A stretch of DNA of 57,299 nt from Burkholderiales bacterium (GTDB taxonomy: Bacteria; Pseudomonadota; Gammaproteobacteria; Burkholderiales; Burkholderiaceae_C). Below are positions 1 through 57,299 of this stretch, piece by piece. The notes beneath the pieces were generated by a model. The model saw only the letters and a list, made by a program, of their open reading frames with translations. It did not search any database and was not told where the DNA came from. Position 1 is the stretch's first letter. Every line of letters starts with the position of its first letter. Where the stretch lies: positions 1 through 57,299 of the forward strand of contig JAEKKH010000146.1 in the NCBI GenBank assembly GCA_019510465.1. The letters are read 5' to 3'. The position numbers were made by a program, and so were the translations under genes.

Positions 1-1
1 G

Positions 2-2143
<2,142 letters not shown>

Positions 2144-2154
2144 CCGCGACTTCC

Positions 2155-4287
2155 ATGAGCGCGCTCGCGCCGCCGTCCAGCCTGTTCGGCGGACTGGACG
2201 ACCCGGCCGATCGCACCGACATCCTGGTGGTCGACGACCTGCCGGAGAAGCTGCTCGTGTTCGAGACGGTGCTCGGCGAGCTGAACCAGAACATCGTCTT
2301 CGCGCGCTCGGGCTCCGACGCGCTGCGCCAGATCCTGCGGCGCGACTTCGCCGTCATCCTGCTGGACGTCAACATGCCGGACATGGACGGCTTCGAGACG
2401 GCCGCGCTGATCCGCCGCTACAAGCGCGCGTCGCACACGCCCATCATCTTCATCACCTCGTATGCCGACGAGATGCAGACGGCCAAGGGCTACTCGCTCG
2501 GCGCGGTCGACTACATCCCGTCGCCGGTGGTGCCCGAGGTGCTGCGCTCCAAGGTTCGCGTGTTCGTGGAGCTGCACATCCTGCAGCGCCGCATCGCGCG
2601 CCAGGCCGAGGAGCGCGTGGCGCTCGCGGCGTCGGAGGCCGCACTGCGCCTGGCCGAGGAATCGACCAAGCGGTCGAGCCTGCTGGCCGGGCTGAGCCAC
2701 GCGCTGAGCGGGGTGCTCGACCCGCGCGAGGGCATGCACGCGCTGCTCGCCCATGTGGCGCCGGCGCTGGCGCCCAATGCCACGGTGGCGCTCGTCGACG
2801 AGCGCGGCGTCGTCACGCACGCGGCCACGCGCACCAGCCTGTTCGAGGATGACGCCGGAAGCGTCGAGATCATCCCGCCGGCGGCGTTGCCGAGCGCGCA
2901 TTTCGCGCTGCTGCGCCAGGCGCTCGATCGGCCCGCGGGGGCCATCGAGCAGGCCTCGCCCTTCGTCGATGGCGCGCTGCAGATGCTGCCGCTGGTGCAC
3001 GGCGACCGCTTCCTCGGCGCGCTGTGGATCGACGGCGAACTGACGCCCATGAGCGCGGCGCTGCTCGACGAGGTCGCGGCGCGCGCCGCGATCGCGTTCG
3101 CCACGGCCAGCCTGTACAACGCGCTGCAGGTCGAGATCGCCGAACGGCGCCAGGCCGAGGCGCGGCTGGAGGAGGCCGCCCGGCGCAAGGACGAGTTCCT
3201 GGCGATGCTCGCGCACGAGCTTCGCAACCCGCTCGCGCCGATCCGCAACGCGGTCGAACTGATCCGCCTGGCCGCCCCCACCGAGACCAAGGTGCGCTGG
3301 GCCGCCGACGTCACCGACCGGCAGGTGCGCCAGCTGACGCGCCTGGTCGACGAACTGCTGGACGTCGCGCGCATCAGCCAGGGCAAGGTGGTGCTGCAGG
3401 CGCAGTGCCTGGACCTCGTGACGCTGGTCTCCCAGAGCATCGACACGCAGCGCGACGCGATTCACAAGCGCCACCAGACGCTCACGCTGTCGCTGCCGGC
3501 GAGGCCGATCAACCTCAATGGCGACGCCACGCGTCTCGCGCAAGTGGTCAACAACCTGCTGTCCAACGCGATCAAGTACACGCCCGAGGGCGGCGCGATC
3601 TCGGTGACGGTGGCCCACGAGAGCGGCCACGGCGGCGAATTCGCGTTGCTGGAGGTGCGCGACAACGGCATCGGCATCGACGCCGACCTGCTGCCGCACG
3701 TGTTCGAGCTGTTCGAGCAGGGCAAGCGAGCGCTCGATCGCACCCAGGGCGGCCTGGGCGTGGGCCTGACGCTGGTGCAGCGCCTGGTGCAGCTGCACGG
3801 CGGCGAGGTGGTGGCCAGCAGCGCCGGCCCGGGGCAGGGTTCGCAGTTCCGCGTGCTGCTGCCATGCCTGGGCGAGGACGACGACTCCGTGCTGCCGGAG
3901 CAGGAGGGCGGCCAGCTGCCGGCCGCCGCGGTGCCGCGCCGCATCCTGGTCGTGGACGACAACATCGACGTCGTCGAGACCACGACGATGCTGTTGTCGC
4001 TGTCGGGCCACCAGGTGCGCAGCGCCAAGGACGGCCTGCAGGCGCTGCACGTGGCCTCCGAGTTCCGGCCCGACGTCGTGCTGCTGGACATCGGCCTGCC
4101 GCTGATGGACGGCTACGAGGTGGCGCGCCGCCTGCGCCAGACGCCGCAGACGGCCGGCGCGCTGCTGATCGCGCTGACCGGCTACGGCCAGCAGGGCGAC
4201 CGCCAGCGCGGCAAGGACGCGGGCTTCGACGGCCACATGCTCAAGCCGGTCGACCCGCACGCGCTGGCGCGCATGATCGAGCGCTGA
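2155..4287 (+). CDS. Hybrid histidine kinase, REC-GAF-HisKA-HATPase-REC
   Basis: 710-residue soluble kinase with receivers at both ends. Receiver 1 spans about residues 22-140 (ILVVDDLPEK; phosphoacceptor Asp71 in LLDVNMPDMDG), but the usual Lys-Pro near its end reads IPSPVV, so the conserved Lys is Ser. A GAF-like region (about 185-320) precedes HisKA (FLAMLAHELRNPLAP), HATPase_c (NLLSNAIKYT, DNGIGID, GLGVGLTLV) and a canonical receiver 2 (RILVVDDN, LLDIGLPLMDG, LKPVD). I chose ATG 2155, 11 bp after the previous stop; the longer tracked ORF from 1690 reads through the upstream kinase in another frame. No membrane segment is seen, so it is probably cytosolic and acts with the upstream kinase, receiving phosphate on REC1 or passing it on through REC2. 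Confidence 0.93.
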   Translation: MSALAPPSSLFGGLDDPADRTDILVVDDLPEKLLVFETVLGELNQNIVFARSGSDALRQILRRDFAVILLDVNMPDMDGFETAALIRRYKRASHTPIIFITSYADEMQTAKGYSLGAVDYIPSPVVPEVLRSKVRVFVELHILQRRIARQAEERVALAASEAALRLAEESTKRSSLLAGLSHALSGVLDPREGMHALLAHVAPALAPNATVALVDERGVVTHAATRTSLFEDDAGSVEIIPPAALPSAHFALLRQALDRPAGAIEQASPFVDGALQMLPLVHGDRFLGALWIDGELTPMSAALLDEVAARAAIAFATASLYNALQVEIAERRQAEARLEEAARRKDEFLAMLAHELRNPLAPIRNAVELIRLAAPTETKVRWAADVTDRQVRQLTRLVDELLDVARISQGKVVLQAQCLDLVTLVSQSIDTQRDAIHKRHQTLTLSLPARPINLNGDATRLAQVVNNLLSNAIKYTPEGGAISVTVAHESGHGGEFALLEVRDNGIGIDADLLPHVFELFEQGKRALDRTQGGLGVGLTLVQRLVQLHGGEVVASSAGPGQGSQFRVLLPCLGEDDDSVLPEQEGGQLPAAAVPRRILVVDDNIDVVETTTMLLSLSGHQVRSAKDGLQALHVASEFRPDVVLLDIGLPLMDGYEVARRLRQTPQTAGALLIALTGYGQQGDRQRGKDAGFDGHMLKPVDPHALARMIER

Positions 4288-4327
4288 GCGGGCGCGGCGT
4301 GCCTTTCGTTTCCCGGCGGGCGGACGC

Positions 4328-4768
4328 TCAGGCGGCGTAGCTGGTGCGCGGGAAGCTCGCCACCGCGCGGGCGGCGGTGCCCGGGGACCCATCGCGGCGC
4401 AGTGCCGACGGCGGGGCGAGCACGCGGTCCAGGCGGGCCAGCAGCGTCGGCACGCGCAGCGGCTTGTGCCAGACGTCGCAGAACGTCGTGCCCGCCGGCA
4501 TGAATTCAGGCTCGGCGGTGACGGCGATGGCGGGGATGTCCTCCCAGCCGGGCACTTGTCGCATCTTCGCCAGCAGTTCGGTGCCGTGGCAGTCGGGCAG
4601 GCGCAGGTCCAGCAGCAGGAGCGCCGGCTTGAGGTGCTTCGTGGCCGTCATGGCCGATTCGCCGTCGACGGCCACCACCAGTTCGAGTTCAGGCCGCAGC
4701 TCGAACACCGTCTGCATGAGCAGCACGTTGACGGGATGATCCTCGACGTACAGCACCGTTTCTCGCAT
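4328..4768 (-). CDS. Single-domain response regulator
   Basis: 146-residue stand-alone receiver. It has the acidic pair in LYVEDHPVN, phosphoacceptor Asp in LLLDLRLPDCHG, Thr in AVTAE and the Lys in HKPLRV, so the phosphorylation site looks intact. There is no output domain; about 25 residues of Ala/Arg/Ser-rich tail follow the fold. The start is the ATG at 4768, preceded by AGGGGAAC; the longer tracked ORF adds non-homologous sequence. It ends 40 bp from, and converges with, the hybrid kinase pair, so it may be a phosphate sink or diffusible partner for them in the manner of CheY/DivK-like proteins. That partnership is inferred from position only. Confidence 0.88.
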   Translation of the reverse strand: MRETVLYVEDHPVNVLLMQTVFELRPELELVVAVDGESAMTATKHLKPALLLLDLRLPDCHGTELLAKMRQVPGWEDIPAIAVTAEPEFMPAGTTFCDVWHKPLRVPTLLARLDRVLAPPSALRRDGSPGTAARAVASFPRTSYAA

Positions 4769-4936
4769 GGCGTTCCCCTGATGTTGGCTGGCTTCGCCAG
4801 TCTCGTTCACCCCTTCCCGATCTGTCGACCGGGCAAGCGGCGTGCCCGCGGCCTTGCAGCCTTTCACGCCCCAGGGCGGCGCGCGCCGGAACGAACGTCG
4901 GCAACTCTTGCGCGGCGGTGGCCGCGGTATGGCGCT

Positions 4937-4951
4937 TGCCTGTAACAGGCA
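4937..4951. promoter_or_regulatory. Short perfect dyad upstream of the lipoprotein gene
   Basis: TGCCTGT-A-ACAGGCA is a perfect 7-bp inverted repeat with one central base, about 34 bp upstream of the ATG at 4985. It lies in the 216-bp gap shared with the divergent receiver gene. It could be an operator; no regulator is identified. Confidence 0.3.
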
Positions 4952-4984
4952 TCGGGCGAACGCCCGCAACGAGCAAGGACCATC

Positions 4985-5194
4985 ATGACTTCGCATCGAA
5001 CCGGCAGCCTGGTCGCCACCGTCGCCATCGCCTCCAGTCTGGCCGCCTGCGCCGGCATGACGCCGCGCGAGCACAGCACCGCCGTGGGCGCGGGCATCGG
5101 CGCCGCCGCGGGCGCCGTGCTGACCGGCACCCCGGGCGGCACGGCCACGGGCGCCGCGGTGGGCGGCGTGATCGGCAACCAGGTCAAGCGCTGA
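4985..5194 (+). CDS. Small glycine-zipper lipoprotein
   Basis: 69-residue protein with a short cationic start, a hydrophobic stretch and the lipobox LAAC, so it should be a lipid-anchored envelope protein with Cys at about residue 22. The mature part is a glycine zipper (AVGAGIGAAAGAVL, AAVGGVIGNQ), as in the OsmB/Rick17-type glycine-zipper lipoproteins induced by osmotic or envelope stress. The start is supported by CAAGGAC just upstream. A bidirectional hairpin terminator follows at 5236-5257. The family gives no biochemical function; a role in envelope stress is inference. Confidence 0.8.
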   Translation: MTSHRTGSLVATVAIASSLAACAGMTPREHSTAVGAGIGAAAGAVLTGTPGGTATGAAVGGVIGNQVKR

Positions 5195-5235
5195 TCTGCC
5201 CCAGACCCGGAAGCGGAAACGCCGACGGAAACGGA

Positions 5236-5257
5236 AACGGCACCCGAGGGTGCCGTT
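5236..5257. terminator. Bidirectional intrinsic terminator
   Basis: AACGGCACCC-GA-GGGTGCCGTT forms a 10-bp GC-rich stem between the convergent lipoprotein gene (ending 5194) and the sigma-54 regulator gene (ending 5285). On the minus strand the stem runs into TTTCCGTTTCC, on the plus strand into a short CTTC, so it probably serves both genes and works better for the minus strand. Confidence 0.7.
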
Positions 5258-5284
5258 CTTCATGGCCGGATGGCGCGCGCCACC

Positions 5285-6730
<1,446 letters not shown>

Positions 6731-7001
6731 GGTAGTTCGGTGTCTTGCAGGTCGTTCGGCTTGGCGGAGGGAACAAGCGGGCCTCCACACCGCGAGGTCG
6801 CGCCGGGCGTCGGCATCCCTCACGGGGAATGCTCGCGCCGAGTCAGGACCGATTCTGCCGATGGGAGGCCGGGAAGCGTGTAAGACGATAGCTCGACTGC
6901 TGGGGGGTCTGCACCTACGGTCCGTGGGGTTGCTCTGCGGGAACGGCGTTTGCTGAACGGCACGCCGTCGCGGGCGTCATGGTCGTCGAGGATTCGCTTA
7001 C
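6731..7001. other. 271-bp divergent intergenic region
   Basis: Lies between the divergent sigma-54 regulator and GlsB-like genes and should hold both promoters. I see no ORF with homology and no convincing -12/-24 or -35/-10 pair that I would stake a call on. Confidence 0.4.
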
Positions 7002-7274
7002 ATGGTTCACATCGTCATCTGGCTGGTCGTTGGCGCGGTCATCGGCCTGGTCGCAGGCTCGCTGATGCGGGACAACGATGATCAGAGCGTGTTCGTCAAC
7101 GTGATCGTCGGCGTGGTGGGCGCGCTCCTCGCGGGCTGGATCGTGGCGCCGTATTTCGGGCTGCATGCCGGCGACCCGAAGGTCCTCGATTTCGGCGCGC
7201 TGTCGGTGGCGCTGGTGGGCGCGATCATCGCGCTGGCGCTGCTGAGCGTGTTTCGGAGCCGGCGCCGGCGCTAG
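7002..7274 (+). CDS. GlsB/YeaQ/YmgE-family stress membrane protein
   Basis: 90-residue inner-membrane protein with three hydrophobic segments (IVIWLVVGAVIGLVAGSLM, VIVGVVGALLAGWIV, LVGAIIALALLSVF) and an Arg-rich C-terminus. The Gly-rich first helix and the Asp-Asn loop after it are typical of the transglycosylase-associated GlsB/YeaQ family, which is linked to general stress. GAGGATT upstream may be the ribosome site. It is followed 68 bp later by an acidic hypothetical gene on the same strand, a possible two-gene stress unit. Confidence 0.85.
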   Translation: MVHIVIWLVVGAVIGLVAGSLMRDNDDQSVFVNVIVGVVGALLAGWIVAPYFGLHAGDPKVLDFGALSVALVGAIIALALLSVFRSRRRR

Positions 7275-7342
7275 CGGCGCGACCGTCCGTGGCATGGCGG
7301 TTGCCGAACCGGGCCGTCGCAACAGCTTTCCGGGAGATCCAC

Positions 7343-7702
7343 ATGCCCGCACCTTCCATCCGACACGCCGCCGATCCGCTGGACGACATCGACCGCGACA
7401 ACGGCGGCGCCGACACGGTCATGGCACGGCGGGATCGCGCCGACCTGCCCGGCGCGCGCGCCGACCGGCCCCCTCCCGGCCAGGGCGAGATCTACACCGA
7501 TGCGGCGCGCGAGCTCTCGCGCGAGTCGGTGGCCCCCCGCCAGGAGGCGCTCGACGCCGATCGCGAGGCCCAGCGCGTCGCCGACGGCGAAGCCGACATC
7601 GAGCTGGCCGGCGAGGGGCTGGGCACCGACGTCGCCCACGGTCCGGACGACGACGACACGATCGACGAGACCGAGCGTGCCGGCGACGATTCGATCCGCT
7701 GA
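7343..7702 (+). CDS. Acidic hypothetical protein
   Basis: 119-residue, strongly acidic and probably disordered protein with Asp/Glu/Arg/Ala-rich sequence, no Cys, no signal peptide and no membrane segment. The C-terminal half is especially acidic (DVAHGPDDDDTIDETERAG). I chose ATG 7343 because GGGAGATCC precedes it; the ORF track starts 18 codons earlier without support. I do not recognise a family. It follows the GlsB-like gene closely, so a stress-related role is possible, but that is positional inference. Confidence 0.6.
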   Translation: MPAPSIRHAADPLDDIDRDNGGADTVMARRDRADLPGARADRPPPGQGEIYTDAARELSRESVAPRQEALDADREAQRVADGEADIELAGEGLGTDVAHGPDDDDTIDETERAGDDSIR

Positions 7703-7800
7703 CGGGCCGAGGTCCCGCGCGAGGCACGGGGGCCCTCCCTCCCGCTGGCTCGGGGACGATGCCCAGCGACCACGGCCTGCGCCCGCAGGCCTGGCCGCCT

Positions 7801-9120
7801 TCACGTCCGGGCCGTGAACGCCATGCCGGCCACGCAGGCGGCCATCACCGCCGTCGTGAGCCAGCCCATGGCGCGCAGGCCGCCCGAGATCGCGAAGCGT
7901 CCCATGGCCTTCTGCCTGGCCGCGACCAGCATCACCGCCGCCAGCATCGGTACGGCGATCACCCCGTTGATCACGGCCGTCCAGAACAACGCCTTGATCG
8001 GGTTGACATGGACGAAGTTCATCGCGGTGCCGGCCAGCGTGGCGACGGCGATGACCGCGTAGAAGCGCCGCGCCCGCCCGGGCCGGCTCTCCAGGCTGCT
8101 TTTCCACTGCATCGTCTCGCCCACGGCGTAGGCCGCGCTGCCCGCGAGCACCGGCACCGCGAGCAGGCCGGTGCCGACCATGCCCATCGCGAACAGCGCG
8201 AACGCGAACTCGCCGGCCACGGGCTTGAGCGCCTGCGCGGTCTGGGCCGCGCTCTGGATGTCGTGGACGCCGTGGGCGTGCAACGTGGTGGCCGTGGTCA
8301 GCACGATGAAGAAGCCGACGAGGTTGGACGCGCCCATGCCGACCCAGGTATCGATGCCGATGCGGTGCAGCTGCTCGCTGGCCTGCTGCGGCGCGTCGCG
8401 CAGGGCACGCTCCCCGGTACAGGCGCCGAGCTCCTCGACCTCCTGCGAGGCCTGCCAGAAGAACATGTAGGGGCTGATCGTGGTGCCGAAGATGGCGACG
8501 ATGGCCGTCGCATACTCCCCGCTGAACGACAGCGGCGGCAGGAAGGTGTCGTGGGCGACGCGGCCCCAGGGCACGTCGACGACGAAGGCCGTCGCGACAT
8601 AGGCCAGCAGCGCGATCGTCAGCCACTTCAGGAGCTTGACGTAGCGGTGGTACGGCACCATCACCTCGAGCACGACCGACAGCACGCCGAAGCCGACCGT
8701 GTACCAGGCCGGGTGACCGGGCAGCAGCAGGTGGATGGCTTCTCCCATCGCGCCCAGGTCGGCGCCGATGTTGACGGTGTTGGCGACCAGCAGCAGCAGC
8801 ACGAGCGGCCAGAGCGCCCAGGGCGGGAAGTGCTCTCGCAGGTTGCCGGCCAGGCCCTTGCCCGTGACGCGCCCGATGCGCGCGCACACCAGCTGCGCGG
8901 CCGCCATCAGCGGGTAGGAGAACAGCATCGTCCACAGCATCCCGAAGCCGAACTGCGCGCCGACCTGCGAGTAGGTGCCGATGCCGCTGGGGTCGTCGTC
9001 GGATGCGCCGGTCAGCAGGCCCGGGCCGACCAGGGCGGCCAGGCCCTTGTTCCTGCCTGAGGAGCCGGACGCTTGCCCTGGACGCTTGGTCGATTCGGCC
9101 TGGGCGGAGGTGGGCGGCAT
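7801..9120 (-). CDS. Divergent Nramp-like metal ion transporter
   Basis: 439-residue membrane protein with about 11 hydrophobic segments and the Nramp (SLC11) fold signature at its start (GLAALVGPGLLTGASDDDPS). Canonical Nramp proteins carry DPGN in TM1 and a metal-binding Met in the MPH motif of TM6. Here TM1 reads DPSG and the TM6 region reads TTISPYMFFWQASQEVEE, so this belongs to a diverged branch whose substrate need not be Mn2+ or Fe2+. I chose ATG 9120; the track uses TTG 9135. It is downstream of, and on the same strand as, the cytochrome peroxidase gene, which ends 46 bp upstream. Activity as a divalent or trivalent cation transporter is inference. Confidence 0.8.
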   Translation of the reverse strand: MPPTSAQAESTKRPGQASGSSGRNKGLAALVGPGLLTGASDDDPSGIGTYSQVGAQFGFGMLWTMLFSYPLMAAAQLVCARIGRVTGKGLAGNLREHFPPWALWPLVLLLLVANTVNIGADLGAMGEAIHLLLPGHPAWYTVGFGVLSVVLEVMVPYHRYVKLLKWLTIALLAYVATAFVVDVPWGRVAHDTFLPPLSFSGEYATAIVAIFGTTISPYMFFWQASQEVEELGACTGERALRDAPQQASEQLHRIGIDTWVGMGASNLVGFFIVLTTATTLHAHGVHDIQSAAQTAQALKPVAGEFAFALFAMGMVGTGLLAVPVLAGSAAYAVGETMQWKSSLESRPGRARRFYAVIAVATLAGTAMNFVHVNPIKALFWTAVINGVIAVPMLAAVMLVAARQKAMGRFAISGGLRAMGWLTTAVMAACVAGMAFTART

Positions 9121-9166
9121 GCCGCGGCCGGGCAATGGCCGTGCCGGACGTCGCCGACGCCCGCGG

Positions 9167-10264
9167 TCAGCCGTCGCAGCCGCGCTCGCCGGCGTCGTCG
9201 CGCGCCGCGGACAGCGCGCGCAGGAAGGCCACGATGTCGCCGCGTTCGCCAGCCGTCAATGATGGCGCCGGGCGGTCCGGGTCGGCGGCGTGCGGCCGCA
9301 CCGCGTCGCACAGGCGGTCGGCGCTGCCGTCGTGCAGGTAGGGCGCGGTGGCGGCGACATCGCGCAGGCCGGGCGTGCGCAACGCGTTGGCCGGGCCGCC
9401 GGGGTGGGCGTCGTCCGGGATGCCGGGGGCGGCCGGCGAGCGCAGCAGCGACACGTGCGTCGCGTCGTCGCTGAACGCCGCGCCGGCGTGGCAGGCGGCG
9501 CATCCGGCGCGTCCCGCGAACAGGCGCAGTCCGCGCACGGCGGCGGCGGGGAAGGCGGGGGTCGGCGTCGCGCCGCCGGTGGCGACGAGCCGGTCGCGCC
9601 AATCGTCGAAGGGCGTGCGCGGGCTGGCCAGCGTCTCGACGTAGGCGGCCAGCGCGAGGCCGACGTCGCGGCGGACGCAGGCATCGTCGGGGCCGGGCGC
9701 CGCGCCGAACACGCGGGCATAGCGCGCCGACGTCGCCGCGTCGGCGCGCACGAAGGCGGCGAGCTGCGCGGGCGTCGCGGGCATCTCGCGGGGGTCGTCC
9801 AGCGGACGCAGGCTCTGCGCGCCGAGGTCGTCGCGCGCGCCGTCCCAGCCGTAGTGGCGGTGCGTGGCCACATCGAGCAGGCTGGGCGTGTTGCGCGCGC
9901 CCGCCGCGACGCCCTGCGCCACGGCGCGCCCGTCGGCGAAGTGGCGCCAGGGCTCGTGGCAGCTGGCGCAGCGCAGCCCGGTGGGCGACAGGCGGGCGCT
10001 GTGGAACAAGGCCTCGCCCAACGCGACGCCGTCCGGCCGGCCCGAGGCCGGATTGCGCGCGTCGTGCGGCGGCTCCGGCGGCCAGGGCCCCAGCGCCAGG
10101 ATGGCCGCGCGCTCGCCCGGCGCCAGCAGCGCGCCGTCGGCCGCCGACACCGGGCGGCCGCAGGCGAGCGCGAGCAGCACGAGCCCGCCCGCGCCGGCCA
10201 GCAGCGCGCCGGCGGCCGCAGCAAGGGCGCGGCGCAGGCTACCTGGTGCCGACCGTCTGCGCAT
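9167..10264 (-). CDS. Dihaem cytochrome c peroxidase / MauG-family protein
   Basis: 365-residue exported dihaem protein. The N-terminus (Arg-rich, then a hydrophobic helix to about residue 40) is a signal peptide or anchor. The two haem c sites are CASCH (about residue 100) and CAACH (about residue 257), the spacing expected for bacterial dihaem cytochrome c peroxidases and MauG relatives. Such proteins act in the periplasm, reducing H2O2 or oxidising a protein substrate. Its ATG (10264) lies inside the upstream TPR gene, which ends at 10239, so the two overlap by 26 bp and are translationally coupled. Which MauG-type reaction it performs cannot be told from sequence. Confidence 0.88.
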   Translation of the reverse strand: MRRRSAPGSLRRALAAAAGALLAGAGGLVLLALACGRPVSAADGALLAPGERAAILALGPWPPEPPHDARNPASGRPDGVALGEALFHSARLSPTGLRCASCHEPWRHFADGRAVAQGVAAGARNTPSLLDVATHRHYGWDGARDDLGAQSLRPLDDPREMPATPAQLAAFVRADAATSARYARVFGAAPGPDDACVRRDVGLALAAYVETLASPRTPFDDWRDRLVATGGATPTPAFPAAAVRGLRLFAGRAGCAACHAGAAFSDDATHVSLLRSPAAPGIPDDAHPGGPANALRTPGLRDVAATAPYLHDGSADRLCDAVRPHAADPDRPAPSLTAGERGDIVAFLRALSAARDDAGERGCDG

Positions 10265-10793
10265 GCGCGGACTTCCAGCTCGCGACGGCGTGCTTGAGCT
10301 TGGTGTACTCGTCGCACGGCGTGAAGCACAGCTTGTCCAGTGCCTTCAGGTGTTCCTCGGCCTGCGCGATGTTGCCGGTCATCAGGTAGGCCTCGCCCAT
10401 GTACTCGTGCGCGCCGCGGTGCTTCGGGTCGATCGCCAGCGCCTTGTCGTAGTGCAGGAACGCGGCGTCGAGGTTGCCGGACTTGCGGTAGGCGTAGCCC
10501 AGCCAGTTCTGCGCGTCGGCGTCGCCCGCGTGCTCGGGGCTGCTCGCGACATAGGATTCGAGCAGCTGGATGGCCTGCGGATAGTGGTCGCCCTGGATGG
10601 CGTCGACCGCCTGGCTGTACTGCGGATCGACGGCCGACGGCTTGCCGCCCGGCAGCGTGGTCATGCCGCCGCCGCCCCCGCCTCCACCTCCACCTCCGCC
10701 GCCCCCGCCGCCGCCGGAGGCGAGGGCGGGCAGTGCCGTGCACGCGGCGAGCATGGCGGCGAGAGACAGGCGGATGAGCGGATGCGGGGTCAT
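10239..10793 (-). CDS. Exported TPR protein with a 17-glycine tract
   Basis: 184-residue protein with a signal peptide. The signal region contains both a possible lipobox (LAAC) and a type I site (ALPALA-S), so lipoprotein or soluble periplasmic fates are both possible. Immediately after it come 17 consecutive glycines (10665-10715), written with mixed GGC/GGA/GGT/GGG codons. The rest holds about three TPR units (PQYSQAVDAIQ, AQNWLGYAYRKSGNLDAAF, GAHEYMGEAYLMTGNIAQAE), plus a C-terminal Cys pair (CFTPC). ATG 10793 was chosen because the signal peptide begins there. It overlaps the dihaem peroxidase gene, so it may be that enzyme's partner or scaffold. Confidence 0.85.
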   Translation of the reverse strand: MTPHPLIRLSLAAMLAACTALPALASGGGGGGGGGGGGGGGGGMTTLPGGKPSAVDPQYSQAVDAIQGDHYPQAIQLLESYVASSPEHAGDADAQNWLGYAYRKSGNLDAAFLHYDKALAIDPKHRGAHEYMGEAYLMTGNIAQAEEHLKALDKLCFTPCDEYTKLKHAVASWKSAHAQTVGTR

Positions 10794-10968
10794 GGCAGAT
10801 TTCCTCGAAGGTTGGATGTGATGTCGTCCGCCGGTGGATGCCCGCCCGGCGTGGGAAGGTTCACGGCAACGTCGCGCGCTCGCGGGCATCTCCCTCGTCC
10901 TGGGTGGCGACCGCACCCGCGGCGGGCCTTATCGGCGCTATCCTGCGTCCACAACTCCCGCCCGATGG

Positions 10969-13900
10969 ATGGACCCCGCCCACCCCCTCGACGACACGCG
11001 CCGCCTCGACCTGCTTCGGCAGCTGGGCCTGCTGTCCGCCGAGCCGGATCCGGCGCTCGATCGCCTGTGTCGCATCGCGGCGACCGCCACGGCCGCCGAC
11101 ATCGCGATGATCACCTTCATCGTGGGCGAACGCCAGGTCATCCGCTCGCGCGCCGGCACCGGGGCCACCGTCGTCCCGGCGAGCGCGAGCCCGTGGCCGT
11201 GGGCCCTGGACGGCGAGGCCCTGGTGGAGATCGGCGATGCGCTGACCGACCCGCGCTGCACCGGCGACGCGCACGTGCATGGTCCCGCCGCGATCCGCGC
11301 CTGCGCCGCCATGCCGGTCGCCTTCGACGGCGTGGTGCTGGGCGCCGTGTGCGTGCAGCACAGGCGGGCGGGCCGCTTGAGCGACGAGCAGCGCAGCACG
11401 CTGGTCGACCTGGGGGGCATGGTGGAGAGCCTGCTGCGCTCGCGCCACGAGCAGCTGCTGCTGGACGAGCAACGGCGCTACGCGATCGACCTGGCCGCCG
11501 TGCTGGGCGAATCCGAGGCGATGCTGTCCCAGGCGCAGCGGCTGGCCCGGCTGGGCAGCTGGGATGTCGACGTCCCCACCGGCCTGACGGCCTGGTCGCC
11601 CGCGCTGTACGACCTGTTCGGCCGCGACGAGGCGCTCGGCCCGATCACGGCCGACGAGTTCCGCGATCGCATGCCGCCGGAGGATCGCCCGGCCTTCGTC
11701 GCCGCGGTCGAACGCGCCTTCCATCGCTTCGAGAAGACCCAGGTCGAATTCCGTTTCCCGCAGGCCGACGGCCAGGTGCGCTGGATCAGCGCCGTCAGCG
11801 AGCCGGTGCATGACGCCGGCGGCCGGCCGCTGCGACTGCGCGGCACGCTGCAGGACGTCACCGAGCGCCGGCTCAGCGAGCGCCGCGCGCGCGAGAGCGC
11901 GGAGCGCGACCGGCTGCTGTGGCAGACGTCCGCGGACGTGGTCGTGATGGTGGGCGAGGACAACCTGATCCGCTTCTGCAATCCGGCCATCGAACCGGTG
12001 CTGGGCTGGCGGCCGGACGAGGTCGTGGGCCAACCGCTGACGATGCTGCAGCCGCAGCACCTGCGCGAGGCGCACCGCCAGGGCTTCGCGCGCTACCTGG
12101 CCAGCGGGCAGCGGCGGCTCGACTGGCGCGCCGTCGAGATCGCCGGCCTGCACCGCGACGGCCGCGAGATCCCGATCGAGATCTCGTTCAGCGACATGCA
12201 GATGGACGGCCAGCGCATCTTCGGCGCGTTCATGCGCGACGTCTCGCAGCGCGTGCAGCAGCAGCAGGCCCTGCAGCGCAGCGAGGAGCGCTACCGGCGC
12301 ATCGTGCAGACCGCGGAGGAGGGCATCTGGATGGTGGCGTCCGACGCCACCACCACCTTCGTCAACCCGAAGATGGCGCGCATGCTGGGCTACGAGGCGG
12401 CCGAGATGCTGGGCCGCTCGCTGTACGACTTCATGGACGACCGCGCCGGCGACGAGGCGCGCGAGAACATGCGTCGGCGCGCGCAGGGCATCGCCGAGCA
12501 GCACGACTTCCGGCTGCGCCGCAAGGACGGCAGCGACCTGTGGACGGCCATGAGCACCAGTCCCATCGTCGACGCCGACGGCCGTCACGCCGGCGCGCTG
12601 GCGATGGTCACCGACATCACCGAACGCCGGCGCGCCGAGGCCGCCCTGCGCCAGAGCGAGGAACGCTTCCGGTCGCTGACGGTGTTGTCGTCCGACTGGT
12701 ACTGGGAGCAGGACGAGCAGTTCCGCATGACGCAGGTCGTCGGCGGGCGCGCGTTCGACGACAACGCCGGCCTGCGCCGCATGATCGGCCTGCGGCCGTG
12801 GGAGGCGGGTAGCGCAGGCATGGAGGCGGCCGACTGGGAGCGCCACCGCCGCCAGCTGGAGGCGCACGAGCCGTTCCGCGACTTCGAGATCACGCACGAG
12901 GGCGCCGGCGGCACGCGCTACACGGTCAGCGTCAGTGGCGAGCCGGTGTTCGATGCGGCCGGGCACTTCACGGGCTACCGCGGGGTCGGGCGCGACATCA
13001 CCGAGCAGCGGCGCAGCCAGGTGCTGCGGCTGGAGCTGGAGGCGCAGTTGCGCGAGTCGCAGAAGATGGAGGCCATCGGCGTGCTGGCGGGCGGCATCGC
13101 GCACGACTTCAACAACGTGCTGGCCGGCATCCTGGGCAACACGCTGCTGGCCCTGCAGGATCTTCCGTCCGGGCATCCCGCCGGGCTCAGCCTGGAGCAG
13201 ATCCGCAAGGCCGGCCTGCGCGGCCGCGGGCTGGTGCAGCAGATCCTGGCGTTCGCGCGCCGCCAGCCGCGCGAGATGTCCAGCTGCGAGCTGCGCCCCC
13301 TGGTCGAGGAATGCATCGGCCTGCTGCGCTCCACGCTGCCGGCCGGGGTGACCCTGGACGTGTCGATGACCGAGCAGCGCCTGTTCGCCATGGCCGACGC
13401 CACGCAGATCGAGCAGGTGCTGATGAACCTGTGCACCAACGCCTGGCACTCGCTGGGTGGCAAGCCGGGCCGCGTGGCGGTGGCGCTGGCGGGCGTGGAA
13501 CTCGATGGCGCGGCCGCGCGGCACCTGGGCGCCGGCCTGGCGCCGGGCGCCTACGCGCGCATCGCCGTCGAGGACAACGGCCGCGGCATGGACGCGCTGA
13601 CGCGCGCACGCATCTTCGAGCCGTTCTTCACCACCAAGCCGGTGGGCGAAGGCACCGGCCTGGGCCTGGCGGTGGCGCACGGCATCGTCACGGCGCATGG
13701 CGGCGTGATCCGCGTGCAGACGGCGCCGGAGCGGGGCAGCACCTTCGAGATCTACCTGCCGCGCTCGGCCGAGACGGGGCCCGGCGATCGCCCGCAGGCG
13801 CTGGCCACCGCGCCGCGCGGCCACGGCGAGCGGGTGCTCTACATCGACGACGACGAGGTGATGGTGGTGATGGTCCAGCGGCTGCTCGAGCGGCTCGGCT

Positions 13901-14232
13901 ACCACGTCACGTGCCTGCATGACCCGGCGCGCGCGATCGAGCTGGTGCGCGCGGCGCCGCGCGACATCGACATCGTCGTCAGCGACCTCAACATGCCCGA
14001 GCTGTCCGGCCTGGACGTCGCCCGCGCGCTCCAGGGCATCCGCCCCGGACTGCCGGTGGTCATCAGCTCCGGCAACCTGCCCGACCAGCTGCAGGGCGAG
14101 GCGCGCGAAGCCGGCGTGCGCGCGCTGGTGCACAAGCAGTACACGCTGGAGGAACTCGGCGGCGTCATTCACTGGGTCCTGGCCGGCGGCCAGCGGCTCG
14201 GGCACGAGCCGCTGTTGATGGCCGCGCGCTAG
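10969..14232 (+). CDS. GAF/multi-PAS hybrid histidine kinase
   Basis: 1087-residue soluble hybrid kinase. The order is a GAF-like domain (about 10-150), then four PAS/PAC units (about 175-290, 305-425, 430-550, 555-690; PAC ends such as [40 protein letters not shown]). HisKA follows with the phosphoacceptor in [13 protein letters not shown], then HATPase_c ([28 protein letters not shown]) and a C-terminal receiver ([21 protein letters not shown]). The HDFNN box is typical of hybrid kinases whose receiver is fused behind the ATPase. I chose ATG 10969; the tracked start at 10834 is a GTG in the promoter region. No membrane segment is present, so it senses intracellular or diffusible signals. 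No separate regulator gene lies beside it. Confidence 0.93.
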
Positions 14233-14350
14233 CAGCGAACCGTCGACAGCTGGCGCGCGTCGCGCGGGGCGGCTGCTAGGCCGCGCTCGCATGACGGCTT
14301 TCGAGGTCTGGGTACATTGCCTGCTGCCCACAGACTTTCGAGGAGTCCCC

Positions 14351-14899
14351 ATGGCCAAGACCCGCATCGCCGTCATCGTCGGCAGCCTGCGCAAGGAATC
14401 CTTCAACCGCCAGCTCGCCAACGCGCTGCCCGCACTTGCACCGGAGGTCGAGTTCACGCAGCTGCGCATCGACGACCTGCCGCCCTACAACCAGGACGAC
14501 GACGGCGCCCCCGCGGCCCCGGTCAAGCGCCTGAAGAGCGAGATCCTGGCGGCCGCCGGCGTGATCTTCGTGACGCCCGAATACAACCGCTCGATGCCGG
14601 GCGTGCTGAAGAACGCGATCGACCATGCGTCGCGCCCCTATGGCCAGAGCGCGTGGAAGGGCAAGCCGTCGGGCGTGCTGGGTGCGTCGATCGGCGCGGC
14701 CGGCACCGCGATGGCGCAGCAGCACCTGCGCAACGTGCTGGCCTACCTCGACGCGCCCACGCTGGGCCAGCCGGAGGTGTTCATCCACGCGAAGGAGGGC
14801 GTCTTCGAGGGGCCGGGCAAGCTCAGCGAATCGACGTCGAAGTTCGTCCAGGGCTGGCTGCAGACCTACCTCGAGTTCGTCAAGCGCCACGGCACCTGA
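14351..14899 (+). CDS. NADPH-dependent FMN reductase (ChrR/azoreductase type)
   Basis: 182-residue flavodoxin-fold reductase. It shows the FMN phosphate-binding loop GSLRKESFNRQLA near the N-terminus and the TPEYNRSMPGVLKNAIDHAS motif typical of the YieF/ChrR quinone or chromate reductase family. These cytosolic enzymes use NAD(P)H to reduce quinones, azo dyes or chromate by two electrons, limiting redox cycling. ATG 14351 follows a good AGGAGTCCCC site; the track's upstream start is not needed. It stands alone between a hybrid kinase and a small membrane protein. Confidence 0.9.
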   Translation: MAKTRIAVIVGSLRKESFNRQLANALPALAPEVEFTQLRIDDLPPYNQDDDGAPAAPVKRLKSEILAAAGVIFVTPEYNRSMPGVLKNAIDHASRPYGQSAWKGKPSGVLGASIGAAGTAMAQQHLRNVLAYLDAPTLGQPEVFIHAKEGVFEGPGKLSESTSKFVQGWLQTYLEFVKRHGT

Positions 14900-15147
14900 A
14901 GAGTGAGCAAGGGCCACGTGCAGGGTGCAGCCGACCACGCCGGTGGGGAAGTTGCCGTCCGCCAGCTCCGGATCGACCACGGGCGGAAGCACCGGTGGCG
15001 CGCCGCTGCCACATCCGCGGCCGTGAGAGCCGACGACGCCTTTCGGCCGGCGCATGCGGCTTGCCGCTGGCAGGCACCCACGCCGCCGGGGACGGCGCGC
15101 CGCGGGCCGGCAAGCGGCGGCCGCGTTCGCCGACACAAGGAGACGTC

Positions 15148-15513
15148 ATGGAACCCCTTCGCATCCTCGAGACGGCGTCGGTGCTGCTGGCGATCGCCGC
15201 CTTGGGCGGGCTCGCGATGGCCGGCATCCGCCTGAGCGGCAAGCCGCATCCGCCGACGTGGCTGGCAATGCTGCACGGCTTCCTCGCCGCGTCCGCGCTC
15301 ACCTTGCTGCTCTACGGCTGGGCGACCGTCGGCCTGCCGGGCCTGGCGATGGCGGGCACGGCGCTGTTCGCTCTCGCGGCCGTCGGCGGCGTGGCGTTGA
15401 ACCTCGGGTACCACTGGCGCCGGCTGCCGTTGCCGCTGGGCCTGATGATCGGCCACGCGGTGCTGGCGGTCCTCGGCTACGCGCTGCTGCTGATCGCCAC
15501 CTTGCGCGGTTGA
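15148..15513 (+). CDS. Small four-helix membrane protein
   Basis: 121-residue protein with four hydrophobic segments (VLLAIAALGGLAMAGI, LAMLHGFLAASALTLLLYGW, LAMAGTALFALAAVGGVAL, LMIGHAVLAVLGYALLLIA). It has a conserved-looking His at the start of the second and fourth helices. ATG 15148 has AAGGAGACGTC in front. I do not recognise a characterised family; the His-containing helices recall small cytochrome-b-like or DUF membrane proteins, but no function is assigned. The 248 bp before it contain no gene I can support. Confidence 0.7.
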   Translation: MEPLRILETASVLLAIAALGGLAMAGIRLSGKPHPPTWLAMLHGFLAASALTLLLYGWATVGLPGLAMAGTALFALAAVGGVALNLGYHWRRLPLPLGLMIGHAVLAVLGYALLLIATLRG

Positions 15514-17301
15514 TCAGCCGTCGAGCGCCGGCTCGGCCTCGTGCGCGCTGCCTTCGAGCATGCGCGCGAATCCGGGCTGGCGTTCGCGCAGGTCGACGAG
15601 CCGGCCGATGTCGACCAGGCGGCCGCCTTCCATCAGCGCGATGCGGTCGAAGTGCGGCAACAGGCCCATGCGGTGCACCGACGCGACGATGCAGGCCGAG
15701 GGGAAGGTCTCGCCGAGGTGGTGGTGGATGCGCGCCTCGGTGACGGGATCGAGCGCGCCGGTGGGCTCGTCGAGGAAGACGATCGAGCTGCCGGCCGCCG
15801 CGAGCGCGCCGCGTGCCAGGCAGAGTCGCTGGCGCTGTCCGCCCGACAGGTTGCTCCCGCGCTCGGCGACGGCGAACTCGAGTCCGCCCGCAAGGCCGCC
15901 CAGCACGTCGTCGAACGCGCTGCCACGCATCGCGGCGGCGAGCACGGGCTCGGGCAGGGCCGTGCCGAAGTCCAGGTTCTCGCGCACCGTCCCCTCGAAG
16001 ACGTCGGCTTCCTGCGGGATCAGCGTCGCGATCGCGGCCAGGCTGTGCACGCCCGGCTGGACGCGCCCATCGACCTCGACCACGACGCCCGGTGCGGCGT
16101 ACAGGCCGGCCAGCACGCGCATCAGGGTGCTCTTGCCGGCGCCGCTGCCGCCCACCAGCGCGATGCGTTCGCCGCGCTCCAGGGCGAGCTCGTCCAGGCC
16201 CAGCGGCGGCGAGTCGGACGCGGCCGATGCATGGCGATACGCGATGTCGCGCACGACGATGCGCCGCCAGTCCCCGGGCAGGGCGCGCGCCGGCTCGGTC
16301 GCCGGCGCATCGAAGATCGGGCGGGCGCTCGCGTAGTCCGCCCGCGTCCGCGACAGCCCTTGCAGGCGGCCGGTCATGTCGGTGGCGACCGCGGCCGTGC
16401 GGCCGGCGTACTGTTGAACCATGAAGACCGCGCCGATCGCGATGGCCCCCGTGCCGTCATGGCTCAGCAGCCAGACGTAGGCGACGACCAGCGCCCAGGT
16501 CGTCAGGGTGCTCACCAGGTCGACCATGCACCACTTGGCCTCGTTGACCACGATGTTGCGCCCCAGCGGCACGAACACGCGCGCGAGCCGGCCCCGCAGC
16601 AGGCGGCGCGACGCCTCCTGCAGCCGCAGGCTCAGCACGGTGCCGATGTGGCCCAGGAAGTCGGCCATGCCCGAGCCGTAGCGGCGCTCGGCCTCCATCT
16701 CCTGCATCGACAGCCGCATGAGCGTGCGGTCGATGCGCACGCTGACGAGGGCCAGGGTGCCGAACGCGAGGAACGCCGCGGCGCCGATGGCCGGCGAGAG
16801 CGCGGCGAGCGCGACGAGCGGCCCGACGAGCCCGACCAGGCTTTGCAGGTAGATGAACTGGTTGGCCGAGAACTCGTAGAGCGCCTGCGTGGCCTGGCGC
16901 ACGCGCTGCTGCATGTCGTTCGAGTGATGGCGGTCGTGCCAGGCGAGCGGCGCGGCGGTCAGCCGCGTGTAGAGCTCGTCGGACAGCGTCTCGCGCACGC
17001 GCATGCCCACGCGGCGCTCGAGCACGCGCCCGGGCCCGTGCAGCAGCCACGAGGCGACCGACGCGCCCATCACGCAGACGACCCATTCGAGCGCGCGCAC
17101 CAGGCTTCCCGGCCCGCTCTTCTGAAGCGCGTCGATCGCCTGCGCCGCGAACCAGGGCACGGTCAGCCGCACGCCCTGGGAGGCCATCAGCAGCAGCATC
17201 GAGCCCACCATCGCCACGCGGGCGCCGGCTGCGTAGCGCCAGACGCCACGGTAGAGGCCGGCATCGATCGGGTTGGGCAAGGGCGGGGCGGTGGCTGACA
17301 C
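15514..17301 (-). CDS. ABC exporter half-transporter (permease-ATPase fusion)
   Basis: About 595 residues: an ABC_membrane domain with six hydrophobic helices (about 30-310) fused to an ATPase. The ATPase has Walker A GGSGAGKST, signature LSGGQRQRLCLA, Walker B SSIVFLDEPTGALDP and a switch His in ASVHRMG. Exporters of this layout dimerise in the inner membrane; the substrate (lipid, peptide or drug) is not evident. The tracked ORF starts far upstream at 17766 in what is clearly non-coding sequence. The most plausible start is GTG 17301, before the sequence SATAPPLPNPIDAGLY, but its ribosome site is weak and the exact start is uncertain. Single gene, converging with the small membrane protein. 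Confidence 0.9.
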   Translation of the reverse strand: MSATAPPLPNPIDAGLYRGVWRYAAGARVAMVGSMLLLMASQGVRLTVPWFAAQAIDALQKSGPGSLVRALEWVVCVMGASVASWLLHGPGRVLERRVGMRVRETLSDELYTRLTAAPLAWHDRHHSNDMQQRVRQATQALYEFSANQFIYLQSLVGLVGPLVALAALSPAIGAAAFLAFGTLALVSVRIDRTLMRLSMQEMEAERRYGSGMADFLGHIGTVLSLRLQEASRRLLRGRLARVFVPLGRNIVVNEAKWCMVDLVSTLTTWALVVAYVWLLSHDGTGAIAIGAVFMVQQYAGRTAAVATDMTGRLQGLSRTRADYASARPIFDAPATEPARALPGDWRRIVVRDIAYRHASAASDSPPLGLDELALERGERIALVGGSGAGKSTLMRVLAGLYAAPGVVVEVDGRVQPGVHSLAAIATLIPQEADVFEGTVRENLDFGTALPEPVLAAAMRGSAFDDVLGGLAGGLEFAVAERGSNLSGGQRQRLCLARGALAAAGSSIVFLDEPTGALDPVTEARIHHHLGETFPSACIVASVHRMGLLPHFDRIALMEGGRLVDIGRLVDLRERQPGFARMLEGSAHEAEPALDG

Positions 17302-17414
17302 GACGGAGCAGTGGCGTTGCGATGCCCGACACGATACGGCAAACGCCAAGGACGACGGCCGGCGAGCCCGGCCGTCACTGCATGATGCGCGGGGCCGACG
17401 CGCGGCCCGGCCCT

Positions 17415-17681
17415 TCAACGCTGGTTCGATCGATTGCTGTTGTCGCCGCCTTGCTGCGGGTTGCGGCCTTGCGCCTGGCCCGGGTCGGACTTCAGGTTGC
17501 TGCCGTGCTGGTCGCGGCTGCCACCCGACTGGTTCTGCTGGTTCGAACCGCCGCTGGGCGTCAGCTTGCCGTGGCCACCTTGCTGCTGCTGGCTGCCGGA
17601 CTGGCTCTGCTGACGGCTCTGCGAGCTGTCGCGATCCTGTTGCGACGGCTGCTGGCCTTGCTGGTTCTGGTTTCGTTGCAC
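17415..17681 (-). CDS. Gln/Ser/Gly-rich disordered small protein
   Basis: 88-residue protein of very low complexity. It is dominated by Gln, Ser, Gly, Asn and Asp, with few aliphatic and no aromatic residues or Cys. It starts at GTG 17681, which is preceded by an excellent AAGGAG site 6 nt away, so it is probably a real gene despite its odd composition. No fold or family is recognised; sequence of this type is intrinsically disordered and prion-like in composition. It lies 136 bp downstream of a DUF2630 gene on the same strand, so the two may form a small stress-response unit. Confidence 0.65.
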   Translation of the reverse strand: MQRNQNQQGQQPSQQDRDSSQSRQQSQSGSQQQQGGHGKLTPSGGSNQQNQSGGSRDQHGSNLKSDPGQAQGRNPQQGGDNSNRSNQR

Positions 17682-17817
17682 GTGCTGCTCCTTGGTTGGG
17701 TTGCCCCGCCGTTCTCCGGTGGAGACGGCCCCGAGGAAATTCGGAGGTCGTGCCGCGACGCGGCAAGGTGCATTCCCTGGCCGCGAGGCGCGTTCACGCG
17801 GGCCGGCGGCGGCCCGC

Positions 17818-18051
17818 TCAGTTCGTGTAGTTCTCCACCGTGCCGACGTCGCGCGGCGTCGCGCTCTCGGGATCGGCGCCGAACTCGCGCTTGGCGCGGC
17901 GCTGGCGCAGCAGGTCCCAGCATTGGTCGAGCTGCTCGGCGACGCTCCTGAGGCGCTCCGCGTTGGCCTCGGGCGCGGCCGGGTTCTCGCGCAGGCGATG
18001 CTCCTCGTCGACGAGTGCCGTGATGCGGTCGAGAATGGTCTTGTCTTCCAT
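17818..18051 (-). CDS. DUF2630-family protein
   Basis: 77-residue protein. The sequence MEDKTILDRITALVDEEHRL, followed by a second helix with LDQCWDLLRQRRAKREFGAD, matches the DUF2630 pattern: two predicted amphipathic helices and a polar tail. The function of the family is unknown. ATG 18051 is preceded by AGGAGCCACCCAA; the track adds 47 upstream residues without support. It is divergent from the GGDEF protein gene, with the 11-bp tandem repeat between them. Confidence 0.85.
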   Translation of the reverse strand: MEDKTILDRITALVDEEHRLRENPAAPEANAERLRSVAEQLDQCWDLLRQRRAKREFGADPESATPRDVGTVENYTN

Positions 18052-18305
18052 TTGGGTGGCTCCTGTGCGGGATCGTCGGTCGGACGGCGCAGGCAATCGG
18101 CGCGCCTCCAGCGGCGCAGCATAAGCGCGTGCCACGGTGCTGCCGCCAGCAGGGTCAAGCGGCGGCGCAAGACGGTTCGGTGACGCCCGCACCTAGGGTT
18201 TTCGTGAGGCGGCGCCTCGCGTCTTGGCGGCCGCGTCCAGTGGACAGCCCCGCGGCGCCGACGCATACTGCGCGTTTGGTGTTCCGGCACCAGGTACAAG
18301 AAGAG

Positions 18306-18360
18306 CCGTCGCAGACCCGTCGCAGACCCGTCGCAGACCCGTCGCAGACCCGTCGCAGAC
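18306..18360. repeat. Perfect 11-bp tandem repeat, five copies
   Basis: Five identical, uninterrupted copies of CCGTCGCAGAC. They lie in the 372-bp gap between the divergent DUF2630 and diguanylate cyclase genes, ending 9 bp before the upstream candidate ATG (18370) and 63 bp before the preferred ATG (18424). The 11-bp period is close to one DNA turn, so the copies face the same side of the helix. The rest of the gap shows no gene. Confidence 0.9.
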
Positions 18361-18423
18361 GCCCGCGCGATGCGGTCGCAAGCGAAGGCCGCCAGTCGCG
18401 CGCTTCGGCACGAGGGATCTTCC

Positions 18424-19869
18424 ATGGTGGCAGCTGTGCAGCGGATCGAGCGTCTCGATCGGCTTGAACGCATCATCCAGACGCAATCGCTGCTGGTCCA
18501 GGCCGACCTGGCCCTGAACCCGTTCATGCAGCTGGTCATCGACAAGCTGCGCGAGCTCACGCAGTCGCATGGCGCCTCGATCGACTTCGTCGAAGGCGAG
18601 CACACCGCCGTGCGGCGCGCCAGCGGTGCCATCGCCGGCCACCTCGGCCTGCGCGTCGCGCTCGACGCCAGCCTGTCGGGCGTGTGCGTGCGCACGGGAG
18701 CCGTGCAGGTCTGCGAGGACTCCGAGTCCGATCCGCGCGTCGACCGCGCTGCCTGCCGCCTGCTCGGCGTGCGCTCGATGATCTGCGCGCCGTTGCGCCA
18801 GGGCGGCGTGGTGACCGGCGTGCTCAAGGTCTTCTCCGACCGCCCGCGGGCGTTCGACGAGGGCGACGTGCAGATGCTGCAGCTGATGGCCAGCGCCATC
18901 GTCGCGGCGCTCGCCAAGAAGGCGGCGCTCGACGCGCGCAACGAGGCCGAGGCGCGCCTGCGCTCCAGCGAGGAGCGCATGCGCGCGCTGCTGGAGCACG
19001 CGCACGACGCGGTGATCTCGATCGACGAACAGGGCCGCGTCTCGCAATGGAACCGCGCGGCCGAGCGCCTGTTCGGCTGGTCGCCCATCGAGGCGATCGG
19101 CCAGCCCGTCGCGGACCTCGTCGTCCCGCCGCAGATGCGCGGCGAGATCGCCAGCGTCATCGCGCGCTACGCGAACGCCGAGCGGCTGGAGGACGCCCAC
19201 CAGCGCGTCACGCTGCCGGCGATCGACCGCGCGGGGCGCCAGCTGTCCGTGGAGGTGAGCCTGACGGCCACGCGCGTGGCCGGCCGCTGGGAGCTGACGG
19301 CGTTCGCGCACGACGTCTCGGAGAAGCGCCAGCTCGAGGCGCGGCTGCGCGCCATGGCGCTCAGCGACGGCCTGACGGGCCTGGCCAACCGGCGCGGCTT
19401 CATGGAGGCGCTCGAGAAGGCCGTCTCGCGCCACGCCCGCGGGGGGCCGCCGCTGGCGCTGCTGTTCCTCGACCTGGACGGCTTCAAGCAGATCAACGAC
19501 GAGCTGGGCCACCACGTCGGCGACCTGGCGCTGCAGACCTTCGCCCGCCGCATCGAATCGTGCGTGCGCAAGGGCGACACCGTGGCGCGCCTGGGCGGCG
19601 ACGAGTTCACCGTCCTGGCCGAAGGGATCGCGTCGCTGGAGCAGGCGCGCGCGATCGCCGACAAGATCATCGAGGCGATGAAGCCGCCGCTGGAGACGCA
19701 CAAGGCGGTGCGCCTGCGCGCGAGCATCGGCATCAGCCTGTACAAGCCGCCGTCCGATGCGTCGCGCTTCCTGCGCGAGGCCGACCACGCCATGTACCAC
19801 GCCAAGCAGCACCACGACGCGGTCGAAGGCGTGTCGGCGTTTATGTCGGACGCGCAATTCCTCGACTGA
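18424..19869 (+). CDS. GAF-PAS diguanylate cyclase
   Basis: 481-residue c-di-GMP synthase. A GAF domain occupies about residues 20-170 (with VCVRTGAVQVCEDSESDPRV) and a PAS domain about 180-300. A GGDEF domain fills the rest, with the intact active-site loop LGGDEFTVLAE and an inhibitory I-site RKGD five residues before it. Enzyme activity with product feedback is therefore expected. No EAL domain and no membrane segment are present, so the GAF/PAS part should sense a cytosolic ligand or redox state. ATG 18370 is an alternative start 18 codons upstream. The 11-bp repeats lie upstream, within the probable promoter or leader. Confidence 0.93.
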   Translation: MVAAVQRIERLDRLERIIQTQSLLVQADLALNPFMQLVIDKLRELTQSHGASIDFVEGEHTAVRRASGAIAGHLGLRVALDASLSGVCVRTGAVQVCEDSESDPRVDRAACRLLGVRSMICAPLRQGGVVTGVLKVFSDRPRAFDEGDVQMLQLMASAIVAALAKKAALDARNEAEARLRSSEERMRALLEHAHDAVISIDEQGRVSQWNRAAERLFGWSPIEAIGQPVADLVVPPQMRGEIASVIARYANAERLEDAHQRVTLPAIDRAGRQLSVEVSLTATRVAGRWELTAFAHDVSEKRQLEARLRAMALSDGLTGLANRRGFMEALEKAVSRHARGGPPLALLFLDLDGFKQINDELGHHVGDLALQTFARRIESCVRKGDTVARLGGDEFTVLAEGIASLEQARAIADKIIEAMKPPLETHKAVRLRASIGISLYKPPSDASRFLREADHAMYHAKQHHDAVEGVSAFMSDAQFLD

Positions 19870-19908
19870 GTCCAGAATCGAGGCCACGCCCGCTGCGAAA
19901 GGCCCCCG

Positions 19909-20391
19909 ATGCCGGACTCGCCAAGCCATTCCCCCGACCCGCGCTGGAAGCACGACGGCGTGCGCGTCGTGCCCGCCGACAGGCTCGACCCGAACACGGC
20001 GCAGACGCCCGGCATGGACCGCCAGGCCGCCATCACGTTCGCGCGCACCGGCGCCCAGAAGCTGTGGGCCGGCACCGTGCACATCCACCCCAACGCCAGG
20101 ACGGGCGCGCACCACCACGGTCCCCTCGAGAGCGTGATCTACGTGGTCAAGGGCCGCGCCCGCATGCGCTGGGGCGAGCGGCTGGAGTTCACCGCCGAGG
20201 CGGGGCCGGGCGACTTCATCTACGTGCCGCCGTTCGTGCCGCACCAGGAGATCAACGCCAGCCCGACGCAGGTGCTGGAATGCGTGCTCGTGCGCAGCGA
20301 CGGCCAGGCGGTGGCGGTCAACCTCGACATCGAGCCGGCCGAGCCGCCCGAGGACGTGCCCTGGATCGACCCGACGCATCCCGCCGGCTGA
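19909..20391 (+). CDS. Cupin-domain protein
   Basis: 160-residue single-cupin protein. Cupin motif 1 is visible as THHHG-like GAHHHGPLESVIYVVKGRARMRWG, giving the His ligands and Glu for a metal ion; motif 2 is GDFIYVPPFVPHQEIN. Such small cupins bind a metal and act as isomerases, dioxygenases or sugar/ligand sensors; the substrate cannot be told. It starts 39 bp after the cyclase gene on the same strand, so both may share a transcript. It ends one base before the convergent NhaR-like gene. Confidence 0.87.
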   Translation: MPDSPSHSPDPRWKHDGVRVVPADRLDPNTAQTPGMDRQAAITFARTGAQKLWAGTVHIHPNARTGAHHHGPLESVIYVVKGRARMRWGERLEFTAEAGPGDFIYVPPFVPHQEINASPTQVLECVLVRSDGQAVAVNLDIEPAEPPEDVPWIDPTHPAG

Positions 20392-21288
20392 TCATTCCGC
20401 GAAGAACTGGTCGCGCGCCGAGTTCGTGATCGCCGCGACGCACGGATGGGTGATGCGGCGTTCGGTGGAGATCGCATGGAACTCCTCGACGAGGTCCTCG
20501 CTGCGGCCGACCACGCGCACCCCGTACTGCGCGGCGGTTTCCGATTCCAGCACCGCCGGCGTCATGAACACGCCGCGGCCTTCGCCGCCGAAGGCCTTCA
20601 TCAGTGCGGCGTCGTCGAACTCGCCGATGACGCGCGGTCGGATCTTGCGGGCGGCCAGCCAGAGGTCGAAGCGCTGGCGCATCGCCGACGCATTGCCGGG
20701 CAGCAGCATCGGCGCGTCGTCCAGGCATTGCGGGAACGTGCCCTGGAGCGAGCGCTTCAACTCGGGCGTGGCGAAGAAGCTCATCGCGGTCGAGCCGAGG
20801 GCGTGGTTGAACGCCTTCATGCCGGCCTGGCGGCCCAGCGGCTCGTCGGCCAGCACCAGGTCCAGGCGCTGCACCGCCAGCTGGCCCAGCAGGTCGGCCA
20901 GCTTGCCCTCGTGGCAGATCAGCCGCACGTTGGCCGCCGCCGACAGCGCCGGCTCCAGCAGGCGGTAGGCGATGGACTTGGGCACCGAGTCCGACAGGCC
21001 GACGCGGAAATCGAGTGCCGCCGACACGCCGCTGGTCTTGCCGATGCGGGCCTCGAGCTCGGCGCCGAGCGCGAAGATCTGGTCGGCATAGCCCATCGCG
21101 AGGTGGCCCTCGTCGGTCAGCTCCAGGCCGCGGCCGGCCTTGCGGAACAGCGCGCAGCCGAGGCGGTCCTCCAGCAGCTTGATCTGGCCGGACAGCGTCT
21201 GCGGCGAGATGTTGAGCTGCTGGCCCGCGCGCACGACGCCGCCGGCCTTGGCCGCGGCCCAGAAGTAGTGCAGGTGCTTGTAGTTCAT
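20392..21288 (-). CDS. nhaR: LysR-family regulator, NhaR type
   Basis: 298-residue LysR-type regulator. The N-terminal winged HTH (MNYKHLHYFWAAAKAGGVVR, then QQLNISPQTLSGQIKLLE) has the aromatic-rich start typical of NhaR, the Na+/Li+-responsive activator of the sodium/proton antiporter gene in enterics. The effector domain follows (LDFRVGLSDSVPKSIAYRLL). No nhaA is present nearby; the divergent neighbour is a TerC-family membrane protein 116 bp away, a likely target. Many betaproteobacteria carry NhaR-like proteins away from nhaA, so the ligand is uncertain. Confidence 0.85.
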   Translation of the reverse strand: MNYKHLHYFWAAAKAGGVVRAGQQLNISPQTLSGQIKLLEDRLGCALFRKAGRGLELTDEGHLAMGYADQIFALGAELEARIGKTSGVSAALDFRVGLSDSVPKSIAYRLLEPALSAAANVRLICHEGKLADLLGQLAVQRLDLVLADEPLGRQAGMKAFNHALGSTAMSFFATPELKRSLQGTFPQCLDDAPMLLPGNASAMRQRFDLWLAARKIRPRVIGEFDDAALMKAFGGEGRGVFMTPAVLESETAAQYGVRVVGRSEDLVEEFHAISTERRITHPCVAAITNSARDQFFAE

Positions 21289-21403
21289 CGCCGGACTCCG
21301 TTGCTGCGGTTTTCTCGATGAGAGGGGGCGGTGAATACGACTTTACGCTGAAAGTCGCGCTCGCGAGAATCTCCTGTCCGCCGCCACGCACCGGATCTGC
21401 GCC

Positions 21404-22162
21404 ATGGACTTCCTCCTCGACCCGACCCTCTGGGTCGCCTTCGCGATGCTCACGACCCTCGAGATCGTGCTGGGCATCGACAACATCATCTTCCTGACGA
21501 TCCTCGTGGGCCGGTTGCCGGCCGACCGGCGCGACGCCGCGCGGCGGATGGGCCTCGCGTTCGCGATGCTCACCCGCATCGCGCTGCTGCTGTCGCTCAG
21601 CTGGGTCATGGGCCTGACGACCGAATGGTTCAGGTTCGCCGGCCACGGCTTCAGCGGCCGCGACCTCGTGCTGCTGGGCGGCGGCGCCTTCCTGCTGTAC
21701 AAGGCCTCGCGCGAGATCTTCGAGGCGGTGGAGCAGGCCGACGAGAGCGCCCCCGTCCCGGCCAAGGCGGCCGCCGGCACCGCCTTCTGGAGCGTGATCG
21801 CCCAGATCGCCGTCGTCGACATCGTGTTCTCGCTCGACTCCGTGATCACCGCCGTGGGCATGGTCGACCGCGTGGGCGTGATGATCGCCGCCGTGGTCGC
21901 CGCGGTGGCGGTCATGATGTTCGCGGCGCGTCCGATCGGCGAGTTCGTCGACCGCCATCCGTCGATCAAGGTGCTGGCGCTGGCCTTCCTGGTGATGGTG
22001 GGCATGACGCTGGCCGCCGAGGCCTTCGGCGTGCACGTGCCCAAGGCCGTGATCTACGCGGCGATCGGCTTCTCGCTGGCGGTGGAGCTCCTCAACATCC
22101 GCGCCCGCGGCCGTCGCCAGTCCGCACGGGCGGCCGAGCTGCCAGCGCCGCGCGCGCCGTGA
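21404..22162 (+). CDS. TerC-family integral membrane protein
   Basis: 252-residue protein with about seven membrane helices. It starts with the TerC hallmark LEIVLGIDNIIFL and has a second conserved acidic motif, DIVFSLDSVITAVGM. TerC/YgdQ-type proteins are linked to metal ion (Mn2+) export at the membrane and to tellurium resistance. It is divergent from the NhaR-like regulator, which probably controls it. The ATG at 21404 follows a short spacer. A complex inverted-repeat region lies downstream. Confidence 0.92.
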   Translation: MDFLLDPTLWVAFAMLTTLEIVLGIDNIIFLTILVGRLPADRRDAARRMGLAFAMLTRIALLLSLSWVMGLTTEWFRFAGHGFSGRDLVLLGGGAFLLYKASREIFEAVEQADESAPVPAKAAAGTAFWSVIAQIAVVDIVFSLDSVITAVGMVDRVGVMIAAVVAAVAVMMFAARPIGEFVDRHPSIKVLALAFLVMVGMTLAAEAFGVHVPKAVIYAAIGFSLAVELLNIRARGRRQSARAAELPAPRAP

Positions 22163-22166
22163 ATGT

Positions 22167-22222
22167 CGTCGATGCGATTTATGCGATGAATCGCTTCGAG
22201 TCATTCGCATTTACTCGCATCG
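22167..22222. promoter_or_regulatory. Nested inverted-repeat region before the Bax-inhibitor-1-like gene
   Basis: Four hexamer-like half-sites lie within 56 bp: ATGCGA twice in direct orientation and TCGCAT twice in the opposite orientation. The outer arms CGATGCGA (22170-22177) and TCGCATCG (22215-22222) are perfectly complementary, and ATGCGA/TCGCAT form an inner pair. It lies just after the TerC stop and 46 bp before the GTG start at 22268. It could act as a paired operator or a weak terminator. Confidence 0.45.
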
Positions 22223-22267
22223 TCGTTCGAGCGACAGTGTGCTGTCCCCAACGCAAGGAGTCTTGCC

Positions 22268-22987
22268 GTGAATCTCAACCTTCAACCCAGTTCCGACCGC
22301 CCGCGCCGCTCGATGTACGCGGAAGACGCCCGCGTCGTCTCGACGGGAGGCAATGCGCGCGTCCTGCGCAACACCTACGCCCTGCTGGCGCTGTCCATGC
22401 TGCCGACCGTGCTCGGCGCCTGGCTGGGCGTGGCCACCGGCCTGGGCGCCATGTTCTCGGGCGTCATGGGCCTGGTCGTCTTCATGGTCGGCGCCTTCGG
22501 CCTGATCTGGGCGATCGAGAAGAACCGCAATTCGCCGGCCGCGGTGCCGCTGCTGCTGGGCTTCACGTTCTTCATGGGCCTGATGCTGTCGCGCCTGCTG
22601 GGCATGGTGCTGGGCCTGGCCAACGGCACCGGCCTGGTGATGATGGCCTTCGCCGGCACCGCGACCATCTTCTTCGGCATGGCCGGCCTGTCGTCCATCA
22701 TCAAGCGCGACCTGTCCACGATGGGCAAATGGCTGTTCGTGGGTGCCGTGATGCTGTTGGTGGCGGGCATCGCCAACGTGTTCATCCAGTCGAGCGCGCT
22801 GATGATCACGATGTCGGTGATGGCCATCGGCATCTTCTCGGCCTTCGTGCTGCACGACCTGAAGCGGGTGCAGGACGGCCAGGAGACGAACTACGTCATC
22901 GCGACGCTGGGCGTCTACTTGAGCCTGTACAACGTGTTCCAGAACCTGCTGGTCATCCTGGGCGTGTTCGGCGGCCGCGACGAGTGA
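22268..22987 (+). CDS. Bax inhibitor-1 / YccA-family membrane protein
   Basis: 239-residue inner-membrane protein with seven hydrophobic helices and the BI-1 signature region near the end (SALMITMSVMAIGIFSAFVLHDLKRV, LGVYLSLYNVFQNLL). The bacterial relatives YccA and YbhL associate with the FtsH protease or act as pH-dependent Ca2+ leak channels. Translation starts at GTG 22268 after AAGGAGTCTTGCC. An unusual palindromic region separates it from the TerC gene. Confidence 0.93.
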   Translation: MNLNLQPSSDRPRRSMYAEDARVVSTGGNARVLRNTYALLALSMLPTVLGAWLGVATGLGAMFSGVMGLVVFMVGAFGLIWAIEKNRNSPAAVPLLLGFTFFMGLMLSRLLGMVLGLANGTGLVMMAFAGTATIFFGMAGLSSIIKRDLSTMGKWLFVGAVMLLVAGIANVFIQSSALMITMSVMAIGIFSAFVLHDLKRVQDGQETNYVIATLGVYLSLYNVFQNLLVILGVFGGRDE

Positions 22988-23036
22988 CGGCCGGGCGCCG
23001 GCATCACCCGGCGACAGGGTTCCACGGCGACGCCGG

Positions 23037-23537
23037 TCAACCGCCGTCGTCGCCGTCCGTCTGCGCACGCAGGGCGTCGAAGCGGGCGCGGTATTCGGCG
23101 CGCAGGCCGCGGCGCAGCTCGGCCATCTGGTGGCGCCGGCGCTCGTCGGCCGTCTTCGGCTCCAGCGGCGGCACCGCCACCGGCTTGCGGTCGTCGCCGA
23201 GCGCCACCATGGTGAAGAAGCAGCTGTTGGCGTGGCGCATGCGCTGGGTGCGGATCTCCTCGGCCATCACCTTGATGCCGACTTCCATCGAGCTGGTGCC
23301 GGTGTGGTTGACCGAGGCGAGGAAGGTGACGAGCTCGCCCACGTGGATCGGCTCGCGGAACATCACCTGGTCGACCGACAGCGTGACGACGTAGCGCCCG
23401 GCGTAGCGCGCCGCGCAGGCGTAGGCGACCTGGTCGAGCAGCTTCAGGATCGTGCCGCCGTGCACGTTGCCCGTGAAATTGGCCATGTCCGGCGTCATCA
23501 GCACGGTCATGGAGAGCTGGTGCTTGGGTGAATCCAT
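23037..23537 (-). CDS. Acyl-CoA thioesterase (hotdog fold)
   Basis: 166-residue single-hotdog enzyme. The motif NVHGGTILKLLDQVAYACAA contains the Asp and Gly-Gly of the YciA/BACH acyl-CoA hydrolase group, and VDQVMFREPIHVGELV follows. It hydrolyses acyl-CoA to free acid and CoA in the cytosol, buffering CoA pools. The start is ATG 23537. It lies 18 bp upstream of the binding-protein-like gene's stop on the same strand in the reverse direction of travel, so order of transcription is binding-protein gene outwards from 24308 and then this one. Confidence 0.88.
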   Translation of the reverse strand: MDSPKHQLSMTVLMTPDMANFTGNVHGGTILKLLDQVAYACAARYAGRYVVTLSVDQVMFREPIHVGELVTFLASVNHTGTSSMEVGIKVMAEEIRTQRMRHANSCFFTMVALGDDRKPVAVPPLEPKTADERRRHQMAELRRGLRAEYRARFDALRAQTDGDDGG

Positions 23538-23555
23538 GGGATGTCCTCGACGGCC

Positions 23556-24308
23556 TCAGTGGGAAGGTGGTGCGACGCTGGCGCCGGCCACCGCGTGGCG
23601 GGCCATGGCCTCGGCGACGAAGCCGCTGGCCTTCATGTCCTCGACGAACGCCCGCAGCGCCGCCTCGGCCGCGGGCCCGCGCGTGCGCGCGAGGCCCATC
23701 GCCTGGCGGATCACCATGAAGCGGCCCGGGAGCAGGCGCAGGCCGGCATCCTGGGCCGCCACCTGTTCCAGCACCTGGCGGATGCCACCCGCGACCTCGG
23801 CGCCGCCGTCGCGCAAGGCCTGCACGACTTCGGCGGCACCCGGCACGCGCACGAACGACGCCGCCTTCAGCTCGCGCGTCAGGAACAGGTCGTACGCGCT
23901 GCCCTTGCCCACGGCCACGCGCGTACCGGCGCGGTCGACATCCTCATTGGCGCGGCACCGCGAGTCCGTCCGCACGAGGTACGCGCCCTCGATGAGGACG
24001 TAGGCGTCGGTGAACGCGATCTCGGCGCCGCGCAGCGGGTCGATGGCGAAGAAGCCGATGTCGGCCGCGCCGCTGGTGACCGCGTCGACGGACCGCATGG
24101 CCGCGGGGAACTCGAGGGTGTCCAGCGGCACGCCCAGGCGCTCGGCCAGTGTCCGCGCCAGGTCGACCGAGACGCCGCGCGCCCGCCCGCTGGCCGGGTC
24201 CGTGGAGGCCAGGATCGGGTTGCCGAGATTGATGGCCGCGCGCAAGCGGCCGCCGGGGGCGAGCAGGGCGGCGGCGGCGGCGGCGTCGGGGGTGGAGGCG
24301 GTGCTCAT
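23556..24308 (-). CDS. Substrate-binding-protein-fold protein without signal peptide
   Basis: 250-residue protein of the SBP_bac_3 type (amino-acid ABC binding proteins). It has LRAAINLGNPILASTDPASG, VSVDLARTLAERLGVPL, and SGAADIGFFAIDPLRGAEIAF. Unlike true periplasmic binding proteins it has no hydrophobic signal segment: the start MSTASTP is followed by an Ala run and then directly by the fold, and the longer tracked ORF adds none. No ABC permease or ATPase gene is adjacent. It may be cytosolic, a ligand sensor, or an arogenate/prephenate-dehydratase-like enzyme on the same fold. It is followed 18 bp later by the thioesterase gene. Confidence 0.75.
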   Translation of the reverse strand: MSTASTPDAAAAAALLAPGGRLRAAINLGNPILASTDPASGRARGVSVDLARTLAERLGVPLDTLEFPAAMRSVDAVTSGAADIGFFAIDPLRGAEIAFTDAYVLIEGAYLVRTDSRCRANEDVDRAGTRVAVGKGSAYDLFLTRELKAASFVRVPGAAEVVQALRDGGAEVAGGIRQVLEQVAAQDAGLRLLPGRFMVIRQAMGLARTRGPAAEAALRAFVEDMKASGFVAEAMARHAVAGASVAPPSH

Positions 24309-24530
24309 CGGGCCATTCTGCTGGAAGCCGCCCCTGGCGCTGTCTGGACGGCGCCACATTCGGCAGGGCTTGTCATCCGTATTGAACCTCGGGCGCGGGC
24401 CAGGGTCATACACGACACTGCCGAGCGGTCACGCGCCGCCCGCTGCAAGATCCGCGCTGCCGCGTTGTAAGGATCGCGCCGTGCGCGCCGACTGACTCGC
24501 ATCACCGCCACGAAACGTAGAAAGCCCGCC

Positions 24531-25040
24531 ATGCCCATCGCCCGTCGAACCGCGCTGCTGTCCGGCCTCAACCTGCTGGCCGGCGCCGGGATCGCCACGC
24601 TTGCCGCCGGCTTCGGCCGCGCCGGCGCCGCCGCCAAGTCGGCGCCGGAGCACTTCGAGTTCACGCTGACCGACGACCAATGGAAGGCCCGGCTGTCGCC
24701 GCAGGCCTACGCCGTCCTGCGCCACGAGGCCACCGAGACCCCCTTCAGCAGCGCGCTGAACAGCGAGCACCGCAAGGGCACGTTCAGCTGCGCGGGCTGC
24801 GCGTTGGCGCTGTTCTCGTCGGACACCAAGTTCGACAGCGGCACCGGCTGGCCCAGCTTCTTCCGCCCGCTTCCCAACGCCGTCGCGCAGCAGACCGACA
24901 CCACGCTGGGCATGGTGCGCGACGAGGTGCACTGCCGCCGCTGCGGCGGCCACCTGGGCCATGTGTTCGACGACGGCCCCAAGCCCACCGGCCTGCGCTA
25001 TTGCATGAATGGCGTCGCGCTCGCCTTCACCCCGGCCTGA
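24531..25040 (+). CDS. msrB: Peptide-methionine (R)-S-oxide reductase, exported
   Basis: 169-residue MsrB reducing Met-(R)-sulfoxide in proteins. Two zinc-binding CxxC pairs (CAGC and CRRC), the GTGWPSFF motif and the catalytic Cys in LRYCMNG are present. The first about 35 residues (MPIARRTALLSG, then a hydrophobic Ala/Gly-rich stretch) form a signal peptide with a twin-Arg-like start, so it should act in the periplasm. msrA follows 21 bp later; both probably form an envelope repair operon for oxidised proteins. Confidence 0.92.
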   Translation: MPIARRTALLSGLNLLAGAGIATLAAGFGRAGAAAKSAPEHFEFTLTDDQWKARLSPQAYAVLRHEATETPFSSALNSEHRKGTFSCAGCALALFSSDTKFDSGTGWPSFFRPLPNAVAQQTDTTLGMVRDEVHCRRCGGHLGHVFDDGPKPTGLRYCMNGVALAFTPA

Positions 25041-25061
25041 CCCAACGAGGACGAACAAGCC

Positions 25062-25802
25062 ATGAACCGCACCGCCACGACGCCCGCTCCCAAGGCCGCT
25101 CGACTCTTCCTGACCACCGTGGGCCTGGCCTGCCTGGCCGCCATCGGACTGCACTTCGGCCACGCCGGCGCGGCCGAGCCGGCGGTCGCGATCCCGGCGC
25201 CCGCGCAGGACGAGCCGGCGTCCGGCCGCCACACCGAGACGGCCGTCTTCGCCGGCGGCTGCTTCTGGGGCGTGCAGGGCGTGTTCCAGCACGTCAAGGG
25301 CGTCACCAACGCCGTCTCCGGCTACTCGGGCGGCAAGAAGGACACGGCGCACTACGAGGAAGTCGGCACCGGCGTCACCGGCCACGCCGAATCCGTCGAG
25401 GTCACCTTCGACCCGGCGCAGGTCAGCTACGGGACGCTGCTGCAGGTCTATTTCTCGGTGGCGCACAACCCGACCGAGCTGAACTTCCAGGGCCCCGACC
25501 ACGGCTCGCAGTACCGCTCGGCGCTGTTCCCGCTGGACGACGCGCAGCGCAAGGTGGCCACGGCCTACATCGCGCAGCTCGAGGCGGCGAAGGCCTTCCC
25601 CAAGCCCATCGTCACGAAGGTCGAGGCCTACAAGGGCTTCTTCCCGGCGGAGGGCTACCACCAGAATTTCCTGACGCTGAACCCCGACTATCCCTACATC
25701 GTCTACAACGACCTGCCCAAGGTAGCGGACCTGAAGAAGATGTTCCCGGCGCGCTACGCGGATCAGCCGGTGCTGGTGCCCAAGGTGGTGGCGTCGCGCT
25801 AG
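25062..25802 (+). CDS. msrA: Peptide-methionine (S)-S-oxide reductase, exported
   Basis: 246-residue MsrA with the active-site motif GGCFWG and the family blocks GVTNAVSGYSGG, GTGVTGHAESVEV and YHQNFL. A hydrophobic segment at about residues 15-35 (FLTTVGLACLAAIGLHFGHA) serves as signal peptide or membrane anchor, matching the exported MsrB just upstream. The pair covers both sulfoxide stereoisomers in the envelope. Recycling would need a periplasmic thiol donor, not encoded here. Confidence 0.93.
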   Translation: MNRTATTPAPKAARLFLTTVGLACLAAIGLHFGHAGAAEPAVAIPAPAQDEPASGRHTETAVFAGGCFWGVQGVFQHVKGVTNAVSGYSGGKKDTAHYEEVGTGVTGHAESVEVTFDPAQVSYGTLLQVYFSVAHNPTELNFQGPDHGSQYRSALFPLDDAQRKVATAYIAQLEAAKAFPKPIVTKVEAYKGFFPAEGYHQNFLTLNPDYPYIVYNDLPKVADLKKMFPARYADQPVLVPKVVASR

Positions 25803-25845
25803 GGCGGCCCGTGGCTGCAGGCGTCGCCCGCGGCAGGCGCCGCGG

Positions 25846-27288
25846 CTACTTCGTCAGGAAGCCCAGCACCGTCGACGCGAACTTGCCGTACGGCGGGCCG
25901 ATCAGCTTGAGCGAGCTGAAGCGCGCCTGGTAGAAGACCGGGCGCAGTTTCGAGAACGTGTCGAAGCCCTCGCGGCCGTGGTAGTGGCCCATGCCGGACT
26001 CGCCGACGCCGCCGAAGGGCAGGTCGTGCTGGGCGACGTGGAACAGCGCCTCGTTGACCGACACGCCGCCCGACATCACGCGATCGAGCAGCATCTGGAT
26101 GCGCCGGCGATCGCCGCTGAACGGGTAGATGGCCAGCGGGCGCGGGCCGGCGTTGATCGCCTGGATGACGGTCTCGAGCGAGTCGTACACACGGATCGGC
26201 AGGATGGGGCCGAAGATCTCGCGCTGCAGCAGCACCGAGTCGGCCGGGGCGTTCAGCACGATGTGCGGCGCGATCTTGCGCGTCGCGCGGTCGAACGGCT
26301 CGCCGGGCAGCACGGGGATGACGGTCGCGCCGTGCGCCTTCGCGTCCTCCAGCGCCCCGAGCAGGCGCTCGAACGAGCGCTCGTCGATGATGGAGGTGTA
26401 GTCGGGCGAGGCGAGCGTCGGATAGCGCGCGGTGATGATCTCGCGCGCCACCGTCACGAACTCGTCGACCTTGTCGCGCGGGATCCACGCGTGGTCGACG
26501 GTGGTGCAGATCTGGCCGGCGTTCATCAGCTTGGCGAACAGCATGCGCTCGGCCGCCAGGCGCAGGGGGAAGTCGTCGCACAGGATGGCCGGCGCCTTGC
26601 CGCCGAGCTCCAGCGTGACGGGCACGAGGTTGGCGGCCGCGGCCGCCATCACCGAGCGGCCGGTCTGGCCCGAGCCGGTGAACAGCAGGTGGTCGAACGG
26701 CAGCCTGGAGAACTCGATGCCCACGCCGCCGGTCTCGTCGAAGAAGCGCAGCTTCTCGGGCGGGAAGTACGCAGGGATCTTCTCGATCAGGAGCGCGGCC
26801 AGGTGGCGCGAGTTCTCGCTCATCTTGATCATCGCGCGGTTGCCGGCGGCGAAGACGTAGGTCAGCGGGATCAGGCTCAGGTGCAGCGGGAAGTTCCACG
26901 GCACGATGATGCCGACGACGCCCAGCGGCTGGGGGATGACGCGGTTGCTGGCGCCGAGGAAGTTGCGCAGGTCCACCGAGCGGCGCTGCGGGCGCATCCA
27001 TCTGCGCAGCTGGCCGATGACGTGCGAGATGCCGTCCATCGCGGGGAACACCTCGGCCAGCAGCGTCTCGTGCTGCGAGCGGTGGCCGTAGTCGGCGCTG
27101 ATGGCGTCGCACAGCGCCTGCTTGTTCTCGCGGATGAAGCGCTGCAGCGTGCGCAGGTCGGCCTTGCGTTCGGCCAGCGTCGGCACCGGCTGCGCGAAGT
27201 AGGCGGCGCGCTGCACGGCGAGCGCGTCCTCCAGCGTGCGGGCGATCTCGGAGGGCGTCGGGGCGATGTTGGGCAGGTCGTTCTTCAT
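25846..27288 (-). CDS. Coniferyl-aldehyde-dehydrogenase-type aldehyde dehydrogenase
   Basis: 480-residue NAD(P)-dependent aldehyde dehydrogenase. Visible are the Asn-containing GIIVPWNFPL block, the Gly motif TGSGQTGRSVM, the catalytic Glu in LELGGKAP, and the catalytic Cys in NAGQICTT. The start (EIARTLEDALAVQRAAYF) and the end (FGGVGESGMGHYHGREGF) match the class III-like ALDHs of the CalB type, which oxidise coniferyl and other aromatic or medium-chain aldehydes. It is a single gene on the minus strand, converging with msrA. An exact substrate cannot be fixed from sequence. Confidence 0.9.
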   Translation of the reverse strand: MKNDLPNIAPTPSEIARTLEDALAVQRAAYFAQPVPTLAERKADLRTLQRFIRENKQALCDAISADYGHRSQHETLLAEVFPAMDGISHVIGQLRRWMRPQRRSVDLRNFLGASNRVIPQPLGVVGIIVPWNFPLHLSLIPLTYVFAAGNRAMIKMSENSRHLAALLIEKIPAYFPPEKLRFFDETGGVGIEFSRLPFDHLLFTGSGQTGRSVMAAAAANLVPVTLELGGKAPAILCDDFPLRLAAERMLFAKLMNAGQICTTVDHAWIPRDKVDEFVTVAREIITARYPTLASPDYTSIIDERSFERLLGALEDAKAHGATVIPVLPGEPFDRATRKIAPHIVLNAPADSVLLQREIFGPILPIRVYDSLETVIQAINAGPRPLAIYPFSGDRRRIQMLLDRVMSGGVSVNEALFHVAQHDLPFGGVGESGMGHYHGREGFDTFSKLRPVFYQARFSSLKLIGPPYGKFASTVLGFLTK

Positions 27289-27439
27289 GGCGGCTCCTCG
27301 GGCGCGCGGGGAACGCGTCCAGGCTGCGATTGTCCGCTTGCGCCGCGGCGCGCGACGTCAGGGACACCCCTGTCGCGCCGGTGACAATCGATTGGCTCGC
27401 AAAGCCAGTCGAGGGTGTCGCGAACGTGGGACCGCCTCG

Positions 27440-28987
27440 TCAGACCTCGTGCGCGAGCTCGGGCTCGGCCCCGCCCCCCGGCTGCTTCGGTGCGGCCTTG
27501 GCCTTGCGGATCAGCAGCAGCAGCGGCAGCGACACCACCGTCAGCGCCAGCATGAAGCGGAAGTCGTCGAGGTAGGCCATCATTGCCGCCTGGCGGTCGA
27601 CCAGGGCGTTGATCAGGCCCAGGCCGGCCGGGTTGCCCGGGTCGGCGGCGGCCGGCAGCGACGGGAACGCGAGGTTGCCGCGCGCGATGTCGGTGGCGAA
27701 TTGCGCGTGGGCGCGCGCCGTGCCCGAGGTCAGCATCGCCTGCACGATGGAAATGCCCACGCTGGAGCCGATGTTGCGCAGCAGGCTGAAGATGGGCGTG
27801 CCGTCGTTGCGCAGGTCGGGCGCGAGCGTCGCGAAGGCCACGGCCGACAGCGGCACGAACGTGAAGCCGATGCCCAGGCCCTGGATCACGCCGGACACCA
27901 CGATGACGCGGCTGCCCATGTCCAGCGTCATCGTTGTCATCATGTACAGCGCGATGGCGGTCAGGACGAAGCCGACGGCCATGATGGCGCGGGCGTCGAC
28001 GTGATGCAGCAGGCGGCCCACCATCAGCATCGCCACCATGGTGCCGATGCCGCGCGGGGCCATCACGATGCCCGTGTAGACCACCGGGTAGCCCAGCAGG
28101 CCCTGCAGCAGCGTGGGCAGCAGCGCCATCGTCGCGTACAGCACCAGGCCCACGATGAAGGCGAACATCAGGCCGGTGACGAAGTTGGCGTCCTTGAGCA
28201 GGCGGCGGTCGAAGAACGAGGTGCCGATCGCGGTGAACGTGTGGGCGACGAAGAACGCGAAGGCGACCAGGCAGCCGATCGCCTCGAGGCGGATCTCGAC
28301 GGAATCGAACCAGTCCAGCTGCTCGCCGCGGTCGAGGAACATCTGGAGCAGGCCGATGGCCAGGCTCAGCGTGGCAAAGCCGAACAGGTCCAGCCTGACG
28401 CCCGCGGGGCGGCTCTCGGGCAGGTAGCGCGCGATGCCATAGAAGGCCAGCACGCCCACCGGCAGGTTGATGTAGAACACCCAGCGCCAGCTCGCGTTCT
28501 CGGTGAGCCAGCCGCCCAGCATCGGGCCCAGGATCGGGCCGATCATGATGCCGGCGCCCCAGATCGCCATCGCCTGGCCGATCTTCTCCTTCGGGTTGAT
28601 GTCCAGCAGCACGGCCTGCGACAGCGGCACCAGCGCCGCGCCGAACAGGCCCTGCAGCAGCCGGGCGCCGACGATCTCGACGATGTTGTCCGCCATGCCG
28701 CACAGCGCCGAGGCGACGGTGAAGCCGCAGACCGCGATCAGGAACACGCGCCGGCGGCCGAAGGCCGAGCACAGCCAGCCGGTCAGCGGCGTGGCGATGG
28801 CCGCGGCCACGATGTAGGACGTCAGCACCCAGGAGATCTGGTCCTGCGAGCTCTGCAGCGCGCCCTGCATGTGGGGCAGGGCGACGTTGGCGATCGTGGT
28901 GTCGAGCGCCTGCATGATCGTCGCCAGCATGATCGAGACGGTGATCATCCCGCGGTGCGGGATCTGGCGGGGGTCTCCCAGGCTCAC
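27440..28987 (-). CDS. MFS drug efflux transporter, DHA2 (EmrB) family
   Basis: 515-residue, 14-helix major facilitator. DHA2 motifs are visible: IMQALDTTIANVALPHMQG in helix 1, WVLTSYIVAAAIATPLTGWL, and FGRRRVFL after helix 2. These proton antiporters export hydrophobic drugs, usually with an EmrA-type adaptor, which is absent here. I chose GTG 28987 because it overlaps the stop of the marR gene by four bases (GTGA), a classic coupled junction; the tracked start at 29338 lies inside marR in another frame. Confidence 0.92.
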   Translation of the reverse strand: MSLGDPRQIPHRGMITVSIMLATIMQALDTTIANVALPHMQGALQSSQDQISWVLTSYIVAAAIATPLTGWLCSAFGRRRVFLIAVCGFTVASALCGMADNIVEIVGARLLQGLFGAALVPLSQAVLLDINPKEKIGQAMAIWGAGIMIGPILGPMLGGWLTENASWRWVFYINLPVGVLAFYGIARYLPESRPAGVRLDLFGFATLSLAIGLLQMFLDRGEQLDWFDSVEIRLEAIGCLVAFAFFVAHTFTAIGTSFFDRRLLKDANFVTGLMFAFIVGLVLYATMALLPTLLQGLLGYPVVYTGIVMAPRGIGTMVAMLMVGRLLHHVDARAIMAVGFVLTAIALYMMTTMTLDMGSRVIVVSGVIQGLGIGFTFVPLSAVAFATLAPDLRNDGTPIFSLLRNIGSSVGISIVQAMLTSGTARAHAQFATDIARGNLAFPSLPAAADPGNPAGLGLINALVDRQAAMMAYLDDFRFMLALTVVSLPLLLLIRKAKAAPKQPGGGAEPELAHEV

Positions 28988-29454
28988 GATGGCGATCCCG
29001 GCGCCGGAGCGTCGCCCTGCAGGTTGGCGCGCACGCGCTGCAGCATGGCCAGCAGCTGCTTGCGCTCCGCGGCGCTGAAGCCAGCCAGCGCCGCCTCCTG
29101 CACGCGGTCGCTGACCGCCAGCGCCTTCGCCAGCGCGGCCTCGGCCGGCGGTTGCAGGGCGATGGCGTTGGCGCGGCGGTCCTTCTCGCTCGGGCGGCGC
29201 GAGATCCAGCCCGCCGCTTCCATGCGGTCGACCAGCGTGGCCACGGCCATCGGGGTGAGGTCGAGGTTGGCGGCGAGTTCGGCCTGCGTCGGCGGACGGT
29301 CTCCCTCGCTGGTCGCCACCTGGCCCAGCAGGCGGCACTGGGCGCGCGACAGCCCCAGCTCCTCGCGCGACAATTGGTCGAACTGGCGGCCGTAGAGCCG
29401 GCCCACCTCGTTGACGACGAAGCCGAAGCGGTGCGAGAAGTCGTGCTTTTTCAT
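28984..29454 (-). CDS. MarR-family regulator
   Basis: 156-residue winged-HTH repressor. It has the MarR recognition region (PPTQAELAANLDLTPMAVATLVDRMEAAGW, wing SEKDRRANAI). It is the first gene of a two-gene operon with the DHA2 efflux pump, the usual arrangement in which the regulator represses both genes until it binds a ligand. I chose ATG 29454 (MKKHDFSHRF); the tracked TTG 29484 and an ATG at 29469 are alternatives. None has a Shine-Dalgarno sequence, so the message may be leaderless. A perfect dyad lies immediately upstream. Confidence 0.88.
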   Translation of the reverse strand: MKKHDFSHRFGFVVNEVGRLYGRQFDQLSREELGLSRAQCRLLGQVATSEGDRPPTQAELAANLDLTPMAVATLVDRMEAAGWISRRPSEKDRRANAIALQPPAEAALAKALAVSDRVQEAALAGFSAAERKQLLAMLQRVRANLQGDAPAPGSPS

Positions 29455-29467
29455 ATAGGGATATATC

Positions 29468-29481
29468 ATAAACCAGTTTAT
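29468..29481. promoter_or_regulatory. Candidate MarR operator
   Basis: ATAAAC-CA-GTTTAT is a perfect 14-bp palindrome in an AT-rich island within GC-rich DNA. On the minus strand it overlaps a good -10 like sequence, TATGAT, ending 10 nt before the ATG at 29454. Regulator binding there would block the promoter of marR and the pump. Confidence 0.6.
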
Positions 29482-29585
29482 CAATCGACGCTGACCGCAG
29501 GCGGGCGCGGGGCTCGTGCGGCGCGCAGACGGCCGGGCCGCGCCGCCGCTAACATGCGTTGCTCCCCATGCCCTGAAATGGCTCC

Positions 29586-32114
29586 ATGCCGACGCCGCAG
29601 CGCCCGTCCGCCGCTCCCCACCGCCGCCCCGTGACGCTGTCGCGCTGGACGATGACGCTGGTCGCCGCGGCGGGCGCCGTCGTCATCCGGGCGCTGCTGC
29701 AGCCGGTGCTGGGCGACACGATGCCGTTCCTGATCGCCTATCCGGCGGTCGTGCTGGCCGCATCGATGTGGGGCATCGCGTCGGGACTGGTGGTCGCGTT
29801 CGCCTGCGCGCTGGTGGCGGCGGTGCCCTACGTCCCGCCCACGCTGTCGCCGTCCGACCGCCCGATGCACCTGGGCGCGTTCGGGCTGGTGGCGATCTTC
29901 ATCTGCCTGGTCAGCAACCTGCGGGCGCGTTCGCGCACCGCGCCCGGCTTCGACGACACCGGCACCGGCGTCGCGACGCCGCTCGCCACATGGCTGCGCG
30001 CGATGGTGTGGGGTGCGTTGCTGGTTCCCTCGACGGCCTTCGTGGCTGCGGCCTGGTGGGGCTACGAGCACGCCGTGGGCGAGGCGAAGGCCGCGGCCGA
30101 ACGCACCGCGGTGCTGGTGCGAGGCCAGGCGCAGCGCAGCTTCGAGATCGCGCGCGACATCGCCCACCGCGCAGACGCCGCCGCGGTGGGCGACGACGCG
30201 GCCGTGCGAGCCCGCGAGGCGGAGATCCACGCCCGCCTGGCCGACATGGTGGCCGGCCTGCCGTCCGTCGTGAACCTCAACGTCTGGGACGCCCAGGGGC
30301 GCCCGCTGGCGCGCAGCGACCGCTATCCGGCCGATCGCCTGGTCTCGGTGGCCGACCGGCCGTACTTCATCGGCCAGAAGACGGCGCCGTTGCCGCTGGG
30401 CGTCAGCGACGTCCTCGCCGGGCGCCAGACGGGCCACGAGCTCGTCAACGCCACCATCCGGCGCGAGACCGCCGACGGGCAGTTCGGCGGCGTCGTGGCC
30501 GTGTCGCTGGCGCCGGCGTTCTTCCGCGACTATTACCGCTCGCTCGCCGCCGACAACCCGGCGCTGGCGCGCCTGGACCTGCTGCGCACCGACGGCGCGA
30601 TCATCGCCCGCTGGCCGCAGCCGCGTGCGGGCGACGATCGCCGCGTCGCGGACGACGACGCGGTCTTCGCGCACATCCGCGCGGGCGAGCGCAGCGGGCA
30701 GATCGAGGTCCGCGCGGCCGACGACGGCGAGGACACGCGCATCGTCAGCTTCCAGCGCGTGGGCGAGTTTCCGCTGTACGTGGCCGTGGGCGTCAGCCGC
30801 GCGGCGATGCTGGCCGGCTGGCTGCGCTTCGTCGGCCTGCTGGCCGCGGTGCTGGTGCCCGTGACCGCCGGGCTGACCTACGTGTCCATCGTCGCGCTGC
30901 GCAAGACGCGCAGCGAACAGGCCATCACCGCCGAGCTCAACGACGCCGTCGCCCGCCGCGCCGCGGCCGAGAAGGGCATGCTGGAGAGCCAGAAGCTCGA
31001 GACGCTGGCGCAGCTCACCGGCGGCGTCGCGCACGATTTCAACAACCTGCTGGCCATCATCAGCAGCAGCCTCCACGTGCACCGCCACCTGCATCCGGAG
31101 CAGGCCGACGAGCGCCACCTGCAGGCCGTGTCGCGCGCGGTGCAGTCGGGCACGCGCCTGACGCGCCAGCTGCTGTCGTTCTCGCGCAAGCAGGCCCTGC
31201 GGCCGGAGCTCATCACGCTGCAGTCGTGGCTGCCCGGCGCCGAGGGCCTGCTGCGCAGCACGCTGGGCTCGCGCATCGCCATGGAGATCGTCGTCGAGCC
31301 CGAGGTCTGCCCGATCCGCGTCGACGCGGCGGAACTCGAGCTGGCGTTGATCAACCTGGCCTTGAATGCCAGGCACGCGATGCCGGGCGGCGGTCGCCTG
31401 CGCATCTCCGCGCGCAACGAAGGCGCGTCCGAGGATGGCACGTCGATGGTGGTGATCGCCGTCGCGGACACCGGCGTGGGCATCGCCGCCGACGTGCTGC
31501 CGCGCGTGTTCGAGCCGTTCTTCACCACGCGCATGCACGAGGCCGGCTCGGGACTGGGCCTGAGCCAGGTGCACGGGTTCTGCGCCCAGGCCGGCGGCCG
31601 CGCGCGCATCGCCAGCGAGCTCGAGCAGGGCACGACGTTGGAGATGGTGCTGCCCGCCGAGCCGCCGCAGCCGCATCCGCCGGCGCCGCCGCAGGACGCC
31701 GATGGCGGCCCGCTCTCGGGGCGCGTGATGCTGGTCGAGGACAACGAGGACGTGGCCCATTCGACCGCCGCCATCCTGCAGGCGGCCGGGCTCGACGTGG
31801 CGCACCACTGGAGCGCCGACGCCGCGCTGGCGGCCTTGCAGGAGGGCCCGTCGCTGCCCGACATCGTGCTCAGCGACATCGAGATGCCGGGCCGGCTCAG
31901 CGGCATGGATCTCGCGTTCCGGTTGCGCGAGCGCTGGCCGCAGCTGCCGGTGGTGCTGGTCACCGGCTATGCGAAGCAGCTCGAGGAGGCGGTGTCGGGC
32001 GGGCTGCGCGTGATGCCCAAGCCGACGCCACCGCAGGACCTGCTGCGCGAGCTGCGCCGCGCGATGTCGGAGGCGTCGCGGCGGGCACGACCCCAGGCTC
32101 ACCCGCCCAGGTAG
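29586..32114 (+). CDS. Membrane hybrid histidine kinase with DUF4118-like and Cache sensor
   Basis: 842-residue sensor kinase. Residues about 15-115 form a four-helix membrane block resembling the KdpD-type DUF4118 region (PFLIAYPAVVLAASMWG). A helix at about 138-158 and another at about 415-435 flank a periplasmic double-Cache-like domain (VSVADRPYFIGQK). HisKA follows (GGVAHDFNNLLAI), then HATPase_c (ALNARHAMPGGGRL, DTGVGIAADV, GSGLGLSQV) and a C-terminal receiver (MLVEDNEDVA, SDIEMPGRLSG). It ends overlapping the convergent livF by 16 bp. Cache domains usually bind small metabolites such as amino or carboxylic acids, which fits the adjacent amino-acid transporter, but that link is inference. 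Confidence 0.92.
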   Translation: MPTPQRPSAAPHRRPVTLSRWTMTLVAAAGAVVIRALLQPVLGDTMPFLIAYPAVVLAASMWGIASGLVVAFACALVAAVPYVPPTLSPSDRPMHLGAFGLVAIFICLVSNLRARSRTAPGFDDTGTGVATPLATWLRAMVWGALLVPSTAFVAAAWWGYEHAVGEAKAAAERTAVLVRGQAQRSFEIARDIAHRADAAAVGDDAAVRAREAEIHARLADMVAGLPSVVNLNVWDAQGRPLARSDRYPADRLVSVADRPYFIGQKTAPLPLGVSDVLAGRQTGHELVNATIRRETADGQFGGVVAVSLAPAFFRDYYRSLAADNPALARLDLLRTDGAIIARWPQPRAGDDRRVADDDAVFAHIRAGERSGQIEVRAADDGEDTRIVSFQRVGEFPLYVAVGVSRAAMLAGWLRFVGLLAAVLVPVTAGLTYVSIVALRKTRSEQAITAELNDAVARRAAAEKGMLESQKLETLAQLTGGVAHDFNNLLAIISSSLHVHRHLHPEQADERHLQAVSRAVQSGTRLTRQLLSFSRKQALRPELITLQSWLPGAEGLLRSTLGSRIAMEIVVEPEVCPIRVDAAELELALINLALNARHAMPGGGRLRISARNEGASEDGTSMVVIAVADTGVGIAADVLPRVFEPFFTTRMHEAGSGLGLSQVHGFCAQAGGRARIASELEQGTTLEMVLPAEPPQPHPPAPPQDADGGPLSGRVMLVEDNEDVAHSTAAILQAAGLDVAHHWSADAALAALQEGPSLPDIVLSDIEMPGRLSGMDLAFRLRERWPQLPVVLVTGYAKQLEEAVSGGLRVMPKPTPPQDLLRELRRAMSEASRRARPQAHPPR

Positions 32115-32818
32115 GCTTCCTGCACGCGCGGCTCGTCGAGCAGCTCGCGGCCGCTGCCTTGCAGCACGACGCGGCCGTTTTCCAGCACGTAGGCGTGCTC
32201 GGCGATCTTGAGCGCCTGGCGCACGTTCTGTTCGACCAGGAAGATCGTCAGCCCGCCGGCGTGGATCTCGCGCAGCGTGCGGAAGATGCCTTGCACCACG
32301 ATCGGGGCCAGGCCCATCGAGGGCTCGTCCAGCAGCAGCAGGCGCGGCCTGGCCATCAAGGCGCGGCCGATCGCCAGCATCTGCTGCTCGCCGCCGGACA
32401 GGTTGCCCGCCAGGCCGCCTTCGCGCTCCTTCAGCCGCGGAAACAGCGCGAACATGCGGTCGAGGTCGCTCGCTCGCGCGGCCGCGCCGTCGCGCCGCGT
32501 GTAGGCGCCGAGCTCGAGGTTCTCGCGCACGGTCAGCGTGGTCAGCGTGGCGCGGCCCTCGGCCACCTGCACCATCCCGGCGGCCACGAGCTGGTGGGCG
32601 GGCAGGGCGGTGACGTCGTGGCCGTCGAACACGACCCTGCCCGCGGCCTTGGGGACCAGGCCCGACAGCGCCAGCAGGGTCGTCGACTTGCCCGCGCCGT
32701 TGGCGCCGACCAGCGTCGAGATCTGGCCCGCGGCCAGGGACAGGTCCAGCTCGCGCACGGCCTCGATGTGGCCGTAGTTGACGCTCAGCCCGGTGACCGA
32801 GAGCAGGGGTTCGGTCAC
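32099..32818 (-). CDS. livF: Branched-chain amino acid ABC transporter ATPase LivF
   Basis: 239-residue ATPase with Walker A GANGAGKST, signature NLSGGEQQMLAIGRAL, Walker B LLLLDEPSMGLAP and a switch His region (FLVEQN). It is the second ATPase of the LivGF pair that powers uptake through LivHM. It starts at GTG 32818 after GAGGGGGAC, 37 bp behind livG, and is the last gene of livJ-H-M-G-F. Confidence 0.95.
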   Translation of the reverse strand: MTEPLLSVTGLSVNYGHIEAVRELDLSLAAGQISTLVGANGAGKSTTLLALSGLVPKAAGRVVFDGHDVTALPAHQLVAAGMVQVAEGRATLTTLTVRENLELGAYTRRDGAAARASDLDRMFALFPRLKEREGGLAGNLSGGEQQMLAIGRALMARPRLLLLDEPSMGLAPIVVQGIFRTLREIHAGGLTIFLVEQNVRQALKIAEHAYVLENGRVVLQGSGRELLDEPRVQEAYLGG

Positions 32819-32855
32819 TCGTCCCCCTCGCGCGGACAGCTTGGCACGGGATGTC

Positions 32856-33659
32856 TCATTCGTCGACCTCCTCTTGCGGCGTGACCGAGACCTCGTCGTC
32901 CTCGCGTCCCAGGTAGGCCTCGATCACCTGCGGGTCGTTGCGGATCTGCCCGGGATCGCCGTGCGCGATGATCTTGCCGAAGTTCAGCACGGAGATCTCC
33001 TCGCACAGGCCCATGACGAAGCGCATGTCGTGCTCGATCATGAAGATCGTGTAGCCGCGGCCCTGGATGTTGACGATCTCGCGCATCAGCTCGGTCTTCT
33101 CGGTGCTGTTCATGCCGGCGACCGGCTCGTCGAGCAGCAGCAGGCGCGGCTCGGTGGCCAGCGCGCGCGCGATCTCGAGGCGGCGCTGGGCGCCGTACGA
33201 CAGGTTGTCGGCGAGGTCGTCGGCCTTGTGGTCGAGCTTCATCCACGACAGCAGCTCGCGCGCGCGGTCGCGGGCGCGGCGCTCCTGCTCGCGGTACTGC
33301 GGCAGCGCGAACATCAGCCCCGGCACGCCGTAGGCCAGGTGGCGGTGCATGCCGACGATCACGTTCTCCAGCAGTGTCATCTCCTTGAAGATGCGGATGT
33401 TCTGGAAGGTGCGCGCCACGCCCGCTCGCGTGATCTCGTGCGGCTTGCGCCCCAGCAGCGTGGCGCCGTCCAGCGCGATGTCGCCGGTAGTGGGCGGCAG
33501 CAGGCCGGTCACGAGGTTGAAGACGGTGGTCTTGCCGGCGCCGTTGGGCCCGATCAGGCCGGAGATGGCGCCCTGGCGCACCGTGAACGACACGTCCTGC
33601 AGCACCTTGAGGCCGCCGAAGTGGCGCGAGACGTTGGTCAGCTTCAGGAGTTCGGTCAT
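32856..33659 (-). CDS. livG: Branched-chain amino acid ABC transporter ATPase LivG
   Basis: 267-residue ATPase with Walker A GPNGAGKTT, a Gly-rich signature NLSYGAQRRLEIARAL, Walker B LLLDEPVAGMN and FMIEHDMRF. The C-terminal extension after QVIEAYLG is acidic. The ATG lies directly behind a strong hairpin (33661-33698) that includes its Shine-Dalgarno GGGGAG, so translation is probably coupled to livM. Confidence 0.95.
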   Translation of the reverse strand: MTELLKLTNVSRHFGGLKVLQDVSFTVRQGAISGLIGPNGAGKTTVFNLVTGLLPPTTGDIALDGATLLGRKPHEITRAGVARTFQNIRIFKEMTLLENVIVGMHRHLAYGVPGLMFALPQYREQERRARDRARELLSWMKLDHKADDLADNLSYGAQRRLEIARALATEPRLLLLDEPVAGMNSTEKTELMREIVNIQGRGYTIFMIEHDMRFVMGLCEEISVLNFGKIIAHGDPGQIRNDPQVIEAYLGREDDEVSVTPQEEVDE

Positions 33660-33660
33660 C

Positions 33661-33698
33661 GGGCGCTCCCCGTCCCGCGCACGGCGGGGCGAGCGCCC
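33661..33698 (-). promoter_or_regulatory. Hairpin covering the livG ribosome binding site
   Basis: GGGCGCTC and GAGCGCCC (8 bp, perfect) close a stem extended by further G/C pairs; the 3' arm on the mRNA contains the GGGGAG ribosome site and ends one base before the livG ATG. The 5' arm begins about 20 nt after the livM stop, so a ribosome finishing livM would open it. Confidence 0.55.
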
Positions 33699-33717
33699 GC
33701 GCGCGATCGTGCATCGC

Positions 33718-34590
33718 TCATGGCGTGACTCCCTTGCTCCCGAGGCCCAGCACCCGGCGCATCCAGGCCGGGTTCCACAGCCCCTTGGGCAGGAACAGCA
33801 CGATCAGCACGAGGATCAGGCCGTTGGCCACGGCGCGGTAGTCCTTGAAGCTGCGGAGCAGCTCGGGCAGCAGCGTGACGATGATGCCGCCCAGCACGGG
33901 GCCGAACAGGCTGTTGATGCCGCCCAGGATCGTCATGGTCAGGATCTCGACCCCGCGGTCGAAGCCGTACTCCTGCGGGCCGATGAAGAAGGTGAGGTGG
34001 GCGTTGAGCGTGCCGGCCAGCCCCGCGATCGCCGCACCGAGCGCGAAGGCGAGCATCTTGTGGCCGTTGACGTCGATGCCCATCAGGCCGGCGGCGGTCT
34101 CGTCCTCCTTGATGGCCTCGAAGGCGCGGCCGATCTTCGAGCGCCGCAGCCGGGCCAGCAAGAACAGCACCGCGACGACGGTCAGCAGCACGTGCCACCA
34201 CTGCGTCAGCTGCGGGATGCCGTTCAGGCCCAGCGCGCCGCCCGTCAGGCTTTCGGCGCGGATGATGCACAGGCGAACCACCTCGCCGAAGGCCAGCGTG
34301 GCCATCGCCAGGTAGACGCCCGACAGCCGCAGCGTCGGCTTGCCGATGAGAAAGGCCACGGCCGTCGGCGCCGCCATGCCCGCCGCGATCGCCGCGGGGA
34401 AGGGCCAGCCGTGGTTCATCGTCAGGATGGACGAGGTGTACGCGCCGATGCCCATGAATGCCGCGTTGGCCATCGCCAGCATGCCGCACGACAGCGTGAG
34501 GTAGATCGACAGCGCCAGCAGCGAGGCCGTGCCCAGCGACAGCACGAGGTTGCTGTAGATGGACCAGAAGTTGTCGAAGGCTTCAAGCAT
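33718..34590 (-). CDS. livM: Branched-chain amino acid ABC permease LivM
   Basis: 290-residue permease with about nine hydrophobic helices and the LivM-type blocks ALSIYLTLSCGMLAMANAAF, LRLSGVYLAMATLAFGE and LTMTILGGINSLFGPVLGG. It forms the membrane channel with LivH. ATG 34590 was selected because the longer tracked ORF (to 34761) adds a Pro/Arg-rich stretch encoded by intergenic repeat-like DNA. It lies 186 bp behind livH. Confidence 0.94.
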   Translation of the reverse strand: MLEAFDNFWSIYSNLVLSLGTASLLALSIYLTLSCGMLAMANAAFMGIGAYTSSILTMNHGWPFPAAIAAGMAAPTAVAFLIGKPTLRLSGVYLAMATLAFGEVVRLCIIRAESLTGGALGLNGIPQLTQWWHVLLTVVAVLFLLARLRRSKIGRAFEAIKEDETAAGLMGIDVNGHKMLAFALGAAIAGLAGTLNAHLTFFIGPQEYGFDRGVEILTMTILGGINSLFGPVLGGIIVTLLPELLRSFKDYRAVANGLILVLIVLFLPKGLWNPAWMRRVLGLGSKGVTP

Positions 34591-34639
34591 GCTGTTCAAG
34601 CATATCGGGCGAGCAGGAAGGGAAGCCGGATTCCCGGGA

Positions 34640-34779
34640 AGTGAGGGTCGCACCCGAGCCGAACCGGGCTCCCCTTGGGGGGAGTGCAGGCGGCAAAGGA
34701 CTTGCGCAGCAAGGCCCCGCCGGAACGGCATCGGGCCTGCAAGGCCGATGCTTCCCGACATGAGAAGCGAGGGGGCTCA
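34640..34779. repeat. Degenerate GC-rich hairpin element after livH
   Basis: The livH-livM gap carries CCGAACCGGGCTCCCCTTGG and ends in GCGAGGGGGCTCA, whose TCA is the livH stop (minus strand). This resembles the ends of the 83-bp repeats placed on the livJ stop codon, so it looks like a diverged single relative of them. Confidence 0.4.
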
Positions 34780-35658
34780 TACCTTGCGTTCCTGGACGCT
34801 GCCGAACAAGCCCTTGGGGCGCACCAGCAGCACCAGGAACAGCAGTCCGAAGGCCACCGCGTCGCGCATGTCCGAGCCGATGTAGGCCACCGACAGCACT
34901 TCGGCGAAGCCGAGGAACAGGCCTGCGAACATGGCGCCGCGGATGTCGCCCATGCCGCCGAGGATGATGACGGCGATCCCCTTGTGCAGCATGGGCTGGC
35001 CCATCAGCGGGAACAGCGCGTTCGAGTACAGCCCGATCAGCACCCCCGAGATGCCGCCCAGGCCGGCCGCGACGAACGACGTCAGCATGAACAGGCCGTC
35101 GACGTTGATGCCCAGCAGCCGCGCGGCCTTGGGCGATTCGGCGATGGCGCGCAGCGCGCGGCCCAGCTGCGTGCGGCGCAGCGTGACCAGGAGCACCGTC
35201 ATCAGCACGAAGGACACCAGGATGATGCCCAGCTCCAGCACGGTGACACTGACGCCGGCGATGGCCAGCGACTCCTGCGGCAGCACCTCGCTGGGGAAGC
35301 GCTGGTTCTCGGCGCCGAACAGGCCCTGCACGAGGCTGTTGATGGCGATCGCCAGGCCGATGGTGGCGATCATCGGGATCAGGTGCGGGGCGTCGCGCCG
35401 GCGCAGCGGCTTGAGCACCAGGCGGTCGATCAGCAGGCCCAGCAGGCCCGAGAACGCGAAGGCGGCGACGATCGCCAGCCACAGCGGCGCATGCAGCTTC
35501 GTGATGGCGGTGAGCGCGGCATAGGCGCCGACCATGAAGACGGCGCCCTGCGACAGGTTGACGACGCCCAGCACGCCGAAGACGAGCGTGAAGCCGAGCG
35601 CGAACAGGGCATAGACGCAACCCAGCGACAAGGCATTGAACAGCTGCTGTTCGAGCAC
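34777..35658 (-). CDS. livH: Branched-chain amino acid ABC permease LivH
   Basis: 293-residue permease with eight or so helices. LivH-type blocks are present: ALSLGCVYALFALGFTLVFG, VVNLSQGAVFMVGAYAAL and GGMGDIRGAMFAGLFLG. Together with LivM it forms the translocation path for Leu/Ile/Val or related amino acids. It starts at GTG 35658. The triple 83-bp repeat lies between it and livJ. Confidence 0.94.
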   Translation of the reverse strand: MLEQQLFNALSLGCVYALFALGFTLVFGVLGVVNLSQGAVFMVGAYAALTAITKLHAPLWLAIVAAFAFSGLLGLLIDRLVLKPLRRRDAPHLIPMIATIGLAIAINSLVQGLFGAENQRFPSEVLPQESLAIAGVSVTVLELGIILVSFVLMTVLLVTLRRTQLGRALRAIAESPKAARLLGINVDGLFMLTSFVAAGLGGISGVLIGLYSNALFPLMGQPMLHKGIAVIILGGMGDIRGAMFAGLFLGFAEVLSVAYIGSDMRDAVAFGLLFLVLLVRPKGLFGSVQERKV

Positions 35659-35748
35659 GGTAAAAGCCTGGTAACGAAGAAGTGGGACCCGAAGACCGAG
35701 TCAATGCGCGGACGAGGACTCGGCCGGCCGCAGGCCCGACCGAGGGAG

Positions 35749-35990
35749 GGAGGCAACCGGCTTCGCCGGGGCCGAACCGGCCGGCCCCCTCGGGGGGCAG
35801 CGACCAGCGGGAGCGTGGGGGCTCATTTTAAGGAGGCAACCGGCTTCGCCGGGGCCGAACCGGCCGGCCCCCCGGGGGGCAGCGACCAGCGGGAGCGTGG
35901 GGGCTCATTTTAAGGAGGCAACCGGCTTTGCCGGGGCCGAACCGGCCGGCCCCCCCGGGGGGCAGCGACCAGCGGGAGCGTGGGGGCTCA
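35749..35990. repeat. 82-83-bp tandem repeat, three copies, at the livJ stop codon
   Basis: Copies start at 35749, 35832 and 35914 and are nearly identical. Differences are confined to a C run before GGGGGG and one C/T. Each carries short palindromes (CCGGCTTCGCCGG, GGCCGGCC, a CCCCC(T)CGGGGGG hairpin). The third copy ends exactly with the TCA that is the livJ stop codon on the minus strand; copies 1 and 2 end in the same GGGGGCTCA followed by TTTTAA. It fills most of the 329-bp livH-livJ gap, which has no gene. Confidence 0.9.
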
Positions 35991-37151
35991 ACGTTCGATT
36001 TCGTAGTTCTTGCCGCGGGTGGTGCTGACGATGGCCGTCTGGTTCGCGTCGTAGCCGGCCGGCTTGCCCGAGGCGTCGTTGACGCGCCGGAACACGAACG
36101 GACCGGTGGCGCCGTTCCACTTGATGGCGGGCAGCGCGGCCTGCAGGGCCTCGCGATCCTTGGCCAGGTCGCCGCTGAACTTGACCTTCTTCATCGCCTC
36201 GGCGGCGATGTGCATCGCGTCGTAGGCCTGGGCCGCGAACTGGTCGGGCGGGGCGCTGTACTTCTTCGTGTACGCGATGATGAAGCTGTTGTTGGCCGGC
36301 GTGCGGTTCTCGATGGACCACGGGCTGCCGACCCACAGGCCGTCCGAGGCGCCCTTGGCCAGGTCGAACACCTTGACCGAGTTCATGCCGTTGCCGCCGA
36401 TGAAGGGCACGTTCAGGCCCAGCTGGCGCGCCTGCACCATGATGGGCGCGCCTTCGGCGAGCAGCGCCGACAGCACGATGGCGTCCGGGTTCGTCGCCTT
36501 GATCTTGGTCAGCTGCGCCTTGAAGTCGACGTCGCCCTTGGCGAAGGTCTCGGTCGTCGTGATCGGCATCTTCTCGTCGTCGAGCGCCTTCTTGAACGCG
36601 TCGTAGCCGCTCTTGGTGAAGACGTCGTCGTTGCCGTACATCACCGCGACCTTCTTGATCTTGGCGATCTTGGCGGCGATCTTGATCGTGACCGGCAGCA
36701 CGTCGGCCTCGGTGACCGAGTTGCGAAACACGTGGTCGCCGATGGTGGTGATGCCCTCGGCGGTGTTGGACGTGCCGAAGACGACGACGTGGGCCGCCTG
36801 CGCGATCGGGTCGGAGGCCTTGGCGGAGTTCGACAGCGTCGGGCCGAACAGCATCAGGGCCTTGTCCTGGAAGATCAGCTTCTTGAAGGCGTTGATCGCC
36901 TCGTCCTTCTTGCCCTGTTCGTCCTCCACCACCAGCTCGATCGAGCGGCCGTTGATGCCACCCGCGGCGTTGATCTCGTCGGCGGCCATCTGGAACGCGT
37001 TGCGGATCGGGATGCCGTACTGGGCGGCGCCGCCGGACAGCGCTTCGGCCACGCCGATCTTGATCGGCTCGGCGGCCCCGGCCGTCCCGAGGGACAGGGC
37101 CGCGGCCAGCGCGATGGCGGAAATTCGGGTGATGCGGGTGAGGTCGTTCAC
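35988..37151 (-). CDS. livJ: Branched-chain amino acid ABC substrate-binding protein
   Basis: 387-residue periplasmic binding protein of the Leu/Ile/Val-type family. It has a signal peptide (ISAIALAAALSLGTAGAAEP, cleavage after AGA/A) followed by IKIGVAEALSGGAAQYG. The ligand-binding blocks AADEINAAGGINGR and LMLFGPTLSNSAKA are visible. It is the first gene of the liv operon and starts at GTG 37151, preceded by GGAGAC. The hairpin-rich repeat array just after it could lower transcription of the downstream permease genes relative to this abundant protein. Confidence 0.94.
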   Translation of the reverse strand: MNDLTRITRISAIALAAALSLGTAGAAEPIKIGVAEALSGGAAQYGIPIRNAFQMAADEINAAGGINGRSIELVVEDEQGKKDEAINAFKKLIFQDKALMLFGPTLSNSAKASDPIAQAAHVVVFGTSNTAEGITTIGDHVFRNSVTEADVLPVTIKIAAKIAKIKKVAVMYGNDDVFTKSGYDAFKKALDDEKMPITTTETFAKGDVDFKAQLTKIKATNPDAIVLSALLAEGAPIMVQARQLGLNVPFIGGNGMNSVKVFDLAKGASDGLWVGSPWSIENRTPANNSFIIAYTKKYSAPPDQFAAQAYDAMHIAAEAMKKVKFSGDLAKDREALQAALPAIKWNGATGPFVFRRVNDASGKPAGYDANQTAIVSTTRGKNYEIER

Positions 37152-37361
37152 TTGTCTTGTCTCCGTGGGGTCCCGACGGGGCCGGGTCGTGAGTGCTCAA
37201 ATGTAAGCGGTCGAGCGCGTCCCATCGAGTCTCGGGGATTGCGCATTGACAACCAGGCCCGACCGGAGTTAGCTCTTGAGACAGATTCGGGCCGGGCGAT
37301 CACGCGCGGGACGGGCATTTCGGGTAACGTCCGCAGCAGACCAGATCGCCCCAGGGACCGC

Positions 37362-39554
37362 GTGAGTATCCGAACGAGACTGCTGCTGCTCGTGTTCGCC
37401 GTGTGGCTGCCCGCGCTCGCGGGCTTCGGCTTGCTGGCACGCTCCACCTACCTGAACGAGACCGAGACGGCGACGCGGCACCTGCGCGACCTCGCACACT
37501 CGATCAGCTTCGTCGTCGACAGCGAGCTGGACAAGCGTGCGGCGATCGCCAACACGCTCGGGGCCGCCCGCTCGCTCAAGGAAGGCGAGATGGAGCGCTT
37601 CTACCAGCACGCGCTGCGCGCCACGGCCGGCACCGGCAACACGGTGCTGGTCGTCGACGCCACGCACCAGGTCCTGAACACGCGGCGGCCGTATGGCGCG
37701 GAGTTGCCCACGCGCGGATGGATCCCGGATCCGCCCCTGGTCACCGGCACGCCGGTGGTGACGGACCTGGTCATCAGCAAGGTCACCGGCCAGCCGGTCC
37801 TCACCGTGCTGGCGCCCGAGCCGGGCGTCGACGTGCAGCGCTACAACATCGGCGTCGCGTTCGGGCCGGACGTGATCCAGCACGTGCTGGACGTGCAGCA
37901 ACTGCCCCCCAGCGCGGTCGCATCGGTGCTCGATGGCAAGCTCAGGACGGTGGCGCGCAGCCGGGACCCGAAGAAGTGGCTCGGGTCGCCGGCGTCGCCC
38001 TCGACGGCGGCGGCGGCCTCGCGCGGCCTGGTGGACCAGAAGTTCGAATCGACCTCCCGCGAAGGCGAGCCCACCATCGCCGTCATCGCCCGGTCGGCGC
38101 GCTACGGCTGGACGGTGGCCGTCGGCCTGCCGCGCTCCGCCCTCGACAAGCCGGCGATCCGCGTGACGCTGCAGGCGTTCGGCGCGGCGGGCATCCTGGC
38201 GGTGATCGGGTTGGCGCTCGCGCTGTACTTCGCGCGCCAGATCAGCGCGCCGGTGCTGACGCTGAGCGATGCGGCGGCGGAGCTCGGGCGCGACCGGGTG
38301 CCGGCGCCGCTGCGCACGGGGCTGGTCGAGGCCGACCGCGTGGGCGCGGCGCTGCACGAGGCGGGCGTGCGTTCGGCGCGCGCGACCGAGGTGCTGGAGT
38401 CGCGCGTCGCCCAGGCCATCCGCCAGACGCAGGAGGCGCAGACGCGGCTGCTGGACGGCCAGAAGCACGAGGCCATCGGCCGGCTCACGGGCGGTCTCGC
38501 GCACGACCTCAACAACTTCCTGCAGACGATGAGCACCGGCCTGCAGGTGCTCGACCGGCTGGTGCACGAGGAGCCGGGCCGGCGCGTCATCGAGGCCAGC
38601 ACCCGTGCGCTGGACAAGGCCGCCACGCTGGTGCGCCAGATGCTGGCCTTCGGCCGCACGCAGCCGCTGAAGCCGCAGCCGATCGACCTGCACGACTTCG
38701 TGCTGCGCTGCGAGGACCTGATGGGCCGCGCCGTCGGCGGCAAGGTGCGGCTGACCGCCGACATCGAGCCCGGCCTGCCACCGTTGATGGCCGACCCGAC
38801 GCAGTTCGAGCTGGCGCTGCTGAACCTGGTGTTCAATGCGCGCGATGCGATGCCCGAGGGCGGCACGGTGATGATCCGCGGCCGCCTCGCGAGCGCGACG
38901 CAGGCCTCGGCGCTGCCGCCGGGGAGCTACCTGGCCGTCGACGTCGTCGACACCGGGGGCGGCATGGACGCCGAGGTGCTGCAGCGCGTGTTCGAGCCGT
39001 ACTTCACCACCAAGCCGGTGGGCGTGGGCAGTGGCCTGGGGCTGCCGCAGGTGCGTGCGTTCGCCGTGCAGTCGGGCGGCATCGCCACGATCAGCAGCGA
39101 GCGCGGGGTCGGCACGACGGTGTCGCTGCTGCTGCCGGTGTCCAGCGACCCGGTGCTCGCCCGGGACGCCGCGGCGGCGGCGCCGGCCGAGTTCATGCCG
39201 CTGCGCGTGCTGTTCGTCGAGGACGACCTGCTCGTCTCGTCCGTGGTGGTGCCGGCGCTGCGGGCGGCCGGGCACGCGGTGCGCCACTGCCACACCGGCG
39301 AGGCCGCGGCGCGCGCGCTGCAGGACGGCGGCCTGTTCGACGTGGTGTTCACGGACGTCGTCATGCCCGGCACGATGAGCGGTCTCGACCTGGCGGCCTG
39401 GTGCCGGGCCAACGTGCCCGAGATCGCCGTGATCGTGGCCACCGGCTACACGACGCAGCACATCGACGCCGCCATCAAGGTGTTGTCCAAGCCGTACTCG
39501 ATCGAGACGCTGCTCAAGGAGCTGCAGTACGCGGTGCGCGTGAAGCGCGCCTAG
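37362..39554 (+). CDS. Membrane hybrid histidine kinase
   Basis: 730-residue kinase. A membrane helix (LLLLVFAVWLPALAGFGLLA, about 7-27), a periplasmic sensor of about 240 residues (Cache-like, with TGTPVVTDLVISKVTGQPVL) and a second helix (FGAAGILAVIGLALALYFA, about 268-288) precede a short HAMP-like linker. HisKA follows (GGLAHDLNNFLQT), then HATPase_c (FNARDAMPEGG, DTGGGMDAE, GSGLGLPQV) and a C-terminal receiver (VLFVEDDLLV, FTDVVMPGTMSG, LSKPYS). GTG 37362 is the best start; the tracked start at 35928 runs back through livJ. It is divergent from livJ (210-bp gap), so sensing of a transported amino acid is an attractive but unproven idea. Confidence 0.92.
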   Translation: MSIRTRLLLLVFAVWLPALAGFGLLARSTYLNETETATRHLRDLAHSISFVVDSELDKRAAIANTLGAARSLKEGEMERFYQHALRATAGTGNTVLVVDATHQVLNTRRPYGAELPTRGWIPDPPLVTGTPVVTDLVISKVTGQPVLTVLAPEPGVDVQRYNIGVAFGPDVIQHVLDVQQLPPSAVASVLDGKLRTVARSRDPKKWLGSPASPSTAAAASRGLVDQKFESTSREGEPTIAVIARSARYGWTVAVGLPRSALDKPAIRVTLQAFGAAGILAVIGLALALYFARQISAPVLTLSDAAAELGRDRVPAPLRTGLVEADRVGAALHEAGVRSARATEVLESRVAQAIRQTQEAQTRLLDGQKHEAIGRLTGGLAHDLNNFLQTMSTGLQVLDRLVHEEPGRRVIEASTRALDKAATLVRQMLAFGRTQPLKPQPIDLHDFVLRCEDLMGRAVGGKVRLTADIEPGLPPLMADPTQFELALLNLVFNARDAMPEGGTVMIRGRLASATQASALPPGSYLAVDVVDTGGGMDAEVLQRVFEPYFTTKPVGVGSGLGLPQVRAFAVQSGGIATISSERGVGTTVSLLLPVSSDPVLARDAAAAAPAEFMPLRVLFVEDDLLVSSVVVPALRAAGHAVRHCHTGEAAARALQDGGLFDVVFTDVVMPGTMSGLDLAAWCRANVPEIAVIVATGYTTQHIDAAIKVLSKPYSIETLLKELQYAVRVKRA

Positions 39555-39688
39555 TGCGCCGTCCCGGGAAGCAGGCGCGCGGGCGAGAGTCGTCTCAGGC
39601 GTGCGTACTTCGGGGACAGCACACGAGCTGGCGCCTCGGGCGCCCCGATTGCCGACGCGGTCGCATCCGACGGACTGCAAGGCGACCC

Positions 39689-40759
39689 ATGACCGACGTT
39701 CGCAAGGGCCAGGCGCCCGGCCAGATCTCGCGCGCCGAGTTCAGCGAGCGATTCCAGTCCTCGTACCGCGATCCCGCGTTCCAGGCGGAGAAGGAGGCGC
39801 TGGGCCGCATCGAGGAGATCGCCTGGCTCGCGTACAAGGCCGAGCGCAAGTCGCCGGTCACGCGCAAGGCCGGCCCGGGCTTCGCCGATCCGGCCTACGA
39901 CCTGTCGGTGGAGTGGCTCGCCGCGCGCGACGCGCTCGCCGCGGCCCAGGCCAGGCAGGCCGATCCGGCGTCGCCGTCGCGCGTGCTGATGATCCTGGGC
40001 GCCTCGCGCAACGACGGCAGCTGCCCGGGCGAGATCTCGAAGACGTTCCGCCTGTCGCGGTGGATGACCGAGGAGCTCGAAGGGCAGGGCATCGAGGTCG
40101 ACACGCTCGACCTCAGCCTGATGACCTCCGAGGTCGGCCGCACCATCCATCCGTGCAAGGGCTGCGTGTGCACCGCGATGCCGCTGTGCCACTGGCCCTG
40201 CAGCTGCTACCCGAACCACTCGCTGCGCCAGACCGGCGACTGGATGAACGAGATCTACCCGCGCTGGGCGGCCGCGCACGGCGTCATCATCGCCTCGCCC
40301 GTCTACTGGTACCAGTCGCCGAGCCCGCTCAAGCTGATGATCGACCGCCTGGTCTGCGCCGACGGCGGCAACCCCGATCCGACGTCGACGCATGGCAAGA
40401 AGGCCGAGGAGGCCAAGGACATCGAGCTGGCCGGCTGGGACTACCCGCAGCACCTGGCCGGCCGGGTCTATGGCCTGATGGTGCACGGCGACGTGGCCGG
40501 CGCCGACAGGACGCGCCGGGGCCTCGGCGACTGGCTCGACTGGATGGGGCTGATCGACGCCGGCCCGCAGGCGCTGCTCGATCGCTACATCGGCTACTGG
40601 AGGCCCTATGCGACGAGCCACGAGGATCTCGACCTCGACGTCGCCGTGCAGCAGGAGGCGCGCAACGTGGCGCTGGCGGTGGCGCACGGCGTCAAGGCAC
40701 TGCGCGCGGGAACCTTGCCGGCCGTGCGGCCGCATCTGAAGCGGCCGCGGCTGAAGTGA
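39689..40759 (+). CDS. Cys-rich flavodoxin-like NADPH-dependent reductase
   Basis: 356-residue protein. An N-terminal extension of about 110 residues, largely helical and charged, precedes a flavodoxin-like fold (VLMILGASRNDGSCPGEIS, ASPVYWYQSPSPLKLMIDRL). Inside the fold is a six-Cys cluster, HPCKGCVCTAMPLC followed by PCSC, which recalls but does not equal the Cys motif of iron-sulfur flavoproteins. It may bind FMN and possibly a metal or FeS centre. The ATG at 39689 was chosen because the frame upstream is a shadow of the kinase gene. Electron donor and acceptor are unknown. Confidence 0.8.
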   Translation: MTDVRKGQAPGQISRAEFSERFQSSYRDPAFQAEKEALGRIEEIAWLAYKAERKSPVTRKAGPGFADPAYDLSVEWLAARDALAAAQARQADPASPSRVLMILGASRNDGSCPGEISKTFRLSRWMTEELEGQGIEVDTLDLSLMTSEVGRTIHPCKGCVCTAMPLCHWPCSCYPNHSLRQTGDWMNEIYPRWAAAHGVIIASPVYWYQSPSPLKLMIDRLVCADGGNPDPTSTHGKKAEEAKDIELAGWDYPQHLAGRVYGLMVHGDVAGADRTRRGLGDWLDWMGLIDAGPQALLDRYIGYWRPYATSHEDLDLDVAVQQEARNVALAVAHGVKALRAGTLPAVRPHLKRPRLK

Positions 40760-40778
40760 GGCGTCCTTTCCGGGATGG

Positions 40779-40810
40779 ATCCTGCGCGTTCGCTTCGCTG
40801 CGCCCAGGAT
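40779..40810. repeat. REP-like imperfect palindrome
   Basis: ATCCTGCGC and GCCCAGGAT arms bracket GTTCGCTTCGCT in the 140-bp convergent gap between the reductase gene and the Fur-family gene. There is no T tract, so it looks more like a small dispersed palindromic repeat than an intrinsic terminator. Confidence 0.45.
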
Positions 40811-40899
40811 GACGGGTCGGACCCGCGACTCTGCTTCGGCCCGGCCCCAGCACGCGTCCCGGACGTCGACCGGACCGACATCCCGGAGCCGGCCGCCCG

Positions 40900-41343
40900 C
40901 TAGTGCGAGTGGCGGTGGGGCTGCGCCTTCGCGCGCCCGGAGGACGGCGCCTGCTTCGCGCGGCCCTTGGGTGCGGGCTGGCAGTCGCTGCAGCGGCCGT
41001 ACAAGGTGATCTCGTGGCGCGCGACGCTGAAGCCGGGCGGGGCGAGGCCGGCCAGGTCGCCCGGGCAGCGGTGCACGTCGAACACGCGCTGGCAGACGTC
41101 GCAGCGGAAGTGGTGGTGATGCTCGCGCCGCGCCGGCTCGTAGCGCGGCGCCTCGCCGGGCAGCGTGACGACCTGGATCTCGCCGGCATCCACCAGCGCC
41201 TTCAGGTTGCGGTAGACGGTGGCCAGGCCCAGCGCCGCGACGTGGCGCCGCGCCTCGTCCAGCACCTCGGCGGGCGAAAGCGGCCGTCCTGCGGCGGCAA
41301 GCGCCTCGCGGATGGCGGTGTTCTGGCGGGTGGCTCGTTCCAC
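40900..41343 (-). CDS. Fur-family metal-responsive repressor
   Basis: 147-residue Fur-superfamily regulator. The N-terminal winged HTH (PLSPAEVLDEARRHVAALGL, ATVYRNLKALVDAG) is followed by the metal-binding region with REHHHHFRCDVCQRVFDVHRCP and a second CxxC (CSDC), giving the structural zinc site. The Lys/Arg/His-rich tail ends in HRHSH. The ATG at 41382 gives a 160-residue form, but it would put the palindromic operator inside the gene and leave 12 bp to the divergent ZIP gene. GTG 41343 (VERATRQNTAIREAL) matches the usual start of this family, so I prefer it. It probably represses the divergent metal transporter, as a Zur/PerR/Fur-like sensor. Confidence 0.85.
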   Translation of the reverse strand: MERATRQNTAIREALAAAGRPLSPAEVLDEARRHVAALGLATVYRNLKALVDAGEIQVVTLPGEAPRYEPARREHHHHFRCDVCQRVFDVHRCPGDLAGLAPPGFSVARHEITLYGRCSDCQPAPKGRAKQAPSSGRAKAQPHRHSH

Positions 41344-41365
41344 CCCGAAATTCTGCCACGCCTGC

Positions 41366-41387
41366 TGATATTGAGTATCCATTATCA
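41366..41387. promoter_or_regulatory. Candidate Fur/Zur-type operator
   Basis: TGATATTG-AGTATC-CATTATCA is a 22-bp dyad with one mismatch between arms, in the AT-rich stretch between the Fur-family gene and the ZIP gene. The neighbouring AATGATAAT (minus strand) matches half of the classical Fur box. It overlaps a possible -10 (TATCAT) for the ZIP gene, whose ATG is 7 bp further on. Confidence 0.6.
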
Positions 41388-41394
41388 TTAAGGA

Positions 41395-42144
41395 ATGTTC
41401 ACAGGCATCACCCCGGTCGTGCTGGCAGGCGCCGCCGTCGCCTCGACGCTGGGCGGCGGTGCGCTCGCGCTGCGCTTCCGCGACCGGCTGCACTACCTGC
41501 TGGGCTTCACCGCCGGCGTGCTGCTGGGCGTCGTCGCGTTCGACCTGCTGCCCGAGATCTTCTCCCTGGCGCGCGAGAACGCGTTCGACGCTTCGGCGGC
41601 GATGGTCGCGCTGGTGGTCGGCTTCCTGCTGTTCCACGGCCTCGAGAAGTTCGTGCTGGTCCATCCGGCGCAGGAGAACCACTACTCGCACCACCACCAT
41701 CCGCATGTCGGGCTGGCCTCGGCGGCGGTGCTCGCGGCGCACAGCTGCATGGACGGCGTGGCGATCGGCATCGGCTGGCAGGTCTCGCCCATGGTCGGCC
41801 TGACGGTGGCGCTGGCGGTGATCGCCCATGACTTCTCCGACGGCCTGAACACCGTCTCGCTGATGCTGCGGCATCGCAACTCAACGCGCCGCGCGATCGC
41901 CATGCTGGTGGTCGATGCGCTGGCCCCGCTGCTGGGCGTGCTGCTGACGCAGGCCTTCACGATTCCGCCGTTCCAGCTGATGGTCTATCTCGGCTTCTTC
42001 GCCGGCTTCCTGCTCTACATCGGCGTCTCGGACATCCTGCCCGAGGCGCACTCGCGCGCCGGCCCGGGCATCGCGGCCCGGCTGATCGCGCTGACCTGCT
42101 GCGGCGCCGCGTTCGTCTGGCTGGTGGTGCGCCAGTCGGCCTGA
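41395..42144 (+). CDS. ZIP-family metal ion transporter
   Basis: 249-residue, eight-helix membrane protein. The ZIP metal site is visible in helix 4 (AAHSCMDGVAIGIGW) and helix 5 (VIAHDFSDGLNTV), and a His-rich loop (HYSHHHHPHVG) lies between helices 3 and 4. ZIP proteins move Zn2+, Fe2+ or related ions into the cytosol. The ATG overlaps the end of AAGGA, leaving almost no spacing, so the message may be nearly leaderless. Divergent from a Fur-family gene that very likely controls it. Confidence 0.9.
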   Translation: MFTGITPVVLAGAAVASTLGGGALALRFRDRLHYLLGFTAGVLLGVVAFDLLPEIFSLARENAFDASAAMVALVVGFLLFHGLEKFVLVHPAQENHYSHHHHPHVGLASAAVLAAHSCMDGVAIGIGWQVSPMVGLTVALAVIAHDFSDGLNTVSLMLRHRNSTRRAIAMLVVDALAPLLGVLLTQAFTIPPFQLMVYLGFFAGFLLYIGVSDILPEAHSRAGPGIAARLIALTCCGAAFVWLVVRQSA

Positions 42145-42247
42145 GTCGCCGGTTCGTTCTCGACCGGGCACGCGGGCTCGTCCTACAGACCGCCGCGGGC
42201 GGCGCCCGCTAATGTCCGCGGATCGAGAACATCCGAGGAGCGCCGCG

Positions 42248-44686
42248 ATGGCCACCGTTCGTCCCCTGGTCCGGTTCGCCGTGACGGGCGCGCTGCTGAT
42301 CCTGATCGGACTTGCGCTGCTCGTCGGCGGCATCGTCCTCGTGACGGCCGGCGGAACGCCGTTCTACCTGCTGGCCGGTATCGGCTTCGGTGCCGCGGGC
42401 GTCCTGCTGTGGCGCGGGCTGGCCGAGGCGCTGATCGCGTACGCCGCGTTGCTGGCCGCGATGCTCGCCTGGAGCCTGTGGGAGGTCGGCCTCGACTGGT
42501 GGCCGCTGGCCGCGCGGCTCGACCTCGCCTTCGTGTTCGGGGTGCTGCTGGTGCTGCCCTGGATCGCGCGGCACCTGCGCGGGCCGCAGTCCGGGCGCAT
42601 CGTGCTGGCGCTGGTGGTGGGCGCGTCCGCCGTGGTGGCCGTCGGTGCGGGCCTGCGCGACACCCACGAGATCGCCGGCCAGTTGCCCGATGCCGGTCCG
42701 GCCGTCGCGGCGACGGCGCCCGCCCGCGTGCCCGACGGCGAATGGCACGCGTACGGCCGCACGGCGGCGGGGCAGCGCTGGTCGCCGCTGGCGCAGGTCA
42801 CGCCGGACAACGTGGCCCGGCTGCAGGTGGCCTGGCAGTTCCGCACCGGCGACGTGCGTGGCCGCCCGGGTGACCCGGAGGAGACCACCGACGAGGTCAC
42901 ACCGCTGAAGATCGGCAGCCGCCTGTACTTCTGCACGCCGCACCAGTCGGTGATCGCGCTCGACGCCACCACCGGCCAGCAGGCGTGGCGCTACGACCCG
43001 AAGATGCAGGCCGACCTCGCGCTGCAGCACCAGACCTGCCGCGGCCTGTCCTACCAGCCGCCCGCCGAGGCCGCCTCGGCCACCGCGCCGGCCGCCTCCG
43101 TGGCGCTGCGCGGCTCGGGCCGCCGCCTCGACATCGCGGCCAACGACGCCAAGGCCCGGGCGGACTGCGGCGCCAAGCTGTTCCTGGCGACCGCCGATGG
43201 CCGCCTGATCGCGCTCGATCCCGACACCGGCGCCGTCTGCTCGCGCTTCGGCGGCGGCGCAGGCCAGATCGACCTCGGCGCCAACATGCCCAACCTGCAT
43301 CCGGGCTCCTACTACTCGACCTCGCCGGTGATCGTCACGAAGCGGCTGGTCATCGTCGGCGGCACGGTGCTGGACAACTTCTCGACCAGGGAGGAGTCCG
43401 GCGTCATCCGCGCCTACGACATCGACACCGGCGCGCTCGTCTGGAACTGGGATTCCGGCAACCCGGACGTGACCACGCCGATCGCCGCCGACGCGACCTA
43501 CACCGCCAACTCGCCCAACAGCTGGTCGATCGCCAGCGTGGACGAGGCGCTGGGCCTGGTCTACCTGCCGATGGGCAACCAGCCGCCCGACCAGTGGGGC
43601 GGCCAGCGCAGCCCGGCGGTCGAGAAATATTCGTCGTCGGTGGTCGCGCTGGACCTCGCCACCGGCCGGGTGCGCTGGGTGTACCAGACGGTGCACCACG
43701 ACCTGTGGGACTACGACGTGCCGTCGCAGCCGTCGCTGGTCGACCTGAGCGTCAACGGCACGACCGTCCCCGCGCTGGTGCAGCCGACCAAGCAGGGCGA
43801 GCTGTTCGTGCTCGATCGCCGCACCGGCCAGCCGCTGCTGCCGGTGGCCGAGCAGCCCGCGCCGCAGGGCGCCGCCGCCGGCGACCACACGGCCGGGACG
43901 CAGCCGAAGTCCGCGCTGTCGTACGAACCGGCCCGGCTGACCGGCAAGGACATGTGGGGCGGCACGATCATCGACCAGATGATGTGCCGCATCGCGTTCC
44001 ACAAGCTGCGCTACGAGGGCCGCTTCACGCCGCCGTCGACGCAGGGCTCGCTGATCTACCCGGGCAACTTCGGCACGTTCAACTGGGGCGGCGTCGCGGT
44101 CGATCCGCAGCGCCAGTCCGCCTTCACGACGCCGACCTACCTGGCCTTCGTGTCGACGCTGGTGCCGCGCCCGAACCCGACCGCCGAGCTCGTGCAGAAC
44201 GGCCAGCCGCCCAAGGGCGCGCTGCCGGCGCTCAACGAGAACTTCGGCGCCCCGTTCGCCGTCAAGCTGCATCCGTTCACGTCGCCGCTGGGCATCCCCT
44301 GCCAAGCGCCGCCCTGGGGCTACGTCGCCGGTGCCGACCTGCGCACCGGCAAGGTGGCCTGGGAGCACCGCAACGGCACCGTGCGCGACCTGTCGCCGAT
44401 CCCGCTGCCGCTACGCATGGGCGTGCCCAACCTCGGCGGCCCGGTGATGACGGCCGGAGGGGTCGCGTTCCTCTCGGGCAGCATGGACGACTACGTGCGG
44501 GGCTATGACGTGCGCACGGGCCGCCAGCTCTGGGAGGAGCGCCTGCCGGCCGGCGGCCAGGCCACGCCGATGACCTACCTCGGGGCCGACGGGCGCCAGT
44601 ACCTGCTGGTCGTGGCCGGCGGCCACGGATCGACCGGCACCAGGCCGGGCGACTACGTGATCGCGTACGCCCTGCCCAAGCCGTAG
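42248..44686 (+). CDS. Membrane-bound PQQ-dependent dehydrogenase (glucose/quinate/shikimate family)
   Basis: 812-residue quinoprotein. The first about 150 residues hold five membrane helices, as in Gcd and QuiA; the rest is an eight-bladed beta-propeller facing the periplasm, which carries PQQ (WSPLAQVTPDNVARLQVAWQ, ALDATTGQQAWRYDP, VYLPMGNQPPDQWGG, TVHHDLWDYDVPSQPSL). It oxidises an aldose or quinate/shikimate in the periplasm and passes electrons to ubiquinone. ATG 42248 follows GAGGAGCGCC. No PQQ biosynthesis genes are in the window. Glucose versus quinate cannot be settled by eye. Confidence 0.92.
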   Translation: MATVRPLVRFAVTGALLILIGLALLVGGIVLVTAGGTPFYLLAGIGFGAAGVLLWRGLAEALIAYAALLAAMLAWSLWEVGLDWWPLAARLDLAFVFGVLLVLPWIARHLRGPQSGRIVLALVVGASAVVAVGAGLRDTHEIAGQLPDAGPAVAATAPARVPDGEWHAYGRTAAGQRWSPLAQVTPDNVARLQVAWQFRTGDVRGRPGDPEETTDEVTPLKIGSRLYFCTPHQSVIALDATTGQQAWRYDPKMQADLALQHQTCRGLSYQPPAEAASATAPAASVALRGSGRRLDIAANDAKARADCGAKLFLATADGRLIALDPDTGAVCSRFGGGAGQIDLGANMPNLHPGSYYSTSPVIVTKRLVIVGGTVLDNFSTREESGVIRAYDIDTGALVWNWDSGNPDVTTPIAADATYTANSPNSWSIASVDEALGLVYLPMGNQPPDQWGGQRSPAVEKYSSSVVALDLATGRVRWVYQTVHHDLWDYDVPSQPSLVDLSVNGTTVPALVQPTKQGELFVLDRRTGQPLLPVAEQPAPQGAAAGDHTAGTQPKSALSYEPARLTGKDMWGGTIIDQMMCRIAFHKLRYEGRFTPPSTQGSLIYPGNFGTFNWGGVAVDPQRQSAFTTPTYLAFVSTLVPRPNPTAELVQNGQPPKGALPALNENFGAPFAVKLHPFTSPLGIPCQAPPWGYVAGADLRTGKVAWEHRNGTVRDLSPIPLPLRMGVPNLGGPVMTAGGVAFLSGSMDDYVRGYDVRTGRQLWEERLPAGGQATPMTYLGADGRQYLLVVAGGHGSTGTRPGDYVIAYALPKP

Positions 44687-44695
44687 CCCCGCGGT

Positions 44696-47287
<2,592 letters not shown>

Positions 47288-47536
47288 GGCGCGCTCCCTG
47301 GCCCGGCGATCCATGCCGTCGGGCATCTCGCGACAGGATAAGCGCCTGCCCGGCGACGGCCAATCCGCCCCGGAATGCCTGCGAGGGCGGCGCGGGTTCG
47401 CCATCGCCGGCGCCGGCCAGTTGAAGAACCTTTTCGCCGACGGGCGCTGAATTGCCCTTCATTTCCGGCCTTGATCGCCGATTACGCCCGGCGCCGGATC
47501 TCTACGATTCAACCATCCGAATCCAGGGGTCCGCCC
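47288..47536. other. 249-bp divergent intergenic region
   Basis: Promoter region shared by the MASE-type kinase and the LEA-like gene. It includes a relatively AT-rich patch around 47440-47470 and the palindrome-like GCCGGCGCCGGC; no operator is called and no gene is seen. Confidence 0.35.
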
Positions 47537-48274
47537 ATGACGTCCGTCACTTCCTCCACCAGCACGATCAGCTCGCCGTACGCCTCGGTGAAGGAGCAGA
47601 TCCGGCCGGCCCGGTTCGAGTCGTCCGACAGGGCGGACGGCGGCAGCCCGTCCGGCGCCTGGAAGGGCGTCGGCGACGCGATCGCCGAAGGCGGCAGCGC
47701 CACCGTCTCCCTGAGCGAGAAGGCGATGCATGCCGTCGAGGACGGCGCCAGCTACGTCGGCAACGCCGTCGAGACGGGCATCGCCGACGTCGGTGCCGCC
47801 GCGATGGCCGCCTATGCCGCGGTCAGGAACGGCGTCAACGAGACGGTGCACGGGGTCGAGAACGCCGGCGCGGCCGCCTGGAACACGATCAAGGCGGGCG
47901 CCGAGGACGTCGCGGGAATGGCCGGCGACGTGGTGCATGCCGCCGAAGCCGGCGTCGAGGCCGTGGGCGACGTCGCCGTCGACGCCTGGCACGGCGTCGA
48001 GCACCTGGCTTCCGAGGCGCTGCACGGCATCGAGAAGGGCACCGGCGAGCTCGAGCACCTGGGCAGTGACGCCTGGCATGCGGTCGAGAACGGCACGCAC
48101 CGCATGCGCGACTACGCCGGCCAGGCGGGCGACGGCATCAAGACCGCCGCGGGCTACGTCGGCGACGGCATCGGCGACGTCGCCGACGCGGTCGGCAACG
48201 TCGCCGGCCGCATGGCCAGCTATGCCACGGTGGGCGCCGCGGCCGTCGAGCGCGCCTTCACCGCCGTCGCCTGA
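47537..48274 (+). CDS. LEA-like Ala/Gly/Val amphipathic repeat protein
   Basis: 245-residue protein with no Cys, no signal peptide and no membrane segment. After a Ser/Thr-rich start (MTSVTSSTSTISSP) the sequence consists of amphipathic segments rich in Ala, Gly, Val, Asp, Glu and His. It has loosely repeated units of about 11 residues (AWHGVEHLASE, ALHGIEKGTGE; earlier AVEDGASYVGN, AVETGIADVGA). This pattern resembles late-embryogenesis-abundant and other desiccation or membrane-surface proteins rather than an enzyme; the family is not recognised. ATG 47537 is the likely start. It is followed 29 bp later by a lipoprotein gene and then an FlgH homologue on the same strand. Confidence 0.7.
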   Translation: MTSVTSSTSTISSPYASVKEQIRPARFESSDRADGGSPSGAWKGVGDAIAEGGSATVSLSEKAMHAVEDGASYVGNAVETGIADVGAAAMAAYAAVRNGVNETVHGVENAGAAAWNTIKAGAEDVAGMAGDVVHAAEAGVEAVGDVAVDAWHGVEHLASEALHGIEKGTGELEHLGSDAWHAVENGTHRMRDYAGQAGDGIKTAAGYVGDGIGDVADAVGNVAGRMASYATVGAAAVERAFTAVA

Positions 48275-48303
48275 GTCCCGAGACCGAACCCGCCTTGCAT
48301 CCC

Positions 48304-48843
48304 ATGCGCCACTTCCCGCTCTTCGCCCTGGCCGCGGCCGCCCTCGTGCTGCCGGGCTGCTCCGTCATCAGCCCCGCGCCGGTGCTGGAACTGGTCAAGG
48401 CCACCGGCGCCGTCGCCGTCAGCGCCATCTCGCATGGCCCCAGCAGCGCGAAGAACACCGTCTACCACGAGCACAAGGCGCTCGACACCGTCTGCGTCGA
48501 ATACAACCCGCTGACGCCCGATCCCGACATCGCCCCCGCGCTGCAGGCCGAGCTGCGCACGCACGAGATCGACAGCCGCATCTACGAGGAGGGCGGCGCG
48601 CCGGCTTCCTGCAAGTTCCGCGTCACCTACACCGCCGACATCGAGTGGGGCATCCCGCCGTTCGGCAGCGGCTACAAGTCCTACATGCGCGACGCCACGC
48701 TGACGCTGCGCGACGAGAACGGCACGGTGCTCTCCAGCAGCGCCTACGCGTTGGACGGCACCTTCCAGATGGGCAAGTGGTCCACCAGCCGCAGCAAGCT
48801 GGCGCCGGTGGTGACCGCGCTGGTCACCGGCTTCGACCACTGA
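48304..48843 (+). CDS. Hypothetical lipoprotein
   Basis: 179-residue protein with a signal peptide ending in the lipobox LPGC, so it should be lipidated. The mature part is mixed alpha/beta with SAKNTVYHEHKALDTVCVEY, an internal Cys pair (VCVEY; SCKFRV) that could form a disulfide, and aromatic beta-strand-like segments (YTADIEWGIPPFGSGYKSYM). No characterised family is recognised. ATG 48304 is used; the tracked TTG is three codons earlier. It lies between the LEA-like gene and the FlgH homologue, with gaps of 29 and 33 bp, so the three probably form one operon. Confidence 0.75.
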   Translation: MRHFPLFALAAAALVLPGCSVISPAPVLELVKATGAVAVSAISHGPSSAKNTVYHEHKALDTVCVEYNPLTPDPDIAPALQAELRTHEIDSRIYEEGGAPASCKFRVTYTADIEWGIPPFGSGYKSYMRDATLTLRDENGTVLSSSAYALDGTFQMGKWSTSRSKLAPVVTALVTGFDH

Positions 48844-48876
48844 CCGGCCCGCCCGACATCGTTCCAAGGATCTTCC

Positions 48877-49590
48877 GTGACCGCCTCGACCTCCGCCTTC
48901 CGCCGTCTCGTCGCCCCGTCTTTGCTGGCCGTCGCCGGCGCGATGGCGGGCTGCGCCTCCAACACCCCGCTGGTGCAGGGCCCGACGTCCGTGCGCCCGG
49001 TGCCGCCGCCGACCTTCGCCGAGCGCACCGTCACGGGCGGCATCTATCGCGCCAACCTCGGCACCGTGTCGCTGTTCTCCGACCAGCGCAAGCCGCAGGC
49101 CATCGGCGACACGATCAAGATCGACATCTCGGAAAGCCTGGACGCCAGCAGCGTCGTCAACAGCGTGAACAGCCGCGAGAACGCGGTCGCGTCCAAGGGG
49201 CCGGGCATGAACTCCAACAGCCTGGGCTCGCTGCTCAAGGGCCTGGCCAACATGGATGCCACGGCCTCGGGCAGCGACTCGTTCACCGGCAAGGGCAATT
49301 CGCAGAACACCGCGAAGTTCAATGCGCGGCTGTCGGCCTTCGTCATCAACGTGCAGTCCAACGGCAACCTGGTGGTGGCCGGCGAGCGCAGCATGTCGTT
49401 CAACGGCACGCTCAACACGCTGCGCTTCTCGGGCGTGGTCAACCCGCTGGACATCAAGGCCGGGGGCATCGTGGCCTCGGGCGACGTGGCCGACGCGAAG
49501 ACCGAGCTGGTGGGCAGCGGCGGCACCGCCGACACGGCCTCGCGCAGCTGGCTGCAGAAGCTCCTGACGGACGGCCTGTCGGTCTGGTGA
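48877..49590 (+). CDS. FlgH (flagellar L-ring lipoprotein) homologue, isolated
   Basis: 237-residue lipoprotein clearly of the FlgH family. It has a signal peptide ending in AGC, then NTPLVQGPTSVRPVPPPT, SLFSDQRKPQAIGDTIKIDI, SGSDSFTGKGNSQNT, FVINVQSNGNLVVAGERSM, RFSGVVNPLDIKAGGIVASG and VADAKTEL, and the end SWLQKLL. FlgH forms the outer-membrane L-ring around the flagellar rod. No other rod, hook or ring gene (flgA-G, flgI-L) lies in the window, so this copy is outside the usual operon. The start is GTG 48877 behind CCAAGGATC. It is the last gene of the LEA-like/lipoprotein group and is followed by a strong terminator. Confidence 0.88.
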   Translation: MTASTSAFRRLVAPSLLAVAGAMAGCASNTPLVQGPTSVRPVPPPTFAERTVTGGIYRANLGTVSLFSDQRKPQAIGDTIKIDISESLDASSVVNSVNSRENAVASKGPGMNSNSLGSLLKGLANMDATASGSDSFTGKGNSQNTAKFNARLSAFVINVQSNGNLVVAGERSMSFNGTLNTLRFSGVVNPLDIKAGGIVASGDVADAKTELVGSGGTADTASRSWLQKLLTDGLSVW

Positions 49591-49636
49591 CGGGTGACGA
49601 GACGGGGCGGGCAGGCCTCGCTCCAGCACGATTTCC

Positions 49637-49664
49637 GCGGCTTCGCCTCGTCGGGCGAAGCCGC
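49637..49664 (+). terminator. Intrinsic terminator after the FlgH homologue
   Basis: GCGGCTTCGCC-TCGTCG-GGCGAAGCCGC forms a perfect 11-bp stem with a six-base loop, followed by TTTCGTTTG. It lies 46 bp after the stop of the FlgH homologue and marks the end of that operon, ahead of the OmpR-type regulator. Confidence 0.85.
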
Positions 49665-49759
49665 TTTCGTTTGTGTCGGGATCGACATGCAGCCGACATG
49701 ACCTGCACGACGGCGCGCGCTATGCTGACCCGCGTCGCATCCCGTTCCCGTGCCTTGAA

Positions 49760-50512
49760 ATGATCACCTGCCTCATCGTCGATGACGATCCCGCGCTGCG
49801 CGAACTCGTCGGCGACCACCTCACGCGCTACGGCCTGACGGCGCGCCTGGCCGACAGCGCCGCCGCGATGCGCCGCGAACTGGCCCGCGGCGGCATCGAC
49901 ATCGTGCTGCTCGACCTGATGCTGCCCGATGGCGACGGCATCGAGCTGTGCCGCGATCTGCGCATGCATTCGAAGCTGCCCGTGATCATGCTGACCGCCC
50001 AGGGCGACCCGATCAGCCGCGTGCTGGGGCTGGAGATGGGGGCCGACGACTACGTCGCCAAGCCGTTCGAGCCGCGCGAGCTGCTGGCGCGCATCCATGC
50101 GTTGATCCGCCGCAGCTCCGGCACGCTGGCTCCCGGCGTGGGCGAGCCGGCCGGCGAGGCCGGCGCCGCGCCCCGGTTCGCGCCCCCGGGGCTGTCCGCG
50201 CGCGCGGAGTTCGGCGGCTGGCAGATCGACTGGCGCAACCGCATGCTGGTCAGCCCCGAGGGCACGGGGCTGTCGCTGTCCAACGTCGAATACCGGCTGC
50301 TGGCGGCCTTCGCCGAGCATCCGGGCGAGGTGCTCAGCCGCGGCCAGCTCGTCGAGATGACGCGCAGCGCCGCCAGCGAGAACAACGAACGCTCGATCGA
50401 CCTGGCGGTCTCGCGCCTGCGCGCCAAGCTGCGCGAGTCCCTTGAGAATCCGCATTTCATCCGCACCGTGAGAGGGCGCGGCTACCAGTTCACCGCCGAA
50501 CTGGCCCGGTAG
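49760..50512 (+). CDS. OmpR/PhoB-family response regulator
   Basis: 250-residue regulator. The receiver (CLIVDDDPALRELV; phosphoacceptor in LLDLMLPDGDG; AKPFEPREL) is joined by a Gly/Ala/Pro-rich linker to a winged-HTH Trans_reg_C domain (LSNVEYRLLAAFAEHPGEVL, RSIDLAVSRLRAKL, FIRTVRGRGYQF). All phosphorylation residues are in place. ATG 49760 is the internal Met before the receiver; upstream residues in the tracked ORF are not conserved. No histidine kinase gene is adjacent, so its partner is elsewhere. RstA/OmpR-like proteins of this length are closest. Confidence 0.93.
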   Translation: MITCLIVDDDPALRELVGDHLTRYGLTARLADSAAAMRRELARGGIDIVLLDLMLPDGDGIELCRDLRMHSKLPVIMLTAQGDPISRVLGLEMGADDYVAKPFEPRELLARIHALIRRSSGTLAPGVGEPAGEAGAAPRFAPPGLSARAEFGGWQIDWRNRMLVSPEGTGLSLSNVEYRLLAAFAEHPGEVLSRGQLVEMTRSAASENNERSIDLAVSRLRAKLRESLENPHFIRTVRGRGYQFTAELAR

Positions 50513-50565
50513 GCGGCACGTCGTTCGCCCGGGACATCGCATCCCGCGCGAACGAAGGAACCGCC

Positions 50566-51000
50566 ATGCTGCTCGTCTGCCCCCACTGCGCCGCCACCAA
50601 CCGCGTCCCCGACGACCGCCTGCGCGACGCGCCGGTGTGCGCCAGGTGCGGCACGGCGCTGGCCGATGCCCGGCCGGCGGACCTCTCCGAGGCCGTGTTC
50701 CCCAAATACATCCGCGCCACCGAGGCGCCGGTGCTGGTCGACTTCTGGGCCGCCTGGTGCGGGCCCTGCCGGCAGATGGCGCCGCACTTCGAAGCCGCCG
50801 CGCAGCAACTGCCCGACGTGCGCTTCGCCAAGGTCGACAGCGACGCCGCCCGGCAGGCCAGCGCGGCCTACGGCGTCCGCAGCATCCCGACGCTGATCCT
50901 GTTCCAGGGCGGCAAGGAAGTGGCGCGCCGCTCGGGCGCGTCGTCGGCGGGCGACATCGCCGCGTGGACCCGGGCGCAGCTGGCGCACGCGGGCGCGTGA
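50566..51000 (+). CDS. trxC: Thioredoxin 2
   Basis: 144-residue TrxC. Two N-terminal CxxC pairs (CPHC and CARC) form the zinc-binding domain characteristic of thioredoxin 2, and the thioredoxin fold carries the active site WAAWCGPCR and the cis-Pro in SIPTLILF. It is a cytosolic, oxidative-stress-linked disulfide reductase; the zinc domain makes it redox sensitive. It starts at ATG 50566, 53 bp after the OmpR-type gene. Confidence 0.95.
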   Translation: MLLVCPHCAATNRVPDDRLRDAPVCARCGTALADARPADLSEAVFPKYIRATEAPVLVDFWAAWCGPCRQMAPHFEAAAQQLPDVRFAKVDSDAARQASAAYGVRSIPTLILFQGGKEVARRSGASSAGDIAAWTRAQLAHAGA

Positions 51001-51022
51001 CGCCCGCGGTCGCGCGGGACGC

Positions 51023-52018
51023 TCAGCGCGTGCCTTCGGGCACCGCCATCGGCGCCAGCCCGGCCTGCTCGAGCGCCTCGGGCTGCGGGCCCAGCGGCGA
51101 GACGGCCTCGATCTCCAGCCACGCGTCGAGGCCGCCGCGCAGCGCGCGGGCCCGGTGGTGTCCGTGGTCGGCGAGGATGCGCACGCCGCGCAGCGCCGAC
51201 ACCTCGTTGGGGCAGCTGCAGTACAGGACGATCTCGCGGTCGCGCGGCAGGCCGGGGGCGGTGGCGGGCAGGTCGGCCAGCGTCGCGAGCATCGCGCCCG
51301 GCACGCGCCGGTTGTCGTGCAGCGTGGCGACCGCCGAGCGCACGTCGATCACGATGGGCTCCTCGCCGCGGCGGATCAGCTCGCGCAGCTCGTGCACGGC
51401 GATGCGCGGCGCGTAGCGGTCGCTGAGCATCCAGCGCCGGCGCAGCCAGCGGCCGGTGATCAGGACCGCGAGCGCGATGACGATGGCGACGGCGGCAATG
51501 GTGCCGAACTCGGTCATGATGTCCAGCACCATCACGACCTGGCCCGCGAAGATGACGCCGATCGCCAGGAACACGAGCGTCCAGATCAGCGAGGCGCCGA
51601 CGTCGTACGAGAGGAAGCGACGCCAGGACATGCCGAGCGCCCCCGCCATCGGGGCGGCCACGACCGAGATGCCCGGCAGGAACTTGGCGGCGATCAGCGA
51701 GCTGCCGCCCCAGCGCGACAGGATGCCTTCGCTCTGGCGCACGCAGGTGTCGGGCGACAGCGAGATGCGGCACAGCAGCTTCATGACCCGGTGCCCACGC
51801 CAGCGTCCGGCCTGGTACCAGACGGCGTCGCCGAGCACGTTGGCCACCACCGAGACGCCCACGCACACCAGCAGCGAGATCTGGCCCGCCATCGCCACGC
51901 CGCCGGCCACCACCAGCAGCGGCGCCGCGGGAACGGGTGCGCCCACGCGCGCGGCCAGCGTGATCACGAAGACGATCAGCGCGCCGTGGGCGATGAGCAG
52001 CGGGATGAGGTCGCGCAT
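51023..52018 (-). CDS. DedA-family membrane protein fused to rhodanese
   Basis: 331-residue fusion. Residues about 1-195 form a DedA/VTT domain with membrane helices and the motif FLPGISVVAAPMAGALGMSWRRF (Arg after the Gly-rich loop). DedA proteins are proposed undecaprenyl-phosphate/lipid flippases linked to proton motive force. A helix (AAVAIVIALAVLITGRWL) leads to a cytosolic rhodanese domain (PIVIDVRSAVATLHDNRRVPGA, active-site loop YCSCPNEVSAL with Cys). The rhodanese Cys suggests sulfur transfer or a thiol switch. ATG 52018 replaces the tracked start at 52225, which precedes the fold. Converges with trxC. Confidence 0.92.
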   Translation of the reverse strand: MRDLIPLLIAHGALIVFVITLAARVGAPVPAAPLLVVAGGVAMAGQISLLVCVGVSVVANVLGDAVWYQAGRWRGHRVMKLLCRISLSPDTCVRQSEGILSRWGGSSLIAAKFLPGISVVAAPMAGALGMSWRRFLSYDVGASLIWTLVFLAIGVIFAGQVVMVLDIMTEFGTIAAVAIVIALAVLITGRWLRRRWMLSDRYAPRIAVHELRELIRRGEEPIVIDVRSAVATLHDNRRVPGAMLATLADLPATAPGLPRDREIVLYCSCPNEVSALRGVRILADHGHHRARALRGGLDAWLEIEAVSPLGPQPEALEQAGLAPMAVPEGTR

Positions 52019-52127
52019 GACGGGAAGGAAGACGACGGACGGTATGGCCGCAAGGATACAAGGCTTGCCGAGGCACGTTCGCCGCAGGGCTGTCGGACGC
52101 AGGGGCGCGGGCGGCGACAATCCGGGG

Positions 52128-52448
52128 ATGTCAGACGAGAACCAGATCGAGATCCCGCCGTCGTTCATCGCGCTGTTCGTCGAACCCGGACGCAGCAAGC
52201 CGAGCGCGACCCGCGCCGAGATCACGCAGCGCTACGAGTTCTGCGAGGCGCTCGCCACGATGCTGGTCGAACGCGCCCAGACGCTGCAATGGCAGCTGGG
52301 CATCACCGAGCCGGACGTCCTCGATCGCCTGCATGCGGGCCTGATGGGCGAGGGTGCGCCGGTGCCGCCGAACGAAGGCGAATGGATCATCAAGCGGCTG
52401 GCCGAGCTCCTGGAATGGGAGCGACCAGCCTGGAAGCGCGACGCCTGA
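52128..52448 (+). CDS. Conserved hypothetical protein
   Basis: 106-residue, soluble, mostly helical protein (FIALFVEPGRSKPSATRAEI, RYEFCEALATMLVERAQTL, WIIKRLAELLEWERPAW). It resembles a small Burkholderiales family sometimes labelled an ATPase with chaperone activity, but no Walker motif is present, so I give no function. It has its own ATG with ATCCGGGG upstream and is divergent from the DedA-rhodanese gene. Confidence 0.7.
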   Translation: MSDENQIEIPPSFIALFVEPGRSKPSATRAEITQRYEFCEALATMLVERAQTLQWQLGITEPDVLDRLHAGLMGEGAPVPPNEGEWIIKRLAELLEWERPAWKRDA

Positions 52449-52472
52449 CGGACCGGCGGCCCCAAAAGACGA

Positions 52473-52501
52473 TGCCCGCAACCATTGCTGGACTGCGGGC
52501 A
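52473..52501 (+). terminator. Hairpin after the small hypothetical gene
   Basis: TGCCCGCA and TGCGGGCA form a perfect 8-bp stem with a 13-base loop, 25 bp after the stop at 52448. No T run follows, so it is a weak terminator candidate. The rest of the gap to 52655 (convergent with the MFS gene) shows no gene. Confidence 0.4.
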
Positions 52502-52655
52502 ACATCACCGAACGTCTGACTCAGACGACGGATTCCTGCGGGTACTGGGTGACGGGTTCCCATCGTTCCGCCCAATTTGCGGCCGGTTGCGTACCTCGGA
52601 CACTTCGTATTCTGCGGCGGCCGATTGGCGCCGATCGACGGAGAAGCGCCCGCTT

Positions 52656-54095
52656 TCAGGCCAGTTCCGAATGCCGCGATTCGCCCGCCTCGCGCGCGGC
52701 GGCGCCCTTGCTGACGCTTTCGCCGTCGTTGCGGCGCAGGCCCCGGAACGCCAGCGAGGACAGCAGGGTGAGCGACGCCATCATCAGGTAGCCGTGATGC
52801 AGCGCGCGCGTGACGGCCACGTGGTCGGACTGCGGCAGCTCCGCGAGGAAGAACGAGGTGACCAGCGTGGCCATCGCCAGGCCGAAGCTCAGCGACATCT
52901 GCTGCAGGGTGCTGGCGATGGTGCTGGCCATCGAGGCGTCGCCCGGGTCGATGTCGGCGTAGGCCATCGTGTTGAGGCTGGAGAACTGCAGCGAGTTGAA
53001 CAGCCCCAGCACCAGGCCCAGCCCGATGATGGCGCCCAGCCAGGTGCCGGGCCCGATCAGCGCGTAGCAGGCGATGCCGCAGGCCACCAGCATCGTGTTG
53101 GCCACCAGCACCTGGCGGTAGCCGAAGCGCCGCAGCAGCGAGGCCGACATCACCTTCATGAACATCGCCGCCGCCGCGGCCGGCATCATCAGCAGGCCCG
53201 ACTCCCAGGCCGGCAGCCCCAGGCCCAGCTGGTACAGCAGCGGCAGCAGGAAGGGCAGGCCGCCGATGCCCAGCCGGGTGACGAAGCCGCCCAGCACGGA
53301 GATGCGGAAGGTGCGCACCTTGAACACGTCCAGGCGCAGCAGCGGGAAGGGCGCCTGCGTCGCGTGCCAGCCGTAGGCGGCCAGCAGCGCGACCGCCAGC
53401 AGGATCAGCAGCGTGATCTGGAACGCCGGCACCGAGTGCTCGCCGAACACCTCCAGCAGCCACGACAGCAGCGCCACGCCCGAGCCGAACAGCACCAGGC
53501 CGACGATGTCCAGCGGCGGCGGATCCTCGGTGCGGTAGTCGGGCATGACCTGGCGCCCCAGCCAGAACCCGACCAGGCCGACGGGCACGTTGACGAAGAA
53601 CATGATCCGCCAGTTGAGCCAGTGCACGATCAGGCCGCCGACGGTCGGGCCCAGCAGCGGGCCGATCAGGGCCGGGATGATGATGAAGTTCATCACCCGC
53701 AGCAGCTCGGACTTCGGGAAGGTGCGCACCACCGCGCTGCGGCCCACCGGCATCATCATCGCGGCGGCCATGCCCTGCGGCACGCGCGAGGCCACCAGGA
53801 GGCTGGCGTTGGGCGCCAGGCCGCACAGCACCGACGACACGGTGAACATGCCGAGCGCGAACAGGAAGATGCGGCGGCTGCCGAAGCGCTCGGCCAGCCA
53901 TCCGCTGACCGGGATCGAGACCGCCAGCGCCAGGATGTAGCTGGTGGCCACCGCCTTCAGGCTCAGCGGCGTGACGCCCAGGCTGGCCGCCATCGACGGG
54001 ATGCCGGTGTTGACGATCGTCGAGTCCAGCTGCTCCATGAACAGCGCGGTCGCGACGAGCCAGGGCAGGTAGCGCTGGGTGCGGGCGAGATCCAT
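52656..54095 (-). CDS. MFS efflux transporter, DHA2 family
   Basis: 479-residue, 14-helix-type major facilitator with the DHA2 start MEQLDSTIVNTGIPSMAASL, then YILALAVSIPVSGWLAERFG and motif C-like IGPLLGPTVGG. It has a long Ser/Glu/Ala-rich tail. It should export drugs or other small molecules by proton antiport. Helix 5 contains SRVPQGMAAAMMMPVGR, with Pro where related pumps usually have Leu or Ile. ATG 54095 is used; the tracked ORF from 54263 overlaps the divergent gene. Stand-alone, divergent from the fRMsr gene. Confidence 0.9.
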   Translation of the reverse strand: MDLARTQRYLPWLVATALFMEQLDSTIVNTGIPSMAASLGVTPLSLKAVATSYILALAVSIPVSGWLAERFGSRRIFLFALGMFTVSSVLCGLAPNASLLVASRVPQGMAAAMMMPVGRSAVVRTFPKSELLRVMNFIIIPALIGPLLGPTVGGLIVHWLNWRIMFFVNVPVGLVGFWLGRQVMPDYRTEDPPPLDIVGLVLFGSGVALLSWLLEVFGEHSVPAFQITLLILLAVALLAAYGWHATQAPFPLLRLDVFKVRTFRISVLGGFVTRLGIGGLPFLLPLLYQLGLGLPAWESGLLMMPAAAAAMFMKVMSASLLRRFGYRQVLVANTMLVACGIACYALIGPGTWLGAIIGLGLVLGLFNSLQFSSLNTMAYADIDPGDASMASTIASTLQQMSLSFGLAMATLVTSFFLAELPQSDHVAVTRALHHGYLMMASLTLLSSLAFRGLRRNDGESVSKGAAAREAGESRHSELA

Positions 54096-54213
54096 CGCGG
54101 CCCATTCTCGTCCGCGGCGCGATTCGACGGGCGTGCATGGTTTCCCCTGCGGCCGGCGCGGCCGCGCGGCTCGACGACAATCCCGTACCGCCATTTTCCT
54201 GCCGCCGAACGCC

Positions 54214-54720
54214 ATGAGCTTCGAAGTCGCCGACACCCTCGACATGTCCACGCCCGCCGCCAAGCGGGCGTCCTACGAGCTGCTGGCCGCGCAGGTGCGC
54301 TCGCTGATCGAGGGCGAGCGCGACATGGTCGCCAACCTGGCGCAGTTCTCCGCCCTCGTCTGGCAGTCGGTGCCGGAGCTGAACTGGGCCGGCTTCTACC
54401 TGGCGCGCGGCCAGGAGCTGGTCGTCGGCCCGTTCCAGGGCAAGGTGGCCTGCGTGCGCATCCCGTTCAGCAAGGGCGTGTGCGGCGCCTGCGCCCGCAG
54501 CCGCGAGATCCAGCGGGTGGAGGACGTGCACGCCTTCCCGGGCCACATCGCATGCGACTCGGCGTCCCGGTCGGAGCTGGTGCTGCCGGTCATCGCCGGC
54601 GAGCGGCTGGTCGCGGTGTTCGACCTCGACAGCCCGCGCCCGGCCCGCTTCGACGCCGAGGACGCGCGCGGCTTCGCGGCGGCGGTACAGGTGCTGGCCG
54701 CTGGCACCGACTGGCCCTGA
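54214..54720 (+). CDS. msrC: Free methionine-(R)-sulfoxide reductase (GAF domain)
   Basis: 168-residue single-GAF enzyme that reduces free Met-(R)-sulfoxide. The three conserved cysteines are in the expected blocks: KVACVRIPFSKGVCGACA and GHIACDSASRSELVLPV. NWAGFYL and GPFQGK also match the fRMsr family. It is cytosolic and uses thioredoxin; trxC lies 3.2 kb away. It is the third Met-sulfoxide reductase of the window, the only one without a signal peptide. Confidence 0.93.
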   Translation: MSFEVADTLDMSTPAAKRASYELLAAQVRSLIEGERDMVANLAQFSALVWQSVPELNWAGFYLARGQELVVGPFQGKVACVRIPFSKGVCGACARSREIQRVEDVHAFPGHIACDSASRSELVLPVIAGERLVAVFDLDSPRPARFDAEDARGFAAAVQVLAAGTDWP

Positions 54721-54920
54721 ACGGGCGTCGCGGGCTACGGGTTTGACCTGATCGGCCGTCCAGCGCGGCGGCCGTTGACTGGGCAAGAGGGCCGGGCCCG
54801 AACCGGTTCCCGGCTCGACAATGCAAAAAACGCACACCGCGCCAATGCTTCACGGGATTTGACCCCGGGATTGCAGAAAAGATCGCCATCCGCGGGCGAT
54901 TGTCTGCCTATCATGGCTGC

Positions 54921-55850
54921 ATGATTTCGATGCAGGGTGTCCCGTCGTCGCTGATCGCTCGTCACGAGTCGTGGGTGCGCAAGCAGGCCAGCGCGCTGTC
55001 CCGGCGGTTGCCCGCCAACGTGGAGAAGGCCGACCTGATCCAGGCGGGCCTGATCGGCGTGGCCCAGGCCGCGATGAACTTCCAGTGGGAAGGCGACCCG
55101 GACAGCGAGGAGGGCCGCGAGGCGTTCCTGCGCTATGCCCAGCTGCGCGTGAAGGGCGCGATGCTCGACGAGCTGCGCCAGATGGACCAGTTGAGCCGTT
55201 CCCAGCGCCGCAAGTTCAAGGTCATCCAGATCGCCCGCGAGCGCTGGATGCAGGGCCACGACCAGCCGCCCAGCCTGTCCGAGCTGAGCGCCGTCTGCGG
55301 CATCGACGTCACCGAGATCGCCGAGCTCGAGCAGGCGGCCTCCACCGCGCAGACGCAGAGCCTGAGCGACGACGACGACGACGGCGACCACCACGCGCCG
55401 GCCGGCCACGCGGCCACGCCCAACGACGAGGTCGAGGCCCGTGTCGACACGGCCATCCTGCTGCGCCGCCTCGAGAAGTTCTTCGCCACGCTGCCCGAGC
55501 GCGAGCGCCAGGTCATCGACGCCTACATGGGCATCGGCATGAGCACCGAGGAGGTGGCCGAGTCGCTGGGCGTCAGCACCTCGCGCGTGTCGCAGATCTA
55601 CCAGGCCACCGTCAAGCGCATCGGCCAGCACTTCGCCCAGAAGGACCAGCGCGCGCTCGACAAGTACCCGGTGCGTTCCGGTCCCGAGTTCGAGACCTTG
55701 CTCGCCAAGCGCGAGGCGCAGGCGCCCTGGGGCACGCTGCTGGAACAGGCGCTCACGGCGCCCGGCGAACGCTTCGGCGCCCGCGCGCGCCGCAAGGCGA
55801 CCGCGGCCGCGGCCGCCAACGGCCACGTCGAGGGCAACGAAGCGGCCTGA
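54921..55850 (+). CDS. FliA/WhiG-like RNA polymerase sigma factor
   Basis: 309-residue sigma-70-family factor of the FliA/WhiG type, lacking region 1. Region 2 (ADLIQAGLIGVAQAAMNFQW, QLRVKGAMLDELRQMDQLSR), region 3 (PPSLSELSAVCGIDVTEIAE) and region 4 (TLPERERQVIDAYMGIGMST, VAESLGVSTSRVSQIYQATV) are clear. An Asp-rich insert separates regions 3 and 4, and about 70 residues of Ala/Arg-rich sequence follow region 4, an extension beyond the usual FliA length. FliA drives late flagellar genes; no flagellar cluster or anti-sigma FlgM is adjacent. ATG 54921 (MISMQGV) is preferred; 54900 (alternative codon) and 54930 are other options. Confidence 0.85.
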   Translation: MISMQGVPSSLIARHESWVRKQASALSRRLPANVEKADLIQAGLIGVAQAAMNFQWEGDPDSEEGREAFLRYAQLRVKGAMLDELRQMDQLSRSQRRKFKVIQIARERWMQGHDQPPSLSELSAVCGIDVTEIAELEQAASTAQTQSLSDDDDDGDHHAPAGHAATPNDEVEARVDTAILLRRLEKFFATLPERERQVIDAYMGIGMSTEEVAESLGVSTSRVSQIYQATVKRIGQHFAQKDQRALDKYPVRSGPEFETLLAKREAQAPWGTLLEQALTAPGERFGARARRKATAAAAANGHVEGNEAA

Positions 55851-55916
55851 ATCCGGGCGGGCACGCACGCCGATTGCTGGCCCGGCGGGGTCGCAACATC
55901 GGCCGCCCCGTCCACC

Positions 55917-56576
55917 ATGTCCGAAGATCCGCACGCCGCCGGCGCCACGCGCCGCGGCTTCCTGCAGTCCGCCGGGGCCCTGGCCGGCACGCCGCTGGTC
56001 GCCGGGCCGGTCCACGCCGCCACGCGATCCGCTTCGGAGCAGCCGCCCGCGGCCCCGGTGGCGCTGACCTTGCGCGTCAACGGCCGCGATCACGTGCTGC
56101 ACATCGAGCCGCGCACCACGCTGCTGGACGCGCTGCGCGATCACCTCGGCCTGACGGGCAGCAAGAAGGGCTGCGACCGTGGCCAATGCGGCGCCTGCAC
56201 CGTGCTGGTCGACGGGCGGCGCATCAACGCCTGCCTGTCGCTGGCGCTGCAGCATGACGGCGACGAGATCGTCACCATCGAGGGCCTCGGCGAGCCCGGC
56301 CACCTGCACCCCTTGCAGGCCGCCTTCATCGCCGAGGACGCGTTCCAGTGCGGCTACTGCACGCCGGGCCAGGTGTGCTCGGGCGTCGCGCTGATGACCG
56401 AGGCGCGCCGCGGCGACTGCAGCGCGGCCACGCCGGACGTCCGGCGCACGGGCGCCATCGCGCTGACCGACGCGGAGATCCGCGAGCGCATGAGCGGCAA
56501 CCTGTGCCGCTGCGGCGCGTACGTCAACATCGTCGACGCGGTGCGCGTCGTCGCGCGGCAGGAGGGCGTTGCATGA
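55917..56576 (+). CDS. paoA: PaoA-type (2Fe-2S) subunit of periplasmic aldehyde oxidoreductase
   Basis: 219-residue iron-sulfur subunit of a xanthine-oxidase-family molybdoenzyme. An N-terminal Tat signal (ATRRGFLQSAGALAG) directs export. The plant-ferredoxin-type cluster is bound by KGCDRGQCGACTVLV and INACL, and the second [2Fe-2S] cluster by FQCGYCTPGQVCSG and SGNLCRCGAY. Sequence and Tat signal match PaoA (YagT) of the PaoABC complex, which oxidises aromatic aldehydes in the periplasm. The FAD subunit gene follows at 57142, after an unusual 565-bp gap filled by a tandem array. Confidence 0.92.
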   Translation: MSEDPHAAGATRRGFLQSAGALAGTPLVAGPVHAATRSASEQPPAAPVALTLRVNGRDHVLHIEPRTTLLDALRDHLGLTGSKKGCDRGQCGACTVLVDGRRINACLSLALQHDGDEIVTIEGLGEPGHLHPLQAAFIAEDAFQCGYCTPGQVCSGVALMTEARRGDCSAATPDVRRTGAIALTDAEIRERMSGNLCRCGAYVNIVDAVRVVARQEGVA

Positions 56577-57141
56577 GCGCCGCCCGGCCGCCCGAAGGCG
56601 CTCGCCCGCAGCCGGCAGGCGGAGGGTCGTCCAATGAGACGTCCTGTGTCAACCCGTTCGCGGGACGAGCGCCGGGCCGCCCCAAGCCGGCCCGCGGTCC
56701 CCTCGGGGGACGGAGCGCCGTACCCGGCGCGGGAGGGGTCGTCGCGTCTGCGGGACGAGCGCCGGGCCGCCCCAAGCCGGCCCGCAGTCCCCTCGGGGGA
56801 CGGAGCGCCGTACCCGGCGCGGGAGGGGTCGTCGAGTCTGCGGGACGAGCGCCGGGCCGCCCCAAGCCGGCCCGCAGACCCCTCGGGGGACGGAGCGCCG
56901 TACCCGGCGCGGGAGGGGTCGTCCGGTTCGCGGGACGAGCGCCGGGCCGCCCCAAGCCGGCCCGTGGTCCCCTCGGGGGACGGAGCGCCGTACCCGGCGC
57001 GGGAGGGGTCGTCGAGTCTGCGGGACGAGCGCCGGGCCGCCCCAAGCCGGCCCGCAGTCCCCTCGGGGGACGGAGCGCCGTAGCCGGCGCGGGAGGGGCG
57101 CCAATGAGCGCCCGCACCGCAGGCCGAAGGGCGGTTGCCCG
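56573..57141. other. paoA-paoB gap, bracketed by imperfect direct repeats
   Basis: The gap starts and ends with similar stretches of about 36-38 bp. The left one is 56573-56608 (ATGAGCGCCGCCCGG, later CCCGAAGGCG and GCCCG). The right one is 57104-57141 (ATGAGCGCCCGCACC, later GCCGAAGGGCG and GCCCG). The left copy overlaps the paoA stop. ORFs called across the gap are open only because the 90-bp period is a multiple of three. Confidence 0.45.
56661..57110. repeat. 90-bp tandem repeat, five copies
   Basis: Units start at 56661, 56751, 56841, 56931 and 57021, each with CGGGACGAGCGCCGGGCCGC. Units contain a CGGGCCG/CGGCCCG hairpin, GTCCCC-TCG-GGGGAC and GCGCCG-TACC-CGGCGC. Differences between copies lie mainly at two places, just before CGGGAC and just after GGCCCG. 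These two places are complementary, so an outer stem (CTGCGGG/CCCGCAG or TCGCGGG/CCCGCGG) is kept in all copies. The array lies wholly between paoA and paoB. Unit 5 diverges over its last 11 bases or so, where it meets the right flank. Confidence 0.93.
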
Positions 57142-57299
57142 ATGAACCCGTTCGCCTACCACCGCGCCCGCAGCGTCGACGACGCCGTGCGGCTGGGGCA
57201 GTCGCCCGGCGCGCACTTCCTGGGCGGGGGCACCAATCTGATCGACCTGACCAAGGGCGGCATCGTGCAGCCGCTGCTGCTGGTCGACGTGAGCCGGCT
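57142..57299 (+). CDS. paoB: PaoB-type FAD-binding subunit, truncated by window end
   Basis: The first 52 or so residues of an aldehyde oxidoreductase FAD subunit: MNPFAYHRARSVDDAVRL, then the FAD-binding loop FLGGGTNLIDLTKGGI and LLLVDVSR. This matches the start of PaoB/CoxM-type subunits, and the order paoA-paoB is as in paoABC; the molybdenum subunit gene should lie beyond the window. ATG 57142 directly follows the repeat-bearing gap; a ribosome site is not obvious. Confidence 0.88.
   Translation, partial: MNPFAYHRARSVDDAVRLGQSPGAHFLGGGTNLIDLTKGGIVQPLLLVDVSR

Follow-up and report, generated by a model that had tools for sequence, protein, structure and literature searches.

A dispersed family of hairpin repeats placed at stop codons, with a tandem array behind livJ, in a Burkholderiales genome

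The liv operon and the triple repeat behind livJ

The analysed window is a stretch of 57,299 nucleotides from a Burkholderiales bacterium, which contains genes for a livJ-type binding protein and for permeases of the livH and livM types on the minus strand, as well as the genes paoA and paoB flanking a second repeat array (Table 1). The livJ and livH genes are separated by a gap of 329 nt containing the triple repeat at 35749-35990 that had been described in the initial annotation, and which was recovered by TRF as 2.9 tandem copies with a period of 83 bp (98% matches, score 459). Read in the sense of livJ, each of the three copies opens with TGAGCCCCCACGCTCCCGCTGG, and the first three bases of copy 1 are identical with the livJ stop codon TGA (35988-35990), which agrees with the border proposed in the annotation. 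The motif TGAGCCCCC occurs four times in the window compared to 0.74 occurrences expected by shuffling, and the fourth one coincides with the livH stop codon (34777-34779). The gap between livH and livM, which had been regarded as a weaker match to the same motif, therefore does carry TGAGCCCCC at the livH stop, as the beginning of a longer mosaic variant. This variant resembles sequences at the loci L066/L304 (the livJ stop of a close relative) and L203, and is not found by the covariance model R1 introduced below.

Table 1. Genes and repeat elements in the analysed window
Feature	Position	Strand	Basis or remark
livM-type permease	33718..34590	-	BPD_transp_2 E = 3.2e-40
Longer mosaic variant in the livH-livM gap, begins with TGAGCCCCC at the livH stop codon	34591..34779	-	sequence, pattern matches
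livH-type permease	34777..35658	-	BPD_transp_2 E = 4e-49
Family E copy 3, 77 bp, ends before a TTAAAA spacer	35749..35825	-	TRF; model match E = 7.5e-10
Family E copy 2, 82 bp	35826..35907	-	TRF; model match E = 9.5e-8
Family E copy 1, 83 bp	35908..35990	-	TRF; model match E = 8.2e-9
livJ-type branched-chain amino acid binding protein, 387 aa	35988..37151	-	ORF; Peripla_BP_6 E = 2.7e-63
Mini-ORF through the family S array, 190 residues	56573..57145	+	ATG overlaps paoA stop (ATGA), TGA overlaps paoB start (ATGA)
Family S array between paoA and paoB, 90 bp x 4.9, ends with GGGAGGGG	56660..57098	+	TRF, own-genome copies

The RNA fold of the livJ array gave a z-score of -2.6. The livJ product ends with EIER followed by TGA in this genome and with EIEK followed by TAA, TAG or TGA in the relatives, and the livJ-livH gap of a close relative (L065) consists of only 6 nt and contains no element. 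Taken jointly with the RNA role discussed below, we consider the triple repeat, on balance, to have arisen by local tandem expansion from a dispersed, non-coding and REP/MITE-like intergenic repeat family, which we designate family E. Other repeats are present as well: in Pigmentiphaga and relatives (L119, L121, L138), the same gap contains a GC-rich, repeat-like sequence of another kind, CGCCCCCTGGGGGGCGCGCGAAGCGCGTAGGGGGGGGCATG, immediately in front of the livH start codon, and a gap between called genes at 18302-18360 of the window contains an 11-bp tandem repeat (AGACCCGTCGC, 5.4 copies, 97% matches).

Structure, spread and placement of family E

A nucleotide search of the organism's own genome (a draft assembly of 5.28 Mb on 516 contigs) with the livJ array yielded 43 matches. 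The covariance model R1 found at least 127 matches at E<=1, and 111 copies were mapped in 81 arrays. The copies are nearly all intergenic, and the element is about 80-145 bp long. An alignment of 24 copies contains a C5-G5 hairpin and a second helix, consisting of four variable pairs followed by CCGGC, a loop and GCCGG, with 97.6% of the helix cells being paired. At the variable pairs, we counted 24 two-sided changes compared to 6.7 in shuffles, and the covariation score was 0.207 compared to 0.044; these shuffle counts do not represent probabilities because the aligned copies are related. The signal was lost upon sliding the partners by 1-3 columns. The hairpin of family E is thus conserved and supported by compensatory changes. 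An outer stem GCTCGC/GCGAGC predicted from single folds was discarded, as it is not conserved among the copies. Many full-length copies run on into a conserved tail, CGCTCCCTTGAACTT...GAGCGGCAGCGCCGG, which the livJ copies do not contain.

Using R1 with stricter filters, we found 74, 50, 11 and 20 copies in four genomes of the same genus and up to 17 matches in other genera of the same family, while none were present in 16 genomes from other families. At E<=1e-5, 15 of 161 genomes of the family contained matches, among them a genome of another genus (G119) with at least 29. In Variovorax genomes, a related-looking element was recognised by eye at the livJ stop (L132, L140, L141, L143). The Rfam search produced no match at the gathering score in the window and only sub-threshold matches at chance level near the array, and no description of family E was present in the open-access literature searched. 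The best reading is that E represents a new REP/MITE-like family.

To analyse the positions of the arrays, the genes were called by a dicodon model trained on the same genome, and one duplicate contig end was removed, leaving 80 arrays. Their upstream neighbour was the 3' end of a sense gene in 69 cases and the 5' end of an antisense gene in nine, while two arrays had no callable gene. The first CCCC was located between -2 and +7 nt from the sense stop codon in 60 of the 69 arrays. Taking the model's own start as the start of the element, this applied to 42 of 69, and 50 of 69 were within 15 nt; the discrepancy arises mainly from a subfamily carrying an additional C5-G4 module, in which the model match begins late. 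Judged by the first CCCC, 58 of 75 arrays abutted a sense stop compared to 7.5 expected if elements are placed uniformly and randomly oriented within the same gaps (maximum of 18 in 100,000 simulations). None of the 81 arrays was of mixed orientation. Regarding their contexts, 53 arrays were in sense orientation between co-directional genes and 14 in sense orientation between convergent genes, whereas only six and two were antisense in convergent and co-directional contexts, respectively. The 5' end of the element (GCCCCCAC) is accordingly located at the 3' boundaries of genes in mRNA sense, usually 0-7 nt after the stop. The annotation had suggested that hairpin elements of one family may be placed at stop codons within operons, and had proposed a genome-wide scoring of the copies against stop codons; the placement indeed turned out not to be random, co-directional genes flank 53 of the 75 arrays, and a congener and other genera show the same pattern. 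Among copies from three further genomes (G003, G138, G118), 16 of 20 were found at -2 to +15 nt of a sense stop, compared to 9 of 20 in G119, where many others are elsewhere in intergenic DNA.

The stop codons at the elements comprise 49 TGA and 11 TAG, a usage similar to that of the genome (215 TGA, 33 TAG, 7 TAA). Of 30 internal array copies, 21 have a stop triplet at the 5' border, compared to 11% for random 12-mers, many of these copies being tandem duplicates and not independent. Strict targeting of TGA was rejected as a full explanation in view of the TAG borders (11 of 60), several borders without any stop triplet, and the non-stop borders in G119. A stop-like border of E is common, not obligatory. 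At two loci (L176, L180), an antisense element is located 3 nt before a start codon and presents GGGGGCTCCATG on the strand of the gene; its G-run could serve as a ribosome-binding site.

We compared the C-termini of the upstream gene products with those of three congeners by a hand count of 90 orthologue pairs. The same end residue was found in 68 pairs and the remainder differed by 1-5, and the congener contained no element in 77 of the 90 (by a strict pattern; a few more carry one by eye). Because of the identical end residues and the empty sites, the genes are generally not truncated, and E was added at, or lost from, an existing boundary. An element was present in at least one orthologue at 11 of 32 loci, and the copies at shared sites are more alike than random pairs (0.74 vs. 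0.61), indicating that part of them derives from shared descent. E is dispensable at these loci, being absent from most of the orthologues. At L178, L281, L394 and L419, the reading frame enters E and stops at a TAG inside. The idea that the element recreates stop codons therefore holds for this minority, whereas the ancestral stop position was mostly kept. In one further case (L053 on contig C216), the ORF reads through E, and the upstream protein would thereby be extended by about 40 C-terminal residues.

The annotation had further proposed a partial terminator after livJ, which would explain an excess of binding protein. As a terminator or attenuator, E would leave excess message for the binding protein, and its strong hairpins resemble the GC-rich hairpins of intrinsic (Rho-independent) terminators after genes. 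A hairpin with a T-run is indeed present between livJ and livH in 31 of 59 relatives (L065-L144). In the genome studied here, however, none of the E hairpins between livJ and livH is followed by a T-run and no terminator-like site was found in 34500-36100; CTTGAACTT follows in the tail of full-length copies instead of a T-run, and the 53 copies between co-directional genes place most of the family inside apparent operons, which also distinguishes it from intrinsic terminators. The terminator reading therefore fits the relatives and not this genome, and we regard it as improbable for family E. A partial terminator after the binding-protein gene appears to be common in the order and is absent here.

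Family S between paoA and paoB

The annotation had connected the array between paoA and paoB with the livJ repeat by a common motif. Only the C4-N-G5 hairpin core is common to both, R1 gives no match at the pao array, and the latter is anchored at start codons. We therefore dismissed the array as a member of family E and treat it as a separate family S. The mini-ORF through the array is built of five 30-aa repeats and has no Pfam match. Searching the own genome with the 90-bp unit yielded 30 matches, and at about a dozen loci the GGGAGGGG end precedes the start codon of a co-directional gene by a Shine-Dalgarno distance, the intervening bases commonly being CGCCA or CTCCA. At 10 of 15 S loci, including that of the window, an ORF extends from at or near the upstream stop to an NTGA overlapping the downstream start; these ten are not fully independent because of their one common ancestor and the 90-bp in-frame period. 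Where congeners lack S, two of the junctions are ATGA overlaps of the -4 type, and the majority of the others, not all, are tight. Outside the window, the ribosome-binding-site-like GGGAGGGG was observed just before the starts at L310-L313, L331-L335, L341 and L349, along with a mini-ORF that overlaps the genes on either side. From these arrangements, we interpret S as a betaproteobacterial case of the MIRU-like architecture. Another short unit, ATGAGCGCCGCCCGGCCGCCCGAAGGCGCTCGC...GGAGGGTCGTCCAATGA, is located ahead of the S array at 56573-56637 and recurs behind S at L330, and it may represent a third cassette of this kind.

Given the neighbouring family S with such an architecture, and given its own sense orientation, operon position, stop-codon border and tandem copies, E could likewise be assumed to be a MIRU-like coding cassette, coupling the translation of its neighbours by an internal ORF. 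An ORF that connects the upstream stop with the downstream start is present at only 6 of 53 co-directional E loci, which argues against E working in this way. Moreover, the livJ units of 83 and 82 bp do not keep the frame and the distance from E to the downstream start codon varies widely, making this reading very improbable.

Possible roles of family E and comparison with known systems

Because most copies begin only a few bases from a stop codon, E probably alters the translation or the message lifetime of its neighbours. The explanation we favour, with some reserve, is a REP/MITE-like repeat working as a post-stop RNA element that affects translation and/or mRNA decay, and in the best reading E is a structured spacer that is either tolerated or selected for directly behind stop codons. 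Insertions after stops would survive because the coding sequence remains unbroken, and sometimes because the border or interior of E offers a stop. A stable, GC-rich hairpin cluster would then follow translation termination, and such a post-stop structure of the REP or RTS kind may hinder the re-initiation of ribosomes on the next cistron and/or the 3' decay of the upstream message. The REP between malE and malF is known to favour the upstream gene and to separate the translation of the downstream one from it. In the liv operon, E may similarly separate the translation of livH from that of livJ and favour livJ, with transcription not being ended.

The copy number, the covarying hairpin, the anchoring, the orientation bias, the empty orthologous sites and the occasionally supplied stops speak for the post-stop RNA element, together with the recurrence in other genomes, the fold of the livJ array, the lack of a terminator-like site there and the published parallels given below. 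The anchoring would also arise if selection simply removes insertions elsewhere, and about half of the copies of G119 are away from stop codons, both counting against it, as do the many orthologous loci that manage without E and the failure to identify a mobilising enzyme. The main rival is a purely selfish element which moves either randomly or to sites behind short TGA-like motifs and does not usefully influence expression, its post-stop position reflecting only purifying selection against insertions in coding sequences and 5' control regions. Such behaviour would be consistent with the lineage-restricted bursts in the four congeners (74, 50, 11 and 20 copies), with most orthologous sites being empty, with the stop triplets at the borders of internal array copies, and with the intergenic non-stop sites in G119. 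However, landing after any intergenic TGA predicts 25.2 of 60 elements at stops, whereas 49 were seen, and the 53 sense copies between co-directional genes far exceed the nine antisense copies at gene starts, an excess which selection on start regions could cause in part. We rank a post-stop role in translation insulation or 3' protection as most likely, the selfish alternative being possible and rather less probable.

More tentatively, the two Sphaerotilaceae repeat families on opposite sides of cistron boundaries might together represent a mobile system rewiring the translational coupling of operons, which we consider possible, if rather doubtful. If so, E would use stop codons as a landing or survival site and sometimes bring its own stop together with a post-stop RNA structure, while S would land on tight or ATGA-overlapping junctions of coupled genes, leave NTGA at both ends and link the two genes again by means of a mini-ORF and a Shine-Dalgarno sequence of its own. 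Stop-tied repeats would represent ready-made translational insulators appearing inside operons. The congeners would offer dozens of natural pairs with and without the element, so that the same genes can be compared for re-initiation, polarity and 3' mRNA stability.

A mobilising enzyme for E was not identified: in 12 genomes analysed for a RAYT association, Y1_Tnp was present in 11 regardless of the E copy number, and the contigs of the two Y1_Tnp genes of this draft (C66 and C386) contained no R1 matches. In other respects, E resembles REP and BIME elements in being high-copy, short, palindromic and intergenic. It shares with the REPs of E. coli the many dispersed, GC-rich and hairpin-forming copies near gene 3' ends and the tandem clusters, but it is longer (about 80-145 bp) and far more tightly anchored (0-7 nt), and unlike in BIMEs, the copies within an array do not alternate in orientation. 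An earlier study quoted in PMC12306157 assigned 260 of 496 REPs to translational regulation on the basis of a location within 15 nt of a stop codon, at which REPs are reported to stall ribosomes. Stable structures just after stop codons lower re-initiation, and the ribosome termination structure (RTS; Chemla et al. 2020) was reported to be depleted inside operons (PMC7518266). E is likewise predicted to form a stable mRNA structure immediately downstream of the stop codon. It differs in being one repeat family that is common between co-directional genes, whereas RTS do not belong to one sequence family, and the depletion of RTS in operons would count against the explanation favoured here. The MIRU elements of mycobacteria are dispersed, same-sense repeats inside operons, which occur in tandem copies and are tied to stop/start codons (PMC12548453). 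E is similarly dispersed, same-sense, operon-internal, tandem and tied to stop codons, but lacks a coupled ORF at 47 of the 53 loci that could be tested. The likeness extends further in S, which also possesses the internal ORF with -4 overlaps; by this likeness in architecture, S would extend the mycobacterial strategy to another phylum.

Follow-up and report, generated by a model that had tools for sequence, protein, structure and literature searches.

A three-gene unit in a bacterium of the genus Scleromatobacter appears to encode an alternative flagellar L-ring module that has replaced the normal flgH in this genus, a reading to which we assign a probability of roughly one half (0.52). The L-ring of the flagellum counts as an invariable component of the motor. 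If this reading is true, the outer-membrane bushing of the flagellum is exchangeable, a second FlgH with its partners and regulators displacing the original, and two protein families without a function gain one; a swappable flagellar ring, hitherto undescribed, may thus exist in the carriers. The unit lies in a stretch of 57,299 nucleotides that was analysed as a whole (the window), and Scleromatobacter humisilvae BS-T2-15 provides locus L004 of the comparison. The elements of the unit and its surroundings are as follows.

47449-47484, + strand: conserved block upstream of gene A, GAATTGCCCTTCATTTCCGGCCTTGATCGCCGATTA (from a four-genome upstream alignment)
47537-48274, + strand: gene A, Ala/Gly-rich amphipathic helical protein of 245 aa, signal peptide absent, middle variable
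48304-48843, + strand: gene B, outer-membrane-type lipoprotein of 179 aa, distantly related to the Sbal_3080 family
48877-49590, + strand: gene C (FlgH2), 237 aa, GTG start, FlgH paralogue of the L-ring lipoprotein type
49637-49664, + strand: intrinsic terminator common to A, B and FlgH2
49760-50512, + strand: OmpR/PhoB-type response regulator, same-strand kinase not adjoining

The spacing is 29 bp between A and B and 33 bp between B and FlgH2, and the terminator consists of a 12-pair stem followed by a T-rich tail (fold of -30 kcal/mol, z = -4.2 against shuffles). The earlier note, made from the letters of the window, had placed the three genes at 47537-49590, with these gaps and a shared strong terminator at 49637-49664, and this account is confirmed. 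Upstream of the unit and divergent from it, a hybrid histidine kinase with a MASE4 sensor and two receiver domains is encoded on the minus strand (44696-47404); G002 and G003 carry a homologue at the equivalent position.

The unit is present in all four Scleromatobacter genomes. Within the family, 41 of 401 surveyed genomes encode B and 40 encode the FlgH2 type, with B and FlgH2 side by side in every one of these 40 carriers and in two copies in three of them. FlgH2 lies downstream of B on the same strand at 42 of 43 loci (median gap 27.5 bp), the sole exception being G197, where the two genes are convergent. Directly 5' of B, an Ala-rich ORF of 107-245 aa occurs at 43 of 44 loci (median gap 10 bp). 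By BLAST, these upstream ORFs form one cluster of 26 loci and a second of 5; the remaining ones share the same layout (a Ser/Thr-rich start, an SFSAESL-like motif and a C-terminal AxYxxxG), but since they are divergent, to speak of a single A family is a judgement.

A profile search with B extended the association to 14 more genomes, spread over five further families of the order, in which FlgH2 lies beside B or about 1 kb from it; in G649 the two genes are separated, by about 1 kb, by a response regulator. The layouts vary: the genes are convergent in families f8 and f28, FlgH2 precedes B in f5, and the order A-B-C recurs in f10, where an A-like gene is found (L260), as is possibly also the case in f28 (L263). 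The same search yielded a B-like gene without a nearby FlgH2 in five genomes. On Caballeronia megaplasmids, relatives of B and FlgH lie 4-9 kb apart with two-component genes adjoining, and the records annotate them merely as hypothetical proteins and FlgH (L-ring protein). On plasmid p1 of C. grimmiae (L280, 6940-9393), copies of flhD and flhC stand immediately 5' of the B homologue, and the FlgH gene follows about 4 kb past it, beside two-component and tyrosine-phosphatase genes, a setting that fits a flagellar role. The arrangement goes beyond chance, since the genes have remained linked in about 20 genera of this family and in other families as well. A coincidence peculiar to the window is ruled out by this conservation, and the case that the earlier note had named as refuting its reading, genes that are neighbours in no other genome, clearly does not apply.

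That the third gene encodes an FlgH homologue, as first recognized from the translation, is clear from its match to PF02107 (132 bits, cut-off 27) and from its alignment with Salmonella FlgH over the whole length. Against the NCBIfam FlgH equivalog it scores 135.8 bits, under the cut-off of 280, and FlgH2 departs from operon FlgH at many positions that are otherwise conserved, which speaks against the L-ring reading. The lipobox cysteine, Cys26, is invariant in 34 sequences, and the protein carries a KGPG motif at residues 107-110 and a C-terminal WLQ...LSVW. In a tree of 112 proteins (43 FlgH2 and 69 operon-type or secondary FlgH), all 43 FlgH2 proteins fall on one side of a branch with an SH-aLRT value of 97; the inner branching order of this tree is weak and some of its branches are long. 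Within the family, mean identity is 55% among FlgH2 proteins and 33% between FlgH2 and operon FlgH. Hydrophobic pockets of FlgI receive Ile30-Phe31 and Leu44-Phe45 of FlgH (Yamaguchi et al., PMC8298488). The corresponding positions of the FlgH2 in the window are I56, Y57, L66 and F67, and across the 43 FlgH2 proteins the first is I or L and the second aromatic in 100%, while the third is L in 37 (86%) and the fourth F in 40 (93%).

FlgI is encoded in all 54 module genomes (40 of the family and 14 of other families), and also in G314, compared with any FlgH match in 46 of 61 relatives; because the module carriers are related to one another, this co-occurrence is an enrichment and no proof. In each readable family carrier outside Scleromatobacter, the FlgI count equals that of operon-type FlgH, and the operon flgH adjoins flgI in every such carrier checked bar G332, where it lies 7 kb off. 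No extra FlgI accompanies the module in the family carriers, so that FlgH2, if it docks on a P-ring, must use the flagellar one. Most module carriers retain a normal flgH too, and the module is mostly located away from flagellar genes.

In all four Scleromatobacter genomes, flgH is absent beside the main flgI. Their main flg operon runs directly from flgG to flgI, and in G003, with a completeness of 100%, the stop of flgG and the start of flgI overlap as TGATG. With flgH missing from this operon, FlgH2 is left as the sole candidate L-ring gene of the main flagellum, and in G003 and G001 no other FlgH is encoded in the genome. The other two genomes, G000 and G002, carry an additional, divergent FlgH-FlgI pair that belongs to another flagellar set (loci L055 and L056; G000:C7:3068-4716 and G002:C71), which suggests a second flagellar system; the FlgH of this pair has an apparently ordinary signal peptide (AHA-A), a clear lipobox being absent. 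The earlier note had also weighed the case of a sole flagellar flgH transcribed alone. Its first half holds for the main flagellum of Scleromatobacter and its second half does not, as the gene sits in a three-gene unit, and this combination favours a flagellar role over one in stress.

The flgG-flgI junction also lacks flgH in G314, a genome of another genus. There, exactly 5,000 N in a row follow right after B (L185, 7002-12001), where FlgH2 would be expected, and no readable flgH is found anywhere in the genome, the run masking the FlgH2 position; a large fused B protein at this locus was rejected as an artefact of the same run. As G314 stands apart from Scleromatobacter in the B tree, with weak support, two independent losses of flgH are likely on these sequences.

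We infer from this pattern that FlgH2, an old FlgH paralogue, would form an outer-membrane ring upon the ordinary FlgI P-ring, that B may be an outer-membrane lipoprotein dedicated to this ring, as its companion or anchor, and that A could be an amphipathic helical partner, either cytoplasmic or exported. In Scleromatobacter, FlgH2 probably does the job of the flgH lost from the main flg operon. The module would be governed by the OmpR-type response regulator in the window and by a Crp-type regulator in other genera, and with regulators of its own the FlgH2 ring could be produced under particular conditions. Since most carriers retain a normal flgH, it is possible that FlgH2 has another function in those carriers.

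At 22 of 59 loci, spread over five families, an OmpR-type response regulator is found near the module, and the one at 49760-50512 probably regulates it. A Crp-type regulator, named as such from its sequence, lies 3' of the module in 13 genomes. Downstream of FlgH2, six genomes from several genera encode what we take to be a chalcone-isomerase-like small periplasmic protein (L050 and L051 among the loci). The 36-bp block at 47449-47484 is nearly invariant in the four Scleromatobacter genomes with diverged flanks, and may act as a promoter: its 3' end, GCCGATTA (47477-47484), resembles a sigma-28 -10 element with a poor -35, and a -10 of the TAnnAT type (TACGAT) follows at 47503-47508. The sigma-28-like element is confined to Scleromatobacter and is not enriched at module loci of other genera, and a sigma-28 promoter was discarded as a module-wide feature.

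A broader formulation, which we hold tentatively, is that A, B and FlgH2, as an old Burkholderiales module with regulators of its own, make an outer-membrane ring of a second kind, be it a swapped L-ring or a separate ring or pore, and that this ring has entirely replaced the normal L-ring in some lineages. A rival explanation is a non-flagellar outer-membrane ring or pore of A, B and FlgH2, serving secretion, adhesion or envelope repair, with flagellation of the carriers reflecting shared ancestry. We consider such a ring unlikely. It would fit the complete flg operon, flgH included, of most carriers, the usual distance of the module from flagellar genes and its separate regulators, and it draws on a predicted structural likeness of B to PelC. 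As the earlier note had pointed out, B is a disulfide-capable lipoprotein: it has a lipobox cysteine (Cys19), and Cys64 and Cys103 are invariant in 34 homologues and likely form a disulfide. An AlphaFold model built from four sequences predicts a beta-alpha-beta-beta-beta-beta-alpha topology (pLDDT 46, weak), for which Foldseek returned PelC first (4e-5) and then LptE, with TM-scores of 0.3-0.4; PelC is a ring-forming secretion lipoprotein, and this match is distant and of low confidence. No profile match for B was found among PDB sequences. Because the structure predictions are poor (pLDDT 46 for B and 36 for A), these fold matches are a lead only. The non-flagellar ring sits badly with the presence of FlgI in every carrier, with the FlgI-contact residues that FlgH2 retains, and with the presence of the module where the normal flgH is missing, in Scleromatobacter and apparently in G314.

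The B family is itself broader than the module. All 34 B proteins match the NF040519 model of the Sbal_3080 family (best 6.8e-15), the B of the window scoring 49.2 bits, below the cut-off of 80. In genus g53 (loci L237-L239), B-like lipoproteins are encoded in genomes without FlgI, as a tandem pair in G508. In G020 (L047), a single internal TAG interrupts the B frame, through an error of sequencing or through decay of the gene in that genome.

Perhaps the module serves flagella other than as a working L-ring, by sealing or stabilising the outer membrane where motors are old or have been ejected, for instance, or by forming an accessory outer ring. Lipoprotein accessory rings at the outer membrane are known, as in Helicobacter pylori, where FapH forms a lipoprotein ring round the motor that shields the outer membrane during rotation (PMC11756786), and ejected flagella leave relic motor structures behind (PMC6424402). 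Such a role would account for the usual retention of the normal flgH, but it would leave the main flagellum of Scleromatobacter with no L-ring protein at all, and we regard it as rather improbable. That FlgH2 is an ordinary relocated flgH among unrelated neighbours, for which its position as the sole flgH of G001 and G003 could be adduced, was discarded as very improbable, since FlgH2 forms a clade distinct from operon flgH, both coexist in other genera, and B remains adjacent across families even when oppositely oriented.

Gene A had led the earlier note to a desiccation or envelope-stress unit built around an LEA-like protein. The likeness holds in part: the hydropathy periodicity of A has its maximum at 99.5 degrees per residue, far over shuffles and as in an amphipathic helix, and autocorrelation appears at lags 11 and 18 (0.41 at lag 11, against a shuffled standard deviation of 0.08). 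The family assignment does not hold, as no Pfam LEA family matched A, and the top NCBIfam match, to sll1863 stress proteins, is far under the cut-off. The AlphaFold model from four sequences is all helix and weak (pLDDT 36). Conserved features of A are an N-terminal Ser/Thr-rich stretch, a central (V)S(F/L)S-type motif and the C-terminal AxYxxxG region; one might speculate, from its composition, that the Ser/Thr-rich, low-charge N terminus could act as a type III export signal. A desiccation unit, in spite of the helical, amphipathic 11/18-residue pattern and the sub-threshold stress protein match, is scarcely credible, given that A matches no LEA family, that it is less conserved than either of the other two proteins, and that its partners and the phyletic pattern indicate flagellated cells.

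The A-B-FlgH2 module is apparently undescribed. A search of an open-access library returned no account of a second, orphan or paralogous flgH, of Scleromatobacter or of Sbal_3080, which does not prove that none exists elsewhere; together with the adjacency kept across genomes, this upholds the earlier suggestion of an undescribed system, in the form of a conserved unit around an FlgH outside the flagellar operon. Among known systems, the closest is FlgH itself (PF02107; structures 7bgl and 7clr), with which FlgH2 shares the domain, the lipobox cysteine and the FlgI-docking I-Y/F and L-F pairs. It differs from operon FlgH in its KGPG motif, GER in place of GEK, the C-terminal Trp and the fixed neighbour B. 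Compared with the Sbal_3080 family, B goes with FlgH2, while other relatives are found alone, even in genomes without FlgI. With PelC- and LptE-like periplasmic lipoproteins, B shares the topology predicted by its low-confidence model, but the genes that recur next to the module included none of the Pel or Lpt kind. A resembles LEA and other 11-mer amphipathic proteins in being Ala/Gly rich with an amphipathic helix, and differs from them in having no family match and in the conserved motifs peculiar to its N and C termini. Finally, the FapH and FlgP rings of H. pylori also involve a small flagella-linked lipoprotein and an outer-membrane ring, a likeness by analogy alone, and they differ from the module described here, in which the partner is an FlgH paralogue.
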